A stretch of 64,000 bases of DNA, from NCBI GenBank assembly GCA_040881685.1, contig JBBECS010000050.1:137588-201587 (forward strand). The letters are read 5' to 3'. Every line of letters starts with the position of its first letter. Within the stretch, counting starts at the first letter, position 1. This document shows, piece after piece, positions 1 through 64,000 of the stretch. The notes beneath the pieces were generated by a model that worked only from the letters and a program-made list of their open reading frames with translations, had not been told where the DNA came from and ran no database searches. The translations under genes and the position numbers were made by a program. This DNA is from Acidimicrobiia bacterium. GTDB taxonomy: Bacteria > Actinomycetota > Acidimicrobiia > IMCC26256 > PALSA-555.

Positions 1-358
1 CGCGCGCCGCGGCCATCTTGGCGAGGCAGAGATAGTTGCTGCGACCCTTGAGCAGCGCGCGCGTGAAGGGCACGCCGGAATGCTCCTCGAGATGCGGCAG
101 ATCCTTGTGCCAGAGCTGGTCTTGCAGCGCGAGCGTGGCGGTCGCGACCACCGTGCGTCGCCCCGACGCCAGCGCGGGCGAAAGGTACGCCAGGCTCTTG
201 CCCGATCCGGTGGGTGCTTCGGCAACGAGGTGGTGACCGTCGGTGATCGCCTCGAAGACTGCCTCGGCGAGACGGCGCTGCCCCGGACGTTCTTCGCCTC
301 CGAGCGCACGAACGGCGCGGTCGAGCACATCGAGCGCGTCGGATGACTTGCTGGGCAC
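1..358 (-). CDS. DinG/XPD-type ATP-dependent DNA helicase, N-terminal part
   Basis: Partial gene that runs off the left edge of the window; 119 residues are visible. The GTG at 356-358 is the only plausible start because an in-frame TGA lies about 30 nt upstream. The protein has a Q-motif-like stretch (ERPGQRRLAEAV, residues 23-34), Walker A APTGSGKS (48-55), a motif Ia-like segment (VVATATLALQDQL) and KGRSNYLC (104-111), whose Cys is placed like the first iron-sulfur cysteine of DinG/XPD helicases. Members of the family are superfamily 2 5'-3' helicases that unwind R-loops and recombination intermediates. Motifs II-VI are outside the window, so the exact subfamily is inferred. Confidence 0.85.
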   Translation of the reverse strand, partial: MPSKSSDALDVLDRAVRALGGEERPGQRRLAEAVFEAITDGHHLVAEAPTGSGKSLAYLSPALASGRRTVVATATLALQDQLWHKDLPHLEEHSGVPFTRALLKGRSNYLCLAKMAAAR

Positions 359-410
359 GAATGCAGGGTAGGCAGCCCGAGCGAGGTCATCTCACGAGCT
401 GCCGGTTCGA

Positions 411-1427
411 TCAGTGGCCAGCGTACTCGATGAAATCGTAGGGGTAACCGCGCGGGAAGGCGCTGGCCCACGTGAGCGCCTTCCAGTGCTCCTCGTCCAA
501 TTGCCAACCGACGGCACCGATGTTGGCCTCGAGCTGCTCGACGTTCCTCGTCCCGATGATCGGGGCGGTGATGCCGGGGCGATTGGTGACCCAGTTGAGC
601 GCGACTTGAGCCGCGGTCTTGCCGGTCTCCTCCGCGACCTTGCGAACCGCGTCCACGATCCCCCACGCTCGCTCGTCGAGCCGGTACGTGAAGGTGATGG
701 GCTCTTCGGTCTCGCCACCACGCGTCCCCGCTGGGAGCTCGGCATCTCTCTCGTACTTGCCGGTGAGGATGCCGCCGGCGAGCGGGCTCCACGGCAGGAC
801 GGCGAGGTTCTCGGAGCGGCAGAGCGGCAAGAGCTCGCGTTCGATGTCGCGGGTGATCAACGAGTACTCCGGCTGGAGGGACACGAAGGGCGTCCACCCC
901 TTGCCTTCGGAGAGGCCCAAGGCCTTCGCGAGCTGCCACGCCGTGTAGTTGCTCGCGCCGACGTAACAGACCTTCCCTTCATGTACGAGGTCATCGAGCG
1001 TCGACAGGGTCTCGTCGAGCGGCGCCCGGTTGTCCCAGCAGTGGACCTGATACAGATCGATCCAGTCGGTCCCGAGTCTGCGCAGCGAGTTCTCGACGGC
1101 ACGACGGATGTGGCGACGGGAGAGGCCGACGTCGTTCGGGCCGGGCCCGGCCTGGAAGCGCACCTTGGTGGCGAGGATCACCCGATCCCGCTTGCCCGCG
1201 AGCGCTCGTCCGGTGATCTCTTCGGAGACGCCGTCGGAGTAGACGTTCGCCGTATCGATGAAGTTGCCACCAGCGTCGAGGAAGCGGTCGACCATCGCGT
1301 GGCTCGTCGCCTCGTCGGCCTCACGCCCGAACGTCATCGCTCCGAGACAGAGCTCCGAGACGCTGATGCCGGTCTGTCCGAGCTGGCGCAGCTCCACAAG
1401 ATCCTCCTGGTCGCGGTGGGTTGCCAT
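411..1427 (-). CDS. Aldo/keto reductase
   Basis: A complete 338-residue aldo/keto reductase, an NAD(P)H-dependent oxidoreductase with a TIM-barrel fold acting on aldehydes and ketones in the cytosol. The catalytic tetrad is visible as Asp58 and Tyr63 ([11 protein letters not shown]), Lys88 (ILATKV) and His129 (DLYQVHCWD). The C-terminal part carries the cofactor loop ([12 protein letters not shown]), matching the YajO/Gre3-like subgroup. The first ten residues are not conserved, so translation could begin a little later, at VELRQLG. It stands alone on the minus strand between the helicase and a nitroreductase. The substrate cannot be predicted. Confidence 0.9.
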
Positions 1428-1486
1428 CCTCGCGGCTCCGGGGCGCGGCTCACAATGCAGCCAGGTACGAGGCCTACGGTGGGCTG

Positions 1487-1597
1487 ATGGCCGTCCGTCC
1501 GCCGGCGCGCGTTCGCATCCTGCGGTGGGGGCTCACGATGGCGATGAACATCGGGATCGCCAACGAACAGCTCGACGAGCAGACGCGCGCGATCTGA
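1487..1597 (+). CDS. Small hypothetical ORF (36 aa)
   Basis: A short open frame from ATG to TGA in the gap between two minus-strand genes. It encodes a basic N-terminus followed by a short hydrophobic stretch ([13 protein letters not shown]). I recognise no family and see no convincing ribosome-binding site. It may simply be chance coding in high-GC DNA. Confidence 0.15.
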
Positions 1598-1600
1598 CGC

Positions 1601-2014
1601 TCAAGAACGCTCGAGGACGATGACCGGGATTTGACGATCGGTCTTCTGCTCGTACTCGGCGACGTACGGGATGTCGCGCTTCTGTGCTTCCCAGATGCGA
1701 TCGCGCTCTTCGCCCTCGGCGACCCGCGCCCGCGCGCTGAACTCCTCAGTGCCGACTTCCACGGTTACGTCGGGGTTCGCGAGCACGTTGTGGTACCAGT
1801 CGGGGTGCGTGTGGGCACCGGCCTTGCTGCCGAAGACCGCGAGCCCATCGCCCTCTTTCCGGTACGCCAACGGAGCCACGCGCTCTTGACCGCTCTTGGC
1901 GCCGGTGGTGTGCAAAAGCAGAAGGTGTGCCCCCTTGAAAGGGCCACCGACCTTGCCGCCGTTGGCACGGAACTCGTCGATGATCTGTTGATTGAAGTCG
2001 TTCATGTCAGCCAT
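1601..2014 (-). CDS. Deazaflavin (F420)-dependent nitroreductase family protein
   Basis: This 137-residue protein matches the Ddn/DUF385 split-beta-barrel family of Actinobacteria, which uses reduced F420 or related flavins to reduce nitro compounds, quinones or unsaturated substrates. Recognisable family features are LLLHTTGAKSGQERVAPL in the first strand pair, GSKAGAHTHPDWYHNVLANP in the middle and a C-terminal basic segment. The length is normal for the short, soluble class. It is an isolated gene, and the physiological substrate is unknown. The presence of this family supports an F420-producing actinobacterial host. Confidence 0.9.
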   Translation of the reverse strand: MADMNDFNQQIIDEFRANGGKVGGPFKGAHLLLLHTTGAKSGQERVAPLAYRKEGDGLAVFGSKAGAHTHPDWYHNVLANPDVTVEVGTEEFSARARVAEGEERDRIWEAQKRDIPYVAEYEQKTDRQIPVIVLERS

Positions 2015-2073
2015 GTCGCCTCACACGTCAGGGGTCGACGGAGTATTCCAGACCCGGCGTAACCTCCTGGACC

Positions 2074-3606
2074 GTGGACTTCCGCACCGAGTCGCTTCCC
2101 GATCTCGCAGCCGCGGTGCGGGATCGGCGCGTTTCATCCCGCGAACTCGTCGAGCACGCATTGGCTCGCATCGAGCACGCCAACCCGGCGGTGAACGCCT
2201 TCGTGGCGATCAACGCCGACGCTGCCCTCACCGCCGCGGACGACATCGATCGGCGGGTCGGCTCCGGGGACGACGTCGGTCCGCTCGCCGGCATCCCGAT
2301 CGGCGTCAAAGACCTCGAAGACGCAGCCGGCTTCATCACGTCGTCGGGATCTGCCACGCACGCGAACGACGCGCCCGCGACCCGCGATTCAACCCTGGTG
2401 CGACGCCTGAAGGAGGCGGGTGCCGTCGTCGTCGGGAAGACGAACACGCCCGAGTTCGGGCTGAAGCCCCAGACCGACAACCCGACCTTCGGGATCACCC
2501 GCAACCCGTGGGACCTCGAACGCACGCCGGGCGGCTCGTCGGGAGGCACGTCGGCCGCGCTCGCTGCGGGCATGGTGCCGCTCGCGACCGGTTCCGACGG
2601 CGGTGGGTCGATCCGGATCCCGTCGTCGGTGACCGCGCTCTCGGGGCTCAAGCCGTCGCTCGGGCGCGTACCGAGTGGCGACGCCGGTCCACCTGGCTGG
2701 CACAACCTCACCACACGCGGCGTGATGGCTCGACGCATCCGTGACGTGGCCTATGCCCTCGACATCGCCGTTGGACCGGACCCGCGCGACCAGCGGTCCT
2801 TGCCACGCGATTCGGTCTCGTGGTTCGAAGCAGTGCCCACACCGACACCACCGCGTCGCGTCGGATGGTCGCCGACACTCGGCTACGCCCGCGTCGACCG
2901 CGAGATCCGCGCAACGTGCGAAGCGGCGATGCACAAGCTGGCCGCGGCCGGCACCGAGGTCGTCGAGATCCCATCGGTGTTCGCCGAGGACCCTGGTCCG
3001 TCGATCGGCGCGCTCGTCTCCACGTACACGCGCCGCACCATCGAACCGTTCCGGGATACGCCGTGGTGGTCCAAGCTCGATCCACTGGTCGTCATCGCCG
3101 CGGAGATGGCTGCGGCGACCATCTCCGCGATCGACCTGGTCGAGGCCGAGGACGCGTGTCACCGCCTGAACGGTCAACTCGTCGACGTGTTCGAACAGGT
3201 GGACTTGCTGCTCTGCCCGACGACCTGCGGAGTGATGCCGCTCGCGTCGATGCCGACCACGGTCGGCGACCTCATGGCCCGATTCCTGACCGAGGGCGAT
3301 GTCGACATCGAGCGACTCACGAGCGGCCTCGACCTCGAGCGACTCACGGGCTGGCTGGAAGGTCTCGGCACGCTCGACGTGCCGTTGGGCACGATCGACG
3401 GTGAGCACGTGCTCGACTGGAGCCGACTCACGCAGCCGTTCAATATGACCCGATCACCCGCGGGCACGGTGTGCGCGGGTTTCACCGCCAACGGTCTGCC
3501 CGTCGGACTCCAGGTGGTTGGTCCCCAGCACGGCGACATCGCCGTCCTGCAGGCCGTGGCCGTCATCGAGGATGCCCTCGCGCTCGACACCGTCGCACCG
3601 ATCTGA
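2074..3606 (+). CDS. Amidase (amidase signature family)
   Basis: A 510-residue amidase-signature hydrolase starting at GTG. The Ser-cisSer-Lys catalytic triad is complete: Lys79 in GIPIGVKDLEDAAGF, cis-Ser155 in TPGGSSGGTSAAL and nucleophile Ser179 in GSDGGGSIRIPSS, with the family's usual 24-residue spacing between the two serines. Such enzymes hydrolyse aliphatic or aromatic amides to acids and ammonia. The same fold is used by GatA, but no gatB or gatC is adjacent, so a free-standing catabolic amidase is more likely. It faces the minus-strand nitroreductase across a short intergenic region that would hold its promoter. Confidence 0.9.
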   Translation: MDFRTESLPDLAAAVRDRRVSSRELVEHALARIEHANPAVNAFVAINADAALTAADDIDRRVGSGDDVGPLAGIPIGVKDLEDAAGFITSSGSATHANDAPATRDSTLVRRLKEAGAVVVGKTNTPEFGLKPQTDNPTFGITRNPWDLERTPGGSSGGTSAALAAGMVPLATGSDGGGSIRIPSSVTALSGLKPSLGRVPSGDAGPPGWHNLTTRGVMARRIRDVAYALDIAVGPDPRDQRSLPRDSVSWFEAVPTPTPPRRVGWSPTLGYARVDREIRATCEAAMHKLAAAGTEVVEIPSVFAEDPGPSIGALVSTYTRRTIEPFRDTPWWSKLDPLVVIAAEMAAATISAIDLVEAEDACHRLNGQLVDVFEQVDLLLCPTTCGVMPLASMPTTVGDLMARFLTEGDVDIERLTSGLDLERLTGWLEGLGTLDVPLGTIDGEHVLDWSRLTQPFNMTRSPAGTVCAGFTANGLPVGLQVVGPQHGDIAVLQAVAVIEDALALDTVAPI

Positions 3607-3621
3607 GCGCGTGAGAACGAG

Positions 3622-4032
3622 CTACGACTCCATGACGATTCGATGGAATCGGAGCGTGTCGTTGTGCTCATCGATGCGCACGATCCCGTTCGCCGCGCAC
3701 GTGAATACGAACACATACTCGTTCGAGTAGTCGCGTCCGGCGCGGGTGGTGCACGCGAAGCGGTACAGCACCACGACCGTGTCTCCTTCGGCAACGATCT
3801 TGAACGCGTCGGCCCGACCGGTCGTGAGGTCGAAGAACCTCGAACCCTCTCGGTCCATGGCAGCCACCACGGTCTCGCGTCCGAGGTAGGGGCGACCCTC
3901 CAACGGGGCGCTCTGCGGCGGCACCCACTCCACGTCGTCGGCGAGCACGCGCGCGAGGCCCGCGTGGTCTGCGGCCCGCATCGCTGCGAAGTAGTCGAGT
4001 ACGAGCTGCCGGCTGGTCTCGGTCTCGGTCAT
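3622..4032 (-). CDS. SnoaL/NTF2-like (ketosteroid isomerase-like) protein
   Basis: A 136-residue single-domain protein with the NTF2-like cone fold signature: an N-terminal helix (LVLDYFAAMRAADHAGLARVL), the DDVEWVPP strand, and paired strands ending in EYVFVFTCAANGIVRIDEHNDT. Members act as isomerases, epoxide hydrolases or small-molecule binding proteins. The acidic residues in the pocket region do not allow a specific reaction to be named. Its start lies about 25 nt downstream (in its own direction) of the palindromic element at 4057-4120. It converges on the amidase gene, leaving 15 nt between the stops. Confidence 0.8.
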   Translation of the reverse strand: MTETETSRQLVLDYFAAMRAADHAGLARVLADDVEWVPPQSAPLEGRPYLGRETVVAAMDREGSRFFDLTTGRADAFKIVAEGDTVVVLYRFACTTRAGRDYSNEYVFVFTCAANGIVRIDEHNDTLRFHRIVMES

Positions 4033-4056
4033 GCCGTCCCCTTCCCCCCCTCAATC

Positions 4057-4120
4057 CTGGTCGCGCCCGCTCGGGCTCGGGGTACCCGAGCCCGCCCCCT
4101 CGGGGATGCTCGGCTGCTCC
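4057..4120. repeat. Palindromic element, copy A1
   Basis: Copy of a dispersed two-hairpin element (others at 31345, 32504, 33467 and 47340). The main hairpin is 4073-4093, a perfect 9-bp stem (GGGCTCGGG / CCCGAGCCC) with loop GTA. A second small G/C hairpin follows. The ends are CTGGTCGCG and GCTCGGCTGCTCC. It lies upstream of the SnoaL-like gene in that gene's orientation. Confidence 0.8.
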
Positions 4121-4132
4121 TAGGCTCACAGC

Positions 4133-5305
4133 ATGTCGTACAACGGCTTCAAGGTTGCCGACAGCGACATGCACGTGCTCGAGCCGCCTGACCTGTGGCC
4201 GCGGTACATCGACGAGCGGTACTCCCATGCCGCGCCGGTCGGGCTCGACGAGATCCCACGAGACATGCGACTGCGGATCAAGTCTCGGGTGGTCCTGCGC
4301 GGCGGCGTCATCCGTCCACGTGACGTGCAGGAGCCCGGGGACGTGTGGCGACCCGAACATGAGAGCGCGTTCGCGCACGCCGAGGCGCGCGGCTGGGATT
4401 CCCAGTCGCAGCTCGAGGCAATGGACAATGAGCACCTCGACGTCACCGTGCTCTTCCCGAGCCGGGGATTGTTCGCGCTGGCCATCGATTCGGTGAACGT
4501 CTTGGGCCCCACCGATGGGCTCGAGCCAGAGTATGCGGCCGCGATCGCCCGGGCGTACAACGACTGGCTCCACGAATTCTGCCAGGCCGACCCTCGACGC
4601 ATGTACGGCGCGGCGATGGTGACCGCGCACGACGTCGACGCCGCGGTGGCGGAGATCCGCCGCTGCGTCGAGGAGTACGACTTCAAGGCGGCCTTTCTCA
4701 ACCCCGGTCACGTGAACCTGCGGCCGTGGCACCACCCCGCGTACGACCCATTGTGGGCGGAGTGCGAACGCTTGAACGTGCCGATCTGCTTCCACGGCGG
4801 CGGACAGACGTACCTGCGCCCCGACTACTCGCTCGAGGTGTTCGACCGACTCATGCTCTGGCACGTGTTCAACCAGCCGCTCGGCATCATGGCCGTCGCC
4901 GTGAGCTTCACCGGCGGTGGGGTGCTCGAACGCTTTCCCGCGCTGCGCGTCGGCCTCCTCGAGGGCAACTGCTCGTGGGCGCCATGGCTCATGCACCGAC
5001 TCGACGAGCACTACGAGTGGCTCGGGCACCTCGAAGCGCCCGAGCTCACGATGAAACCGTCGGAGTACCTGCGCCGGAGCTGCTTCCTCTCGGTGGAGGT
5101 GGACGAGGACACGTGCAAGTACTTCGTCGACTGGTTCGGCGACGACAACCTCTTGTTCTCCACCGATTACCCACACGCCGACTGCAAGTACCCGAGCTCG
5201 CTCCCGTACTTCTTCAAGCTGCCGCTGTCGGAGGAATCCCAACGCAAGGTCCTCTGGGACAACTTCTGCCGCCTGTACGACTTCCCCTTGGACTACGAGG
5301 CCTGA
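4133..5305 (+). CDS. Amidohydrolase 2 family metal-dependent hydrolase
   Basis: A 390-residue TIM-barrel hydrolase of the ACMSD/amidohydrolase_2 group. The N-terminal metal motif reads DSDMHVLEP (His14; the second His of the usual HxH is Leu, as in part of this family). Later ligands are the His in ICFHGGG and the Asp in FSTDYPHAD near the C-terminus. Relatives decarboxylate or hydrolyse ring-cleavage products of aromatic compounds. It is the first gene of a tight plus-strand run: the next start follows its TGA by 3 nt. The context with a carboxymuconolactone decarboxylase-like gene suggests an aromatic or cyclic-acid degradation role, which is inference. Confidence 0.88.
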   Translation: MSYNGFKVADSDMHVLEPPDLWPRYIDERYSHAAPVGLDEIPRDMRLRIKSRVVLRGGVIRPRDVQEPGDVWRPEHESAFAHAEARGWDSQSQLEAMDNEHLDVTVLFPSRGLFALAIDSVNVLGPTDGLEPEYAAAIARAYNDWLHEFCQADPRRMYGAAMVTAHDVDAAVAEIRRCVEEYDFKAAFLNPGHVNLRPWHHPAYDPLWAECERLNVPICFHGGGQTYLRPDYSLEVFDRLMLWHVFNQPLGIMAVAVSFTGGGVLERFPALRVGLLEGNCSWAPWLMHRLDEHYEWLGHLEAPELTMKPSEYLRRSCFLSVEVDEDTCKYFVDWFGDDNLLFSTDYPHADCKYPSSLPYFFKLPLSEESQRKVLWDNFCRLYDFPLDYEA

Positions 5306-5308
5306 GCG

Positions 5309-6217
5309 ATGGACCGCAAGCTCGGGATCATCGGCGTCGGACGCATGGGTGGAGCGATGTGGCGGCGACTCCACGGTCTTGGCCATGACGCGGCCGTCTT
5401 CGATACCGCCACCGAAGCGCTGGCCGCCCTCAAAGCCGACGGCGCGGAGGTGGCTACTTCCCCTCGCGACCTCGCGTCGCGCGCCGACACGATCATCTGC
5501 TCGCTCCCCCGCTCCGACGACGTCCAGATCGCTCTCCTGGAAGACGACGGCGTAGCCACGACCGCGCAGCCTGGGACCGTGATCATCGACACGACGAGCG
5601 GTGCACCGAGCCACTCCCGTGACATCGCCGCGCACTGCGCGACCCGCGGCCTCGCGTACGTCGATGCCGGTGTGAGTGGTGGCGTTCACGGTGCAGCCAG
5701 CGGAGCCCTCAACATCATGGTTGGCGCGAGCGACGACAATTTCTCAGCGGCGAAGCCGATCCTCGAGCTGCTCGGTCAGACCATCTGGCATTGCGGTCCG
5801 CCGGGGACTGGGCATGCGATGAAGACGGTGCTCAACCTCTCGAACCAGGGAAAGATGCTCCTCGAGATCGAGGCGCTGCTCGTCGGGCGCGCCGCCGGCC
5901 TCGACGCCGAGCAGATGATGGACGTGCTCGGGTTGGGCACGTGGAAGTCGTTCCTCACGGGTCCCGACGGCCGCAGGCAGTTCGGCTTCTCGCTCGGCAT
6001 GTCGTGCAAGGACTACGACGTCGGGATCGGCGTCGCCAAGGAAGAGGACGTCCCGGTCCGGACATTGGCGGCCGCGCACCAGACCATGCACGCCATCCTC
6101 GACGCGATCGGGCCCGACGCGGACATCGTCGACTACGTGAGCGTGCTGGAACACGACGCCAACGTCGAGCTCCCGAACCACGGCCACGGCCACGATCATG
6201 AGGAGGACCACCCATGA
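5309..6217 (+). CDS. NAD(P)-dependent beta-hydroxyacid dehydrogenase (3-hydroxyisobutyrate dehydrogenase family)
   Basis: A 302-residue protein of the beta-hydroxyacid dehydrogenase family. The Rossmann motif GVGRMG is at residues 9-14, the substrate-binding segment DAGVSGG at 119-125, and the catalytic Lys172 lies in GTGHAMKTVLNLSNQGK. The enzyme class oxidises 3-hydroxy acids or reduces semialdehydes with NAD(P). An unusual feature is the His/Asp-rich tail (NHGHGHDHEEDHP), which could bind metal. Its stop overlaps the start of the next gene (ATGA), indicating translational coupling with the carboxymuconolactone decarboxylase-like gene. Confidence 0.9.
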   Translation: MDRKLGIIGVGRMGGAMWRRLHGLGHDAAVFDTATEALAALKADGAEVATSPRDLASRADTIICSLPRSDDVQIALLEDDGVATTAQPGTVIIDTTSGAPSHSRDIAAHCATRGLAYVDAGVSGGVHGAASGALNIMVGASDDNFSAAKPILELLGQTIWHCGPPGTGHAMKTVLNLSNQGKMLLEIEALLVGRAAGLDAEQMMDVLGLGTWKSFLTGPDGRRQFGFSLGMSCKDYDVGIGVAKEEDVPVRTLAAAHQTMHAILDAIGPDADIVDYVSVLEHDANVELPNHGHGHDHEEDHP

Positions 6218-6561
6218 GTGAGGCATCGGAGAGGGCTGCGGCGGCGGTCGCGGCGACCCCCATGCAACAGGTCGCGCCGTACCTCGTCGAGCTCTCGGGC
6301 ACGGTGCTGTTCGGCGACATCTGGGAGCGCCCCGGCTTGTCTCCCCGTGATCGCAGCCTCGCGACGCTCACCGTCCTGATCGGCAAGTTCCGCACTGACG
6401 AGCTGCGGTTCCACCTCGGACGCGCGCTCGACAACGGCGTGACCCGCGAGGAGGTGGGCGAGCTGATCACGCACCTCGCCTTCTATTACGGATGGCCGGT
6501 AGCCAACAACGCGTGCCAGATCGCGGCCGAGGTCTTCGCCGCCCGCGACGCCGAACAATGA
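6214..6561 (+). CDS. Carboxymuconolactone decarboxylase family protein
   Basis: A 115-residue all-helical protein similar in length and pattern to 4-carboxymuconolactone decarboxylase (PcaC): LSPRDRSLATLTVLIGKFRTDELRFHLGRALDNGVTREE followed by ITHLAFYYGWPVANNA. In the beta-ketoadipate pathway the enzyme decarboxylates 4-carboxymuconolactone. It lacks the Cys-x2-Cys of the AhpD peroxidase branch, so a decarboxylase or isomerase role fits better. It is translationally coupled to the preceding dehydrogenase. The pathway substrate is inferred only from neighbours. Confidence 0.85.
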   Translation: MSEASERAAAAVAATPMQQVAPYLVELSGTVLFGDIWERPGLSPRDRSLATLTVLIGKFRTDELRFHLGRALDNGVTREEVGELITHLAFYYGWPVANNACQIAAEVFAARDAEQ

Positions 6562-6608
6562 ACTTGCTTGGTCAACGCGGAAGAAGCCGACAGCTGCTGG
6601 GGGCGAAG

Positions 6609-7640
6609 ATGCGGCGCATCGCAATCGGGATCGGCTTGATGATCCTCATGGTGCCGACCGTCGGGCACGCCGGGGTCAAGGGCGAGCTGGGTTCCATGAG
6701 TGGCACGGTCGTGAACGAGTCAACCGGCGCTCCCATTGCCGGCATGTGCGTGCAAGCAACCTTCACGCTGGAGTCGGACGGGCGACAGACGTCATCGAGG
6801 CGGCAGTACAAGACGACGACCAACAGCGCCGGGGAGTACCAGCTCGAGAACATGAAGCCCGGTCAGTACCTCGTCGTGTTCCTGAGCTGCAAGGACAACA
6901 AGCCCAAGACCCAAGAGTTCGCGCCATCGACGTTCCGCGACAAGCTCGGCCTCGCACCGGTCCAACCGCCGCTGGTCACGCCCGGTCCGATCTCCCCGTA
7001 CGCGGAGCTGGTCCGCATCCTGGTCGGCCTCCCGACGACCGAGATCGATGCCGCGATGTCCCCTGGCGCCACGGTCACCGGTCGCGTGGTCGATCCGGCG
7101 GGAAGACCCCTGAAAGACATGTGCGTCCAGACCCGTTTCGACCTCGCATCCCCACAGTCGGCCATTCAGCGCACGAACGACGCTGGGCGGTTCGAGCTCC
7201 AGGGCGTGCTCCCCCGGGACCCCGACACCGCGACCGAAGGCTTCGAGGTGTTGCTCGAGTTCTCGGACTGCTCACGCTCGCCGAAGTATTCGACGTCGTC
7301 GATCTCCGTGAGTTTTCCCGGTCCACGCGAAGGCGTGACAATCGATGACTACACGATGCAAGAGGACACGGCATCGTGCGTCCCACCGGGTCGAGCAATC
7401 CGGTCCGTCGACGGCATCGCCGAGAGCACCATCCGATTCGTGATGGATGCCTCTGGGACCGCCGACGTCTTCTGGCTCGACTACAGCGGGGCGCGTGTCC
7501 TCTACATCACCTTGAGCGAAGGGCAGAGCATCGAGCAGCCGACGTTCATCACCCATCCCTGGGTCGTGGTGAACAGCGACGGCGAGTGCCTCGGCTACAT
7601 CTTGTCGAACAAGCCGTTGCAATCCCTGCGGATCAGGTGA
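6609..7640 (+). CDS. Secreted protein with two carboxypeptidase-regulatory-like (CnaB-type) domains
   Basis: The ATG at 6609 is chosen because it begins a clean signal peptide (MRRIAIGIGLMILMVPTVGHAG); an upstream ATG at 6558 overlaps the previous stop and would add 17 residues. The mature part has two similar beta-sandwich units, marked by GTVVNESTGAPIAGMCVQATF and GRVVDPAGRPLKDMCVQTRF, each ending in a YQLENMKPGQY-like strand. The conserved Cys residues (MCVQ, FLSCKD, FSDCSR) may form disulfides outside the cell. The C-terminal 90 residues form an unrecognised beta-rich domain. The protein is probably extracellular; its ligand is unknown. Confidence 0.75.
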   Translation: MRRIAIGIGLMILMVPTVGHAGVKGELGSMSGTVVNESTGAPIAGMCVQATFTLESDGRQTSSRRQYKTTTNSAGEYQLENMKPGQYLVVFLSCKDNKPKTQEFAPSTFRDKLGLAPVQPPLVTPGPISPYAELVRILVGLPTTEIDAAMSPGATVTGRVVDPAGRPLKDMCVQTRFDLASPQSAIQRTNDAGRFELQGVLPRDPDTATEGFEVLLEFSDCSRSPKYSTSSISVSFPGPREGVTIDDYTMQEDTASCVPPGRAIRSVDGIAESTIRFVMDASGTADVFWLDYSGARVLYITLSEGQSIEQPTFITHPWVVVNSDGECLGYILSNKPLQSLRIR

Positions 7641-7768
7641 CCGGTCTCTTCTGTTTGGACCTACCTGTCGGAGTCGAACGGCATTCGGTCGCGCCTACTT
7701 CTCGGTGCAGCCGGGTGCGGCCGGCCGCAACACCGGTTTCGGCCCGGCACAACGAAAGGAGTCGGGTG

Positions 7769-8791
7769 ATGAAGGCAGCACGCCTCGAGGACGGTGCGTT
7801 GCAGATCATGGATGCCCCCGTGCCCGAGCCGGGCGCGGAGGAAGCGCTCATCCGCATCTCGGCGTCGGGTGTGTGTCACTCCGATCTGCACATCGTCCGC
7901 CAACACTTGGCGACCGGTCGCAGCAGTGGCCTCGGTCACGAGGCGATCGGCATCGTCGAGGCGCTCGGCCCGGGCGCCGAACGATTCGCTCAGGTCGGCG
8001 AGCGAGTGATCCTCGGACTCGGAGGGATGGGGGGCTATTGGTGCGGCGCGTGTGAGTACTGCCTCCGCGGGGAGCCGCGGCACTGCGCGGACGCGAAACA
8101 GATCCTGGGCACGTTCGCCGAGCACATCTGCGTGTGGGCCAAATCGCTCGTGATTGTCCAAGACGAGATCGCCGACCAGGAAGCTCCGCTCGCGTGCGGT
8201 GGTCTCACGGCCTACGGCGCCGTGAAGAAGTTGTCGAAGCACGGTGTGCACCCGGGACAGTCAGTGGCCGTCATCGGCGCCGCCGGCGGCCTCGGGCACT
8301 ACGCGGTCCAGCTCGCGACTCTGTTCGGCTACCGAGTGGTCGGCGTCGATCTCGGCGCCGAGCGCCTCGACTTCGCCCGGTCGCTCGGCGCAGAGCTCGC
8401 CTTCGAACCAGACGAGGCCGTCGAGGTCGTGCAACGCGAGCTCGGCGGGGTCGACGCAGCGCTCGTGTTCTCCGCGAGGTTGGCGGGCTTCCACACCGGC
8501 TTGAAGCTCCTGCGGCGCGGCGGGCTCTTCGTCGCCGTCGGGCTCCCCCCGCGGAGCGACGGCAACCTCGAGCTGAACCCACTCGAGTTCTTCATGCGCG
8601 ATCCGACGCTCATCTACTCCGCGGTCGGCACCGTGCAGGACATGCGCGAGCTCGTGGACCTCGCCGCGGCAGGCCGCGTGCAGAGCCACATCTCGCGGGT
8701 AGGGGCGTTGACGGAACTCCCCGCAATCTTCGAGGAGCTCGAGGCGGCCAGCTACCTCGGCCGCGCGGTGATCACCGATCTCTCTCGCTGA
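7769..8791 (+). CDS. Zinc-dependent alcohol dehydrogenase
   Basis: A 340-residue medium-chain dehydrogenase. The open frame extends far upstream, but the ATG at 7769 has a good ribosome-binding site (AAAGGAG) and gives the normal family start. Catalytic zinc ligands are Cys36 (GVCHSDLH) and the GHE motif (57-59); structural zinc cysteines are 92, 95, 98 and 106 (WCGACEYC...C). The NAD(P) fold has VIGAAGGLGHYAVQL. It oxidises primary or secondary alcohols. It stands after the secreted protein with a 128-nt gap in which I see no gene. Confidence 0.9.
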   Translation: MKAARLEDGALQIMDAPVPEPGAEEALIRISASGVCHSDLHIVRQHLATGRSSGLGHEAIGIVEALGPGAERFAQVGERVILGLGGMGGYWCGACEYCLRGEPRHCADAKQILGTFAEHICVWAKSLVIVQDEIADQEAPLACGGLTAYGAVKKLSKHGVHPGQSVAVIGAAGGLGHYAVQLATLFGYRVVGVDLGAERLDFARSLGAELAFEPDEAVEVVQRELGGVDAALVFSARLAGFHTGLKLLRRGGLFVAVGLPPRSDGNLELNPLEFFMRDPTLIYSAVGTVQDMRELVDLAAAGRVQSHISRVGALTELPAIFEELEAASYLGRAVITDLSR

Positions 8792-8913
8792 CTCGGCGAG
8801 TACCGACTTCGCCTCACGTTCGCGGACGGCTGGTCGGAGAGGTCGATCTCGCGGCGGTTCGTCTCGGAACCGCCCAGCCGCGAACACGACTCGACGTGGA
8901 AGGATCTCGACCG

Positions 8914-9384
8914 ATGGTGGATCGGACGACGGTCGTCGACAAGACCACGGTGATCCCGAGCCCCCCGAGTGTGGTCTTCGCGGCGGTGAACTCCCCCGAG
9001 ACGGGACCTCTGATCGACCCCGCCGTGCGGGAGTGGCGCCCCGATACAGAACCGATCGGGGTAGGCACACGCTTCACGATCCGCGGACGTCTTGGCGTGC
9101 TGCCCATTCGGGGCACCAGCGAGACCGTGCGATGGGAGCCACCCCTGCTCGCGGAGTATCGGAGCGTGGTGACGTGGCCGGCCCGCATGACGGCCCAGCA
9201 CCGCTTCGAGCCACGTGCGGATGGCGGAACGAACTACACGTGGTCGATCACGTTTCACGAAGTCAGCATCATCGGCCGGCCACTCGTCGCCCTCGCGGCC
9301 CGCTTGTTCGCACGGGCTCTCGCGAACCAGGCAGACGCTCTCACCAGCTACCTCCGCGCCATGCCTCCCTCTCCCAACGACTAG
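8914..9384 (+). CDS. SRPBCC (START-like) family protein
   Basis: The ATG at 8914 follows a GGAAGGA ribosome-binding site; the longer open frame upstream overlaps the previous gene and is not used. The 156-residue product has the polyketide cyclase/dehydrase helix-grip pattern: VDKTTVIPSPPSVVFAAVNSPE, then a central beta-sheet (GTRFTIRGRLGVLPIRG, TSETVRWEPP) and a long C-terminal helix. Such proteins bind hydrophobic ligands or act as cyclases and lipid-transfer modules. No catalytic residues can be named. Confidence 0.75.
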   Translation: MVDRTTVVDKTTVIPSPPSVVFAAVNSPETGPLIDPAVREWRPDTEPIGVGTRFTIRGRLGVLPIRGTSETVRWEPPLLAEYRSVVTWPARMTAQHRFEPRADGGTNYTWSITFHEVSIIGRPLVALAARLFARALANQADALTSYLRAMPPSPND

Positions 9385-9546
9385 GGCGGGACCGGGAGCA
9401 CGAGAGAGACGGGGCTCGAAAGAACGCTGGCACGTTCGGCTGGCAACACCTGGACGTGGCTTGGGTGCGAGCGGGGCGCCAGTCGTCGTTCCGAGGGGCT
9501 CGGGCGCAAAGCCGCGCCGCGAACTCGCACGGATACCATTCGCGAC

Positions 9547-10971
9547 ATGCCTGGCGGGTCGCTCGAGGTTGACTACCTCGTCATAGGTGCAGGTGCCGCC
9601 GGCTTGGCATTCACCGATGCCCTCATCTCCGACTCGGACACGACCGTCTTGATGGTCGACCGTCGCTACAGTCCGGGCGGACATTGGAACGACGCGTACC
9701 CGTTCGTCCAGCTTCATCAGCCTTCCGCCTTCTACGGCGTTAACTCGCGGAAGCTCGGGCAGGACCGGATCGACGACCTCGGACCCAACGCCGGCTTCTA
9801 CGAGCGCGCGACGTCAGCCGAGATCTGCCACTACTTCCAAGCGGTCCTGCACGAACGGCTGCTCCCGTCCGGCCAGGTCGAGTTCCTCCCCATGACCAGC
9901 TGCGTCGAGGACGACTCCAGGCGCGCCCGCGTCGTCTGCCGGCTCACCGGCGCCGAACGGGAGATCACCGTGAGGCGCAAAGTTGTGGATGCGCGCTACC
10001 TCGAGAGCTCGATCCCGGCGACACACACGCCGAGCTTCGACGTGGACGACGGTGTGTGCTGCATCCCGGTGAACGACCTGGTCCGGAGTGACCACCCCGC
10101 CGGCGGCTACGTCGTCATCGGCGCAGGGAAAACAGGGATGGACGCGTGCAGCTGGCTGCTCGAGCACGGCGTCGACCCGGACGAGATCGCGTGGATCAAG
10201 CCCCGTGACGCCTGGGTCATCGACCGGGCGACGTTCCAGCCGCGCGAGAAGGTCGGAAGCTTCATCATCGCTTGGGCCGCAGCAGTCGAGGCGGCTGCGT
10301 CGGCGACGTCGATCCCGGACCTGTTCGGTCGACTGGAAGAGGCCGGCGGGCTGAAGCGGCTCGACGCTTCGATCGAGCCAACGATGTATCGCATGGCCAT
10401 CCTGAGCGACAGCGAGCTCGAACAGCTCCGGAGCATCGAGAACGTCATCCGCGCCGGACACGTTCGGCACATAGACACGCGCCGGATCCTTCTTGAAGGC
10501 GGTGACGTTGGGACCAACGCGGATCCGCTCTACGTCGACTGCACTGCCGAAGGACTCCCCAGGCCGTCGCCTCGACCGATCTTCGAGCCACACCGAGTCA
10601 CCATCCAACCGATGCGCGAGGGAAGCCCGACGTTCAACGCTGCTTTGATCGGGTATCTCGAAGCGATTCGCGATGAAGTCGACTTGCAGAACTTGATGAC
10701 CCCGACCAACCCGTATCCGAGCGAGGCCGCGGATTGGATCCGAGCGCGACACGTCGGGATGATCGCTCAACGCAGGTGGGACCAGACTCCTGATGTGCGC
10801 GACTGGATCGAGCGCTCACGGCTCAACGTCGCATCAGGCCTGCTGGACCATGCCGGAGAGCCTGGTGTCGCCCAGGCGATCGGGTCGTATCTCGAGAACT
10901 CCGATCGGGCGATCGAGAACCTCGGCGCGCTCCGAGTCCAGCTCGGTGACACCGTCATGACGGAAAGCTGA
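9547..10971 (+). CDS. FAD-dependent NAD(P)-binding oxidoreductase
   Basis: A 474-residue flavoprotein. The dinucleotide-binding motif GAGAAG sits at residues 14-19 after strand DYLVIG, followed by a GGHW segment (YSPGGHWNDAYPFVQLHQPS) that resembles flavin monooxygenases. A second Rossmann-like motif is in VVIGAGKTGMDAC near residue 197, as in enzymes that bind both FAD and NAD(P). The usual monooxygenase fingerprint FxGxxxHxxxY/F is not obvious, so it may be a reductase or halogenase-like protein rather than a Baeyer-Villiger enzyme. It stands alone. Confidence 0.8.
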   Translation: MPGGSLEVDYLVIGAGAAGLAFTDALISDSDTTVLMVDRRYSPGGHWNDAYPFVQLHQPSAFYGVNSRKLGQDRIDDLGPNAGFYERATSAEICHYFQAVLHERLLPSGQVEFLPMTSCVEDDSRRARVVCRLTGAEREITVRRKVVDARYLESSIPATHTPSFDVDDGVCCIPVNDLVRSDHPAGGYVVIGAGKTGMDACSWLLEHGVDPDEIAWIKPRDAWVIDRATFQPREKVGSFIIAWAAAVEAAASATSIPDLFGRLEEAGGLKRLDASIEPTMYRMAILSDSELEQLRSIENVIRAGHVRHIDTRRILLEGGDVGTNADPLYVDCTAEGLPRPSPRPIFEPHRVTIQPMREGSPTFNAALIGYLEAIRDEVDLQNLMTPTNPYPSEAADWIRARHVGMIAQRRWDQTPDVRDWIERSRLNVASGLLDHAGEPGVAQAIGSYLENSDRAIENLGALRVQLGDTVMTES

Positions 10972-11072
10972 CCTGCATCGGCGCCGAGAACCGTGTAGTT
11001 GTCAATGTTCGGGTCATGGCTGATCATCACCAGTCCGTTTGCGAGACGGCCGCTTCCAGCTGCGACGACCCT

Positions 11073-11873
11073 CTACGGATACTTCGTCCCCAGGGGCACC
11101 GTGCCGGCTGCCCGCGCCGCCCGCGCGCTGACCTTCGTCATCTTGACGAGCTCTTCGCGATCCGAGCTCCCCGACACCGCGATGGCGAGGGCGGGTCCGA
11201 CGTCGGGGGCATAGAGCTTGAACTCCAGCACTTTGGGTTCGATCGGGTTCGTGTCCTTGGTCATCAGTACGTGCTCGTAGTGCCCCGCCTTGACTTCGAC
11301 CTGCTCGTCGACGCTGAGCACCTCGCCCTGGTCCTCCGCTTCACCGGCGTAGTACTCCTGGCGGTACCGCAGGTCGTCGACGGGGTCCGCCGGCACCGCG
11401 ACCCCGGCGAGCGCGCCGTCGACCCCGGCCTCGAACGATCCGTCTCTCGACGTGATCTTGCCCTTCTCGAACTCGGCGGTGTCCTCGCCCAAGTACCAGA
11501 TGTTCCCCTCGGTGTCTTGGGCGTACCAGTCGAAGGTGTCTTCCACCACCGCGCCGTTGTCGGTCACGGTGTCGCGCACCACACGAGCGGTGACGCCGTT
11601 GGCGATCTTCTTCGTCTCGCTCGTCACCGTGACGATGACCTTGAGCACGTTCCCCTCGGCGTCGGTCTCCCGATAGGTCCATCGCGTGCTCGGCTCCATC
11701 GGCCAATAGGGGTTGTCGATCTCCACCGTGAAACTCGCGGGGTCGAGATCGAATGGCTCGCTGCCCTCGGGAAGACCATCATTTCGCGGAGCAGCCGCAC
11801 GAGCGCTCCCGCTTGAGATGACGGCGAGAAGCAATGCGACGGTGACCGATGCGATGCGTGTGCGCTTGGACAT
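11073..11873 (-). CDS. Secreted hypothetical protein
   Basis: The ATG at 11873 is preceded by a good GGAGGT ribosome-binding site and begins a signal peptide (MSKRTRIASVTVALLLAVIS, cleaved near SARA-AAP), so the longer frame to 12083 is rejected. The 266-residue product has a mature beta-rich domain with FTVEIDNPYWPMEPSTRWTY, repeated Glu/Asp-rich strands and KAGHYEHVLMTKDTNP. I have seen similar proteins only as uncharacterised exported proteins of actinobacteria. No enzyme motif is visible. It is divergently oriented to the cyclase-ATPase gene, with two repeat copies in the intergenic region. Confidence 0.7.
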   Translation of the reverse strand: MSKRTRIASVTVALLLAVISSGSARAAAPRNDGLPEGSEPFDLDPASFTVEIDNPYWPMEPSTRWTYRETDAEGNVLKVIVTVTSETKKIANGVTARVVRDTVTDNGAVVEDTFDWYAQDTEGNIWYLGEDTAEFEKGKITSRDGSFEAGVDGALAGVAVPADPVDDLRYRQEYYAGEAEDQGEVLSVDEQVEVKAGHYEHVLMTKDTNPIEPKVLEFKLYAPDVGPALAIAVSGSSDREELVKMTKVSARAARAAGTVPLGTKYP

Positions 11874-11962
11874 CTGCTGACCTCCGTTCGCTCGTGAAGC
11901 GAACGTACGCCCCGTCACGTGTGAATTGCGTGTGAGGTGCGCTGATCGCTTCCCTCGACCAA

Positions 11963-11990
11963 GTATCGGAGGGGCGACACGTCGCTGTGT
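11963..11990 (+). repeat. tRNA-Leu 3'-end-like repeat, copy a (degenerate)
   Basis: Reads GTATCGGAGGGGCGACACG at its core, a diverged form of the GTGTCGGAGGGGGGACTTG core found in copies c-h and in the tRNA-Leu gene at 22380. It lies only 38 nt before copy b. Confidence 0.6.
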
Positions 11991-12000
11991 GTAACTGATC

Positions 12001-12045
12001 GTGGTCGGAGAGGGGACGTGTCGCTCAGCGCCACGCGCTACGGCT
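12001..12045 (+). repeat. tRNA-Leu 3'-end-like repeat, copy b (degenerate)
   Basis: Core GTGGTCGGAGAGGGGACGTG followed by the right flank TCGCTCAGCGCCACGCG, which is the same flank type as in copies d and g. It marks the left edge of the cyclase-ATPase interval. Confidence 0.65.
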
Positions 12046-12142
12046 GAAGCGGACAGCGGCCCTCGCGAGCACTCCACCCTCACACTTCACAGAGTCGGGA
12101 GCACTCTGTTCCGGGGCGGCGAGGGGCTGTCATGATGCTGGC

Positions 12143-15100
12143 ATGCCTGGGGGCGGCACAGGTCGCGTGGTGACGGCGACGGTGCTGTTCGTCGATCTGG
12201 CGGGCTCGACGGCACAGCGGGTCGCGTTGGGTGACGACGCGGCCGACCACCTCACCGCCGCTTGTGATCGGCTCTCGCGCGCTGCGGTCACCATGCATGA
12301 CGGCAGGGTGGTCAAGGGAACAGGCGACGGGTTGATGGCCGTGTTCTCCGCGGCCTCAGACGCGGTGGCTGCGGCGGTCGCGATCCATCAGGCGGCTGAG
12401 TATCACAACCGCGGGGTTGACCAGCCCCGCCATCTCGCGATCCGGATCGGGTGCTCGGCTGGTGATGTGCAAGTCGTCGCGGGCGACTGCCACGGCACAC
12501 CGGTCGTCGAGGCCGCTCGGCTGGAGGCCGTCGCGACCGTGGGTGAGATCTGGGTGAGTGATCTGGTGCGTTCCCTGGTGGGGTCGCGGGGCACATACTC
12601 GTTCGAGAGCGTCGGCGCCTTCGAGCTCAAGGGCTTGGCCGAGCCGTTGACCGCGCACCGCGTCCCGTGGGAACCGCTCGCCGAGAGCCCGGCACCGCGG
12701 GAGGAGCCGGTAGCTGCGTGGGGCCTCGAGCTGCAGCTGGTGCCGCTGCCACACCGGCTCGAGCCGGGCGGTGCGTTCGTAGGGCGGGTGCGCGAGCGGG
12801 CAGTGCTGGATGGCGCACTACGGGCAGTGCGGGCTGAGGGTCGCCGTCGGGTTGTGCTGGTCAGCGGCGAGCCCGGGATCGGGAAGACCGCGTTGACGAC
12901 GGAGATCGCGGGCTCGGCGCGCCGCGAAGGCGCGGTCGTGCTCTATGGGCGCTGCGACGAGGACCTCGGCATCCCGTACCAGCCGTGGATCGAAGCGCTC
13001 GCCCATCTCGTTCGCCATGCCCCCGAGGAGCTGCTGAGCGCACATGTCGCAGCGCGCGGCGGTGTGCTCGTCCGTCTCGTCCCCGAGCTCGGGCACAGGG
13101 TGGGTGCGACTCCGCCGGTGTCCAGCGATCCTGAGGCGGAGCGCTACCTCGTGTTCGGCGCGGTGGTCGACCTGCTCGAGCGCGTCTCGAATGCGGCTCC
13201 GGTGGTGCTCGTACTCGACGACCTGCACTGGGCCGACCTCCCGTCGCTTCAACTGCTCCACCATGTGGTCGGTGCCGACGCCGCCGCGCTGCGGGTGCTC
13301 GTGACGGCGACGTACCGCGACACCGACGTCGCCGACGACCACCCGCTCGCGGCGGCGCTCGCCTCGCTGTACCGAGAACCCGGCATCGAACGGATCGACG
13401 TCGCCGGCCTCGACGACATCGGAGTGGTCGAGCTGTTGGAGGCCATCGCAGGCCACGAGATGGGTGACGACGGCATCGAGCTCGCCCGACTGGTCAGGCG
13501 CGAGACGGGTGGCAATCCCTTCTTCGTTGCCGAGGTGCTCCGGCATCTCGCGGAGAGTGGCGTCATTCGCCAGGAGGACGGGCGTTGGGTGGCGAAGGTC
13601 GACTTCTCGTCGATCTGGCTGCCCGAGAGTGTGCGCGAGGTGGTGGACCAGCGTGTGCGGCGACTCGGCGACGACGCTCACCGCACTCTGACGGTCGCGT
13701 CGGTCATCGGGCGCGACTTCGACCTCGGCCTGTTGGCGCGCGCCGCCGAACGCGACGAGGACGACGTTCTCGACACGCTCGAACAGGCGGCGGCGGCGGC
13801 GGTCGTGTCCGAGGTACACGGCCGATCGGAGCGGTTCACGTTCACGCACGCTTTGTTCCAGCACACCCTCTACGACGCGCTGTCGGCGAGTCGGCGCGCC
13901 CGTGCCCACCGCCGGATCGGCGAGCTTCTCGAAGCTGAGTGGGGCGACGACCCCGGTGACCGCATCGGCGAGCTGGCGTATCACTGGATCTCGGCGGGCA
14001 CGCCGGCCGAGGCCGACAAGGCAGCCGGCTACGCCCACCGGGCGGGAGAGCACGCGCTCGACGCTCTCGCGCCTGACGAGGCGATCCGCTGGTTCCGTCA
14101 AGCGTTGGAGCTCCTCGACGCTGAACCGGACCACGGTGACCACCAGCGCCTCGAGGTCGCCATCGGCTTGGGCGACGCGCAACGCCAGGCGGGTGATCCC
14201 GGGTACCGCGAGACCTTGCTCGACGCAGCCGCGGAGGCGACGCGCCTCGGCGACACGGATCGCCTCGTCATCGCCGCGTTGGCCAATCAGCGGGGCGGGT
14301 GGGCGAGCAACACCGGGGCGATCGACGCCGAACGGATCGCGACGCTCGAGCAGGCGTTGAACGCGCTGGGCGGAGGTGACAGCCGGGCGCGCGCGTGGCT
14401 GCTCGCGACGCTTGCGTCAGAGCTCACTTTCAGCGGGGACCTCGATCGGCGGCGGGTGCTGGCGGCCGACGCGGAGTCGATGGTCCGCCGCCTCGAGGAC
14501 GACGCCGCGCTCCTGCGGGTCCTCAACCTGACGTTCGTTCCGCTCTGGGTGCCCGATGGCTTCGCCCGAAGTGTCGCGGCGTCCGAGGAAGCGCTGATGC
14601 TCGCGGAGCGGGTCGGCGATCCGGTCGCTCGGTTCGGTGCTGCCCAGATCCGTCTCTTTGCCATGGCGTCCAGCGCAGACCGCGCGGGCATCGACACGGC
14701 GATGGAGCTGATGGAGTCGCTCGCGGCCGACATCGGCCAGCCCTACCTCAGCTGGCTCGTGACCTACGAGCGATGCTGGCAGGTCCTGCTGGCCGGCGAC
14801 GCAGACGAAGCCGAGCGCCTGGCCACCGACGCGCTGAAGATCGGCGCGGACAGCGGGCAGCCCGACGCCCTGACCGTGTACGGCGCCACCCTGCTCAACA
14901 TTCGTTGGCACCAGGGCCGCACCGAGGAGATGCTGCCCCTGATCGAACAGGCCGCCGCCGAGAACCCCGATATACCTGCGTTCCAGGCCGTCTACGCGCA
15001 GATCCTCTGCGAGTGCGGGCGCATCGAGGAATCCCGGCCGTTGCTCGCAACAGCGCGCGGCGCCAACTTCCATCACGCGGCGTACGACTACATCTGGCTC

Positions 15101-15508
15101 ACGAACACGGCGTGCTGGGGAGAGACCGCGGCATGGCTCGGCGACACCTCCGCCGCGGGCCTCCTCTTCGAGCGGCTTACGCCATACGAGCCCCAGGGTG
15201 TCATGAGCGGCGCGACCTTCACGGGCACGGTCGGGATGTACCTCGCCCGGCTCGCCGTGGTGCTCGACCTCCACGACGACGCCGACAATCTGTTCCAACG
15301 GGCCGACGTACAGGCGCGCGCACTCGGTGCGCCATTCCTTCAGGCCCGCAACCAGGTCGAGTGGGCCCGGCTGCTCAGCACGCGAGCGACCGATGCCGAC
15401 CTGCGCCGCGCTCGGGAGCTGCTGGACGACGCGGTGACGACGGCCGCAACCTATGGGTGCGCGGGCGTCGTGCGTTGTGCGAATGAGCTCGCGGCCTCGA
15501 TGCCCTGA
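12143..15508 (+). CDS. Class III adenylate/guanylate cyclase-domain AAA ATPase with TPR-like repeats
   Basis: A 1121-residue multidomain regulator. Residues 8-175 form a class III cyclase homology domain with metal-binding Asp18 (VLFVDLAGST) and Asp62 (VKGTGDGLMAVF). In the transition-state segment the usual Asn is replaced (GTPVVEAARL), so cyclase activity is uncertain. Residues from about 205 onward form a STAND-type AAA module with Walker A GEPGIGKTAL and Walker B VVLVLDDLHWAD. The C-terminal half is alpha-helical, TPR-like. No C-terminal LuxR helix-turn-helix is seen. Such proteins are thought to couple nucleotide sensing to signalling. It is the largest cargo of the repeat-bounded island. 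Confidence 0.85.
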   Translation: MPGGGTGRVVTATVLFVDLAGSTAQRVALGDDAADHLTAACDRLSRAAVTMHDGRVVKGTGDGLMAVFSAASDAVAAAVAIHQAAEYHNRGVDQPRHLAIRIGCSAGDVQVVAGDCHGTPVVEAARLEAVATVGEIWVSDLVRSLVGSRGTYSFESVGAFELKGLAEPLTAHRVPWEPLAESPAPREEPVAAWGLELQLVPLPHRLEPGGAFVGRVRERAVLDGALRAVRAEGRRRVVLVSGEPGIGKTALTTEIAGSARREGAVVLYGRCDEDLGIPYQPWIEALAHLVRHAPEELLSAHVAARGGVLVRLVPELGHRVGATPPVSSDPEAERYLVFGAVVDLLERVSNAAPVVLVLDDLHWADLPSLQLLHHVVGADAAALRVLVTATYRDTDVADDHPLAAALASLYREPGIERIDVAGLDDIGVVELLEAIAGHEMGDDGIELARLVRRETGGNPFFVAEVLRHLAESGVIRQEDGRWVAKVDFSSIWLPESVREVVDQRVRRLGDDAHRTLTVASVIGRDFDLGLLARAAERDEDDVLDTLEQAAAAAVVSEVHGRSERFTFTHALFQHTLYDALSASRRARAHRRIGELLEAEWGDDPGDRIGELAYHWISAGTPAEADKAAGYAHRAGEHALDALAPDEAIRWFRQALELLDAEPDHGDHQRLEVAIGLGDAQRQAGDPGYRETLLDAAAEATRLGDTDRLVIAALANQRGGWASNTGAIDAERIATLEQALNALGGGDSRARAWLLATLASELTFSGDLDRRRVLAADAESMVRRLEDDAALLRVLNLTFVPLWVPDGFARSVAASEEALMLAERVGDPVARFGAAQIRLFAMASSADRAGIDTAMELMESLAADIGQPYLSWLVTYERCWQVLLAGDADEAERLATDALKIGADSGQPDALTVYGATLLNIRWHQGRTEEMLPLIEQAAAENPDIPAFQAVYAQILCECGRIEESRPLLATARGANFHHAAYDYIWLTNTACWGETAAWLGDTSAAGLLFERLTPYEPQGVMSGATFTGTVGMYLARLAVVLDLHDDADNLFQRADVQARALGAPFLQARNQVEWARLLSTRATDADLRRARELLDDAVTTAATYGCAGVVRCANELAASMP

Positions 15509-15531
15509 TTTCGTGCAGCTGATGAGAGTTC

Positions 15532-16035
15532 CTAGTGAGGGCCTTGAGCCGGCTCCTCACTGTGTGACATACCACTCGCGATCCACGGAGCAACCAGCAG
15601 CCTGAGCGTCGGGTCATACGCCGTTGCAATTGGCACACCGGCCACGCTGAGCGTCCCATCGTTCTCGTCGTAGCTGTTTGCAGACCATTCCTGGTCGACG
15701 AGCCGCTCCTCGTCCATCCCCGCCCAGTGGCGGAGATGCCACGACGACCCAGGCGCGTAGCCCGCCTGTTTGATCCGATTACCCTTTTCAGCCTTCACAA
15801 GGAGCGCCGATCTCGACCGGAGCGGAGCGTGCAAGCAACGAATCTTCGTCGTCATGTGACCTGCGTACTCCTCTTTCGCCACTCGATGTGCTCCCGGGGT
15901 CAGGCTCACATCGGCGGCAGCTCGAAACAGCACTCGCGTGAACTGTTCGAGTTCCACATATGACGCGGCCCCCGAGGTCATCAGGGCCTCGGCCCGCGTC
16001 GACGGGCCTATGGTCGTGGCCGCGCGCCGTGTCAT
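15532..16035 (-). CDS. Hypothetical protein
   Basis: A 167-residue frame with protein-like composition that I cannot assign. Recognisable stretches are VELEQFTRVLFRAAADVSLTPG, a basic middle and NSYDENDGTLSVAGVPIATAYDPTLRLLVAPW, suggesting an alpha/beta fold. An internal ATG at 15981 gives a shorter alternative. It converges on the cyclase-ATPase gene and lies in the same repeat-bounded interval (copies b to c). Confidence 0.5.
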   Translation of the reverse strand: MTRRAATTIGPSTRAEALMTSGAASYVELEQFTRVLFRAAADVSLTPGAHRVAKEEYAGHMTTKIRCLHAPLRSRSALLVKAEKGNRIKQAGYAPGSSWHLRHWAGMDEERLVDQEWSANSYDENDGTLSVAGVPIATAYDPTLRLLVAPWIASGMSHSEEPAQGPH

Positions 16036-16104
16036 CGTCAGGAGTTCTGAGGGTGAGGGCGTCGATTGACCACGTCGTTGAATGAAGGGACTGCCCCGAG
16101 TTTG

Positions 16105-16151
16105 GTTGCCTCAAGCCGTGTCGGAGGGGGGACACACCGCTTGACCCCACG
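16105..16151 (+). repeat. tRNA-Leu 3'-end repeat, copy c
   Basis: The left arm GTTGCCTCAAGCC (16105-16117) precedes the core GTGTCGGAGGGGGGAC (16118-16133), identical to the tRNA-Leu 3' end. The right flank ACACCGCTTGACCCCACG is shared with copy f. Read on the minus strand, this flank resembles the T-arm of the tRNA (CGTGGGG-TCAAG). Confidence 0.85.
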
Positions 16152-16167
16152 AGGCATGCTGTAGACT

Positions 16168-16839
16168 ATGCAGCACTCAGTCGACGAGGCGTTGCTGTCG
16201 GCCCAGCAGGATCACTGGGTGGCGACGTTTGCGGCCAACAGCGATATGTACGGTACCGATCCCAGCGAGTCAGCGGTCGCGGCTGCCGATCTCTTCGCAA
16301 ACAACGGCATCACCGCCGTCGTGGAGCTCGGTGCCGGACAGGGGCGCGACACCCTCTACTTCGCCGAGCGGGGCTTCCACGTCCACGCTCTCGACTACGC
16401 ATCCGAGGCCGTCGAGGCGATCCGGGCAAAGACGGAGGAGGCAGGCGTCGCCGAGCGGGTGACGGTTGAGCACCACGACGTACGCGAAGCGATGCCCTTC
16501 GCGGACGACGAGGTCGATGCCTGCTATTCGCACATGCTGTTCTGTATGGCGCTGACCACACCCGAATTGGAGCGCCTGTCAGCAGAAGTCCGGCGCGTCG
16601 TGCGGCCAGGCGGGCTGGTCGTCTACACCGCCCGTACGACGGCGGACGCCCATTGCGGCACCGGCATCCCACGCGGCGAAGACATGTACGAGCATGGCGG
16701 GTTCATCGTCCATTTCTTCGACCGGGCACTCATCGACAAGTTGGCCTCCGCGTTCGAACTGGTCGAGGTGGCCGAGTTCGTCGAAGGCGACCTGCCCCGC
16801 CGACTCGCGCGCGTGACGATGCGCGTTCCAGAGGCTTGA
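16168..16839 (+). CDS. Class I SAM-dependent methyltransferase
   Basis: A 223-residue methyltransferase with motif I VVELGAGQGRDTLYFAERG, motif II HALDYASEAVEAI, the DACYSHMLFCMAL strand IV region and RVVRPGGLVVYTART after helix D. The N-terminus (WVATFAANSDMYG) resembles small bacterial enzymes of the tellurite-resistance/thiopurine-like type. The substrate is unknown. It is the only gene between repeat copies c and d. A TTGACC at 16141 and TAGACT just before the ATG look promoter-like, but the spacing is poor. Confidence 0.85.
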   Translation: MQHSVDEALLSAQQDHWVATFAANSDMYGTDPSESAVAAADLFANNGITAVVELGAGQGRDTLYFAERGFHVHALDYASEAVEAIRAKTEEAGVAERVTVEHHDVREAMPFADDEVDACYSHMLFCMALTTPELERLSAEVRRVVRPGGLVVYTARTTADAHCGTGIPRGEDMYEHGGFIVHFFDRALIDKLASAFELVEVAEFVEGDLPRRLARVTMRVPEA

Positions 16840-16855
16840 CGAGACGCTCGGTTCG

Positions 16856-16930
16856 GTGTCGGAGGAGGGACTTGACGCTCAGCGCTACGCGGTCCGATTG
16901 ACCCGGCTTGTCGAGTTCGCCGCCTGAAGT
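16856..16930 (+). repeat. tRNA-Leu 3'-end repeat, copy d
   Basis: The core GTGTCGGAGGAGGGACTTG differs from the tRNA by one base. The right flank ACGCTCAGCGCTACGCG is shared with copies b and g, and weak similarity to copy g continues to about 16927 (CGCCGCCTGAAG versus CGCTGCCTAAAG). Confidence 0.85.
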
Positions 16931-16954
16931 CGCCCCACAGGTAGCCTTGAGGAC

Positions 16955-17092
16955 ATGAGCAGCGGCGCATCGCCGGTGGTGGATCCGATTCGTCGACCGC
17001 ATTTGGATCGGGTGGACCCAGCGTTTCGAGCGATCATCGAACGCGACCTTGAGCATTGCGCCGCGCTCCTCGAGTTCCTCCGGGATCATTGA
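16955..17092 (+). CDS. Small protein upstream of Doc-like gene, putative antitoxin
   Basis: A 45-residue frame (starts MSSGASPVVDPIRRPHLD, ends EFLRDH) beginning at ATG 16955. Its TGA overlaps the TTG start of the Doc-like gene in the sequence TTGA, a strong sign of translational coupling. Position and size suit the antitoxin of a Phd/Doc-type pair, although I do not recognise a Phd fold and it is shorter than Phd. The acidic, helical C-terminal half (IIERDLEHCAALLEFL) could be the toxin-binding segment. The antitoxin role is inferred from context alone. Confidence 0.5.
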   Translation: MSSGASPVVDPIRRPHLDRVDPAFRAIIERDLEHCAALLEFLRDH

Positions 17093-17463
17093 GGTTCCCC
17101 ACCCTCGACGAAGTCATCGCGTGCAACGAGCTCGTACGCGAGCCTGACGAGGCATCACCCAGCGCAGACGATGATGATCTCGACCTCGTAGCCAGCGCGC
17201 TCGAACGTGCTCGTGCGATCAAGGAGTCAGTCGATGCTGCGGCGACGCTTCTCTTCGAGATCACCTCTGCTCAGGGATTCTTCGAAGGGAACAAGCGGAC
17301 CGCGGTGTTGATCGCGCGGTGGTTCCTGACCATCAACACGGACCGCGATCCGGACGACCTCATCCGACCCGACGACCGAGAGCTCGGTGCTCTCCTAGTT
17401 CGAGCGGCACGCGGCGAGGACGTCGAACATGAAGTGATCGAATTGCTCCGTCACCGAGCTTGA
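17089..17463 (+). CDS. Fic/Doc (death-on-curing) family protein
   Basis: A 124-residue protein if translation starts at TTG 17089, which overlaps the upstream stop; this start gives the family-like N-terminus MRFPTLDEVIACNE. The Fic/Doc motif is present as Q62-G-F-F-E-G-N-K-R-T-A. In active Doc the first residue is the catalytic His (HxFxDGNKR); here it is Gln, so AMPylation or phosphorylation activity may be lost or altered. The Arg/Lys/Asn phosphate-binding residues are kept. It would form a toxin-antitoxin-like pair with the coupled 45-residue ORF. These are the only genes between repeat copies d and e. Confidence 0.8.
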   Translation: MRFPTLDEVIACNELVREPDEASPSADDDDLDLVASALERARAIKESVDAAATLLFEITSAQGFFEGNKRTAVLIARWFLTINTDRDPDDLIRPDDRELGALLVRAARGEDVEHEVIELLRHRA

Positions 17464-17490
17464 GAGGTCACGTCGGATTGTCCACAACCC

Positions 17491-17506
17491 GACTTGAACC
17501 CCCACG
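17491..17506. repeat. tRNA-Leu T-arm fragment next to repeat copy e
   Basis: GACTTGAACCCCCACG is identical to 22392-22407 of the tRNA-Leu gene, the T-arm region. It abuts copy e, and GTCGGA at 17472 suggests that this is the remnant of a second, partly deleted tRNA 3' end. Confidence 0.75.
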
Positions 17507-17590
17507 TGTCGGAGGGGCGACTTGCGGCTTGAGGCAACTCCCCTTCTCGTACTCACCGTCTCGCTGGCCGCGTGACACAAGCACAGACGA
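17506..17590 (+). repeat. tRNA-Leu 3'-end repeat, copy e
   Basis: The core GTGTCGGAGGGGCGACTTG is followed by the right arm CGGCTTGAGGCAAC (17525-17538) and CTCGCTGGCCGCGTGAC further on. The right flank matches copy h for about 65 nt. On the minus strand, GGGG...CCCC around the arm can form a hairpin like a tRNA T-arm. Confidence 0.85.
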
Positions 17591-17672
17591 CCGACTCGGC
17601 GCGTGACATTCGGGCTGACCAGCGACGTGAAGCAAGCCGGTCACTGTCTCACGCGACGTGGATCATCAGTGC

Positions 17673-18191
17673 ATGCCCAAAGAAGGGTCCCGGGTCTGTC
17701 AGTGTCGGCGCTGCCGAGGGGTCTTCAACGGTGCGCACGCGGTTCAGTATGTCTGGGAGTCGGTCTTTGGGTCGTGCGCCGTCCCCGTCGTCGCAGGCGT
17801 GTACGCACTCACCGATGGCTTCGTTCGTGCGGGATGGGTCTACTGGCGCGACGAGCCCGATGGCCCCTTCCCGCTCGCCGATCTTCACGCTTTCGTCGTC
17901 TCATGTCGCCCAGGTAGAGGCACGATCCCATCCGAGGGCGACATCGGCCGATGGCACGGCTGGGTCGCGAGCGGGATCCCGCCTCGCGACTGGCTGCTCG
18001 TCGATGGACTCACCTTTCGCTCGGTCTCACAGGTTGCGCACGCGCTGCGGGACCGATCGCGAATGCCATGCGAGCAGATCATCCCGGGCGACTGGTGGGG
18101 AGCCGATGCAAAGGAACATGCGGAGCGCCGCGCCATCCGCGAGCAGTGGACGCAAACGAAGCAGCGCAATCGGGCGACCTCGAGGATCTGA
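17673..18191 (+). CDS. Hypothetical protein with N-terminal Cys cluster
   Basis: A 172-residue protein from ATG 17673 (GTG 17658 is an alternative). The N-terminus MPKEGSRVCQCRRCRGVF carries CxCxxC, possibly half of a zinc ribbon. The remainder is rich in Trp and Gly (GWVYWRDEP, GRWHGWVASGIPPRDWLLVDG) and ends in a basic helix. I do not recognise the family. Its stop is 2 nt before the DUF4160 pseudogene, so the three genes in this interval look like one operon. The codon choices are protein-like but less GC-biased than the housekeeping genes. Confidence 0.55.
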   Translation: MPKEGSRVCQCRRCRGVFNGAHAVQYVWESVFGSCAVPVVAGVYALTDGFVRAGWVYWRDEPDGPFPLADLHAFVVSCRPGRGTIPSEGDIGRWHGWVASGIPPRDWLLVDGLTFRSVSQVAHALRDRSRMPCEQIIPGDWWGADAKEHAERRAIREQWTQTKQRNRATSRI

Positions 18192-18193
18192 CA

Positions 18194-18454
18194 GTGCCTC
18201 GAATCTCCGAGTTCTACGGAATCGCCATCTACATGTACTGGTAGGACCACGCTCCGCCCCACTTTCACGCGTTCTATTCAGGACACGAAGCCCAGATCAG
18301 GATTGCCGACGGCACTGTGCTCGCCGGTCATCTGCCGACCACGGCAGCACGCCTCGTCACAGAGTGGGCAACGCTTCACCGTACGGAGCTATTCGCCGAC
18401 TGGGATCGGGCGCAGGTGCCGAACACCCTGCTTCCTATCGACGGCCTTCGGTAG
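18194..18454 (+). pseudogene. DUF4160 protein gene with in-frame TAG
   Basis: Reading from GTG 18194 the frame gives VPRISEFYGIAIYMYW, then TAG at 18242-18244, then DHAPPHFHAFYSGHEAQI and on to LLPIDGLR before TAG at 18452. The whole 87-codon frame matches DUF4160, whose members read roughly MPRISEFFGI..MY..DH.PPHFHA. The premature stop falls where the family has a variable residue, so it is a simple nonsense mutation, a sequencing error or a readthrough codon. DUF4160 genes usually precede DUF2442 genes, as here, and the pair is regarded as a putative toxin-antitoxin module. Confidence 0.8.
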
Positions 18455-18466
18455 CCTTGGAGCGCC

Positions 18467-18769
18467 ATGACGCACTTACCGCGCATCGTCGCTGTTGAAC
18501 CGCTCGGCGATCACCGCCTTCGGTTGACCTTCGACGACCGGCTCGTCCGAGATCTCGACTTCCGACAGGTTGTCGATCGCGGTGGCGTATTCGAAGCTCT
18601 CCACGATCCCGCATACTTTGCTCAGGTGACCGTCGATCAGATCAGCGGCACCATTTGCTGGCCGAACGGCGTCGACCTCGACCCCGATGTCTTGCACGGC
18701 GACGCAGTGCCAGAGTCAGGTTGCGGTTATGAACTCCTGCACGAACACCACCTCAGACCGACGGGGTGA
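18467..18769 (+). CDS. DUF2442 domain protein
   Basis: A 100-residue small protein with the DUF2442 pattern: PRIVAVEPLGDHRLRLTFDD, then VRDLDFRQVVDRGGVFEALHDPAYFAQVTVD and the typical ICWPNGVDLDPDVLH. The N-terminal half resembles a small DNA-binding or antitoxin-like alpha/beta fold. It follows the broken DUF4160 gene by 12 nt. If the pair is a toxin-antitoxin system, this copy has lost its intact partner. The role is inferred from the conserved gene pair. Confidence 0.85.
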   Translation: MTHLPRIVAVEPLGDHRLRLTFDDRLVRDLDFRQVVDRGGVFEALHDPAYFAQVTVDQISGTICWPNGVDLDPDVLHGDAVPESGCGYELLHEHHLRPTG

Positions 18770-18813
18770 TCGTTCCTAGCGACACGCGTTCGATTTCGCG
18801 TGCGATCACATCA

Positions 18814-18890
18814 GTGTCGGAGGGGGGACACACCGCTTGACCCCACGTCTTACCCGGTCGGTGTCGCTGGCGTCGTGAATCGCCCTTGGG
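18814..18890 (+). repeat. tRNA-Leu 3'-end repeat, copy f
   Basis: The core GTGTCGGAGGGGGGAC is identical to the tRNA 3' end. The right flank ACACCGCTTGACCCCACG is the same as in copy c, after which it reads CGGTGTCGCTGGCGTCGTGA, weakly like copies e and h. Confidence 0.85.
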
Positions 18891-18920
18891 CAATCGCGCC
18901 GCCGTGGGCCGCGGCGGGGG

Positions 18921-19606
18921 TTAGAGATCCAAGCCGGGAGGTTCGATCTCGGAATCGAGATCATGCGTTGGCCCCGACACTTCGAGCGAGGCCACGATCG
19001 ACTCGACCCAATCATCGAACTCGTCACGCAATGCCGCGTAGGTGTGGTCGTCGACGGGAAAGTCGGCTCGGTCGTGGCGGTCGATTCTCGCGATTGCACC
19101 ACCGAACATGCGCAGGTCGAATCCTCGGTCTTTGTCCTGGGCGAGTCGGTACAGATCTTCTCGGCTGTAGTGAGCGCGTAGCTGGTGCACGTCTACGAAG
19201 TCGCGAGCCTCTCCCCGACCGAACAACGCGAGCGTCTTATCGGCCGCGAGCTCGTCGCGCGCAAGGACGGTACCAAAGGTGGTCTGTTGCGGCGCGTGCA
19301 AGCGCGTGTCCCAGGAGAGATCCAACGACGTGCCCTCGCTCGCATCCGCGATCTCAAACTCCACGAAACCAGGTACAGCACGACGCACCTCGACCCTGAG
19401 GCCAGCTTCGTGCAGGGCGCGCTCCAAAGCCGGCCGCAAACGATCAACCGCATCAGCAGTTGTCCCGAAGTAGTCGAGATCCCGAGTCGGTCGATCAACG
19501 AGCCCGAGCACCACCAGCGCACCGCACCCGCAAGCGCAAATCCCTCGGCTTCAGAGAGCTCGGCGATCGTGCGGGCAACGCTCTGCTGGAGATGGCTCAG
19601 CGGCAC
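18921..19606 (-). pseudogene. AbiEii/AbiGii-type nucleotidyltransferase, frameshifted
   Basis: Two overlapping frames together encode one protein. The 5' part starts at GTG 19606 and reads VPLSHLQQSVARTIAELSEA and then EGFALAG; the 3' part continues from about 19520 as VVLGLVDRPTRDLDYFGTTA. Adding one base near 19520-19528 (GGTGCGGTGCG to GGTGGCGGTGCG) joins them as FALAGGGALVVLGLVDRPTR. The nucleotidyltransferase motif RPTRDLDYF and the later LAADKTLALFGRGEARDFVD are typical of the AbiEii toxin family, which transfers nucleotides to tRNA acceptor stems. The frameshift makes it a pseudogene or reflects a sequencing error. It follows a 115-residue gene by 3 nt. Confidence 0.8.
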
Positions 19607-19609
19607 CCG

Positions 19610-19957
19610 CTACGCGCCTTGACGCGCGGCGATCCAAGGTTCCCATGCGGCTCGGACGTACTCGGGCAGCACAAGCTCATCCCAGACCTCAACCAGCGTG
19701 CTTGCTCGCACATACCGGCGCACCTGATCCGACGTTCCCTCGCGCAACACCTGCTCGTACACGCGGCACAGCTGCCGGCGTACCCCGAGGTCATACTCCG
19801 ACTGCCCACTCCACGCGATGTCAACCGGCAGGCGGATTCGACCAGTGATCGCCGCCAAATCACTCAAATCGTGGGGGACCTCCACCGGCCGCCACCGAGC
19901 ACTCCACACGCCTCGAGGCGCCGGACCTATCGAACCTGATCGCACCTGCGCGCTCAT
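19610..19957 (-). CDS. Hypothetical protein paired with AbiEii-type nucleotidyltransferase
   Basis: From ATG 19957 the frame gives 115 residues; the longer open frame upstream has non-protein-like composition and crosses repeat copy g. Recognisable stretches are VEVPHDLSDLAAITGRIRLP, VDIAWSGQSEYDLGVRRQLC and RVYEQVLREGTSDQVRRYV. It ends 3 nt before the nucleotidyltransferase gene on the same strand, so it is the likely operon partner and perhaps an antitoxin, though it does not resemble AbiEi. I do not recognise the family. Confidence 0.6.
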   Translation of the reverse strand: MSAQVRSGSIGPAPRGVWSARWRPVEVPHDLSDLAAITGRIRLPVDIAWSGQSEYDLGVRRQLCRVYEQVLREGTSDQVRRYVRASTLVEVWDELVLPEYVRAAWEPWIAARQGA

Positions 19958-20015
19958 GTGCACATTGTCCCATGCCGCAGACAGCGCGGCGCGCGCGAAG
20001 CGCCTCACCGACGTA

Positions 20016-20096
20016 GTTGCCTCAACAGCCGTGTCGGAGGGGGACTTGCCGCCCAGCGCTACGCGATACGCCTCACGACGAGCATGGATCTCGCTG
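20016..20096 (+). repeat. tRNA-Leu 3'-end repeat, copy g
   Basis: The left arm GTTGCCTCAACAGCC (20016-20030) precedes the core GTGTCGGAGGGGGACTTG, one G shorter than the tRNA. The right flank CCGCCCAGCGCTACGCG is the type seen in copies b and d. Confidence 0.85.
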
Positions 20097-20300
20097 CCTA
20101 AAGCGCTCGATTCTCCTGCCTGACTTCCAGTCGAGCATAACGGCCGCGGCGACGATCGGGCCTCCGACGCAACTGAATGCCGCTGGTCGAGGTCACAGGC
20201 CCCCTCATCCTCATTCCAAGGTTGAGAGTCTGAAGTCATATGACGTGATCGCGACGCTCCAGGCCAACCGCCCAAGCGCCCGACCCACCGCGGCGCAGCG
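20097..20300. other. Non-coding stretch without recognisable features
   Basis: Together with repeat g this makes a gene-free stretch of about 340 nt between the nucleotidyltransferase partner and the L,D-transpeptidase. I see no RNA gene, promoter or hairpin of note in it. Confidence 0.4.
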
Positions 20301-20825
20301 TCAGGCAGTGATGGTGACTGGGGTGCCGAGCAACGGCGTGATCTTGGCGATCTCGAGGATGACGGAGTTCGGCATGCGCACGCAGCCATTTGAGAGGTCC
20401 TTGCCCATCTCCGAGTCAGGGAGGCTCGTCCCGTGGATCGCGATCTGCGGGATCGTGCCGTCGAAGGAGTCCAGCGCCTCGGACAGACCTGAGGTGCCGA
20501 TCGCAAAGGCGCCGTACGCGCCGCTGCACTGGCCGACGGGGTATCCCGGGACCAGCTCTTCGTTGCAGTTGACAGGATCGGTCAGGTAGAAGCGCCCGGT
20601 GGGTGTCGGGCTTTCCGAAGCACCGATAATGACCCTCGTGCTCAGCACGGGTTGCCCCGCATTGAGCAGGACGAGGGTGCGTTGGCTGAGGCTGACCGTG
20701 ATCGAATAGGTCGTGGTCGACACGGTGACGTGGGAGGCCCGCACCCAGCCCGACGTTCCGTTCGGCTTGCGAAGCGGGTGCATGCGCCGCTCTCGGGTGC
20801 GACCTGCGGCAAAGGGTGAGGCCAA
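20301..20825 (-). CDS. L,D-transpeptidase catalytic domain, probably 5'-truncated
   Basis: The product contains a YkuD catalytic domain: IAIHGTSLP with the catalytic His and LSNGCVRMPN with the nucleophile Cys. These enzymes form 3-3 cross-links in peptidoglycan outside the membrane. The N-terminus is abrupt: residues before KPNGTSGWVRASHVTVSTTT, which in relatives follow a signal peptide and an SH3-like region, are missing, and an in-frame TAA lies about 40 nt upstream of the TTG at 20825 (ATG at 20783 is the other start). No signal peptide is encoded, so the protein may be a remnant. A GTCCCCC/GGGGGAC hairpin sits just upstream. Confidence 0.75.
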   Translation of the reverse strand: MASPFAAGRTRERRMHPLRKPNGTSGWVRASHVTVSTTTYSITVSLSQRTLVLLNAGQPVLSTRVIIGASESPTPTGRFYLTDPVNCNEELVPGYPVGQCSGAYGAFAIGTSGLSEALDSFDGTIPQIAIHGTSLPDSEMGKDLSNGCVRMPNSVILEIAKITPLLGTPVTITA

Positions 20826-20867
20826 CCCCGAGGACCAGCGCCTACCCGCACAGCACCGTTACAGACT

Positions 20868-20896
20868 GTCCCCCGAGGGGGACCTGCGGCCCAAGT
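20868..20896. repeat. Perfect hairpin, possible degenerate repeat copy
   Basis: GTCCCCCGAGGGGGAC is a 7-bp perfect palindrome. The following CTGCGGCCCAAG recalls the flank of copy g, so this may be a rearranged repeat copy at the truncated end of the L,D-transpeptidase gene. Confidence 0.35.
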
Positions 20897-21015
20897 GTCT
20901 CAGCCGGTCGTTCGGGCTTGCAATCACGGGAGTTGGCGCCGACGCTAGAGCGACGACCACCACCACCAGCGTGCGCGTATGCACATCGCATCGACGTACG
21001 AACGCTCCTTCGCCT

Positions 21016-21222
21016 ATGAGCGCCGGCGACGTCCTCGCGGTCGTCGAGCGCTTCGGGAGCATGGCTGCTGTCCTTGCCGAAGCAGACCAAACAGACCGAG
21101 CCGCGTTCTACGAAGCGCTCGGAGTCACCGCAACCTACGACCCGGCCACCCGAAGCATGGAACGCGCGGTGGAGATTCCGCGTAGCGCAGAATGCGTGTC
21201 GGAGGGGGGACTCGCGGCTTGA
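21016..21222 (+). CDS. Fragment resembling the C-terminus of an actinobacterial serine recombinase
   Basis: From ATG 21016 the frame gives 68 residues: VERFGSMAAVLAEADQTDRA, FYEALGVTATYDPATRSMER and a C-terminus CVSEGGLAA. The pattern LxxADxxDRAxxYxALGxxxTYDPxTR is what I know from the extreme C-terminus of large serine recombinases of actinobacteria. The last eight codons are repeat copy h itself. No catalytic domain is present upstream, so this is a remnant at best. It could instead be an unrelated small protein. The family call is from memory of sequence style and is tentative. Confidence 0.45.
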   Translation: MSAGDVLAVVERFGSMAAVLAEADQTDRAAFYEALGVTATYDPATRSMERAVEIPRSAECVSEGGLAA

Positions 21223-21275
21223 GGCAACTCCCCCGCTCACTATGACGGTCTCGCTGGCTGGCTGACGCCAGCAAC
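21196..21275 (+). repeat. tRNA-Leu 3'-end repeat, copy h
   Basis: The core GTGTCGGAGGGGGGACTCG is followed by the right arm CGGCTTGAGGCAAC (21215-21228) and a flank resembling copy e (GGTCTCGCTGGCTGGCTGAC). It overlaps the 3' end of the recombinase-like fragment. Confidence 0.88.
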
Positions 21276-21323
21276 CAGTTCACGCTCCGCCAGCTGCACG
21301 GAGGCTTCGCTGGCGGTGCGGCT

Positions 21324-22358
21324 TCAGCAGGACACGCAATGCAGTTGGACGCTGTAGATGTCTGGGTCGCTTTGGACGGTCACGAACGAGTCTCGTCGTG
21401 CTCGGGTTCCGGACTTCGGGATTCGGAACGGACCTCCGTCCACGGCAGTGAAGCCGAAGATCTCGAACGCCCGGTCCGTCGCTCGTCCCGAGATCGAGAC
21501 CGTAGTGATCACCGGACCTGTGGTAGGGCAACCGACCTCCGTATCCGTCCGTTCGCCCTCTCCCGTCACGGTGCCGTCCTTCGCCACGACCAGGCTGAGC
21601 GTGCCCTCGACCTCCAACGTGCACTCCCCACCCATCTCGGTCCCGGTGAACGTGCCTTCCCAGACCTCGCCGCACTTGATCTTGCCGAGTTTGGCGAGCT
21701 GGTTGCCGATGCGGTCGATCAGCTGCTGGTCGAACTTCAAACGCGAGTTCTGCGTGTTCCTCGTCCCGTCGCTGTTGGTTGACCCGCCAGCCATCACGGT
21801 CCGGTCCCGGCCCGTCACCACATCCCCGTTGTCATCGCGGTCGTCGCCGAGACCGATCACGTGACCGAACTCATGGATGATCACCGTCGGCGTCGCGTCC
21901 GCCCCCATGGAGCCGTCGCCGTCGTTCTCGAAGTAGCGGGTCCCATCCGGTGTTCGCTGCCCCGGGTCGCCGCCGGGTGTGCTCTCGAACACGCCATCCC
22001 AGCCCGTCTGCGCCAAGCCGCTGCCGGGCAACCCGGCCAGGATGCGGTGCCGACCCTCCGTGAACTGGAAGTCGTCTCCACGTGCCTTGATCTTGATGTC
22101 GAGCTTGAACTTGTACTTGCTGCAATAGGGGTGCTTGGCGAACGCGGCGTTCCAGGCGTCCTCAGCGGTCTTCTTCCAGTACTTCGCGACGTCACTCCCG
22201 TCGGGGGCCTTCTTGCCCTTGCACCCCACGCAATCGATCGGCACTTTGATCGTGACGACTTTGTCCTTGACCTTCACGGTCGTCTTGCCCGCCGCCGGTA
22301 GCGCCGAAACCAGGAGCGCGGCTGCCGTCACGACAACTGCCACCATCCCCCTCTTCAC
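21324..22358 (-). CDS. Secreted zinc metalloprotease-like protein
   Basis: The GTG at 22358 begins a signal peptide (VKRGMVAVVVTAAALLVSAL, then PAAGKT); the ATG at 22346 is an alternative. The 344-residue product carries HEFGHVIGLGDD, the HExxHxxGxxD zinc site of metzincin-type proteases, preceded by TVIIHEFGH. The N-terminal region has paired cysteines (CVGCKGKKAPDG, PYCSKYKF). The C-terminal 120 residues form an all-beta domain with TFTGTEMGGECTLEVEGTLS, typical of secreted actinobacterial proteins. The gene starts 21 nt after the 3' end of tRNA-Leu on the same strand and is the cargo nearest to the tRNA. Confidence 0.75.
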   Translation of the reverse strand: MKRGMVAVVVTAAALLVSALPAAGKTTVKVKDKVVTIKVPIDCVGCKGKKAPDGSDVAKYWKKTAEDAWNAAFAKHPYCSKYKFKLDIKIKARGDDFQFTEGRHRILAGLPGSGLAQTGWDGVFESTPGGDPGQRTPDGTRYFENDGDGSMGADATPTVIIHEFGHVIGLGDDRDDNGDVVTGRDRTVMAGGSTNSDGTRNTQNSRLKFDQQLIDRIGNQLAKLGKIKCGEVWEGTFTGTEMGGECTLEVEGTLSLVVAKDGTVTGEGERTDTEVGCPTTGPVITTVSISGRATDRAFEIFGFTAVDGGPFRIPKSGTRARRDSFVTVQSDPDIYSVQLHCVSC

Positions 22359-22379
22359 ACGAGGCACGATAGTGGCCAG

Positions 22380-22463
22380 TGTCGGAGGGGGGACTTGAAC
22401 CCCCACGCCCTTGCGGGCACTAGCCCCTCAAGCTAGCGCGTCTGCCAATTCCGCCACTCCGAC
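22380..22463 (-). tRNA. tRNA-Leu (anticodon GAG)
   Basis: The minus strand folds into a class II tRNA. The acceptor stem GTCGGAG/CTCCGAC pairs 22457-22463 with 22381-22387, with discriminator A at 22380. The anticodon stem-loop is CTAGC-TTGAGGG-GCTAG, anticodon GAG. A variable arm TGCCCGCAAGGGCG and the T-arm GGGGGTTCAAGTCCCCC follow. The 3' CCA is not encoded. Its 3' end is the source of the repeat family spread over the preceding 10 kb. Confidence 0.95.
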
Positions 22464-22521
22464 GTTCGAGCGTTGCATTGTAGCGACCCGGGTACCGTGA
22501 ACTCCCCGACGAAGGAGACGG

Positions 22522-23313
22522 ATGCCAGCGGCGACGCACGAGTGGTTGAGCATCGTCGTCCCGATGTGGAACGAGGAGGAAGGTCTGCGCGCGCTCGTCA
22601 CAGCAGCCGAAGCCGCGGGTGGCGCGCTCGTGCGCGACGGCGTCATCAAGGACTACGAGCTCGTCCTGGTCGACGACGCGTCGACCGATCGAACCCAGGC
22701 GCTGGCGGACGAGATCGCCGCAGGGAACGAGCGCGTCGCCGTCGTGCATCACGAACGGAACCGTGGGCTTGGCGCGTCCATCCGCTCGGGATTCGCCGTC
22801 GCGTCGGGTGACGTCGTGCTCTACACCGACGCCGATCTGCCGATCGACCTCGCGGAGCTCGGACGAATGCTCGAGGTCATCGACGCGCAGCACGCCGACG
22901 TGCTGAGCGCCTGGCGCATCGAACGCGAAGGTGAGGGATTGCGCCGCAAAGCCCTGTCTGGTGCCTACAACCTGCTCGTTCGCCTCGTGCTGGGCTTGAG
23001 GGTTCGCGACGTCAACTTCGCCGCAAAGCTCTTCCGCAAGCCCGTCCTCGACTCGATGACGCTGCGCAGCGAAGGCTCGTTCATCGACGCGGAGATGCTC
23101 GCCCGGGCTCATCGCGTCGGGTACCGCATCACCCAGATCGGACTGGAGTACTACCCACGCGTACGGGGCACGTCGACTCTGTCCTCTTGGCGCACCATTC
23201 GCGGGATCTTGCGAGAGATGCGACGTCTCGCACCGGAGATCCGGCGGCTGCATCCCACCTCGTCGCGGCGCGTCGGCACTCAGGAAAGGGGCGGGGCCTC
23301 TTCGGCAAAGTGA
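22522..23313 (+). CDS. Family 2 glycosyltransferase
   Basis: A 263-residue GT-A fold transferase of the polyprenyl-phosphate glycosyltransferase type. It has the N-terminal [23 protein letters not shown], the DxD-type [10 protein letters not shown] and a C-terminal basic segment with [18 protein letters not shown]. There are no C-terminal transmembrane helices, so it is the soluble form. It probably transfers a sugar from a nucleotide donor to a lipid carrier. It diverges from the tRNA and its 3' end overlaps the end of the convergent oppF-like gene by 34 nt. Confidence 0.88.
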
Positions 23314-24266
23314 CACGCGCTCGGGTGCCCCTGGCCTCGGTCGACCAGCGCGGGCTCCTCTTGCGCACAGATGTCTTGTGCCTTCCAGCAGCGCGTCCGG
23401 AAACGACACCCGCTCGGAGGGTCGACGGGGCTCGGGAGGTCGCCTTCGAGCACGATCCGTCGCCGGGCGCGCTCCCGACGCGGATCGGGCTCCGGGACCG
23501 CGGACAGCAGCGCTTGTGTGTACGGGTGAGCTGCGTGTGCGTAGATGGCTTCGGCCGGGCCCGACTCCACGATCTTGCCCAGGTACATGACTGCGATTCG
23601 GTCCGAGATGTGGCGGACGACGGCGAGGTCGTGCGCGATGAACAGGAACGCAAGGGACAGTCGCTCTTGCAGCTCCGCCAAGAGGTTGAGGATCTGGGCC
23701 TGGATCGACACGTCGAGCGCGGACACCGGCTCGTCGAGCACCACGACTTCCGGCTCCAACGCCAATGCGCGCGCGATGCCGATGCGTTGTCGTTGACCAC
23801 CGGAGAACTCGTGGGGATACCGATTCGCGTACCCCGGGTCGAGTCCGACCATGCGCAGGAGCTCGGGCACATGATCATTGGCTTCTGACCCCCGCCCCTG
23901 GATCTGCAGCGGCTCGGCCAGCACGTCGAAGATGCGCATGCGCGGGTTGAGCGCGGCGTAGGGATCCTGGAAGACGATCTGGGCGCGGCGCCGCCACGCG
24001 CGCAGGTCCGCGCCGCGCAACGATCCCACGTCTTGCCCGTCGAACCGCACGGACCCCGACGTTGGATCGAGCAGACGCAGCACGAGCCGGCCGGTCGTGG
24101 ACTTCCCGCAGCCCGACTCGCCGACGAGGCCGAGCGTCTCCCTGGGCTCGAGCGTGAAGCTGACGTCGTCGACGGCGTGCACGACGCCCTGCTCGCCACC
24201 GAAGTAGCGGTGTTGCACCGGAAAGTGCTTGACCAACCGCTCTACCTCGAGCACTGGAGTGGTCAT
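23280..24266 (-). CDS. Oligopeptide/dipeptide ABC transporter ATP-binding protein (OppF/DppF)
   Basis: The second ATPase of the peptide importer, 328 residues from ATG 24266, whose start overlaps the preceding stop (ATGA). Walker A is GESGCGKST, the signature [15 protein letters not shown] and Walker [12 protein letters not shown]. The C-terminal oligopeptide-transporter extension with [14 protein letters not shown], which binds an iron-sulfur cluster in relatives, is complete. It works at the inner face of the membrane with the OppD-type partner. Confidence 0.93.
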
Positions 24267-25288
24267 GACGGTGCTTCTCCCCCGCGCAGCTCGGGCAGCT
24301 CCTCGATGCGGAAGCACGCCGACCGTCGCGGTCCGCCGTTGTCGACGTGGAGGAGGTCAGGACGCTCGACTCCGCACCGGTCGATCACGTACGGGCACCT
24401 CGGCGCGAAGGCGCATCCGGCCGCGAGCGAGAAGAGACCCGGCGGTGTCCCCGGAATCGTGCGCAACCTCTGCCCGCGTTCGCCACCAAGGCGCGGAATC
24501 GAGCCCAGGAGGCCAATCGTGTACGGATGACGCGGGTCGTAGAAGATCTCGTCGAGCGTTCCCTCCTCGACGACTCGACCCGCGTACATCACGACGACAC
24601 GGTCCGCGAGCCCGGCGACGATCCCGAGGTCATGGGTGATGAGCACCATCGCCGCGTCGGTCTCCCGCTGCGCCGCCTTCAGCACCTCGAGCACCTGCGC
24701 TTGGATCGTGACGTCGAGCGCCGTCGTCGGCTCATCGGCGATCAGGAGCTTGGGTGCGTTGGCCATCGCCATGGCGATCATCGCTCGCTGGCGCATCCCA
24801 CCCGAGAACTGGTGCGGGTAGTCGCGCGCCCGTTGCTCGGGTTGCGGGATCCCCACTTGCGCGAGGAGCTCGATGGCCCGCGCCCACGCGTCGTCCTTAC
24901 TCACGTCGGAGTGCGCGCGGATCGCCTCGGCGATCTGCGATCCGACACGGAAGGACGGGTTCATCGACGAGAGTGGATCCTGGAAGATCATCGCGAGATC
25001 ACCGCCGCGTAGCTGCTGATAGTTGCGTTCGGTGATGGTGCGCAGATCGCATCCATCGAACTGGATGGTGCCGCTGACAATCTGACCGGGCTTCCTGATG
25101 AGGCCCATGATCGAGAGCGCGGTCACGCTCTTCCCAGAGCCGGACTCCCCCACGACGGCCAGCGTCTCGCCGGGCTGCACGCGCAGCGAGACGCCGTTGA
25201 CCGCGTGGACCGTTCCATCTTCGGTCGCGAACTCGACGACGAGATCGTCGATCTCCAGCGCGCCGGTCGTGGTCGTCGTCGACGTCAT
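24263..25288 (-). CDS. Oligopeptide/dipeptide ABC transporter ATP-binding protein (OppD/DppD)
   Basis: A 341-residue ATPase with Walker [10 protein letters not shown], signature [15 protein letters not shown] and Walker [13 protein letters not shown]. The C-terminal segment [14 protein letters not shown] is the usual OppD/F extension. It is followed with a 4-nt overlap by the OppF-type gene and itself overlaps the OppC-type gene, so the two ATPases should be made in equal amounts. The ATG start is preceded by a run of Thr codons typical of a flexible N-terminus. Confidence 0.93.
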
Positions 25289-26310
25289 CGGACGGCTCGC
25301 GGGTCGAGCGCGTCTCGCAGCCCGTCACCGATGAAGTTCACGCAGAGCACGACGAGGAAGAGGACGAGTCCCGGGAAGATCACCAGGTACGCGAGGTCGG
25401 TGCCGACCGCGCCTTCGGCATCGGCGATGAGGTTGCCGAGCGAGATCGACGGGAGCTGTATCCCAAGACCGAGGAACGAAAGCGTGGCCTCGGTGAGAAT
25501 CGCCAGTCCGACCTCGAGCGTGCCGAACACCACGATCGGCCCCATTGCGTTCGGCAGCAAGTGCCGCACGATGATGCGTGGACCCGACGCGCCCGCGGCG
25601 CGCGCAGCCTCCACGAACTCCTTCTCGCGGAGCGACAAGAACTCACCACGCACGATGCGAGCCATCGGCATCCACCCCAACAGGCTGATCACGATGATCA
25701 TGCCGGTCACCGTGTTTGCCGGAGGAAAGTCGAACAACCCGAAGAACGAAGGTTCCGGGTTGGCCGCCAGGATCAACAGCACCGCGAGGGCAGGCAGAAC
25801 CAAGAACAGGTCGGTGAAGCGCATCAGCAGTGTGTCGATCCAGCCGCGGTAGAAGCCCGCCAGCGCGCCGATCGTCACTCCGATCAACACGGACGCGAGC
25901 GCGACGCCTAGGCCGATCTGGAGCGACTTCTGGAGCCCGATCATCGTGCGGGCATACATGTCACGGCCGAGCTTGTCAGTGCCGAAGATGTTGTCCCACG
26001 TGGGCGATTCCCGTGAGCCCTCGAGGATCTCCGGAGTCAGTGGGATCGGGTTGGCCTCGTGCGCGGAGTACACGTTGACGAACACCGCCAGCCCGATGAG
26101 GAGCACGAGGAGCGCGAGCGCGGCGACGGCGATCCGGTGACGCAGGAACCGACGAACGACGACACGAGAGTGCGACCGGATCGGCACTTCGCTGACGAAG
26201 GCATCGCCGGTCTCCACGGCCTCGTCGAGCAACACGGCTGACCCCACGACTCCGGCGCCGGCGGTGCCGGCTTCCCGAAGCCGCTGGAGGTTGTCCCGCT
26301 CCGGACTCAC
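25285..26310 (-). CDS. Peptide ABC transporter permease (OppC/DppC)
   Basis: The GTG at 26310 overlaps the stop of the OppB-type gene (GTGA) and gives 341 residues (VSPERDNLQRL...). One N-terminal membrane helix (IAVAALALLVLLIGLAVFV) precedes an extracytoplasmic loop with NIFGTDKLGRDMYARTMIGL, then five more helices. The EAA loop reads VEAARAAGASGPRIIVRHLL, the contact site for the ATPases. The N-terminal 60 residues are a longer cytoplasmic extension than usual. It forms the channel with the OppB-type subunit. Confidence 0.93.
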   Translation of the reverse strand: MSPERDNLQRLREAGTAGAGVVGSAVLLDEAVETGDAFVSEVPIRSHSRVVVRRFLRHRIAVAALALLVLLIGLAVFVNVYSAHEANPIPLTPEILEGSRESPTWDNIFGTDKLGRDMYARTMIGLQKSLQIGLGVALASVLIGVTIGALAGFYRGWIDTLLMRFTDLFLVLPALAVLLILAANPEPSFFGLFDFPPANTVTGMIIVISLLGWMPMARIVRGEFLSLREKEFVEAARAAGASGPRIIVRHLLPNAMGPIVVFGTLEVGLAILTEATLSFLGLGIQLPSISLGNLIADAEGAVGTDLAYLVIFPGLVLFLVVLCVNFIGDGLRDALDPRAVR

Positions 26311-27275
26311 GCGACCCGAACCCTGGGGTCGAGCACGGCGTACAGCACGTCCGCCAGCAAGTTGAAGAGGATGATGATCGCGCCGGTCACGAACATCCAC
26401 GGGATGAGCACCTGCGTGTCGCCACTCACCGCGGCGTCGACCAAGAGCCTCCCCATGCCGTGCCGCGCGAAGACCGTCTCGGTGATGATCAAACCGCCGA
26501 ACAGGCCCCCGAAGTCGAGTGCGATCACGGTGACCAGCGGACTCAGCGAGTTCCGCAGACCGTGCTTCCAGACGACGCGGCGTTCTGAGAGGCCCTTGGC
26601 GCGCGCGGTGCGGATGTAGTCGTGGTGCAGCTCGTCGAGCATCGACGAACGCTGATATCGGCTCCACCCGGCAACGAGCTGGACCGAGAGCACGAGCACC
26701 GGCAGCGTCAGCTCGCGGGCGTACTCGACGACGCCACTCCCCACCGGGTTCGGGATCGAATAGAAGATCGGTTCACTCGTGCCGAGCACGTCCTTGAGCT
26801 CACCAGTGAGGTAGTGGATCGTGATCAGGCCGAACCAGAACGTGGGCATCGAGATGCCTGCGAACGCGATGCCCGTGAACAACGAGTCGCCCTTGGAGTA
26901 CGGCTTCCGCGCCGAGTATCCGCCGATGGTGACGGCGAGGCCGACCGAGACCAACACCCCCCAGAACGCAAGCTGCGCCGTGTCCCAGAGATCGTCACTG
27001 ATGGATGCCGCGACCGACCGGTCGCTGCGCTGACTGTTCCCCCAGTCACCCTGGAGGAAGTCGCCCATGAAGTTGAAGTACTGCTCGTGCAGCGGATCGT
27101 TCAAGCCGAGCGCGACACGGGCGCTTTGCTCACACGCCACCTTGTTCCGGGAGCTCCGACACCGAGCTTCGGCCGGGTCGGGCCCGAACTCGCGTACGAG
27201 CACGAATACGACGGCCGTGGCTATAAGGAGTACGAGTGCCGACGCGCCGACGCGCCGCAGCACGTACTTCAGCAT
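26307..27275 (-). CDS. Peptide ABC transporter permease (OppB/DppB)
   Basis: A 322-residue permease starting at ATG 27275 with the typical first helix (YVLRRVGASALVLLIATAVV). It has a large extracytoplasmic loop with an extra Cys pair (EARCRSSRNKVACEQS) and six predicted helices. The EAA loop reads RTARAKGLSERRVVWKHGLR. It follows the solute-binding protein gene by about 60 nt and precedes oppC with a 4-nt overlap. Confidence 0.93.
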   Translation of the reverse strand: MLKYVLRRVGASALVLLIATAVVFVLVREFGPDPAEARCRSSRNKVACEQSARVALGLNDPLHEQYFNFMGDFLQGDWGNSQRSDRSVAASISDDLWDTAQLAFWGVLVSVGLAVTIGGYSARKPYSKGDSLFTGIAFAGISMPTFWFGLITIHYLTGELKDVLGTSEPIFYSIPNPVGSGVVEYARELTLPVLVLSVQLVAGWSRYQRSSMLDELHHDYIRTARAKGLSERRVVWKHGLRNSLSPLVTVIALDFGGLFGGLIITETVFARHGMGRLLVDAAVSGDTQVLIPWMFVTGAIIILFNLLADVLYAVLDPRVRVA

Positions 27276-27336
27276 CGAATGCCGCCGCGAAGCACGGCGA
27301 GGCTCGGCGCGCGGGTCGCGCCGAGCCTCTTCGCCG

Positions 27337-29013
27337 CTAGAGCAGAATCCACTCGTTCATGGTGAAGAACGGGCCCATCACGGTGTTGTCTTCGAGACGC
27401 CCGCCGAGTCGAGTGGTGTCATAGATGAACATCGTGGGTGTCTGGAACAACGGGATCCCGACGACGTACCTGGCCATCGCGTCTTGTCCGCTGAGCGCGG
27501 CCTCGATGCGCACGGCATCATCGAGCGTCACGTCGACCGCCTTCAACGTCTCGTCGATCTCGGGATCATCGGTTCGCGTCCAGTTCTGACCGGCGAACTT
27601 GTTGCTCTTGGCCGGGATGTTCTCCGAGCAGAAGAGCAGGCAGAGCCCTGGGTCAGGCGTGCCCACGGATGCGTACAGGCCCACCTGGTACTTGCCGGAC
27701 GGCAACCGGGCACCGAAGAACGGGCCGGCGTCGATGTTCTTGAACGTCATGTCGAAGCCGGCTTCGGTGAGCTGGCTCTGCCACAGCTGCTCGGTCAGCT
27801 CCCGTTGTGCGTTGCCGGTGGTCGTGTTCAACACGAACGACGCCGTACGACCGTTCTTCTCCCAGATGCCGTCGCCGTTCTTCTCCCACCCGTCGCCGGT
27901 CATGAGCTCGTCGACGGTGTCGAGGTCGCGGCGATATTGCGCAAACGAGGGCTCGTGGAACGTGTCGAAGGTTGGCACAATGAAGCTGTCGAGCACCTGC
28001 CCTTCGTTGATCGCCGGCACCACGATCGCCTCGACGATGGCCTCGCGGTCAGTGGCGTACGCGACAGCCTGACGTACCGCCTCGCTGTCGAGGGGGAACT
28101 TGCTGGCGTTGATCCAGAACGCCTCGAACTGGTTCCCGAAGTTGAGCTGGTAGTCGAGGGTGTCAGACGCCTCGACGGTGTCGACGGCCCCTTCGATGGG
28201 CAAGGGATACGCGGCGACCACCTGACCAGACGTGATCGCCTCCAGTTCCGCCGCGCTGTCGGGGATGAACTGGAAGATCACCTTCTGGATCGTGGGCTGG
28301 ATCCCCCAGAACGCCTCGTTGGGAACGAGTGTGATCGAACGGCCCTTCTCCCACCCATCCGATCCACCTTCGAGCTGCCATGCCCCGCCGGAGAAGTCGT
28401 AGCCGTCCTTCATGATCTTGTGACGGTTCTCGCCGTCCAACAGGTGGCTCGGCAGCAGGAAGTAGAAGCCACCGAAGAGATCGCGCCACGCCGCGAACGG
28501 ATCGGTGAACGTGACCACGGCGACCTTCGGGTCGGTGGTGTCGATGCTCTCGATGAGCACGTACCCCGTGGAGTCGTAGATGTTCTTGCCGTTGACGATC
28601 TGATCCCAGGTGTATTCGAAGTCGGTGGAGGTGATGGGGGTGCCGTCGCTCCAGACCGCCTCCTCCTTGATGCGATATGTCACCGTCATCGGTGGTCCGG
28701 GGACGAGCGTGGGGAAGTCGACGAGCATGTCGCCGGGCACGTAGTTCCCGTCTGTGTCGACGTTGAGGGCCTGCGGCATCGTGAGGTTGCCGAGCGCCCA
28801 GTTGCCCCACGCCAGGGCCGCGCACGTGGAGATCCAGTCCGCGCAGAACGGCTCTTCCTCGGCCGCGATCCGGATCGTGCCTTCGTCATCGGCTTGGCGA
28901 ACGCGCGCCTCGCCGGTGGACGCGCTCGCGGGGCTGAGAGCGAGTGCTCCCACGAGGAGACCGACGGCCGCGAGGGTCGCGACAACTCCGCGCGAATGAC
29001 GATGTGCGTTCAC
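27337..29013 (-). CDS. Peptide ABC transporter substrate-binding protein (SBP family 5)
   Basis: The GTG at 29013 is chosen because it begins the signal peptide (VVNAHRHSRGVVATLAAVGL... ALSPASAS). There is no lipobox cysteine, so this is not a lipoprotein, which is unusual for the family in Gram-positives. The 558-residue product has the SBP_bac_5 fold: the WSDGTPITSTDFEYTWDQIV segment is a family hallmark, and NASKFPLDSEAVRQAVAYAT is the second one. It captures peptides or opines and heads the operon for the permeases and ATPases. Confidence 0.9.
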   Translation of the reverse strand: MNAHRHSRGVVATLAAVGLLVGALALSPASASTGEARVRQADDEGTIRIAAEEEPFCADWISTCAALAWGNWALGNLTMPQALNVDTDGNYVPGDMLVDFPTLVPGPPMTVTYRIKEEAVWSDGTPITSTDFEYTWDQIVNGKNIYDSTGYVLIESIDTTDPKVAVVTFTDPFAAWRDLFGGFYFLLPSHLLDGENRHKIMKDGYDFSGGAWQLEGGSDGWEKGRSITLVPNEAFWGIQPTIQKVIFQFIPDSAAELEAITSGQVVAAYPLPIEGAVDTVEASDTLDYQLNFGNQFEAFWINASKFPLDSEAVRQAVAYATDREAIVEAIVVPAINEGQVLDSFIVPTFDTFHEPSFAQYRRDLDTVDELMTGDGWEKNGDGIWEKNGRTASFVLNTTTGNAQRELTEQLWQSQLTEAGFDMTFKNIDAGPFFGARLPSGKYQVGLYASVGTPDPGLCLLFCSENIPAKSNKFAGQNWTRTDDPEIDETLKAVDVTLDDAVRIEAALSGQDAMARYVVGIPLFQTPTMFIYDTTRLGGRLEDNTVMGPFFTMNEWILL

Positions 29014-29119
29014 TACAGAACCCCCAGTGTTCCACGCCAATGGTCGCCTCATAGATACCACAGCGTGGTCGCGATTTCACGCATGGCGCGAGCGCGGCGC
29101 GCGCCTGTCCACGCCCGGG

Positions 29120-29356
29120 TCAGGGTTGGAGGCGCAACGCGAGGATCAGCGTGGTGAAGGCGAAGATGACCGCGGTGATGATCGTGAGGCGGTCGAGGTT
29201 GCGCTCCACGACCGTGGAGCCCGCCATCGAACCGCCGAGCTGGCCACCGCCGAACATGTCGGACAGACCACCGCCTCGCCCTGAGTGCAGCAGGATCAGG
29301 AACACGAGCACGACCGCCATCAAGACGTCGATCACGATGAGAACGGTGTCGAGCAC
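29120..29356 (-). CDS. secG: Preprotein translocase subunit SecG
   Basis: A 78-residue protein with two membrane helices (VLIVIDVLMAVVLVFLILLH and LTIITAVIFAFTTLILAL) separated by the conserved Gly-rich loop GRGGGLSDMFGGG. SecG supports SecYE during export through the cytoplasmic membrane. It follows tpiA as is usual in actinobacteria. Confidence 0.95.
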   Translation of the reverse strand: MLDTVLIVIDVLMAVVLVFLILLHSGRGGGLSDMFGGGQLGGSMAGSTVVERNLDRLTIITAVIFAFTTLILALRLQP

Positions 29357-29371
29357 CCGAGCACTTTACCT

Positions 29372-30145
29372 CTACACCCGGTACCGGACGATACGGCCGA
29401 AGTCGTCCGGGTCGAGTGACGCACCCCCCACCAGTGCGCCGTCGATCTCCGGCATCGACATGAGATCCGCGATGTTGCCAGGCTTCACGCTGCCGCCGTA
29501 CTGGATCCGCATGGCGTCTGCGGTCGCACCGTAGAGCTCGCGCAGCACGAGCCGGATCGTCCGGATCGTGGTATTGGCGTCGTCGGGTGTGGCGTTGCGC
29601 CCGGTGCCGATGGCCCAGATCGGCTCGTACGCGACCACGCACCGCTCGGCTTCGGGCGCCTTGATGCCGGTGAACGCGGCCCGAGTCTGCGCGGACACGC
29701 GGCCATCCGTCTCGCCCCGCTCGCGCTCTTCGAGCGTCTCGCCGACGCACACGATCGGGATCATCTCGTGCTTGAGGATGGCCTTCGCCTTCTTGTTGAC
29801 CCACTCGTCGGACTCGCCGAAGAGCTGCCGTCGCTCGGAGTGGCCGACGATCACATACGAGACGTTCAGCTTGGCCAACATGGGCGGCGCCACCTCACCG
29901 GTGTAGGCGCCTTGTTCGTCCCAGTGACAGCTCTGTGCACCCAGCAACATCGGGATACGGTCGCCTTCGAGCAGGTTCTGGATCGAGCGGATTGCGGTGA
30001 ACGGCGGACAGATCACGATGTCGCAGCCGTCGTAGTCGGACGACTCGAGACGGTACGAGAGCTTCTGAACGACCTGGATGGCGACCAGGTGGTCGTGGTG
30101 CATCTTCCAGTTGGCCGCCATCACGGGCTTGCGGTCTGTATTCAC
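29372..30145 (-). CDS. tpiA: Triosephosphate isomerase
   Basis: GTG 30145 gives the normal start (VNTDRKPVMAANWKMHHDH); the longer open frame runs into pgk. The 257-residue enzyme interconverts glyceraldehyde 3-phosphate and dihydroxyacetone phosphate. Catalytic residues are the Lys in NWKM, the His in VIVGHSERRQLFGE and the Glu in CVVAYEPIWAIGTG; the phosphate-binding QYGGSVKPGN is intact. It lies 16 nt after pgk on the same strand and ends 15 nt before secG, in the classical glycolytic operon. Confidence 0.96.
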   Translation of the reverse strand: MNTDRKPVMAANWKMHHDHLVAIQVVQKLSYRLESSDYDGCDIVICPPFTAIRSIQNLLEGDRIPMLLGAQSCHWDEQGAYTGEVAPPMLAKLNVSYVIVGHSERRQLFGESDEWVNKKAKAILKHEMIPIVCVGETLEERERGETDGRVSAQTRAAFTGIKAPEAERCVVAYEPIWAIGTGRNATPDDANTTIRTIRLVLRELYGATADAMRIQYGGSVKPGNIADLMSMPEIDGALVGGASLDPDDFGRIVRYRV

Positions 30146-30161
30146 GGTGTCACACCTTCTC

Positions 30162-31343
30162 TCATCCGCCGAGACCTTCGCGCAACGCGCGCAACCCCGG
30201 GAGGTCTCCGTGCTCGAGGAGCTCCAGCGACGCTCCCCCGCCGGTGCTGACGTGGTCGATCTCACCAGCCAGGCCCATCTCTCGCACGGCAGCCGCGCTG
30301 TCACCGCCGCCGACGACGGTGAAGCCGCGACACGCGGCGACGGCGTCAGCGAGCGCTCGCGTGCCGGCGGCGAAGGGAGCCACCTCGAAGACACCCATCG
30401 GACCGTTCCACAGGACGGTTCTCGCATCAGCGAGCCGGTCGGCGAAGAGCGCGGCCGTCTCAGGACCGATGTCGAGCCCCATCCACCCGTCGGGGATCGC
30501 ACCGGCGCTCACGATGCGCGTCGCTGCGTGGTCATCGATCTCCTGCGCCACCACGACATCCACCGGGACGTGCACGCGACCAGTCGTCAACAGGTCGCGA
30601 CACTCCTCCACCATCTCGTGCTCGACGCGCGACTCGCCCACGCGGCCGCCCTCGGCGACCAGGAACGGAAACGCCATCGCACCGCCGACGAGCACTGCGT
30701 CGCACCGCTCGAGCAAGGCGCGGATCACCCCGAGCTTGTCGCTGACCTTCGCGCCACCAAGAATTGCGACGAAAGGCCGCGCGGGTTGTTCCAGCAGGCG
30801 GCCGAGCTCGTGGACCTCCTGCTCCAGCAGCCGACCAGCACCGGAGGGTCGGGTCTTTGGCGGTCCCACGATCGATGCGTGCGCGCGATGCGATGCGCCG
30901 AACGCCTCGTTCACATAGCAGTCGGCGAGGTCCGCAAGCGCTGCCGCGAACGCGGGGTCGTTCCCGGTTTCGCCGGGGTCGAAGCGCAGGTTCTCGAGCA
31001 TGAGCACCCGACCGGGTTCCAGCTGCTCGACGGCCGCTTCGACCGCCGGCCCGACGACACCGGGTGCGACCGGCACATCAACTCCGAGCACCTCGCCCAG
31101 CCGGGCCGCGACCGGGGCCATCGAGAACTGGGGATCGGGTGTGCCCTTCGGTCGCCCGAGGTGCCCGCACGCGATGACGCGCGCCTTGCGCTCCACCAGC
31201 CACTCGATCGTCGGCCGAGCCGCCGCGATGCGAAGGTCGTCTTCGACTCGCCCATCACGCAGAGGCACGTTGAAGTCCACGCGCACGAGGACACGTGATC
31301 CCTCTTGGAGCGGCAAGTCTTCCAGCCGCGGCAGCTCCATCAT
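30162..31343 (-). CDS. pgk: Phosphoglycerate kinase
   Basis: A 393-residue kinase that transfers phosphate from 1,3-bisphosphoglycerate to ADP. The substrate site is seen in VLVRVDFNVPLRDG and GHLGRPKGTPDPQFS, the hinge in PFVAILGGAKVSDKLG and the nucleotide loop in TVVGGGDSAAAV. The start ATG 31343 lies 1 nt from the palindromic element at 31345-31406, which therefore occupies the position of the leader. It lies between gap and tpiA. Confidence 0.96.
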   Translation of the reverse strand: MMELPRLEDLPLQEGSRVLVRVDFNVPLRDGRVEDDLRIAAARPTIEWLVERKARVIACGHLGRPKGTPDPQFSMAPVAARLGEVLGVDVPVAPGVVGPAVEAAVEQLEPGRVLMLENLRFDPGETGNDPAFAAALADLADCYVNEAFGASHRAHASIVGPPKTRPSGAGRLLEQEVHELGRLLEQPARPFVAILGGAKVSDKLGVIRALLERCDAVLVGGAMAFPFLVAEGGRVGESRVEHEMVEECRDLLTTGRVHVPVDVVVAQEIDDHAATRIVSAGAIPDGWMGLDIGPETAALFADRLADARTVLWNGPMGVFEVAPFAAGTRALADAVAACRGFTVVGGGDSAAAVREMGLAGEIDHVSTGGGASLELLEHGDLPGLRALREGLGG

Positions 31344-31344
31344 T

Positions 31345-31406
31345 CTGGTCGCGCTCGCTCGGCCGCAGGGTACCTGCGTCCGCCCTGCGGGACGCTCGGC
31401 TGCTCC
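31345..31406. repeat. Palindromic element, copy A2
   Basis: The main hairpin is 31361-31381: GG(C)CGCAGG, loop GTA, CCTGCG(T)CC, one mismatch in nine pairs. The second hairpin is CGCCC-TGC-GGGaCG. It abuts the pgk start codon. Confidence 0.85.
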
Positions 31407-31428
31407 ACCGGGCTCGGTCGGGCGATTG

Positions 31429-32457
31429 TCAGGCGCCGATGAACGCGGCCAGGTCTACCAGGCGGTTCGAGTAGCCCCATTCGTTGTCGTACCAGCCAAG
31501 CACCTTGACCATGCTCGCGTTCGCCATGGTGTCGCGCGCGGAGAAGATGCACGAAGCGGGGTTCCCGACGATGTCAGCCGAGACCAACGGCTCTTCCGTG
31601 TACTCGAGCACCTGCCGGTATGACACGTCGTTGGCCGCTTCGGCAAATGCCGCGTTGACCTCGTCGATGCTCGCGGACTTCTTGAGCTCCGCTGACAGGT
31701 CGGTGATGGAGCCGACAGGCGTGGGCACACGGAGTGCCGTGCCGTCGAGGATGCCCTGGAGCTCAGGAAGCACGAGCCCGATCGCCTTGGCCGCGCCGGT
31801 GCTGCTCGGGATGATCGACAGGTTCGCGGCTCGCATCCGCCGGAGGTCGGGTGCTCCCGAACGGCTTGTCTGCGCGAGGTCTTGGAGCGATTGGTCGCTC
31901 GTGTACGCGTGCACCGTCGTCATGAAGCCGCGCTCGATGCCGAAGCTGTCGTTGAGAACCTTGGCCATGGGTGCCAGGCAGTTGGTGGTGCACGAGGCGT
32001 TCGAGATGACCTGGTGCTTGTCGGCGTCGAACACTGCGTCGTTGACGCCCATGCAGATCGTGGCGTCGGCGTCGCCACTTGGCGCGGAGATGATGACGCG
32101 CTTCGCACCGCCCTTCAGGTGTTCAGCCGCCTTCTCACGCGCCGTGAACAGCCCGGTGGATTCGATGACCACGTCGACGCCGTTGGCGCCCCATGGGATC
32201 TCGCCGGGGTCCATGACCTCGAGCTTGCGCACCTCCTGCCCATCGACCGAGAAGCCGTTGTCGGTCGCCTTGATCTCGTGGGCCAACCGTCCGCCCACCG
32301 AGTCGTGCTTGAGGAGGAACGCCATCGTCGCGCTGTCGCCCATCGGGTCGTTGACCGCGACCAGCTCGACGCCGGCGCCCGCGCCGCGATCGAGGATCGC
32401 CCGGTAGAAGGACCGGCCGATGCGGCCGAAGCCGTTGATGCCGACGCGAACCGTCAT
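31429..32457 (-). CDS. gap: Glyceraldehyde-3-phosphate dehydrogenase
   Basis: ATG 32457 starts MTVRVGINGFGRIGRS (an ATG 9 nt upstream would add MDH). The 342-residue enzyme oxidises glyceraldehyde 3-phosphate with NAD. The Rossmann motif is GFGRIG, the catalytic Cys is in ISNASCTTNCLAPMAK and the base His in TTVHAYTSDQ. It is 25 nt downstream of yvcK, leaving no room for the whiA gene found here in many actinobacteria, and is followed by pgk after the palindromic element. Confidence 0.96.
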   Translation of the reverse strand: MTVRVGINGFGRIGRSFYRAILDRGAGAGVELVAVNDPMGDSATMAFLLKHDSVGGRLAHEIKATDNGFSVDGQEVRKLEVMDPGEIPWGANGVDVVIESTGLFTAREKAAEHLKGGAKRVIISAPSGDADATICMGVNDAVFDADKHQVISNASCTTNCLAPMAKVLNDSFGIERGFMTTVHAYTSDQSLQDLAQTSRSGAPDLRRMRAANLSIIPSSTGAAKAIGLVLPELQGILDGTALRVPTPVGSITDLSAELKKSASIDEVNAAFAEAANDVSYRQVLEYTEEPLVSADIVGNPASCIFSARDTMANASMVKVLGWYDNEWGYSNRLVDLAAFIGA

Positions 32458-32482
32458 GTGATCCATCCTCTCAGACTGTCGT

Positions 32483-33559
32483 TCATCTGGACTCCAGTTC
32501 TCCGCTCTCGGCGCCTTCGGCGCCGGGTCGCTTGGGCCCCGGCTCACTGCGGCGCAGGGTACCTGCGCCGCGGACGTTCGCCTCCAGCAGATCGCGGAGC
32601 GCCGTCGCCAATCTCGCGGGATCGTGCGCCACACCTCGGGGCACCGTCACCTCGGCGGCGACGGGACGCGCGCCCAACTCCTGGATCTCGCCCTCGTCGC
32701 ATGCGAGCGCCGTCGGACCGTACAGGAACGCGTCGACCCGAGCCCCGTGCTCCAGCACCGCACGCAAGTGGTCGGCGGCATCCAGACCTTCGGTCTCCGG
32801 CAGCTGCGACCGGAGGTTGCACACCTGGACGACCTGCGCCTGTGTGGACGCGACCGCGTCCCGCAGCGCGGGCACGGCGAGCACCGGCAGCAAGCTGGTG
32901 AAGAGCGACCCCGGCGCCAGCACGACCTGGTCGGCATCGGCGATGGCCGCCACGGCATCGGGATGAGCAGGCGCATCGGCAGGAACGAGCTCGACGTGGC
33001 GGATCCGACCGGAGACGTTCATGACCGCGACCTGGCCCTCTACTGACCGGCCGCCGGCCGACTCGCTGTCGACCTGGGCCTTGAGCACCACAGGGTCGGT
33101 CGTCGCAGGCAAGACGCGGCCGACGACCTCGAGCAGGCGCCCAGCTTCATCGATTGCCGCGGCGAAGTCGGAGAGCGTCTCCGCGAGGCCGACGAGCACG
33201 AGGTTGCCGAGCGCGTGCCCGTCGAGGTCGCCGCTCACGAACCGGTGCTCGAACGCGTCGGCCCATCTGTTTCCCGGCGCGGCGAGTGCCACGAGGCATT
33301 TGCGTACGTCACCGGGCGCGGGCACATCGAGGTCGCGGCGGAGACGGCCCGACGAGCCGCCGTCATCGGCCACGCTCACGACCGCGGTGGTCGCGTCGGC
33401 GTACTGACGGATGGCACGCAGCGCAACGGCGAGTCCGTGCCCGCCACCGAGTGCGACGACTTTCCCGCTCTTGCCGCCTGCGGCGGCGGGCCGCTCGGGC
33501 CCCGCCTCGCTGCGGCGCAGGGTACCTGCGCCGCGATCGCTCGCCTCAGGTTCAGCCAC
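32483..33559 (-). CDS. yvcK: YvcK/CofD-like gluconeogenesis regulator
   Basis: The GTG at 33559 overlaps the end of rapZ by 8 nt and gives 358 residues. The UPF0052/CofD core starts at KVVALGGGHGLAVALRAI, with VSVADDGGSSGRLRRDL and APGDVRKCLVALA. The family binds UDP-sugars and supports cell-wall synthesis on gluconeogenic substrates. Oddly, both ends are encoded by a palindromic repeat: RGAGTLRRSEAGPERPAAAG near the N-terminus and RGAGTLRRSEPGPKRPGAEG at the C-terminus. These extensions are not part of the normal family domain and are predicted to be disordered. Confidence 0.9.
   Translation of the reverse strand: MAEPEASDRGAGTLRRSEAGPERPAAAGGKSGKVVALGGGHGLAVALRAIRQYADATTAVVSVADDGGSSGRLRRDLDVPAPGDVRKCLVALAAPGNRWADAFEHRFVSGDLDGHALGNLVLVGLAETLSDFAAAIDEAGRLLEVVGRVLPATTDPVVLKAQVDSESAGGRSVEGQVAVMNVSGRIRHVELVPADAPAHPDAVAAIADADQVVLAPGSLFTSLLPVLAVPALRDAVASTQAQVVQVCNLRSQLPETEGLDAADHLRAVLEHGARVDAFLYGPTALACDEGEIQELGARPVAAEVTVPRGVAHDPARLATALRDLLEANVRGAGTLRRSEPGPKRPGAEGAESGELESR
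32504..32573. repeat. Palindromic element, copy B1, inside the 3' end of yvcK
   Basis: Two hairpins: 32549-32571 (10-bp stem GCGGCGCAGG / CCTGCGCCGC, loop GTA) and 32509-32525 (CGGCGCC, loop TTC, GGCGCCG). It is translated as the last residues of YvcK. Confidence 0.85.
33467..33536. repeat. Palindromic element, copy B2, inside the 5' end of yvcK
   Basis: Same arrangement as B1: main hairpin 33512-33534 with the identical 10-bp stem and GTA loop, second hairpin 33472-33486 (GCCGCC-TGC-GGCGGC). It is translated as residues about 8-31 of YvcK. Confidence 0.85.
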
Positions 33560-34424
33560 GGTCGAGATCCCGATGATGGACGCGAGCGGGGAAGCCGAGC
33601 TTGTCGAGCACCTTCGCCAGCTCGGTTGCGATGACGACCCCCCGGTGGCGGCCGCCGGTGCAGCCGACTCCGATCGAGAGGTACGCCTTGCCCTCACGCG
33701 CGTAGGCCGGGAGCAGCAGCTCGAAGAGGCGCGCGAGCTCCTCGAGGAATGCCTTCGCCTCGGGCTGCTGGAGCACGTAGCGCCGCACCTTGGCATCGGT
33801 GCCCGGGAGCGGGCGGAGTCGCTCCACCCAATGCGGATTTGGCAGAAAGCGGCAGTCGAACACCAGGTCCACGTCGAGAGGCACACCGTGCTTGTACCCG
33901 AACGACACCACGCTGGCCTGGAGTGGAGCCCCGGCGTGCTCGTCCTCGGTGAAGAGCTCCCGTACGCGCTCTCGGAGCTCGTGCACGTTGAAGTTCGAAG
34001 TGTCGAGTACCAGGTCGGCTTGGCCCTTGAGCTCTTCGAGCAGCTCGCGCTCTCGCGCGATGCCCTCGGACATCCGGTCCGGGCCGGCCAGCGGATGGGG
34101 ACGACGCGACGCTTCGAACCGGCGGACGAGGGTCTCGTCGCTGGCATCGAGGAACAGCACGCGCGTGCGCACGCCCGACTCGCGCAGCTCCGAGAGCGCG
34201 GCGGCAAGCTCTTCCATGAATGCACCCGAACGAACGTCCACCACGAGCGCATAGAGAGTGGGGCGATCCCCCTCACGCGCCAGCTCGGCGACCTTGGGGA
34301 TGAGCGCCGGCGGCACGTTGTCGATCACGAAGAACCCGACGTCCTCGAGACTGTCCGCGACCGATGAGCGGCCCGCACCCGACATCCCGGTGACGATCAT
34401 GACTTCGAGCGGATGCTCCGTCAC
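33552..34424 (-). CDS. rapZ: RapZ/YvcJ-family nucleotide-binding protein
   Basis: GTG 34424 overlaps the uvrC stop (GTGA) and gives 290 residues. The P-loop reads VTGMSGAGRSSVADSLEDVG, with Arg in place of the usual Lys, as is common in actinobacterial homologues. The middle has VLFLDASDETLVRRFEASRR and the C-terminal domain SIGVGCTGGRHRGVVIATEL. In proteobacteria RapZ controls glmS mRNA decay; the actinobacterial role is less clear. It is followed by yvcK with overlap, the normal gene order. Confidence 0.95.
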   Translation of the reverse strand: MTEHPLEVMIVTGMSGAGRSSVADSLEDVGFFVIDNVPPALIPKVAELAREGDRPTLYALVVDVRSGAFMEELAAALSELRESGVRTRVLFLDASDETLVRRFEASRRPHPLAGPDRMSEGIARERELLEELKGQADLVLDTSNFNVHELRERVRELFTEDEHAGAPLQASVVSFGYKHGVPLDVDLVFDCRFLPNPHWVERLRPLPGTDAKVRRYVLQQPEAKAFLEELARLFELLLPAYAREGKAYLSIGVGCTGGRHRGVVIATELAKVLDKLGFPARVHHRDLDRG

Positions 34425-36286
34425 CGTGCCGGCCCTTCCTGCGAGTGCAGCTGCTCGTAGACGGCCGTGGCGACGGCCTCGGGCAGCCACGACAAGGCCT
34501 TGAGAGCATCGAGCTCAACGAGACGCAGCTTCTTCACGGACCCGAACTCTCGCAGGAGTCGGGTGCGGCGCGTCGGGCCGAGGCCCGGCACGTCGTCCAG
34601 GACCGAGCGGGTCACGGTCTTCGCGCGGAGCTTCCGGTGATACGTGATCGCGGACCGGTGCGCCTCGTCACGCACCTGCTGGAGCAGGAAGAGCGCTTCG
34701 GAGTCGCGCGCGATGCGCACCGGTTCGTCCCGGTCGGGTAGGTACACCTCTTCGAACCGCTTGGCGAGCGCGGCCACCGAGACATCTTCGAGGCCCAGCT
34801 CTTCGAGCACGCGGATCGCCACGTTGAGCTGACCGCGCCCGCCGTCTACGAGCAGCAGGTTCGGAGGGTACGCGAACCGGCGACCTCGCCGAGCCCCCTC
34901 CTCGCGGTCTTCGAGGTAGCGCTGGAAGCGTCGGGTGAGTACCTCCTCCATCGCCGCGAAGTCGTCTTGGCCCTCTTGCGACCGGACCTTGAAGTGGCGG
35001 TAGTCCGAGCGCTTGGCGAGGCCATCCTCCATGACGACCATCGAGCCGACGATCTCGGTTCCTTGCAGGTTCGAGATGTCGAAGCACTCGATGCGCAGGG
35101 GTGCGTCCGGCAGGTCGAGCGCGGCTTGCAGTGCCGTGAGCGCACGCGCGCGTGCGTTGTGATCGCTCGCGCGACGGAGGCGGTGCTGAACGAATGCCTC
35201 CTCCGCGTTCCGAGTGACTGTGCTCAGCAACTCGCGCTTCGCGCCCCGTCGCGGAACTCGCACGCGCACTGGCGCGCCGCGTGCCTTGGTGAGGAAGGCC
35301 TCGTACAGCTGAATGTTCTCCGGCTCCACCGGCACGAGCACCTCGCGCGGCACGTCCTCGGCGGGGGCGTCCGCGTACAACTGCTCGAGCAGTCGCCCGA
35401 TCAACGCGGGAGTGTCGAGGTCCTCGACCTTGTCGACGACCAGGCCCTTGCGCCCGACCACGCGGCCCCGACGGACCAGGAACACCTGCACCGCCGCCTC
35501 GAGTGGGTCCTCGGCCAGCGCGATCGCGTCGAAGTCCTCTTCCTTGGGTGCCACCATCTGTTGGCGCTCGATGGCCTTGCGCACCGACGTGATCTGATCT
35601 CGAACTCGAGCCGCCCGCTCGAACTCGAGCGAGTCGGCCGATTCGTGCATCGCCTTGTCGAGGCGATCGAGGACCGCGGCGGTGTCACCGTCTAGGAAGC
35701 CGAGCAGCTCCTTAACGAGATCGTCGTAGTCGGTCTTGGAGACCTCACCAACGCACGGCGCTGCGCACTTCTCGATGTGTGCATAGAGGCACGGGCGCCC
35801 GAGCCGGTGGTGGCGGTCGAACTTCGGCTTGGTGCAGGTGCGGATCGGGAATGTGCGCAGCAAGAGATCGAGCGTCTCGCGGATCGCATAGGCGTGCGCA
35901 TACGGACCGAAGTAGCGGACGCCCTTCCGCTTGGCCCCTCGGAGCACCATGGCCCGCGGCCATTCCTCGTCGAGCGTCACCGCGAGGTACGGATATGACT
36001 TGTCGTCCTTGTAGCGGATGTTGAAGCGCGGGTGGTGCCGTTTGATCAGGTTGTACTCGAGGAACAGCGCCTCGACCTCGTTGCGGACCTCGATCCACTC
36101 GACCGTCTCGGCTGCGGTCACCATCTGGCGCGTGCGGGACAGCAGCGTGTCGGGCGCGGCGAAATAGTTCGCGAGCCTGTTCCGCAGGCTGCTGGCCTTA
36201 CCCACGTAAAGGACGCGGCCCTGGGCGTCCTTGAACTGGTACGAGCCCGGCCCGTCGGGGATCGTCGCGGGCGGTGGGCGCAGCAC
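34421..36286 (-). CDS. uvrC: Excinuclease ABC subunit C
   Basis: GTG 36286 gives 621 residues beginning VLRPPPATIPDGPGSYQFKD; the open frame continues upstream but without family similarity. The N-terminal GIY-YIG nuclease domain (GPGSYQFKDAQGRVLYVGKA) makes the 3' incision. A CxxxxC-type cysteine cluster follows (RPCLYAHIEKCAAPCVGEVS), then the UVR segment, the RNase H-like domain with RIECFDISNLQGTEIVGSMV for the 5' incision and C-terminal helix-hairpin-helix repeats (DDVPGLGPTRRTRLLREFGS). uvrA and uvrB are also in the window. It heads the uvrC-rapZ-yvcK run. Confidence 0.96.
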   Translation of the reverse strand: MLRPPPATIPDGPGSYQFKDAQGRVLYVGKASSLRNRLANYFAAPDTLLSRTRQMVTAAETVEWIEVRNEVEALFLEYNLIKRHHPRFNIRYKDDKSYPYLAVTLDEEWPRAMVLRGAKRKGVRYFGPYAHAYAIRETLDLLLRTFPIRTCTKPKFDRHHRLGRPCLYAHIEKCAAPCVGEVSKTDYDDLVKELLGFLDGDTAAVLDRLDKAMHESADSLEFERAARVRDQITSVRKAIERQQMVAPKEEDFDAIALAEDPLEAAVQVFLVRRGRVVGRKGLVVDKVEDLDTPALIGRLLEQLYADAPAEDVPREVLVPVEPENIQLYEAFLTKARGAPVRVRVPRRGAKRELLSTVTRNAEEAFVQHRLRRASDHNARARALTALQAALDLPDAPLRIECFDISNLQGTEIVGSMVVMEDGLAKRSDYRHFKVRSQEGQDDFAAMEEVLTRRFQRYLEDREEGARRGRRFAYPPNLLLVDGGRGQLNVAIRVLEELGLEDVSVAALAKRFEEVYLPDRDEPVRIARDSEALFLLQQVRDEAHRSAITYHRKLRAKTVTRSVLDDVPGLGPTRRTRLLREFGSVKKLRLVELDALKALSWLPEAVATAVYEQLHSQEGPAR

Positions 36287-36439
36287 ACCCCCATTGTCCC
36301 CCGCGACGACCCGTAGCTGGCGAGCGTCCCGAAGGGCGGCGGTGGCGTCCGTGCGGCTGTGCCGTCGGACGCCGCAGGAGACGAAGCCTGCGGAATCGAC
36401 CAATGGTGCAGGTATCGTGCCGCCGAGCGAGCGGTACAG

Positions 36440-36564
36440 TGGAAGAGGCCGGCCTGGAAGAACCGGCCACAAGATCGGCTTCGGGGCCGACAACCCCGCG
36501 GTGTGGCGACCAGGCTGTCCCCGCCGGCCAATACCGGAGCCGCCCCACAAAGGGGCTCGACATC
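36440..36564 (+). promoter_or_regulatory. Structured nadA leader, candidate NAD+-responsive riboswitch
   Basis: The leader contains a hairpin GGCCGG (36447-36452) / CCGGCC (36463-36468), then GGCTTC (36477-36482) that can pair with GGAGCC (36536-36541), enclosing ACAACCCCG (36490-36498) and a CGGT/ACCG helix (36499-36502, 36533-36536). GAGCC (36537-36541) can instead pair with GGCTC (36554-36558), and GCCCC (36542-36546) with GGGGC (36552-36556), which would bury the Shine-Dalgarno AAAGGGG (36549-36555). These are mutually exclusive folds. The ACAACCCCG element and closing stem recall the NAD+-I (nadA motif) riboswitch. The identity is from memory and unverified. Confidence 0.45.
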
Positions 36565-37689
36565 ATGCTGCGACTCCAGGTCCAACTGCCGGACCGCTAC
36601 ACCCACGCGACGCCCGATCAGCTCGATGAGTGGATCGGCGCAGCCAAGGACTCGCTGGGCGATCGGCTGCTGATCCTCGGGCACCACTACCAGCGCCCCG
36701 AGGTCATCAAGTGGGCCGACCTGCGCGGCGACTCGTTCAAGCTCGCCCAGTGGGCGGCGGAGAACGACCACGCCACCGACATCGTGTTCTGCGGTGTGCA
36801 CTTCATGGCCGAGGCGGCCGACATCCTCACGGGTGACCATCAGCGAGTTGTGCTGCCCGACCTGAACGCAGGCTGCTCGATGGCCGACATGGCCGACATC
36901 GACCAGGTCGAAGAGGCCTGGGAGGAGATCGCGTCGGTCACCGACATCAGTCGCGTCGTTCCCATCACGTACATGAACTCCTCCGCGGCGTTGAAGGCAT
37001 TCGTGGGTGACCACGGTGGCGCGGTGTGCACGTCGTCGAACGCGCAGGCGATCCTCGAATGGGCCTTCGAGCGGGGCGACAAGGTGCTGTTCTTCCCCGA
37101 CCAGCACCTCGGTCGCAACACCGGGTTCACGATGGGCTACGACGAGTCCCACATGCGCGTATGGAACCCGCATCGTGACCTCGGTGGCATGACCGACCGA
37201 GACGTGAAGGAGGCAACCTTCCTGCTTTGGAAGGGTCACTGCACGGTGCACCAGCGGTTCCTGCCCGAGCACGTGGCCGCGTTCCGCGCGGAGCACCCAG
37301 ATGGCGAAGTGATCGTGCACCCTGAATGCCGGCACGAGGTTGCGGAGCTGGCCGATCGCGTCGGCTCCACCGAGCGCATCATGGAGTGGGTCGATGCCGC
37401 GCCGACCGGCTCGGCGATGGCGATCGGCACCGAGATCCACATGATCCAGCGGCTCGCGTCGGAACATCCCGACAAGACGGTGGTGTCACTCGACCCGCTC
37501 GTCTGCCCGTGCTCCACGATGTTCCGCATCGACGGACCACACCTGGCGTGGTGCTTGGAATCCCTCGCGCGTGGCGAGGTGGTGAATCAGATCGTCGTCG
37601 ACGACCGCACCGCCGAGTCAGCACGGGTTGCGCTCCAACGCATGCTCGACATCAAAGGCGCGCCCGTGGAGCCGAGCAAGGTCGACTAA
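36565..37689 (+). CDS. nadA: Quinolinate synthase
   Basis: ATG 36565 follows an AAAGGGG ribosome-binding site; the open frame upstream is leader sequence. The 374-residue enzyme condenses iminoaspartate with dihydroxyacetone phosphate to quinolinate, using a [4Fe-4S] cluster. Candidate cluster cysteines lie in DLNAGCSMADMAD, WKGHCTVHQRF and PLVCPCSTMFRI; the substrate residues YMNSSAALKAF and PECRHEV are present. No nadB or nadC is adjacent. Its stop codon overlaps the stop of the convergent glycosyltransferase gene. Confidence 0.95.
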   Translation: MLRLQVQLPDRYTHATPDQLDEWIGAAKDSLGDRLLILGHHYQRPEVIKWADLRGDSFKLAQWAAENDHATDIVFCGVHFMAEAADILTGDHQRVVLPDLNAGCSMADMADIDQVEEAWEEIASVTDISRVVPITYMNSSAALKAFVGDHGGAVCTSSNAQAILEWAFERGDKVLFFPDQHLGRNTGFTMGYDESHMRVWNPHRDLGGMTDRDVKEATFLLWKGHCTVHQRFLPEHVAAFRAEHPDGEVIVHPECRHEVAELADRVGSTERIMEWVDAAPTGSAMAIGTEIHMIQRLASEHPDKTVVSLDPLVCPCSTMFRIDGPHLAWCLESLARGEVVNQIVVDDRTAESARVALQRMLDIKGAPVEPSKVD

Positions 37690-38621
37690 CGCGTCCTAGC
37701 GCCGAGCGCGGCGCCGACGGTCGACCGCCAGATCCTTCGAACTGCACGAGGGTTTTGGAGCGCCAACCCTGCCCCGCGGATGAACGCGACCACCAACGCG
37801 CCGAACCGTTGCGGTGTCGTCCACCAGAGTCCCGCAAATCGCAGCGTGCCGCGCCACCACGTCAGCTCGCGCTCGAAGCTCGAGGCCGCGGAGCTGCCCT
37901 GATCGTGCATCGCCCATTCGTGGGGCAGCGCGACGATCTTCCATCCGGCGCCGCGCAGCCGACGGCAGAGATCGAGATCCTCACCGTACAGGAAGTACTC
38001 CTCGTCGAACCCCCCGACGTTCGCGAGTGCGTCACGTCGTGCGAGCCAGGCGGTCGCCGCCAGGGCTTCCACACCGGTCGGTGACATCGGGATTCGCTCC
38101 ACGTGGTCACGCAAGGCTCCGATCCGTGCCGCAACCCATCGTGCGATCGACCAGCGAGCGAGGCGCCGCGCGCCAGTCGCTCGTCCGAGGAGATGCAGCA
38201 CTCCCAGCTCGCGACCCTGGCTCCGATCGGGTTCGCTCGTCACCGAGTCACGCACGACGCCCTGGACGATCGCGACCTCGGGATGTGCATCGAGGTACCG
38301 AACACCAGCGGCGATGCCTTCCGCACGCGGCGCGGCGTCGGGATTGAGCACGAGCACATACCGACTGGTTCCGCGCTCGAAGCCGCGGTTCTGGCCGGCG
38401 CCGAACCCCGGATTGTCCGGGTGGGCCAGGACGGTTGCACCCGCGAGGGTGGCGATGGCACCACTCTCGTCGTCACCATGATCGACGACGATCACCTGAC
38501 CCACTCCGTGGATCCGGCACGCGGCGCCAAGACAGCGGTCGATCACGTCGGCGCTGCGGTATGCCACGACGACGACGTCGACAACTGCGTCGACACTCGC
38601 GGGCGCGAGCGTGCTGGTCAT
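37686..38621 (-). CDS. Family 2 glycosyltransferase (rhamnosyltransferase-like)
   Basis: ATG 38621 overlaps the stop of the preceding glycosyltransferase by 4 nt and gives 311 residues. The GT-A domain has VVDVVVVAYRSADVIDRCLG, NPGFGAGQNRGFERG, VLVLNPDAAPR (the DxD equivalent) and GFDEEYFLYGEDLDLCRRLR, the signature of rhamnosyl- and galactofuranosyl-type transferases. The C-terminus has a hydrophobic stretch that may associate with the membrane. It is the last gene of the polysaccharide cluster. Confidence 0.9.
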   Translation of the reverse strand: MTSTLAPASVDAVVDVVVVAYRSADVIDRCLGAACRIHGVGQVIVVDHGDDESGAIATLAGATVLAHPDNPGFGAGQNRGFERGTSRYVLVLNPDAAPRAEGIAAGVRYLDAHPEVAIVQGVVRDSVTSEPDRSQGRELGVLHLLGRATGARRLARWSIARWVAARIGALRDHVERIPMSPTGVEALAATAWLARRDALANVGGFDEEYFLYGEDLDLCRRLRGAGWKIVALPHEWAMHDQGSSAASSFERELTWWRGTLRFAGLWWTTPQRFGALVVAFIRGAGLALQNPRAVRRIWRSTVGAALGARTR

Positions 38622-39373
38622 GCGGATGCGCCTCGCAGCGCGCGGGCAGTACCGCGGTGACGCCAGAGGTGGCGGCATACCGCGCGGGCGTGAGCCACGC
38701 CGCGGCGCGTGAAGAGACGACGGTGCCGGCGCCGGGGAGGGTGGTGGCACCGCGCGAGCGCTACTTGCACGACTCTCCAGCCGGAACGGCGTGCGCGTAG
38801 ACAGAAGTCGACGTCCTCGGGACCGAACAGATAGGACTCGTCCAGCCCGCCCACCGCGTCAAAGGTGGACCGCCGAATCAGCTGACATGCGCCGATGCCG
38901 AAGTCGACGTCCCACATCGACGGGTCGCTTCGAATGGCCGGCGCGTAGTCGTTCCGGAGATTGCAGAGGCGCAAGATCTTGCGGCCGAGACTCGGTGCCC
39001 GACCGGCGGTCTGTTCGGGAGCTTGGCCGCCGAACACCGGCACGGCGATCCCGACGCCGGGGTCCGCAGCCGCGGCGGACAGCGATTGCAGGCAGGTCGG
39101 TTCGAGTTGGGCGTCGCTGTCGAGCAGGCAGATCAAGTCCGCGCCACTTGCGAGGATGCCCTGATTGCGGCCTCCGGCGACGCCGCGGTTGTGTTCGTTG
39201 CGCACAACCTCCACGCGCGAGTCGTGATCGAGTGAGACCGGAGCGTCCGAACCGTTGTCGATCACGAGTACACGGACCTCGACGCCTTGGGATGCCAATG
39301 CTGAATCGATTGCGCGCTCGAGCAGCTCACCGTCATTCCAGGTGAGGACGATCACGTCGATCCGCGGCATCAT
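38618..39373 (-). CDS. Family 2 glycosyltransferase
   Basis: The start ATG at 39373 overlaps the previous stop in TGATG; a second ATG follows directly. The 251-residue product has PRIDVIVLTWNDGELLERAI, NRGVAGGRNQGILASGADLI, CLLDSDAQLEP as the DxD-like site and GLDESYLFGPEDVDFCLRAR. The Arg- and His-rich C-terminus (RRRHRRLFTRRG) suggests membrane association. It belongs to the same subclass as the next gene and probably adds a different sugar to the same glycan. Confidence 0.9.
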   Translation of the reverse strand: MMPRIDVIVLTWNDGELLERAIDSALASQGVEVRVLVIDNGSDAPVSLDHDSRVEVVRNEHNRGVAGGRNQGILASGADLICLLDSDAQLEPTCLQSLSAAAADPGVGIAVPVFGGQAPEQTAGRAPSLGRKILRLCNLRNDYAPAIRSDPSMWDVDFGIGACQLIRRSTFDAVGGLDESYLFGPEDVDFCLRARRSGWRVVQVALARCHHPPRRRHRRLFTRRGVAHARAVCRHLWRHRGTARALRGASA

Positions 39374-40689
39374 CACATCACCGCGGCGAGCGTCACCAGG
39401 GCGGCCGTTGCGAGCGCGGCGACCGCCGCGCTGGGCCGTACGACGTCGCGCTCGATGGCTCGAGCGCCGGCAACGAGCAGGGCGGTCTGAAGGACCTCGG
39501 TTGCGAGGAGTGCTATCGCCGCGCCGAGGAGACCGTGTGCGCTGACCAGCCAGATGCACAGCCCGACGTTGACCGCGAAAGCCGCCGCCCCGATCCTGAG
39601 CACGCCCGCATGCCGACCCCGCGCGGTCCGAACGTGCAACTCGAGGCCGTTCCACACCAGGAGCGGCGTGGCGGCAACGAGCAGGCGCAGTGTCTGCGTC
39701 TCGCCACCCAGTCGCGGGATCGCGCTCCCCAACAGGCCGGCGAAGACCACGACGATCCCGGCGAGCGCCGCGGCGAGCACCGGCAAGACCGCGAGAGATC
39801 TCGCTCGCGCGCCATCCGGCGCGTCTCCCCCATCACGATCGCTCGCCGCCGCGGCGAAGAGGCCGAGGCTCGCGGTGCCCGCGGCGCCGCTGGCACCGTC
39901 GATCACGCGGTACAGCAGGCCGTACGTCGCGCCGCTGGCTGCACCGAGGACATGGCCCACCAACAGCAGATCGGCGCGCAGGTAGCAGAGACCCACGGTC
40001 TCGATTCCGGCGAACGTCGCGGCACGTTTCCATCCACCGAGGGGCGAGCTCGGCCGCGCGGGTGCCTCGCCCCGCCAGCCTGGTCCGAGCGCCCGCACGA
40101 GCGCCGCCGCGCCGGCGAGCTCGACCAACGCGAGGGCGGCGACCAGCGTTTCCGCATCGAAGCCGGCCGCACCGAACCCGATCAGAATCGCGGCTTGTGA
40201 CGCGCGAACGACGGCGGTGACGAACGGTTCGGCGCTGATATTGCCGAGTGTTCGCAACCCAGACGCGGCAACCACCGCGAGCTGTGCGGCGACGACCCAC
40301 ACCACGGTCAGGACCACAGCAGCGACGGGCAATCGAACGTGCACGAACTCGAACAGCACCCAAGCAGCGAGGCCGGCAACCGGGGCAAGCGCGACTCGGA
40401 TCACGAAGAGCGGCCGCAAGGCACGCGCCGGTGCCGCCGTACCGCGTTGGGCAACGAGGAGCATCCCGAGACGTTCGACGCCGAGTCCGAGCAGCGACGT
40501 CAAGGTGAGCATCCCGATGTACGCCCACGTGAACCGAGTGACCACACCGGCAGCCGCCACCCCGGGAAGCGTCATCACCGCGGCCACGAGCAAGAACGCA
40601 CCGCCTTGCCGGCCTGCGATCGCGCGCGCCGTCGCGCGCAGATACGAACTGAACGGCTGCGGCCGTGCGGCTTCTGTGGTCGCTGTCAT
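39373..40689 (-). CDS. Polysaccharide flippase-like membrane protein
   Basis: ATG 40689 overlaps the sugar transferase stop (ATGA) and gives 438 residues with about twelve hydrophobic segments and few charged residues, as in the MOP/Wzx family that flips lipid-linked glycans across the membrane. Examples are FLLVAAVMTLPGVAAAGVVT and LLVAATPLLVWNGLELHV. No sequence motif is specific, so the call rests on topology and on the position between a sugar transferase and two glycosyltransferases. Confidence 0.75.
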   Translation of the reverse strand: MTATTEAARPQPFSSYLRATARAIAGRQGGAFLLVAAVMTLPGVAAAGVVTRFTWAYIGMLTLTSLLGLGVERLGMLLVAQRGTAAPARALRPLFVIRVALAPVAGLAAWVLFEFVHVRLPVAAVVLTVVWVVAAQLAVVAASGLRTLGNISAEPFVTAVVRASQAAILIGFGAAGFDAETLVAALALVELAGAAALVRALGPGWRGEAPARPSSPLGGWKRAATFAGIETVGLCYLRADLLLVGHVLGAASGATYGLLYRVIDGASGAAGTASLGLFAAAASDRDGGDAPDGARARSLAVLPVLAAALAGIVVVFAGLLGSAIPRLGGETQTLRLLVAATPLLVWNGLELHVRTARGRHAGVLRIGAAAFAVNVGLCIWLVSAHGLLGAAIALLATEVLQTALLVAGARAIERDVVRPSAAVAALATAALVTLAAVM

Positions 40690-42002
40690 CGACCGTCGCG
40701 CGCGACCACCGACCGCAAGGTGCGGGCGACGATCCGAAGATCGATCGCGATCCCCTGCCGGCGCAGGTAGTACACCTCGTACTGGAGCTTCTCGATCGCG
40801 TCGAGATCGTCGGCGCCGTAGTGGTACTTCACCTGGGCCCAACCGGTGAGGCCCGGGCGCACCAGGTGCCGGACGTTGTAGAACGGGATCTTCGCGGCGA
40901 GCCGAGCCGCGAGGTGTGGCTGCTCCGGTCGTGGACCCACGACCGAGAGCTCCCCGCGCAGAATGTTCATCACCTGCGGCAGCTCGTCCAGGTGGGTCCT
41001 CCGAAGAAGACGACCGAACAGCGTGACACGAGGGTCCGACTCGGTCGTCGGGTCACCCTCCGCGCCGTGCGGGGACATCGTGCGGAACTTGAGGATCTCG
41101 AACTCGAGGCCAGCCCGCCCGACGCGCGGCTGCCGGAAGAACAGTGGGCCACGACTGGCGATGGCGTTGCCGACCACAACGATCGGCGACACGACCACGA
41201 GCAGGACAAGGCCCAAGCTCGCGAGGACGAGATCGAGGAACCGCTTGACTCGCACGTACGTGGGTGCGTGCACCTCGCCGATGTCGAAGAGCAACGACAC
41301 CCGCTCGAGCTCGCTGACCGGGAGCTTGCCCAACCACTGCTCGTAGAACAGGGACAGGGTGCGGATCCGAATGCCGCGCTCGTGGAGCTGGGCCGCCTGC
41401 GCGACGATCTCGTCGTCACCCTGCGCCTCGCGGTCCAAAACGACGACGTTGGCGCCCTCACTCTCGGCGACGGTGAGCAGCAAGCGCTCAGGCGTCTCGA
41501 CTGATCGCGCCTGATCCGGCGTGAGCGCAGCGACGAGCAGAGCCGGCCGTTCCGGTGCTCGTTCGAGCTCGGAGCGCAGTCCTTCGACATCTTCGTTGGC
41601 GGCGACGAGCAACACTCGGTCGCGCTCCTCGTCGCGTGTGAACGCGTCGTGCGCGAGCCGGGTGCACAGCACGTAGAAGGGAATGAGGATCACGACCGAG
41701 CCGAAGAGGACGGCCCGGGGCAACAGCGCGGCGCCACCCAGGAGCTGCGCGAGGGAGACGACCGCGATCGCGGCAGTGGTGGCGCCCGCAGCCGCGGCCA
41801 GAGCTGCGCGACGGGGACGGTTGACGTCCGGCAGACCGAGTCCGTACGCGGCGAGCACGAGCGCGCCCAGGAACACGACCGACCAGCCAAGTCGACTGGA
41901 GTCACTCCACGGATAGCCGTGAGCGGCCGCGTGGGCTCGACTCAGGCCGAGGACACAGACCGCCGTGCCGGCGGCGAGTGAGAGCGATGCGAGCCGGCGC
42001 AC
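40686..42002 (-). CDS. Polyprenyl-phosphate sugar-phosphate transferase (exopolysaccharide initiation)
   Basis: The start is uncertain: GTG 42002 gives 438 residues beginning at the first membrane helix. Four to five N-terminal helices and a Rossmann-like central part (VLLVAANEDVEGLRSELERA) precede the catalytic bacterial sugar transferase domain: VKRFLDLVLASLGLVLLVVV, LFFRQPRVGRAG, FEILKFRTM and SVVGPRPEQPHLA. It transfers a sugar 1-phosphate to undecaprenyl phosphate and starts the repeat unit. It follows the large membrane protein gene and overlaps the flippase gene. Confidence 0.9.
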   Translation of the reverse strand: MRRLASLSLAAGTAVCVLGLSRAHAAAHGYPWSDSSRLGWSVVFLGALVLAAYGLGLPDVNRPRRAALAAAAGATTAAIAVVSLAQLLGGAALLPRAVLFGSVVILIPFYVLCTRLAHDAFTRDEERDRVLLVAANEDVEGLRSELERAPERPALLVAALTPDQARSVETPERLLLTVAESEGANVVVLDREAQGDDEIVAQAAQLHERGIRIRTLSLFYEQWLGKLPVSELERVSLLFDIGEVHAPTYVRVKRFLDLVLASLGLVLLVVVSPIVVVGNAIASRGPLFFRQPRVGRAGLEFEILKFRTMSPHGAEGDPTTESDPRVTLFGRLLRRTHLDELPQVMNILRGELSVVGPRPEQPHLAARLAAKIPFYNVRHLVRPGLTGWAQVKYHYGADDLDAIEKLQYEVYYLRRQGIAIDLRIVARTLRSVVARDGR

Positions 42003-42048
42003 CCAGGAGGTATCGGCCTCTCGGGGCCCCAGGCTGAGGGGCTCGCGC

Positions 42049-43764
42049 CTAGGCGTGCCGGTAGGTCGTGACAGAGAACTCCACGCCAGGAAGCAGCTCG
42101 AGCACCTCGGAGCCTTTTCGCTGGAAGGGACCGAGGGCGTTGGGCCGGCGCCCTCCCCGGGGGGTGATGACCGCCACCTGGGTGACATCGGCCCTCCGCA
42201 ACACACGGATCGCCTCGTTCATCTGCTGGTCGTTGGTCGCGGTGAGCCACTGGAGATCGCCCTCGTAGAAGGCGCCGCCCTCGCGCAGCAGGTGCGCCTC
42301 CTGCGAGAGCACGGCTTCGTCGTGGCGGGCGACCAGCTGCTGCATCGCGTCGGCCACGGCATGTGAGCGGACCGAGAGCCAGGCCACGCCGCACCCCGTC
42401 ACCGCGAGTCCGACAACAACGACGACAGCTGCCGCGACCCGCCCGGCGTGGCGCGCGCCAACCACGCCAACGACAGCGAGCAGCAACCCCGTGCTGAGCA
42501 CGTACCGCCCACCCCATTGTGGACCGGCACCACCCGAGAACTGGACGAGCCACACGAGTGGAAGTGGCGCGACCGCGGCCAACGCAAGCCGCTGCGTGCC
42601 GGGCTCTCGCCCACACAGCGCCAGTCCAGCCACAGCCAACGGTGACGCCGTCAGCAGGCCGGGGACGAAGCCAACACCGTCGGCGAATCGCACCGCGTAC
42701 AGCACAGCGGCGATTGCCACAGCGACCATTGCGACCCGTCGCGCACGATCACCGGTCTGAAGAAGGGCGCGCGTGACGAGCGCGAGCGCAATCACGATTG
42801 CCGCGCCGAGGATCCAGTCGAGCGGACGCGAGAAGCGGCTGAGACCGATCGTGGTCGTCACTGCCTCGTGCACACGAACACCGAGATCGCCGGCCGCTTG
42901 CGTCGCCGTGCCACCCGCGCGCGCGGCGCGCAGGCCAGTGTCGAGCGTGAGGCGCTCGAGCACCTGGTTCGCGACGAGGACTCCGACGAGACCCGTGGCC
43001 ACCGGGGTCCCGATCGACGCGACTCGCCGAACAGATCGCGGGTGACCGCCGGGTCCACGGGTCAATGCCACCAGCAGCGTGAGGACTACGACGTACACCA
43101 GTGCCTCGGTGCGCATCGTTGCGGCTAGCCCGAACAGGGTCCCGGCGGTGAGACCGCCGCGCCACCCGGCCCGCGACTCGTAGACGTCGAGGAGCATCAC
43201 CGCTCCCCACAGGATCAAACCCGCGCCGAGTGCGTGCTCCCAAAAGTCGAGCGCGTACACCGCGATGGGCGTCGCCAAACCAACGGCCCAGAAGGCCCAC
43301 CATCCGTCACCGCCGCCGAGGCGACGGGCGAGCGCACGTGCACCGAGGGCTGTGAGCACTGCACCGAGCATGGGCAGCAGCAAGATCGCGTGCAGGCCGC
43401 CCACTTCGTACAGGGGATACGCCGCGTACAACATCGGAAGCGTCGTGATATTCACCCACCGGTCTCCGACGCGCTCGGTGGAGAAGAGCGCGTGCAAGCT
43501 CCCGTCGCGGTCGTACCGCTCGGCCCAGTAACCGAGATCGGGGTCGAGGTTCCCGCGCGCCTCCATTGCTCGAAGGGTCGCAAGCTTTCCGCCGGTGTCG
43601 GTTCCGAGGGTCCCTCGGTGGTCGTTCAGCAGGGAGAGCGCGCCGTAGATGCACAGCAGTGCCAACACTGCACCGACCACGCGCAAGGTCGAGCTCGAGC
43701 GTCCGCTTGCCCGAGACGGAGCAAGCGAGGCGGCCTCACAGCGCGGCGGCGCCGCGACGCTCAC
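42049..43764 (-). CDS. Polytopic membrane protein, GT-C-like glycosyltransferase or polymerase candidate
   Basis: GTG 43764 overlaps the methyltransferase stop (GTGA) and gives 571 residues. After a short cytoplasmic N-terminus there are about eleven hydrophobic helices; the first extracytoplasmic loop has an acidic stretch (NLDPDLGYWAERYDRDGSLH) of the kind that holds the catalytic Asp in GT-C enzymes. The C-terminal 110 residues are soluble. It may elongate or polymerise the glycan made by its neighbours; this is inferred from topology and context. Confidence 0.65.
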   Translation of the reverse strand: MSVAAPPRCEAASLAPSRASGRSSSTLRVVGAVLALLCIYGALSLLNDHRGTLGTDTGGKLATLRAMEARGNLDPDLGYWAERYDRDGSLHALFSTERVGDRWVNITTLPMLYAAYPLYEVGGLHAILLLPMLGAVLTALGARALARRLGGGDGWWAFWAVGLATPIAVYALDFWEHALGAGLILWGAVMLLDVYESRAGWRGGLTAGTLFGLAATMRTEALVYVVVLTLLVALTRGPGGHPRSVRRVASIGTPVATGLVGVLVANQVLERLTLDTGLRAARAGGTATQAAGDLGVRVHEAVTTTIGLSRFSRPLDWILGAAIVIALALVTRALLQTGDRARRVAMVAVAIAAVLYAVRFADGVGFVPGLLTASPLAVAGLALCGREPGTQRLALAAVAPLPLVWLVQFSGGAGPQWGGRYVLSTGLLLAVVGVVGARHAGRVAAAVVVVVGLAVTGCGVAWLSVRSHAVADAMQQLVARHDEAVLSQEAHLLREGGAFYEGDLQWLTATNDQQMNEAIRVLRRADVTQVAVITPRGGRRPNALGPFQRKGSEVLELLPGVEFSVTTYRHA

Positions 43765-44474
43765 GACAGCTTGCGGGCGCGTATCGACAGCAGTCGTGGG
43801 ATGGTCGCCGCTTCCGGATATTCGGGCGCCTGGGCGAGGAAACCCGACGGGGGCGGCGGCTCGTCCATGCGCTCGACGAGGAGCCCGCACTCCGACATCA
43901 CGTTGATGTATCGGCTCAACGGGCGGTGCATGAAGGGCAACCTCACGCCGGGGGCGACCTCCTCCATGGCCACGTCATCACGGAGATACGGCCCGATCCG
44001 CCAGTACTGCTCCTCGAGGATGTGGTCGTCGATCCAGCCGCTCCCCGGGGCCTGGAGCAGCGGGTGGTTCAGGAAGCAGGCGAATGCGCCGCCGGGCGCC
44101 AGGACCCGGGCCACCTCGTGGACCGCCGGCTCGAACGGATCGAGGTGCTCGAGCGTGAGGCAGATCACGACCGCATCGAAGCTCCCCGACCCGAAGGGCA
44201 GCACCTCGGCGGAGCCACGGACGTACTCCACACCTCCCCCGCGTTCGCCCGCGGTCACAAGCTGTGCGGCCGTGGGATCGATGCCGACCGTCCAGGCGCC
44301 ATGAGCGACGGCACGCCGTGCGAGCTGTCCCTCGCCACATCCGATGTCGAGCACACGCGTCGCCGCCGAGAGGTACTCATCCGCGATCGGGAGGATCTGC
44401 TCCTCGTACTCGGGATCGGCGCCGTCCGTGAAGTGGTGCTGCCACCACCCCGCATGCTCCTCCCACTCGCTCAC
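43761..44474 (-). CDS. Class I SAM-dependent methyltransferase
   Basis: A 237-residue methyltransferase with motif I RVLDIGCGEGQLARRAVAHG, motif II TVGIDPTAAQ, VICLTLEHLDPF at strand IV and VLAPGGAFACFLNHP after helix E. An N-terminal WWQHHFTDGADPEYEEQI is typical of the methyltransferase_11 group found in actinobacterial surface-glycan clusters. It lies 5 nt after uvrA and overlaps the membrane protein gene, so it could be co-transcribed with either. The substrate is unknown. Confidence 0.85.
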   Translation of the reverse strand: MSEWEEHAGWWQHHFTDGADPEYEEQILPIADEYLSAATRVLDIGCGEGQLARRAVAHGAWTVGIDPTAAQLVTAGERGGGVEYVRGSAEVLPFGSGSFDAVVICLTLEHLDPFEPAVHEVARVLAPGGAFACFLNHPLLQAPGSGWIDDHILEEQYWRIGPYLRDDVAMEEVAPGVRLPFMHRPLSRYINVMSECGLLVERMDEPPPPSGFLAQAPEYPEAATIPRLLSIRARKLS

Positions 44475-44479
44475 TCGGG

Positions 44480-47338
<2,859 letters not shown>

Positions 47339-47339
47339 G

Positions 47340-47401
47340 CTGGTCGCGCTCGCTCGGCGGCGGGATACCCGCCGCCGCCCTGCGGGACGCTCGACTGCTC
47401 C
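47340..47401. repeat. Palindromic element, copy A3
   Basis: The main hairpin is 47356-47376, a perfect 9-bp stem GGCGGCGGG / CCCGCCGCC with loop ATA. The second hairpin is CGCCC-TGC-GGGaCG and the ends match A2. It directly precedes the uvrA start. Confidence 0.85.
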
Positions 47402-47464
47402 ATCCGGCGAGCGTACCCAAGGGACCCCTCGGGCGAACGGATGTTCGGCTCCCGATCCGACCGC

Positions 47465-48481
47465 TCAGGCGGCCAGCGCGGCCTCGTCGCGCTCGGCTCG
47501 CATCGCGCTCCGGAGCAGCACCCAGACCGCGAGGGTCACGACCAGGCTGATCGCCCCCGCGAGCTGCTTCTCCGCGAACACGAAGATCTGAACCACGTAC
47601 AGGTGTACGAGGAGGCCGCGGTCGAACCACCGGTACGCGGCCACACGAGATCGGGGCAGGACGACCACGCCGATGCCGAGGTTCACGGCGACCGCGACCG
47701 AGCTCACGACCGTGACCCACTCGGCGAACGTCACGATGCCCCGGCCGTCGCGGCCGAGCTCGACCACGCCGGTCACCTCGATGACGGCAAACACCACGAA
47801 GAGCGAATTGATCGCGGTCGGGAACCAGCGAAGCCCGGCGAGAGAGAGATAGCGCGACCGCACCGCCGCCGCGACACGCGCTGGCCACGACGGAGGTCGA
47901 GGCGGCAGCGCGGGGGCGTCGTCCAGTAGCACGCGCACCTGGTCGGCGATCGGACCGGTCGGGCCGGTTCGGTCAAACAGCGCGATCGCCTCACGGCGTT
48001 GCGGCTCGCGCAGCTGGCCGAGCGCGGCCGACTTGAGCGCTTCGAGTCCGTTGAGCAGACCCTCGTCGGGACCGTACCTACGACGCTCCAACGAGCGGAA
48101 CACCAGATACATGGTCACGAACGTGATGTACATGAGCGCGAAGGTCGGTTCGAAGAAGTAGTTCACGTCGCGGGTGATGAACTTGCCGAGCTCGTCGATG
48201 AACCACCCGAAGCCGGCTCCGCCGAGGAACGCTACGAAGCTGCGGGTCGCGGGCCCGAGGAAGGTGACGGCCGAGATGATCGCGATCGCCATCATCAGCG
48301 CGCCCCAGATGGCGTGCGAGATGTGCAGCGTCCCGTTGCCAAGCTGCGGATACCCCGTGATGATGAGGAAGATCCGGTTCCCGAGCACCGACGCCACGGC
48401 CACCACGAGAAAGGTGTCGAGGCAGCGACCCAGATCGACGCTACGGACCGAGAAGCGTGGAAAGAGACGAGGCCGCGCCAT
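47465..48481 (-). CDS. Hypothetical polytopic membrane protein
   Basis: A 338-residue protein with about eight hydrophobic helices: four in the N-terminal half (for example [57 protein letters not shown]) and four in the C-terminal half after a soluble linker of about 70 residues. The conserved-looking [21 protein letters not shown] segment suggests a functional loop. I do not recognise a family with known function. It stands alone between uvrA and uvrB. Confidence 0.75.
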
Positions 48482-48526
48482 TGCGCAGAGTGTGCCACCG
48501 GCGCGGGAGCCGGGCGGTGACCTCGG

Positions 48527-50545
48527 TCAGCTGACTGCTTTCAGCTCACGCTTGAGCTCGGTGATCTCGTCGCGCAGGCGGGCCGCCTCTTCGAAGCGCA
48601 GCTCCTTGGACGCTTCGTGCATCTCCTCTTGGAGTGACTGGATGAGGCGGCCGAGCTCGTCGGGCGGCACGCCAGTCAGCTCGAAGACCGCAGACCGACG
48701 TCGACGCCCCCGGCCGCGCGACGCAGCACCATCGTCGCCACCGTCACGGGCGCGGACCATCGCGAGGATGTCGGTGACGCTCTTGCGGATCGACTGCGGG
48801 TCGATGCCGTGTTCGGTGTTGTACTCGACCTGCGCCTTGCGGCGTCGGTTGGTCTCCGAGATCGCGTGCCGCATCGAGTCGGTGACCTGGTCGGCGTACA
48901 TGATCACCTGACCGTCGACGTGGCGCGCCGCACGCCCCATCGTCTGGATGAGCGAGGTCGAGGAGCGCAGGAACCCTTCCTTGTCGGCATCGAGGATGGC
49001 GACGAGCGAGACCTCGGGCAGGTCGAGGCCCTCACGCAGCAGGTTGATCCCGACGAGCACGTCGAACTCCCCGAGTCGGAGCGAACGCAGGATCTCGACG
49101 CGCTCGAGGGTGTCGACCTCGCTGTGGAGATAGCGCACGCGAACGTCGAGCTCGAGGAGATAATCGGTGAGATCCTCGGACATCTTCTTGGTGAGCGTGG
49201 TGACGAGGACGCGCTGCCCTCGCTCCTCGCGCTCACGAATCTCGGCGACGAGATCGTCGATCTGTCCGCGTGTCGGCTTGACGATCACCTCGGGATCCAC
49301 GAGCCCGGTGGGGCGCACGATCTGCTCCACCACCTGCCCGGAGATCTCGAGCTCATACGGGCTCGGCGTGGCCGACAGGAACACGACCTGGCCGACCTTC
49401 TCCGTGAACTCGTTGAAGCGAAGGGGACGGTTGTCGAGGGCCGATGGGAGGCGGAACCCGTGGTCCACGAGTGTGTCCTTGCGCGACTTGTCGCCCTCGT
49501 ACTGCCCGTGCAGCTGCGGCACCGCCACGTGCGACTCGTCGAGCACCATGAGGAAGTCGGCGGGGAAGTAGTCGAGCAACGTGAAGGGCATCTGGCCTGC
49601 TGCCCGACCGTCGAGGTGGCGCGAGTAGTTCTCGATGCCCGAGCACGAGCCCACCTCGCGGAGCATCTCGAGGTCGTAGTTGGTGCGCATGCGCAGCCGC
49701 TGCGCTTCGAGCAGCTTGCCCTCCTTCTCCAGGACGGCGAGCCGGTGCGCGAGCTCGGCTTCGATCCCATCGATGGCGGTGCGCATCCGCGGCTCCGACG
49801 TGACGTAGTGCGATGCCGGGAACATGACGAGTCGGTCGAGCTCCTCGACCACTTCGCCGGTGAACGGGTCGACCGAGGCGATGCGCTCCACCTCGTCTCC
49901 GAAGAGCTGAATGCGGATCGCCCGCTCCTCATATGCAGGGAACACCTCGATGGTGTCGCCGCGCACCCGGAACTTGTTGCGGGCGAAGTCGTAGTCGTTG
50001 CGCTCGTACTGCAGCTCGACGAGCCGGCCGAGGATCGCGCGTTGCTCTCGTTGCTCACCCTTGTCGAGGATGAGGCACTGGCGCTCGTACTCGTCCGGTG
50101 CACCAAGGCCGTAGATCGCGGAGACCGACGCAACGATGAGCACGTCGCGGCGGGACATGAGTGCGCTGGTCGCAGAGTGACGAAGCCGGTCGATCTCGTC
50201 GTTGATCGACGAGTCCTTCTCGATGTACGTGTCAGTCGTCGGCATGTATGCCTCGGGCTGGTAATAGTCGTAGTACGACACGAAATACTCGACGCGGTTC
50301 TTCGGGAAGAACTCGCGGAACTCGCTCGCGAGCTGCGCGGCGAGGCTCTTGTTGGGTGCGAGCACGAGCGTCGGACGCTGCGCACGCGCGATCACTCCGG
50401 CGATCGTGAACGACTTTCCTGAGCCGGTGATGCCGAGCAGCGTTTGAAAGCGCTCCCCTGCTTCGAGCCCGGCGACGAGCTTGTCAATCGCCTCCGGCTG
50501 GTCCCCCGCGGGCGCGAAGTCGGAGACGAGCTCGAAAGGCGGCAC
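48527..50545 (-). CDS. uvrB: Excinuclease ABC subunit B
   Basis: A 672-residue helicase-like protein that verifies damage and recruits UvrC. Walker A is [17 protein letters not shown], the damage-probing beta-hairpin region has [20 protein letters not shown], the DEAD-like box is [13 protein letters not shown] and helicase motif VI is [17 protein letters not shown]. The C-terminal UVR domain ([20 protein letters not shown]) contacts UvrC; before it lies a short Arg-rich, low-complexity linker (RGRGRRRRS). The start overlaps the 3' end of coaE by 62 nt. Confidence 0.97.
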
Positions 50546-51185
50546 CCCATGATCGTACTGACAGGGTACGACGCTCCTTTCCGGTCTCCGCGTTCCTGTG
50601 GACGAGGTCGGCCCAGATCGCGTCGACCTGGCGCTCGAGGTGGTCTCGGTCGCCCGAATTGTCGATCAGATGCGTCGCGACTTCGCGGCGCTCCTCATCG
50701 GTGGCCTGCGCCTCCATCCGCGCTTGGGCATCGACTCGGGGCATCCCACGCGCTTCGAGCCGAGCAAGCTTCACCTCGCGCGGCGCCTCGACCACCAGCA
50801 CGACCCTGTAACCGCGAGAACCAGCTTGCGTGGACTCCACGAGGAGCGGCACGTCGCACACGACGATCGACCCTTTGGGCGCCTCCAGGACGCGCCGCGT
50901 GAACTCCTCGTTGATGGCCGGGTGGGTGATTCCCTCCAAGTCCTTCCGCGACTGCTCGTCGGCGAAGGCGATCCGCCCGAGCGCCGGCCGATCGAGCCGG
51001 CCGTCAGCATCGAGGATCTCGGTGCCGAAGCGATCGACGAGCTGCTCGAGGGCAGGCATCCCTGGCTCGACCACGGCTCGGGCCACGGCGTCGGCATCCA
51101 CGATCCAGGCGCCCCGGGCGACCAGGAGCTCGGCGACCGTAGATTTGCCCGATCCGATCCCCCCCGTCAGCCCCACCAGCAGCAC
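50484..51185 (-). CDS. coaE: Dephospho-CoA kinase
   Basis: GTG 51185 gives [20 protein letters not shown], the normal N-terminus with the P-loop. The 233-residue enzyme phosphorylates dephospho-CoA in the last step of CoA synthesis. Other family segments are [36 protein letters not shown] and [15 protein letters not shown]. The C-terminus is extended by an Arg-rich tail ([13 protein letters not shown]) encoded in the part that overlaps uvrB. coaE followed by uvrB is a common actinobacterial order. Confidence 0.95.
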
Positions 51186-51462
51186 GCCTGTGAGGCTACG
51201 GGCCTTCAGGAGGGCGGTCAGCGAGCGAGCCCCCGTGGGACCGGGCGACGAGGGGCTGTGCCGCTCGGCACCCAGGCGACGGAGTCTGCGGAGTCGCCCG
51301 ATGGCTTGGTTCCCGGCCCACAGCGAGCCATCGAAGCGGAAAGGTAAAGGGGAGGTCAGGTAAAGGTTCACGGAGGGTGTTCAAGCGCGACCACAAAGAG
51401 TGCCGATATTGCTCCTGGTCGGTTCAACTGGGCACCGGCCTCCAACACCCGAAAGGGGCATC

Positions 51463-51657
51463 ATGAACCTCTTCGTGCTCAAGACCTGGCTTCAGTCCAG
51501 GTTCACGAAGGACGAGCGGGGCGCCAACCTGGTGGAGTACATCCTCCTGGTGGCTCTCATCGCCCTTGCCGTAATCGCGGCTGTCGTCTTCCTGCGTGGT
51601 CAGGTGAGCGACAAGTTCAACGAGACCGGCAGCAAGCTGAGCAGCAACGGGAACTGA
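51463..51657 (+). CDS. Flp/Fap-type pilin 1
   Basis: A 64-residue pilin with a short leader and the class IV-b motif DERGANLVEYILLVALIALA, where cleavage would be expected near Gly-Ala and the Glu at +5 is present. A single hydrophobic helix follows (YILLVALIALAVIAAVVFL). The AAAGGGG ribosome-binding site is 5 nt upstream of the ATG. It is assembled by the Tad machinery encoded at 54-59.5 kb. A near-duplicate follows 33 nt downstream. Confidence 0.92.
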   Translation: MNLFVLKTWLQSRFTKDERGANLVEYILLVALIALAVIAAVVFLRGQVSDKFNETGSKLSSNGN

Positions 51658-51690
51658 CCCCTTCTGACCTAGGTCGAAAGGGGTTTCCTC

Positions 51691-51888
51691 GTGAACCTGT
51701 TCATGATCCGAAGCTGGCTCTCGGCGAGCCTCACCCGCGATGAACACGGGGCCAACCTGGTGGAGTACATCCTCCTGGTCAGCCTCATCGCACTGGCCGT
51801 GATTGCGGCAGTGATGTTCATGAGCGGCGAGCTCTCGGGATCCTTCGACAACGCCGGCAGCAGGTTGAGCAACACGCCCAACCCGTAG
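51691..51888 (+). CDS. Flp/Fap-type pilin 2
   Basis: A 65-residue pilin starting at GTG 51691, preceded by GAAAGGGG as in pilin 1. The motif DEHGANLVEYILLVSLIALA is nearly identical to that of the first pilin while the C-terminus differs (SGSFDNAGSRLSNTPNP). The two genes are a tandem duplication and may form mixed or alternative fibres. A terminator hairpin follows at 51912. Confidence 0.92.
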   Translation: MNLFMIRSWLSASLTRDEHGANLVEYILLVSLIALAVIAAVMFMSGELSGSFDNAGSRLSNTPNP

Positions 51889-51911
51889 CCCGGCTGCGAC
51901 GAGCAGTCAGC

Positions 51912-51946
51912 AAGAAGGCCGGAGGCGCAAGCCCCCGGCCTTCTTC
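51912..51946 (+). terminator. Rho-independent terminator after the pilin genes
   Basis: AAGAAGGCCGG pairs with CCGGCCTTCTT across a short C/G-containing loop. The downstream T-run is short, as is common in high-GC hosts. Confidence 0.75.
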
Positions 51947-52042
51947 GCGTCTACCGGTCGCGTGGTGACGCCTCGAGGCGGACGCGCGGTGCCGAGGATG
52001 ACTCATGCCGACCCACACGGAGCACCGCGGGACCGTGACGGT

Positions 52043-52759
52043 ATGGTCGCCGCCATGCGGGTCGAAGCCGTACTGGTCGACGCTGGCGGCGTCTTGGTGG
52101 TGCCCGACCCAGATCGGGTGGCGGCCATCCTCGCTCCGTTCGGAGTGTCCGCCGACCTTGCTGCGGTCACGCGGGGTCACTACGCAGGCGTCGCCGCGCT
52201 GAATCGGGTTGCCGAAGGAGACCGCGGCGCGTTCATGCCGTACCACTACGCCTACGCGAAGGAGTGCGCAGTTCCAGACACGATGCTCGAGGATGCGGTG
52301 GACGCACTCTCCGACGAGTTCTTGCATGCGCCGATGTTCACATCGGTCGTGCCGGGCGCCACCGAGACTCTTCGTGCTCTCGACTCGATCGGCGTCACCA
52401 TCGCGATCGTCACCAACTCGGGCGGGTATGCCGAAGACCTGCTTCGTGGCCTCGGCATCTGTCAGGTCGGTCCCGGCCCACTACCGACGGTCGCGGCGGT
52501 GTTCGACTCGGCGATCATCGGATACGAGAAGCCGGACCCGCGCATCTTCGAACATGCCCTTGCGCACCTCGGCATCGAACCAACGGTCACGATCCATGTC
52601 GGTGACACACCCGCAGCAGACGTCGCCGGTGCCATGGCCGCAGGCATCAGACCTTTCCTCATCGATCCCTACGACGCGCACCCCAATCTTCCACACCCCC
52701 GGATCCGTTCGTTCGCCGAGATCGTCCCGCTCGTGACGGAGCTCAACGCGTCGCCCTGA
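52043..52759 (+). CDS. HAD-superfamily hydrolase
   Basis: ATG 52043 (alternative 52055) starts the conserved part MRVEAVLVDAGGVLVVPDPD; the longer frame from 51962 lacks similarity. The 238-residue protein has motif I VDAGGVL with the nucleophile Asp, motif II IAIVTNSGG, the Lys in GYEKPDPRIFEHAL and motif IV HVGDTPAADVAGAMAAGIRP. The cap domain lies after motif I. It probably hydrolyses a small phosphate ester; the substrate is unknown. It separates the pilins from the convergent Tad operon. Confidence 0.88.
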   Translation: MVAAMRVEAVLVDAGGVLVVPDPDRVAAILAPFGVSADLAAVTRGHYAGVAALNRVAEGDRGAFMPYHYAYAKECAVPDTMLEDAVDALSDEFLHAPMFTSVVPGATETLRALDSIGVTIAIVTNSGGYAEDLLRGLGICQVGPGPLPTVAAVFDSAIIGYEKPDPRIFEHALAHLGIEPTVTIHVGDTPAADVAGAMAAGIRPFLIDPYDAHPNLPHPRIRSFAEIVPLVTELNASP

Positions 52760-52777
52760 CGCAGAAGCCCTCGACCG

Positions 52778-54265
52778 CTACGGGATGTCGGCACGGACGA
52801 ACACGACGTAGTCCTTGTCGTGATACGTCGCACGCCAGGTGTCGTCTTGACGGAGGAGTTGGGTGAGGACTCGGGTGCGCTCCCAGACGACGACCTCTAC
52901 ATCACGGTCTGCAAGCACCTCGCGCCAGCCGGGTTGGCCGGTGGAGACCGTGGTGAAGTCATTGATGACGCCCAGCGGGTACATGTCGAAGCGGTCGTCG
53001 AAGAACACCCTCTGCTTCGGCCACGACCTCAGAATCAGGTAGCCGCCGTCGGCGTCGTCGACGAGCAGGCGGCGTCCGAGGAGTCCCTGGCGTTCAACGG
53101 CATCGATGGCTCGGACCGGGTAAGAGTCGAGCGCGAAGTCGGGTTGACCGGCCGACCGCACACCGATGGCCAGCGCCAGGACGCCGAGCACGGCAACCAC
53201 CCCGAAGCCGAGCGCGCGGCGGGGATCCGGACGCGACGACCGCGTCACCGCGACAGCTCGAGCTGCGATCGGAAGGCCGACAAGGGGCGCGAGCGCGATG
53301 TTGCGGAGCGCCCACAAGCCGAGCAGGAGGAACGGCACCGCGACGAGCAGATCGCGGCGGGACATTCGGTTCGCGGCCCGGGCGGCGATCGCGGCGAACA
53401 CCACGATCCACAGGGCGTACGCGTACCCACGCACATGGTGGAAGTCAGGAGACGACCACTCGATCACGTTGCGCAGCACATCCCCACGACGCAAGAGGTC
53501 AACAGGGAAGAGGACGAGCGAAAGCCCGTACGGGTTGGCGAACGTGGCGATGGATGCGAGCACGCTTCCGGCGAGCAGCGTGCGCTCTCGGTCTGCCCAC
53601 GGCCGATGGCCGTCGAGCCACCGGCCGACGAGGTGGAGCCCGAGGTACACGAAGCCGAGCGCGAACGTTCCGTGAACGTTGGCCCAGAGCCAGAAGATCA
53701 ACGGCAGCGCGATGAGCGGGCGACGGCCGAGCACCGAGGTGGGGACTTCCACCACCCACAGCACGAGTAGGAGGAAGACGACACCCAGGAGCAGCGGCCG
53801 CTCCGACCAGATCGTGTACAAGCTGCCGAGCGCGGCCACCGTGAGCAGCGACGCGCGCATGCGCTCGCCCGCGATGCGCAGCGCCAGCCGAAATGCCAGC
53901 ACGGCGATCGTGATGCCGACGAGCCCACCCATGATGCGCAGACCGAACGCGCCGAAGCTGCGATCCACGGCGCCGTACAGGAGCTCCGCCAGCCATGATT
54001 GCGCGACCCAGTCCGTTCCGTGGGCGGTGTACGAGAACGGGTCCGCGTGTGGGATCCCGTGATCGAGGATGAGCCCGCCGGTCTTGAGATGCCAGAAGAA
54101 CGAGTTGTCGGAGAGGCGTTCGATCCCGACGCCCCATCCGAAGAGCGCGAAGACCGCAGTGAAGAGCGTGTCGAGGCCCGGGGGCCGCAGACGGTGCCGC
54201 CGCGTCCGGCTCGGCGGCTTGGCCGCTCGCGGTTCGATGGCGCGCGGCGGCGCGAGCGTCGCCAC
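52778..54265 (-). CDS. Polytopic membrane protein at the end of the Tad operon
   Basis: GTG 54265 lies 8 nt after the tadC stop and gives 495 residues. A Pro/Arg-rich cytoplasmic N-terminus is followed by about ten hydrophobic segments. The loop after the first helix has ERLSDNSFFWHLKTGGLILD and HADPFSYTAHGTDWVAQSWL, and the C-terminal 120 residues are soluble (LRSWPKQRVFFDDRFDMYPL). The pattern is that of GT-C-like membrane proteins of unknown substrate. It may glycosylate pilins or surface lipids, which is inference from its place behind tadC. Confidence 0.65.
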   Translation of the reverse strand: MATLAPPRAIEPRAAKPPSRTRRHRLRPPGLDTLFTAVFALFGWGVGIERLSDNSFFWHLKTGGLILDHGIPHADPFSYTAHGTDWVAQSWLAELLYGAVDRSFGAFGLRIMGGLVGITIAVLAFRLALRIAGERMRASLLTVAALGSLYTIWSERPLLLGVVFLLLVLWVVEVPTSVLGRRPLIALPLIFWLWANVHGTFALGFVYLGLHLVGRWLDGHRPWADRERTLLAGSVLASIATFANPYGLSLVLFPVDLLRRGDVLRNVIEWSSPDFHHVRGYAYALWIVVFAAIAARAANRMSRRDLLVAVPFLLLGLWALRNIALAPLVGLPIAARAVAVTRSSRPDPRRALGFGVVAVLGVLALAIGVRSAGQPDFALDSYPVRAIDAVERQGLLGRRLLVDDADGGYLILRSWPKQRVFFDDRFDMYPLGVINDFTTVSTGQPGWREVLADRDVEVVVWERTRVLTQLLRQDDTWRATYHDKDYVVFVRADIP

Positions 54266-54273
54266 GGGTGGAC

Positions 54274-55185
54274 TCAGAGGCTCCTGGCCAGCGAGATCAT
54301 CGCCGGCCCGAGGATCACCACGAAGATCGACGGGAAGATGCAGAACACAAGCGGGAAGAGCATCTTGACCGGCGCCTTCTGCGCCTTCTCCTGGGCCCGC
54401 AGACGGCGGCGCACACGCATCTCGTCGGCCTGCGAGCGCAGCAAGCGAGACACCGACACGCCGAACGTGTCGGCTTGGAGCATCGCGAGGATGAACGTGC
54501 GCAGCTCGGAGACGTCGCACCGCTCGTCCATCGCTCGCAAGGCCTCAGCTCGCGTCGCGCCGATGCGGGTCTCCCGCAGCATGCGTCGGAACTCATCGGA
54601 CAGCGCGCCGGGGACTGCCGTCGTCGTGCGCTCCAATGCCTGCTCGAAACCGAGCCCGGCTTCCACAGAGATCACGAGCAGGTCGAGGACGTCGGGGAGC
54701 TGCACCGCGATCTCGTGCTGGCGCTTTTCGATGCCGCGCGACAGATACACGTCGGCGAACATGAATGACGCGAACCAGAGGAACAGCGAGATCATCAAGC
54801 CGAACAGGCCGCCCAGCCCGATCAACACAAGGATGAGCGGTAGCCAGATCAGGCCCGACATGAGACCGAGCAGCTTGAATACGAGCACTTGGTCCACGTT
54901 GAGGGTCGAGTTGCCCGCCAAGACAAGCTTGTGGGCGACGTTCTCTCGATACCCCTGTGGCGTGAAGCGCCCGGTCAACCCTGAGAGACCTTCGAGCACG
55001 GGCGCGATGACGCGCTCGCTGATCGGCGCCAGCATCTCCTGGTCGCGCACGTCCTGGATCTGGTAGCCCTCGAGTCGGCGCAGCGAGTCGCGGACCTCGG
55101 CCCGTTCGACGACGACCGTGGACATCAGGAACCCGATGAGCAGCACGGCGCCGCCCGCGATACCGGCAATCAGCAGTGGTTCCAC
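54274..55185 (-). CDS. tadC: Tad pilus assembly protein TadC (GspF-like)
   Basis: GTG 55185 begins 1 nt after the tadB stop and gives 303 residues. An N-terminal helix (LLIAGIAGGAVLLIGFLM), a cytoplasmic region and two further helices (LIWLPLILVLIGLGGLFGLM) precede the T2SF domain IAVQLPDVLDLLVISVEAGL and GFEQALERTTTAV, with a C-terminal helix (FPLVFCIFPSIFVVILGPAM). It forms the inner-membrane platform with TadB. Confidence 0.9.
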   Translation of the reverse strand: MEPLLIAGIAGGAVLLIGFLMSTVVVERAEVRDSLRRLEGYQIQDVRDQEMLAPISERVIAPVLEGLSGLTGRFTPQGYRENVAHKLVLAGNSTLNVDQVLVFKLLGLMSGLIWLPLILVLIGLGGLFGLMISLFLWFASFMFADVYLSRGIEKRQHEIAVQLPDVLDLLVISVEAGLGFEQALERTTTAVPGALSDEFRRMLRETRIGATRAEALRAMDERCDVSELRTFILAMLQADTFGVSVSRLLRSQADEMRVRRRLRAQEKAQKAPVKMLFPLVFCIFPSIFVVILGPAMISLARSL

Positions 55186-55186
55186 G

Positions 55187-56218
55187 TCAGACCTCGATCG
55201 CCATGATCTTCCGGAGCCACGCAAACCCGAAGCAGGCCATGACGGCCGACACGATGACGGCCAGCACGCCGAGCGAGCTCGAGAAGAGCACTGACATGTA
55301 GTCGGGCTGGATGAGATAGAGCACACCGCCGAAGAGCGGCGGGAAGATCCCAAGGATCCATCCCGACAAGCGCCCCTCAGCGGTGAGCGACATGATCTCC
55401 CGCTTGAGCCGTTCGCGTTCGGTCATCGTGCGCGCCACGGTGTCGAGGAGCTCGGCCAAGTTTCCGCCCACCTCGCGCTGGATCCGGATCGCCATCACGG
55501 CCCACATGAGGTCGATGCTGTGCATGCGGTTTGCCGAGTCCTCGAGCGCGTCCTCGATGGGGCGGCCGAGTCGGCTCTCCGCGAACGCGCGTTGCAATTC
55601 GCGCCGTGACGGCTCCGATGCTTCTTCGGCCACCGCTTCGAGCCCTTGCGCGAACGAGAAGCCTGCACGCATCGATCCGGCCAGAAGGTTCAGCACGTCG
55701 GGAAGCTGCGTCTCGAACCGGCGCAGCCGCCGCTTGCGGCGCAGCTCGAGCCAGGCGATCGGGCCGATCACCGCCGCGATCGTCAACCCGAGCACCATCG
55801 GCGTCGGGAACATGAGCAACGAGAACAAGAACACGACAGACGCGCCGGCCAGATAGAAGAACACCGCTTCTGGCGGACGGAGTGGGAGGTCGGCTTGCTC
55901 GAGCTTGTCCTCGACCCGGTTCAGCAGACCCACGCGAGCCGCGAGCCGGCCCGTGAACCCCACCACCTCTTGCATGAGACGCGTCTCGGCCAGGTTCTGC
56001 TCGCCACGCGGCCCGGGCACGCCCGGGTCAGGACCCGCCTCTTCCAGACCGAACCCCGAGAGTCGCTTCTCGAGCCCGCTGCGATGGTCTCCCCCGATGA
56101 GCATCCACGCGAGTGCCATCGCGAGGATCGCGGCCGCCATGAGGATCGCGATGACGAGCCGCAGCGTGGAGTCGCCAGCGTCGACGGCCACGACTGAGAC
56201 GATGCTCTGCGGGCTCAT
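55187..56218 (-). CDS. tadB: Tad pilus assembly protein TadB (GspF-like)
   Basis: A 343-residue platform protein whose ATG overlaps the tadA stop (ATGA). Helices are at the N-terminus (LRLVIAILMAAAILAMALAW), the middle (VFFYLAGASVVFLFSLLMFP, TPMVLGLTIAAVIGPIAWLEL) and the C-terminus. The T2SF domain reads FETQLPDVLNLLAGSMRAGF and SFAQGLEAVAEEASEPSRRE. It partners TadC and the TadA ATPase. Confidence 0.9.
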   Translation of the reverse strand: MSPQSIVSVVAVDAGDSTLRLVIAILMAAAILAMALAWMLIGGDHRSGLEKRLSGFGLEEAGPDPGVPGPRGEQNLAETRLMQEVVGFTGRLAARVGLLNRVEDKLEQADLPLRPPEAVFFYLAGASVVFLFSLLMFPTPMVLGLTIAAVIGPIAWLELRRKRRLRRFETQLPDVLNLLAGSMRAGFSFAQGLEAVAEEASEPSRRELQRAFAESRLGRPIEDALEDSANRMHSIDLMWAVMAIRIQREVGGNLAELLDTVARTMTERERLKREIMSLTAEGRLSGWILGIFPPLFGGVLYLIQPDYMSVLFSSSLGVLAVIVSAVMACFGFAWLRKIMAIEV

Positions 56219-57588
56219 CGCTTCGCGCCGCCTCGGCGAGTGAACGGGTCCCCGGCGAACAGCGACGCGTCGAGTGTGATCCCGTAGTTGGCCAGCCGGT
56301 CGCCGACGCTCGGGCGGATGCCTGTGCTCTTGAGCTGGCCGAGGAACTTGCCCTCTTCGTCGAAGCCCATGCCGTAGTCGAAGAGGTAGAGGTCTTGGAG
56401 CACGATCACGTCACCTTCCATGCCCATGACCTCGCTGATGTGGGTGACGCGTCGTGTGCCGTCACGAAGTCGACTGAGGTGAACGATGAGATCGAGCGCG
56501 GAGGCCATCTGCTCCCGGATCACGCGAACCGGCAGGTCCATTCCGGCCATCAGGGCCATGGTCTCGACGCGCGACAACGTGTCGCGAGGCGAGTTCGAGT
56601 GAACGGTCGTGAGCGAGCCGTCGTGGCCCGTGTTCATCGCTTGGAGCATGTCGAGCGACTCGGCGCCACGGACCTCACCGACGACGATGCGATCGGGGCG
56701 CATGCGCAGCGAGTTGCGGACCAGGTCTCGGATCCTCACCTCGCCCTTGCCCTCGATGTTGGGCGGCCGACCTTCCATCGAGAGCACGTGCGGCTGCTGG
56801 AGCTGGAGCTCCTTCGCGTCCTCGATTGTGACGATGCGCTCGTCGGCCGGGATGAACGACGACAGCACGTTCAGCAGCGTCGTCTTCCCAGTTCCGGTTC
56901 CGCCGCTGACCACCACGTTGAGCCGGCCGCGCACGCACGCATCCATGAAGTGGGCCGTCTGCGCAGTGAGCGTTGACATCGCGATCAGGTCGTCGACGCG
57001 GTACGGGTCGGTGGCGAAACGGCGGATGGTCATGAACGGTCCGCCGATGGCGAGCGGATGCACGACGACGTTGACCCGGGAGCCATCCGGCAGGCGGGCG
57101 TCGACCATGGGCGTTGCCTCGTCGACCCGGCGACCCACCTGGCTCACGATCTTGTCGATGATCCGGCGCAGGTGGTTCTCGTCGACGAAGCGCACGTCGG
57201 TGAGAACGATCTTGCCCTCGCGTTCGACGAACACCTTGTCTGGCCCGTTGATCATCACCTCGTTGATCGTCGGCTCACGCAGGAGGCGGTCAATCGGGCC
57301 GTAGCCCAGCACGTCATCGAAGACCGACTGCACCAGCGCCTGACGCTCGTTGGTGTGCAACGCGAGCCGTTCTTGCGCGAGCGCCTTGTGCAGCTGCTCT
57401 TCCACCTGCTTGCGGAGATCGGCCTCTGAGACTCGCTGGTCATAGAGGATCGGCCCCAGCTCCTGGATCACGAACTGGTGCATCTTCTGGCGGAGATCCT
57501 CGAGCGCGTGCGCGCGGACGGCGTGATTCGGCTGCTGCGCCCCTTGCCACCGGCCCGCCGGCGGCGGCTGTTGCTGCTGCACGGTCAT
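56215..57588 (-). CDS. tadA: Tad pilus assembly ATPase TadA/CpaF
   Basis: A 457-residue secretion ATPase of the GspE family. The N-terminal domain has GYGPIDRLLREPTINEVMIN, the ATPase core has Walker A VVSGGTGTGKTTLLNVLS, an Asp box DERIVTIEDAKELQL, Walker B RMRPDRIVVGEVRGAESL and the His box NTGHDGSLTTVHSNSPRDTL. It powers Flp fibre assembly at the cytoplasmic face. A Gln/Pro-rich N-terminus precedes the domain. It is the third gene of the operon. Confidence 0.95.
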   Translation of the reverse strand: MTVQQQQPPPAGRWQGAQQPNHAVRAHALEDLRQKMHQFVIQELGPILYDQRVSEADLRKQVEEQLHKALAQERLALHTNERQALVQSVFDDVLGYGPIDRLLREPTINEVMINGPDKVFVEREGKIVLTDVRFVDENHLRRIIDKIVSQVGRRVDEATPMVDARLPDGSRVNVVVHPLAIGGPFMTIRRFATDPYRVDDLIAMSTLTAQTAHFMDACVRGRLNVVVSGGTGTGKTTLLNVLSSFIPADERIVTIEDAKELQLQQPHVLSMEGRPPNIEGKGEVRIRDLVRNSLRMRPDRIVVGEVRGAESLDMLQAMNTGHDGSLTTVHSNSPRDTLSRVETMALMAGMDLPVRVIREQMASALDLIVHLSRLRDGTRRVTHISEVMGMEGDVIVLQDLYLFDYGMGFDEEGKFLGQLKSTGIRPSVGDRLANYGITLDASLFAGDPFTRRGGAKR

Positions 57589-57606
57589 CGGTTCACCCCT
57601 GTTCCG

Positions 57607-58824
57607 CTACTTCTTCGCGCGCCAGAGTCGGCGCGGCTTCTTCTCGGCCGGCGCTGTATCGTGTTCGAGCAACGAGACTGCGATGTGCTCGAGCGCACGC
57701 GTCGCTGCGCTGCGTGGCTCGTAGTCCACGACGGGAATACCGGCATTCACCGACATCGGGACCGAGATGTCCGACGGGATGGGGAAATCGGCTCGCATCC
57801 CCAGCACTTGCTCGATCTCGCGCACATCGAGCTTGACCTGCGTGTTGGCTCGGTTCAGGACGAGCCGCAGCTTCGACCCGGCGATGGCCGCGAGGTCCAG
57901 CGCCTGGATGCCGATCTTGAGGTTCTTGACGCTCGGGATGTCCATGCTCCCGATCAGCAGCACCTCGTCGGCCGCGTCCACAACGGCGAGCACGTACTCG
58001 TCGAACTGCGTGGGCAGGTCGACGAGCACGTAGCCACACAACGATTGGAGCGCCGCACACAGGTTGACCATCTCGTCCGGTGGCATCTGCGCACCGAGGA
58101 CCGGCTCGGTCGGGGCCGGCAACACGAGAAGCCCGCTGTCGTGCCGAACCAACAGTGCTCGAACCATCTCGGCATCAGCGACCTGTGCAGTCGCCGCCGC
58201 ATCGAGGACGGTGTGCTGCGGTGGGATGCCGAGGAGGACGGCGACATCACCGAACTGGAGGTCACCATCGACGAGGGCGACGCGCTCTTGCGTCCTGCGG
58301 GCCATCGCGACCGCGACGTTGATGGCCACCGTGCTCTTGCCCACGCCACCCTTGGTCGAGAACACGGCCACGAGTCGACCGCGTGCGCCGCGCCGCTCGG
58401 CCACCGCAGGCGTGCGCGGCGAGCTCCCCGTCAGGAGGTCGCCGACGCGAGCGACGGACTGCCCGAGCGCGACGGCATCCTGCACCGACACCGTGTCACG
58501 CGCACCGGCGCGCAGCGCCGCCTGCAGGATCGCCGTCGACAGCTCTTCGATCGCGAAGACCGCGCCCAGCTCGGGATACGTGGCCACGAGCCGATGCACC
58601 TGCTGGAATCCGTAAGGAACTGCGAGGCCGGGACCGAAGACGGCGACGACCGCCCGACCCGGCCGCAGATGCTGCACGAGCTCCTCGATCGACTCGAACT
58701 GTGCCGCGCCGGCAAGGTGCGTGCCGAGGCGCATTCGGCTGCGGGGATCGGGCTCGATGACCGCGACGTCATACCGCGACACCCCCGGCACCGCCCCCGG
58801 CGCGTTCCCTTGCTCCAGCGCCAC
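57607..58824 (-). CDS. cpaE: Tad locus MinD-like ATPase CpaE/TadZ
   Basis: GTG 58824 starts a 405-residue protein. The first 130 residues form a receiver-like domain (YDVAVIEPDPRSRMRLGTHL) without an evident phosphorylation Asp in the right place. A MinD/ParA ATPase follows: VAVFSTKGGVGKSTVAINVA (deviant Walker A), VDGDLQFGDVAVLLG and VLVDLPTQFDEYVLAVVDAA. Proteins of this type place the pilus apparatus in the cell. It ends with a short Lys/Arg-rich tail. Confidence 0.9.
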   Translation of the reverse strand: MALEQGNAPGAVPGVSRYDVAVIEPDPRSRMRLGTHLAGAAQFESIEELVQHLRPGRAVVAVFGPGLAVPYGFQQVHRLVATYPELGAVFAIEELSTAILQAALRAGARDTVSVQDAVALGQSVARVGDLLTGSSPRTPAVAERRGARGRLVAVFSTKGGVGKSTVAINVAVAMARRTQERVALVDGDLQFGDVAVLLGIPPQHTVLDAAATAQVADAEMVRALLVRHDSGLLVLPAPTEPVLGAQMPPDEMVNLCAALQSLCGYVLVDLPTQFDEYVLAVVDAADEVLLIGSMDIPSVKNLKIGIQALDLAAIAGSKLRLVLNRANTQVKLDVREIEQVLGMRADFPIPSDISVPMSVNAGIPVVDYEPRSAATRALEHIAVSLLEHDTAPAEKKPRRLWRAKK

Positions 58825-58829
58825 GGGTG

Positions 58830-59546
58830 CTACCGACCCGAAGCCGAGACCGAACGATCGCCGCCCGATGCTGCGAGCGGACGCAACGTCAGGTACAGCG
58901 TTCCGTTCTTGTTGGCGCTCACGACCGCCAATGCCTCGTCAGGTCGGAGCTCGAACGTGATGAGCCCACTCGTGGCGGCGGTCGGCGACGGCTGCCCGTC
59001 GGTTCCACCCGCGCTGGCCGCCGTCTCTTGCCCGACTGCCAACACCTTCACGGCTTCGAGGATCACGGTTGCGCCGGTGTTGTCGACCACGAGGACGTCG
59101 ACGCGGTCACCGGGAGCGATCGCGTTGGCGACACCGCGCTCTGGATCGACCGAGATCGTCACGGCCACCTTGTCGCCACTGCCGATCGACGACGCGAGCG
59201 AGCCACCGCCACCCTCACTGGGCTGGACGAAGCTCTGCTCGGTGATGAACTGCTTGGCCTGGATCGTCGACGCGGCCACCTTGCCGCTCAGCAGACCTGA
59301 GTCCTTGACCGCCGCGGCCGGCACCGAGCCTCGAAGCACGCGATCTGCGGTGATCAGCCCTTCTGCCAAAGCCGCGTCGCCGGACATCCCCTTGGGGATG
59401 TCCTGTGCTGCCACGAAGGCCTCGACGAGCTCGACCTGATCCTCGGCACGCTGGTCGGCGCCAGACACATAGACGAAGACGGCGAATCCGGCAGCTGCCG
59501 CGAGCACGATGGCAGCGGCCGCGATGAGGGTGCGGCGGTTGCCCAC
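58830..59546 (-). CDS. cpaB: Tad pilus assembly protein CpaB/RcpC
   Basis: A 238-residue protein with an N-terminal membrane anchor (TLIAAAAIVLAAAAGFAVFVY) and SAF/CpaB-like domains: ELVEAFVAAQDIPKGMSGDA, RVLRGSVPAAAVKDSGLLSG and VDVLVVDNTGATVILEAVKV. It is the first gene of the Tad operon and probably acts in the cell envelope during fibre export. No secretin or prepilin peptidase gene is in the cluster. Confidence 0.88.
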   Translation of the reverse strand: MGNRRTLIAAAAIVLAAAAGFAVFVYVSGADQRAEDQVELVEAFVAAQDIPKGMSGDAALAEGLITADRVLRGSVPAAAVKDSGLLSGKVAASTIQAKQFITEQSFVQPSEGGGGSLASSIGSGDKVAVTISVDPERGVANAIAPGDRVDVLVVDNTGATVILEAVKVLAVGQETAASAGGTDGQPSPTAATSGLITFELRPDEALAVVSANKNGTLYLTLRPLAASGGDRSVSASGR

Positions 59547-59645
59547 GGGTCGCGCCCTTTCAGTCAGGAAGGTCCCAGCCCTCCCGACTTCATGGTCGGC
59601 CGTGGGCGCCCCGGTCTTTAACCTTCTCTTTCCGGGGTGGCGTGG

Positions 59646-61106
59646 TTACTCCTCGACTGGCTCCTCAGACGCCGTCGGCTCGGCCTCGACCACCGGCTCC
59701 GGCTGTGCTGCCGGCTCGGGCTCCGCCGCGGGCACGGGCTCCGCCGAGGCCTCCGGCGCTGCCTCCTCGCCGGGCTCGGCGGCGGGGGCTTCCGTGACCG
59801 GAGCTGCTTCGGCGACCGGGGCCCCGGCCGGGTCGCCGCCGACGTAGTTGCCGTGCTCGTCGTACGCGTGTTCGCCGAACTGCTCCTGGTACTCGGCGGC
59901 CACCACGCCACCTTCGGCGGCTTGCTTGATCGAGAGGCTGATGCGTCGCCGCTCGAGGTCGATGTCGATGATCTTCACCCACAGCTCTTCGCCGGGGGTG
60001 ACGACCTGCTCCGGCGCCTCCACATGGTGGACGGCCATCTCGGAGATGTGGACGAGGCCCTCGATGCCGTCGCCGACCTGCACGAAGGCGCCGAAGGGCA
60101 CGAGCTTCGTGACTCGCCCGTACACGAGCTCGCCGACCTGGTGGCCGTCGGCAAACTCCTGCCAGGGGTCCTGCTGGGTGGCCTTGAGGGACAGTGAGAT
60201 CCGCTCGCGCGAGAGGTCGACGTCGAGCACCTGCACGGTGACCTCGTCACCCACCTGCACCACGGAGCTCGGGTGGTCGACGTGCTTCCACGAGAGCTCC
60301 GACACATGGACGAGGCCGTCCATGCCGCCGAGGTCGACGAACGCGCCGAAGTTCACAACCGACGACACGACACCGCTGCGGACCTCCCCCGGCTTCAGGT
60401 TCGCGAGGAACTCGTCACGCTGCTCACGCTGTGTCTCCTCGAGGTACGCGCGACGTGACAGCACCACGTTGTTGCGGTTCTTGTCGAGCTCGATGATCTT
60501 GCACTCGAGCGTGCGTCCGACGAAGGGGTGGAGGTCGCGAACGCGCCGGAGATCGACCAGCGAGGCCGGCAGGAACCCGCGGAGTCCGATGTCGAGGATG
60601 AGGCCGCCCTTGACCACCTCGATCACGGGACCCGAGACGATCTCGTCCTTGTCCTTGAGCGCTTCGATCGTTCCCCAGGCTCGCTCGTATTGCGCGCGCT
60701 TCTTGGAGAGGATCAGTCGGCCGTCCTTGTCCTCCTTGGTAAGGACGAGGGCTTCGAGCTCTTCGTCGAGGGTGACGACCTCGTGGGGGTCCACGTCGTT
60801 GCGGATGGAGAGCTCCCGCGACGGGATCACACCTTCGGACTTGTAGCCGATGTCGAGCAGCACCTCGTCGCTGTCGATCTTGACGACCGTGCCGCGGACG
60901 ATGTCACCATCGTCGAACTCGACGATCGTCGCGTCGACCGCATCGGAGAACGATTGCCCGCCGAGGTCGTCCAACACGACCGGCGCGTCGTCCTCACGAA
61001 CTTGGGTGAGGGTGGTGCCTACCTCGGGGGCCGCCGCTTCGGCGGGCTCCCCAGTTACCTCGGGGACGGGGCTTCCGTTGCTCCCCGTCGCATCCTGATC
61101 CGACAA
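59646..61106 (-). CDS. rpsA: 30S ribosomal protein S1
   Basis: A 486-residue S1 protein with four S1 RNA-binding domains at about residues 67-136, 153-218, 239-308 and 325-394. The last two carry the classical VNFGAFVDLGGMDGLVHVSE and VPFGAFVQVGDGIEGLVHIS. The N-terminal 50 residues and the C-terminal 60 are acidic, Ala/Pro/Glu-rich and probably disordered. Four domains is usual for actinobacterial S1, which supports mRNA binding by the ribosome. It lies between the Tad operon and a methyltransferase on the same strand. Confidence 0.96.
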   Translation of the reverse strand: MSDQDATGSNGSPVPEVTGEPAEAAAPEVGTTLTQVREDDAPVVLDDLGGQSFSDAVDATIVEFDDGDIVRGTVVKIDSDEVLLDIGYKSEGVIPSRELSIRNDVDPHEVVTLDEELEALVLTKEDKDGRLILSKKRAQYERAWGTIEALKDKDEIVSGPVIEVVKGGLILDIGLRGFLPASLVDLRRVRDLHPFVGRTLECKIIELDKNRNNVVLSRRAYLEETQREQRDEFLANLKPGEVRSGVVSSVVNFGAFVDLGGMDGLVHVSELSWKHVDHPSSVVQVGDEVTVQVLDVDLSRERISLSLKATQQDPWQEFADGHQVGELVYGRVTKLVPFGAFVQVGDGIEGLVHISEMAVHHVEAPEQVVTPGEELWVKIIDIDLERRRISLSIKQAAEGGVVAAEYQEQFGEHAYDEHGNYVGGDPAGAPVAEAAPVTEAPAAEPGEEAAPEASAEPVPAAEPEPAAQPEPVVEAEPTASEEPVEE

Positions 61107-61206
61107 CTGCTTCTTCTTCGCTGCTGGGCGGCGCCGTCGGCACGGGTACCTCCCGGGCGCGAGCGACGCGGCTCTCGGCCGAGAACCGCCCGGTCAGGCT
61201 ACAGGT

Positions 61207-61941
61207 TCACGCCCTCCGCCGCCCCACCAGCAGCAGCTCCGGCGCGTCGAGGTCGGGTGGAACCGCGCGGTAGCGCCCGGGCGTGACGCCGTAGACGGCC
61301 TGCGCGTCCATCCCTGCGAGCGCGGCGAGCAGCTCGAGCTCGCGCGTCGTGAAGCACGTCGTCCAGAGATCGAAGTCCTGCTCGTCTCCTGCGCTGTTCC
61401 GCACCGTCGAACGCTCATGGAGCACACCGGTCGCGGGATTGAACGACTCGCCTTCCTCGAGGAAACGCACTGCAAACGGCGCGTGGAATGCAGATACCGC
61501 GATCGGGCCGCCGGGCTTCACCGCGCGAACGATCCGATGGAACACATCGACCTCGTCGCGCCCCCCGAGCAGGCCGAATCCCCCCTGGCACAAGCAGATG
61601 GCGGCGTCGAACTCGCTCTCATACGCCAGCTCGCGCACGTCGGCGACTTCGAAGCGCGCGTTGAGATGCTCGCCCTCCGCGGCCTCACGGGCCAAAGCAA
61701 CGAACTCTTCCGACGCATCGATGCCAATCGCCGTGATCCCCCGGCGCGAGAGCTCGAGCGCGTGGCGACCGGGTCCACACCCGATGTCCAGCACCGACTG
61801 CCCCGACGCGAAACCGAGCTCGTTCCACAGGAAGTCGATCTCCTGGGTGGTGCCCTTGGTGAAAGCGTTGCGCAGGTACGCCGGCCCGAGAAACTGAGCC
61901 ACCGGCCCGAACCAGTACCCCTCGGGCGGAGCCGTGCTCAC
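61207..61941 (-). CDS. Class I SAM-dependent methyltransferase
   Basis: GTG 61941 gives 244 residues; the open frame continues upstream only because it shadows polA. The enzyme has motif I SVLDIGCGPGRHALELSRRG, AIGIDASEEFVALAREAA, DAAICLCQGGFGLLGG and AVKPGGPIAVSAFHAP. The N-terminal GYWFGPVAQFLGPAYLRNAF with KGTTQEIDFLWNEL is typical of small actinobacterial methyltransferases of unknown substrate. It starts 15 nt after the polA stop and is probably co-transcribed with it. Confidence 0.85.
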   Translation of the reverse strand: MSTAPPEGYWFGPVAQFLGPAYLRNAFTKGTTQEIDFLWNELGFASGQSVLDIGCGPGRHALELSRRGITAIGIDASEEFVALAREAAEGEHLNARFEVADVRELAYESEFDAAICLCQGGFGLLGGRDEVDVFHRIVRAVKPGGPIAVSAFHAPFAVRFLEEGESFNPATGVLHERSTVRNSAGDEQDFDLWTTCFTTRELELLAALAGMDAQAVYGVTPGRYRAVPPDLDAPELLLVGRRRA

Positions 61942-61955
61942 CAGCAGCCGCGCGG

Positions 61956-64000
61956 CTACTTGGCTTCGGCCCAGTTCGGGCCGAAGCCGATGTCGACGGC
62001 GAGCGGCACTCGCAGCTCGGTGACCGACTCCATCGTGCTCCGGATGACGGGCTCGACGGCGACGCGCTCGTCGAGCGGAACCTCGAAGACGAGCTCGTCG
62101 TGCACGGTGAGCAGCATGCGGGTGCGGAAGCCGCCGGCGTCGAGCTCGTGGTCGACATCGATCATCGCCAGCTTGAAGATGTCGGCGGCAGAGCCCTGCA
62201 CGGGGGCGTTCTGCGCCATCCGCTCCCCCATCTGGCGGATCCGGAAGTTGTCGGACGACAGCTCCGCGATCTGACGTCGGCGGCCGAAGATCGTCGTGGT
62301 GTACCCGCGGCTCTTGGCTTCGTCGATCGTGTGCACCATGAACTCGCGCACGTTCGGGAAACCGTCGAAGTAGTTGTCCAAGATCTCGCGCGCTTCCCCC
62401 GTCTCGATGCCGAGCCGCTGGCCGAGTCCGAACGCCTCCATGCCGTAGGCCAGGCCGTAGTTCACGACCTTGGCGAAGCGCCGTTGCTCGGGAGTCACGC
62501 TGACTTCTTGCACGTCGAACACCTTCGCTGCGGTCACGGTGTGCACGTCGAGGCCCTTGTCGAAGGCGTCGATCAGCCCCGGGTCCTCGGCAAGATGCGC
62601 GAGCACGCGCAGCTCGATCTGGGAGTAGTCGGCCGTGAGCAACCCCCACCCTTCATCGGCGACGAAGGCCCGCCGGAACTCGCGACCGTCAGCGGTGCGG
62701 ACGGGCACATTCTGAAGGTTGGGGTTCTCGCTCGAGATGCGCCCGGTGGTCGTGTCGGTCTGCTTGAGCGTGGCATGGACCCGCCCATCGGGCTGGATCA
62801 AAGGTGGGAGCGCGTCGGCGTAGGTGCTGCGGAGCTTCTCCACCTCGCGGTAGCGCAACAGGTCCTCGACGATCGGATGGTCTTGCGCCATCTTCTGCAA
62901 CGAGTCGGCGTCGGTTGACGCGCCGGTCTTCGTCTTCTTCACCGGCGTGAGCCCGAGCTTGTCGAAGAGCACCACACGCAGCTGCGGGGTGGAGTTCACG
63001 TTGAACTCCTCGCCCGCGTGGGCCCAGATGCGCCGCATCAGCGCGTCGCACTCCTTGTTGAGCTGCGCGCTCAGCTCGTCGAGGAACATACGGTCGATGC
63101 CGATGCCCGCGTCCTCCATCTTTGCGAGCACACGCACCAGCGGCTGCTCGATGCGCACGTACAGATCAGTGAGCTCGCGCGCATCAAGGGCGTCGGACAA
63201 CGCGCTGGCCAGCCGCAAGATCGCTGCGGCGCGTCGCCCAGTCTCTTCGACTGCGGCGCCTCCGTCGAAGTCGAGCGTTCCCTCCTCGACATCGGGAGAG
63301 CGCACCTCGAGCGAGAGATAGCGCAACGCCAGATCCTCGAGCAGGTACTTTCTCTCGCCCGGGTCGAGCAGGTACGCCATGACCGCGGTGTCGTGCTGGA
63401 GCGTGCGCACATCGCTCCCGAGCCCGTGCATGAGCTCTTTGGCGCGATGTGTGACCAGCGGCGGCCCGCCCGTCGCGACCAGCGCGCCACCAGCTTCGGT
63501 GACCAGCGGGTCGAGGAGCAGATCACCGGCGGCGTAGGTGACCTGACCGTCTCCGGTGGCGATCGCCAAGCCATCGATGTGCTGCCCCGGGAGCGCGCCG
63601 CCCCACCGAGCTTCAAGCGCGTACGGCTCGCCGGCACTGGTGACGTCGCGAAGTCGGGCCGCGAGCGCTGCCGCGTCCCGGAGGATCTCCACCCTGGTGT
63701 CGAGGGTCTCGGAAGCCTCTTCCTCGGCCGCGACCGCACCGACGGCTTCCATCAACCGAGGGAGCAGGGTGCGGAACGCGAGCTGGTCGAATAGGACACG
63801 CACCTTCTCGCGGTCGAAGTTGCCCTGCTTGAGGTCGCTGAGCTCCACGCCGCAGTCCACATCGCGCACGAGCACCGACATCTGGCGGTTCAGGAACACG
63901 CGGTCGCGCATGTCGCCGAGGTTCTGACGCTGCTTCGGAGGGAGCTCGTCGAGGTGCTCGAAGATGCCCTCGAGGTTGCCGTACGTCGTGATGAGCTTGG
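61956..64000 (-). CDS. polA: DNA polymerase I, C-terminal part
   Basis: Partial gene whose 5' end lies beyond the right edge; the frame is open to 64000 and the edge encodes the helix-3-turn-helix end of the 5' nuclease domain (KLITTYGNLEGIFEHLDELP). The central 3'-5' exonuclease-like domain lacks an evident DxE metal site, as in other actinobacterial enzymes. The polymerase domain is complete: motif A ADYSQIELRVLAHLAEDPGL, motif B RRFAKVVNYGLAYGMEAFGL and motif C LLTVHDELVFEVP. It fills gaps in excision repair and replaces Okazaki primers. Confidence 0.96.
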   Translation of the reverse strand, partial: KLITTYGNLEGIFEHLDELPPKQRQNLGDMRDRVFLNRQMSVLVRDVDCGVELSDLKQGNFDREKVRVLFDQLAFRTLLPRLMEAVGAVAAEEEASETLDTRVEILRDAAALAARLRDVTSAGEPYALEARWGGALPGQHIDGLAIATGDGQVTYAAGDLLLDPLVTEAGGALVATGGPPLVTHRAKELMHGLGSDVRTLQHDTAVMAYLLDPGERKYLLEDLALRYLSLEVRSPDVEEGTLDFDGGAAVEETGRRAAAILRLASALSDALDARELTDLYVRIEQPLVRVLAKMEDAGIGIDRMFLDELSAQLNKECDALMRRIWAHAGEEFNVNSTPQLRVVLFDKLGLTPVKKTKTGASTDADSLQKMAQDHPIVEDLLRYREVEKLRSTYADALPPLIQPDGRVHATLKQTDTTTGRISSENPNLQNVPVRTADGREFRRAFVADEGWGLLTADYSQIELRVLAHLAEDPGLIDAFDKGLDVHTVTAAKVFDVQEVSVTPEQRRFAKVVNYGLAYGMEAFGLGQRLGIETGEAREILDNYFDGFPNVREFMVHTIDEAKSRGYTTTIFGRRRQIAELSSDNFRIRQMGERMAQNAPVQGSAADIFKLAMIDVDHELDAGGFRTRMLLTVHDELVFEVPLDERVAVEPVIRSTMESVTELRVPLAVDIGFGPNWAEAK

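Follow-up and report, generated by a model that had tools for sequence, protein, structure and literature searches.

Does the leader of nadA in an acidimicrobial genome contain a regulatory RNA and, if so, what would that RNA sense? The question is raised by the window (the whole stretch of DNA analysed, 64,000 nt), in which nadA, encoding a quinolinate synthase of 374 amino acids, occupies 36565–37689 of the plus strand (ATG at 36565, stop at 37689; TIGR00550, 315 bits against a cutoff of 263). A first-pass annotation had proposed that the sequence preceding this gene is a structured regulatory RNA, with riboswitch-like alternative pairing, that recalls the NAD+-I riboswitch. The elements it named were found in place: GGCTT at 36477–36481, the ACAACCCCG box at 36490–36498, GAGCC at 36537–36541, GCCCC at 36542–36546, GGGGC at 36552–36556 and GGCTC at 36554–36558. 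As set out below, a conserved pseudoknotted RNA found in nadA leaders only, probably where the transcript starts, carries an NAD+-I-like J1 bulge on a new scaffold. From the sequence comparisons, the nadA leader is probably an undescribed sensor that shuts off NAD synthesis in Acidimicrobiia.

Genomic context and promoter

The RNA sits between nadA and uvrC, which starts near 36290 on the minus strand. yvcK, rapZ and uvrC are arranged in series on that strand at 32483–36290, adjoining nadA (YvcK and RapZ were matched by profile search); we take the rapZ-yvcK-uvrC order next to nadA to be the usual actinobacterial cluster. The genome to which the window belongs has one copy of the RNA, at nadA, and its nadC is on a separate contig. 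The sole Rfam match at gathering level in the window was a tRNA gene at 22380–22463 on the minus strand (RF00005, 52.9 bits).

A −10 box, TACAGT, was located at 36435–36440 on the plus strand by counting TANNNT patterns across leaders. TANNNT ended 3–18 nt 5′ of the RNA core in 144 of 147 leaders, compared with approximately 11 expected, and the distance was mostly 4–8 nt. Since the promoter box is at the 5′ edge of the RNA in most leaders, the nadA transcript probably begins at that edge, a few nucleotides 5′ of the RNA.

Evidence for a conserved RNA

Taken alone, the window sequence folds no better than its shuffled versions (z = −0.99), and whether the RNA is real was therefore decided by comparison. 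In a DNA search, the leader was present in about half of 61 related genomes, with the same stretch recovered each time. One covariance model (R1) was built from ten leaders and a second (R2) from 82 sequences. Among 82 distinct sequences, 96.5% of cells were paired and 20 of the 25 helix pairs had changed on both sides, which is the covariation across related nadA leaders that the first-pass annotation had proposed to look for. The covariation score was 0.414; the mean for shuffles was 0.157, none of 500 shuffles reached 0.414, and slid structures scored at most 0.087. Because the shuffles ignore relatedness, pair changes were also mapped by parsimony on a tree of NadA proteins, giving approximately 173 compensatory events overall, of which 14 fell in the loop-loop helix, itself 98% paired. 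G-U pairs are found when the sequence is read in the nadA sense, and this is accordingly the sense of the RNA.

The unremarkable folding energy of the single sequence is what might be expected if the complementarity were due to chance, in an intergenic region rich in GC. That explanation is refuted by the covariation, by the compensatory events and by conservation across many families, and the probability left to it is negligible. The structured RNA at the nadA leader is real and is larger than first described: the earlier annotation had missed the 5′ hairpin (36447–36468) and the loop-loop pairing of 36453–36457 with 36510–36514. Its view of the leader as a structured regulatory RNA of this gene is supported.

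Architecture of the leader RNA

The RNA spans 36447–36541 on the plus strand (approximately 95 nt), and all of its elements are given on that strand. It opens with a 5′ hairpin, PA, in which GGCCGG (36447–36452) is paired with CCGGCC (36463–36468); 5 of 6 pairs had changed on both sides and 95.5% of cells were paired. The PA loop, CCUGG (36453–36457), is the 5′ strand of the loop-loop pseudoknot and CCAGG (36510–36514) is the 3′ strand, the middle pair having been observed as UA, CG, GC and AU. A linker separates PA from P1. In the outer part of P1 (GGCUUCGG at 36477–36484 with CCGGAGCC at 36534–36541), 8 of 8 pairs had changed on both sides, bearing out the closing stem that had been proposed around the ACAACCCCG box. 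The inner part (GGCCG at 36485–36489 with CGGCC at 36525–36529; 4 of 5 pairs changed on both sides) is set off from the outer part by an internal loop on the 3′ side, AAUA (36530–36533), and its final two pairs 5′ of the bulge are C:G and then G:C.

The bulge itself, J1, consists of 8 nt (ACAACCCC, 36490–36497), with a family consensus, ACANMCCC, taken from column counts, 138 parsed cores and in-register alignments to Rfam family RF03013. J1 is followed by P2, in which GCGG (36498–36501) is paired with CCGC (36521–36524; 3 of 4 pairs changed on both sides, 98.8% paired). Within 36502–36520, a 5′ bulge (UGU, 36502–36504; 2–4 nt in the family) includes a G in all 138 parsed cores; by column counts and in the parsed cores, GGCGA (36505–36509) is invariant and CUG (36515–36517) nearly so, and the main loop holds both along with CCAGG. 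The GG/CC pairing of 36505–36506 with 36519–36520 is putative, as it hardly varies and covariation offers no proof of it. Inspection by eye revealed no covariation pattern between the 5′ bulge and the opposing Y. Pairing of GGGG (36483–36486) with the CCCC of J1 was considered and rejected, GGGG frequently being GAGG or another sequence in the family. In one divergent member (L246, 416–506), UUCCCG in the region of the 5′ hairpin could pair with CGGGAA in the main loop, replacing CCUGG/CCAGG; this is perhaps the same loop-loop contact rebuilt.

Distribution and linkage to nadA

In a sample of 345 Acidimicrobiia genomes, the RNA was detected in 83 by R1 and in 86 by R2, and the actinobacterial occurrence that the first-pass annotation would have found notable is supported. 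In a phylum-wide sample of 397 genomes, R1 and R2 gave no credible match outside Acidimicrobiia; the lone weak match outside the class (G467) was due to chance, without nadA nearby. Scanning 84,980 species genomes for a sequence pattern gave at least 119 stretches; among the matches listed, 116 were true members as judged by the models and 3 were chance. Pattern matches in Caldimonas, Hasllibacter and Streptomyces were chance matches. The names of the relatives were Acidimicrobiia, Acidimicrobiales, Microthrixaceae, Candidatus Microthrix and Acidiferrimicrobium, which together with the rapZ-yvcK-uvrC gene order puts the window in Acidimicrobiia (Actinomycetota). MAGs titled Acidobacteriota or Acidobacteria (L142, L184, L217) or Bifidobacterium breve (L203) also contained the RNA; their NadA proteins are 75–84% identical to Acidimicrobiia NadA, so these records are read as probably mislabelled.

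nadA comes after the RNA in every case where the contig extends far enough. In the first set (A4), the RNA was 12–70 nt upstream of nadA in 84 of 84 cases, mostly at approximately 20 nt. In the second set, consisting of named genomes, it was directly upstream of nadA in 72 of 77; of the remaining five, four stopped at the end of a contig or close to it, and the fifth had an imprecise tblastn match start. Four divergent members (L232, L246, L247 and L248) are likewise upstream of nadA. One MAG (G034) contained two different copies of the RNA (L013 and L096), each before a nadA, reflecting either duplication or contamination. No trace of the RNA was found upstream of six close NadA homologs (L228, L230, L231, L233, L234 and L235; 58–75% identical), which are read as natural losses of the RNA. 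The class also contains a second, distant type of NadA (L237–L243; 34–47% identical), and no convincing copy of the RNA was found near it.

Linkage this strict to one gene fits autoregulation, as would occur if the leader depended on a protein and the pseudoknotted RNA were recognized by an RNA-binding repressor, possibly NadA itself. Several RNA leaders of similar size are protein sites, and the conserved unpaired GGCGA, with CUG, adjoining the SD would suit such a site. Against a protein-dependent leader, the RNA and nadA are separable, as the six close homologs lacking the RNA show, and J1 matches an established small-molecule pocket in its bulge, in its flanking pairs and even in the places that tolerate change, a likeness for which a protein site would have no use. 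We consider it very unlikely that this leader depends on a protein, and favor a small molecule.

Relation of J1 to the NAD+-I riboswitch

In domain 1 of NAD+-I, J1 is ACANCCCC, in which A10 is metal-bound, A11 is flipped out, C12 and C15 are stacked, and C13 and C14 form pairs with the two Gs of a GYG sequence, G38 and G36, respectively; the penultimate pair, C6:G47, reads ADP, and P1a (7 bp) starts with G16:C45 (PMC7297122, PMC7708056). Binding is lost in the mutants G36C and G38C (PMC7708056), and two domains are required for repression (PMC10702441).

The eight J1 columns of the nadA leaders are A (80 of 84), C (84), A (84), N (A 46, T 30, C 7, G 1), C (76, with A in 8), C (81), C (83) and C (83), followed by G (83). 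Variation is at the fourth place, the equivalent of A11, which is free, and at the fifth, the equivalent of C12, which is C or A; the sixth to eighth places are C in nearly all. J1 is ACANCCCC in 116 of 138 parsed cores and mostly ACANACCC in the rest. The penultimate C:G pair 5′ of J1 was present in 81 of 81 scored sequences (with CG as the last two 5′ bases in 137 of 138 parsed cores) and the G:C pair after J1 in 81 of 82. On the 3′ strand, the place of GYG lies at a distance of 7 nt from the equivalent of C45; CUG was found there in 136 of 138 parsed cores, retaining the second G and having C for the first. This 7-nt spacing holds in most members; of the stretch corresponding to the 7-bp P1a, covariation covers only part of a 4-bp stem, and the remainder hardly varies. 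By these alignments, J1 of the nadA leader appears to be the counterpart of NAD+-I J1 (A8–C15) and the start of P2 that of the start of P1a (G16–C45), with the GGCGA/CUG region (36502–36520) a probable counterpart of J2.

The model for NAD+-I (RF03013), the search that the first-pass annotation had suggested, was applied with permissive filters to stretches of 100 nt. Three of four members tried were aligned end to end in the same register, at 13.3 bits (window), 16.3 bits (L055) and 15.0 bits (L080) against a cutoff of 37.5; there was no match to the fourth, the distant L066. In all three RF03013 ranked first by E-value among 4227 families. With all families counted, the E-values were 1.0 (window), 0.14 (L055) and 0.32 (L080), and for RF03013 as a single named family they are, by division, about 2e-4, 3e-5 and 8e-5, respectively. 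The cutoff was reached in no genome scanned.

Like NAD+-I domain 1, the RNA lies upstream of nadA and has an SD near the 3′ end of the aptamer; its stem has a penultimate C:G pair, then an 8-nt bulge, ACANCCCC, in the 5′ strand and next a G:C pair, and a Y-G dinucleotide is found 7 nt away, counted from the upper stem's 3′ end. Unlike NAD+-I, whose second domain, in tandem with the first, has a comparable bulge and holds the RBS in P1′, it is a single domain followed by an SD hairpin after P1; CUG replaces GYG, the upper stem is broken by a 2–4 nt bulge, an extra 5′ hairpin has its loop paired with the main loop, the host is Acidimicrobiia rather than Acidobacteria, and the score is below the Rfam cutoff. 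No second NAD+-I domain is conserved in the leader, a stray second ACANMCC occurring in 16 of 145 leaders. The likeness to NAD+-I noted at first pass therefore extends to the bulge, its tolerant positions, the flanking pairs and the register of the alignment and stops short of plain membership, which was not assigned, the second domain and GYG being absent and the model score lying below the cutoff.

An ordinary but very divergent NAD+-I, derived by vertical descent or an old transfer and having lost domain 2, would have the function that we propose and would differ in ancestry. The whole-length, in-register RF03013 alignment, the same gene and the same pocket point to such an origin, which must also accommodate the missing domain 2 and GYG, the extra 5′ hairpin and pseudoknot, the restriction to Acidimicrobiia and a score under half the cutoff value; weighing these, we regard this ancestry as a real possibility, although a somewhat doubtful one. 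Only tentatively would we propose a third NAD+ riboswitch class, a compact single aptamer with an NAD+-I-type ADP pocket on an unrelated kissing-loop scaffold, reached by convergence or wholesale rebuilding and controlling nadA across Acidimicrobiia.

Another metabolite (ATP/ADP energy charge, nicotinate mononucleotide, quinolinate or aspartate) might be sensed instead, via the ADP pocket or with the pocket a chance look-alike. The recognizable part of NAD+-I is its ADP-binding part only, NAD+-I cannot itself tell NAD+ from ATP (PMC10702441), and no conserved element is assignable to the nicotinamide half. Given the exclusive linkage to nadA, however, NAD+ is the obvious end product, and quinolinate and aspartate are without ADP; a ligand other than NAD+ is accordingly judged unlikely.

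Comparison with other known systems

NAD+-II (the pnuC motif) similarly responds to compounds related to NAD+, and its action is presumed to be on translation; it differs in its genes and its fold, and its pseudoknot involves the RBS. Over the nadA leader, no Rfam family reached its gathering score and no pnuC family appeared in low-threshold scans. As described, the ubiB variant of the nadA motif joins an NAD+-I-type domain 1 to a different partner element (Malkowski et al. 2019, as cited in PMC7297122), a combination resembling that of the nadA leader. By that description, the partner in the ubiB variant is an 11-bp stem that lies downstream and contains the RBS, and the internal loop of domain 1 is retained, unlike the nadA-leader RNA, in which the partner is upstream and is joined via the loop-loop pseudoknot. 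No description of the RNA was found in a search covering Rfam 15 and the open-access literature.

Expression platform and proposed mechanism

Directly 3′ of P1, a short hairpin (GCCCC/GGGGC, 36542–36556, plus strand) lies over the SD stretch AAAGGGG and is the putative expression platform. In the family, P1 usually runs directly into a short hairpin whose 3′ arm includes the SD. SD pairing was 0.68, compared with 0.62 in shuffled controls (126 leaders; Wilcoxon p = 2e-4), a weak but consistent excess. The first-pass annotation had GAGCC switching between GGCTT upstream and GGCTC downstream, with the latter pairing acting together with GCCCC/GGGGC to hide the ribosome-binding site. The two downstream pairings do not form one structure: GGCTC and GGGGC overlap at 36554–36556, making them mutual rivals. 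Pairing of the 3′ strand of P1 with the downstream stretch (at least 5 pairs) was found in 37 leaders, compared with 29 expected from shuffles, and is thus no more frequent than by chance and not conserved, and the best window fold forced to hold GAGCC/GGCUC is 7 kcal/mol above the MFE; this switch was rejected. A search of the leaders for an alternative, ligand-free pairing found none. Sequestration of the SD is plausible on this model of the hairpin; because SD pairing is only weakly above controls and no alternative pairing was found, the switching step is a guess.

Taken together, we consider it likely that nadA mRNA starts with a cis-acting riboswitch of approximately 95 nt, a translational OFF switch for NAD+ (through its ADP moiety) with an NAD+-I-type pocket in a new architecture; both ligand binding and switching are predictions. 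Counting against this reading, CUG stands where NAD+-I has a GYG whose G36C and G38C mutants do not bind, the second domain that NAD+-I requires for repression is missing, and RF03013 scores well under its cutoff and fails to match L066. The J1 bulge would fold like J1 of NAD+-I domain 1 and bind NAD+ (or NADH) by its ADP moiety, together with Mg2+, and the loop-loop contact would supply the bracing given in NAD+-I by the GYG contact and the second domain. Ligand would then lock P1, which would stack on the adjoining SD-covering hairpin, and nadA translation would be off at high NAD+.

In crystals of NAD+-I, the ADP half alone is seen bound; what domain 2 does is under dispute, and there is no discrimination against ATP (PMC7297122, PMC7708056, PMC10702441). 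A natural RNA with the same pocket, minus domain 2 and the GYG contact, would directly test what those parts do. If the riboswitch reading is correct, RNA-based NAD+ sensing extends to a bacterial class that is large and for the most part uncultured, and a small cofactor pocket would be seen to have moved between scaffolds. Natural variants of the pocket also occur: in leaders L084, L090, L105, L106, L247 and L248, C replaces the A at the start of J1 (A8 in NAD+-I, where it stacks on the adenine of the ligand), and these variants may differ in ligand preference or have other ligands.
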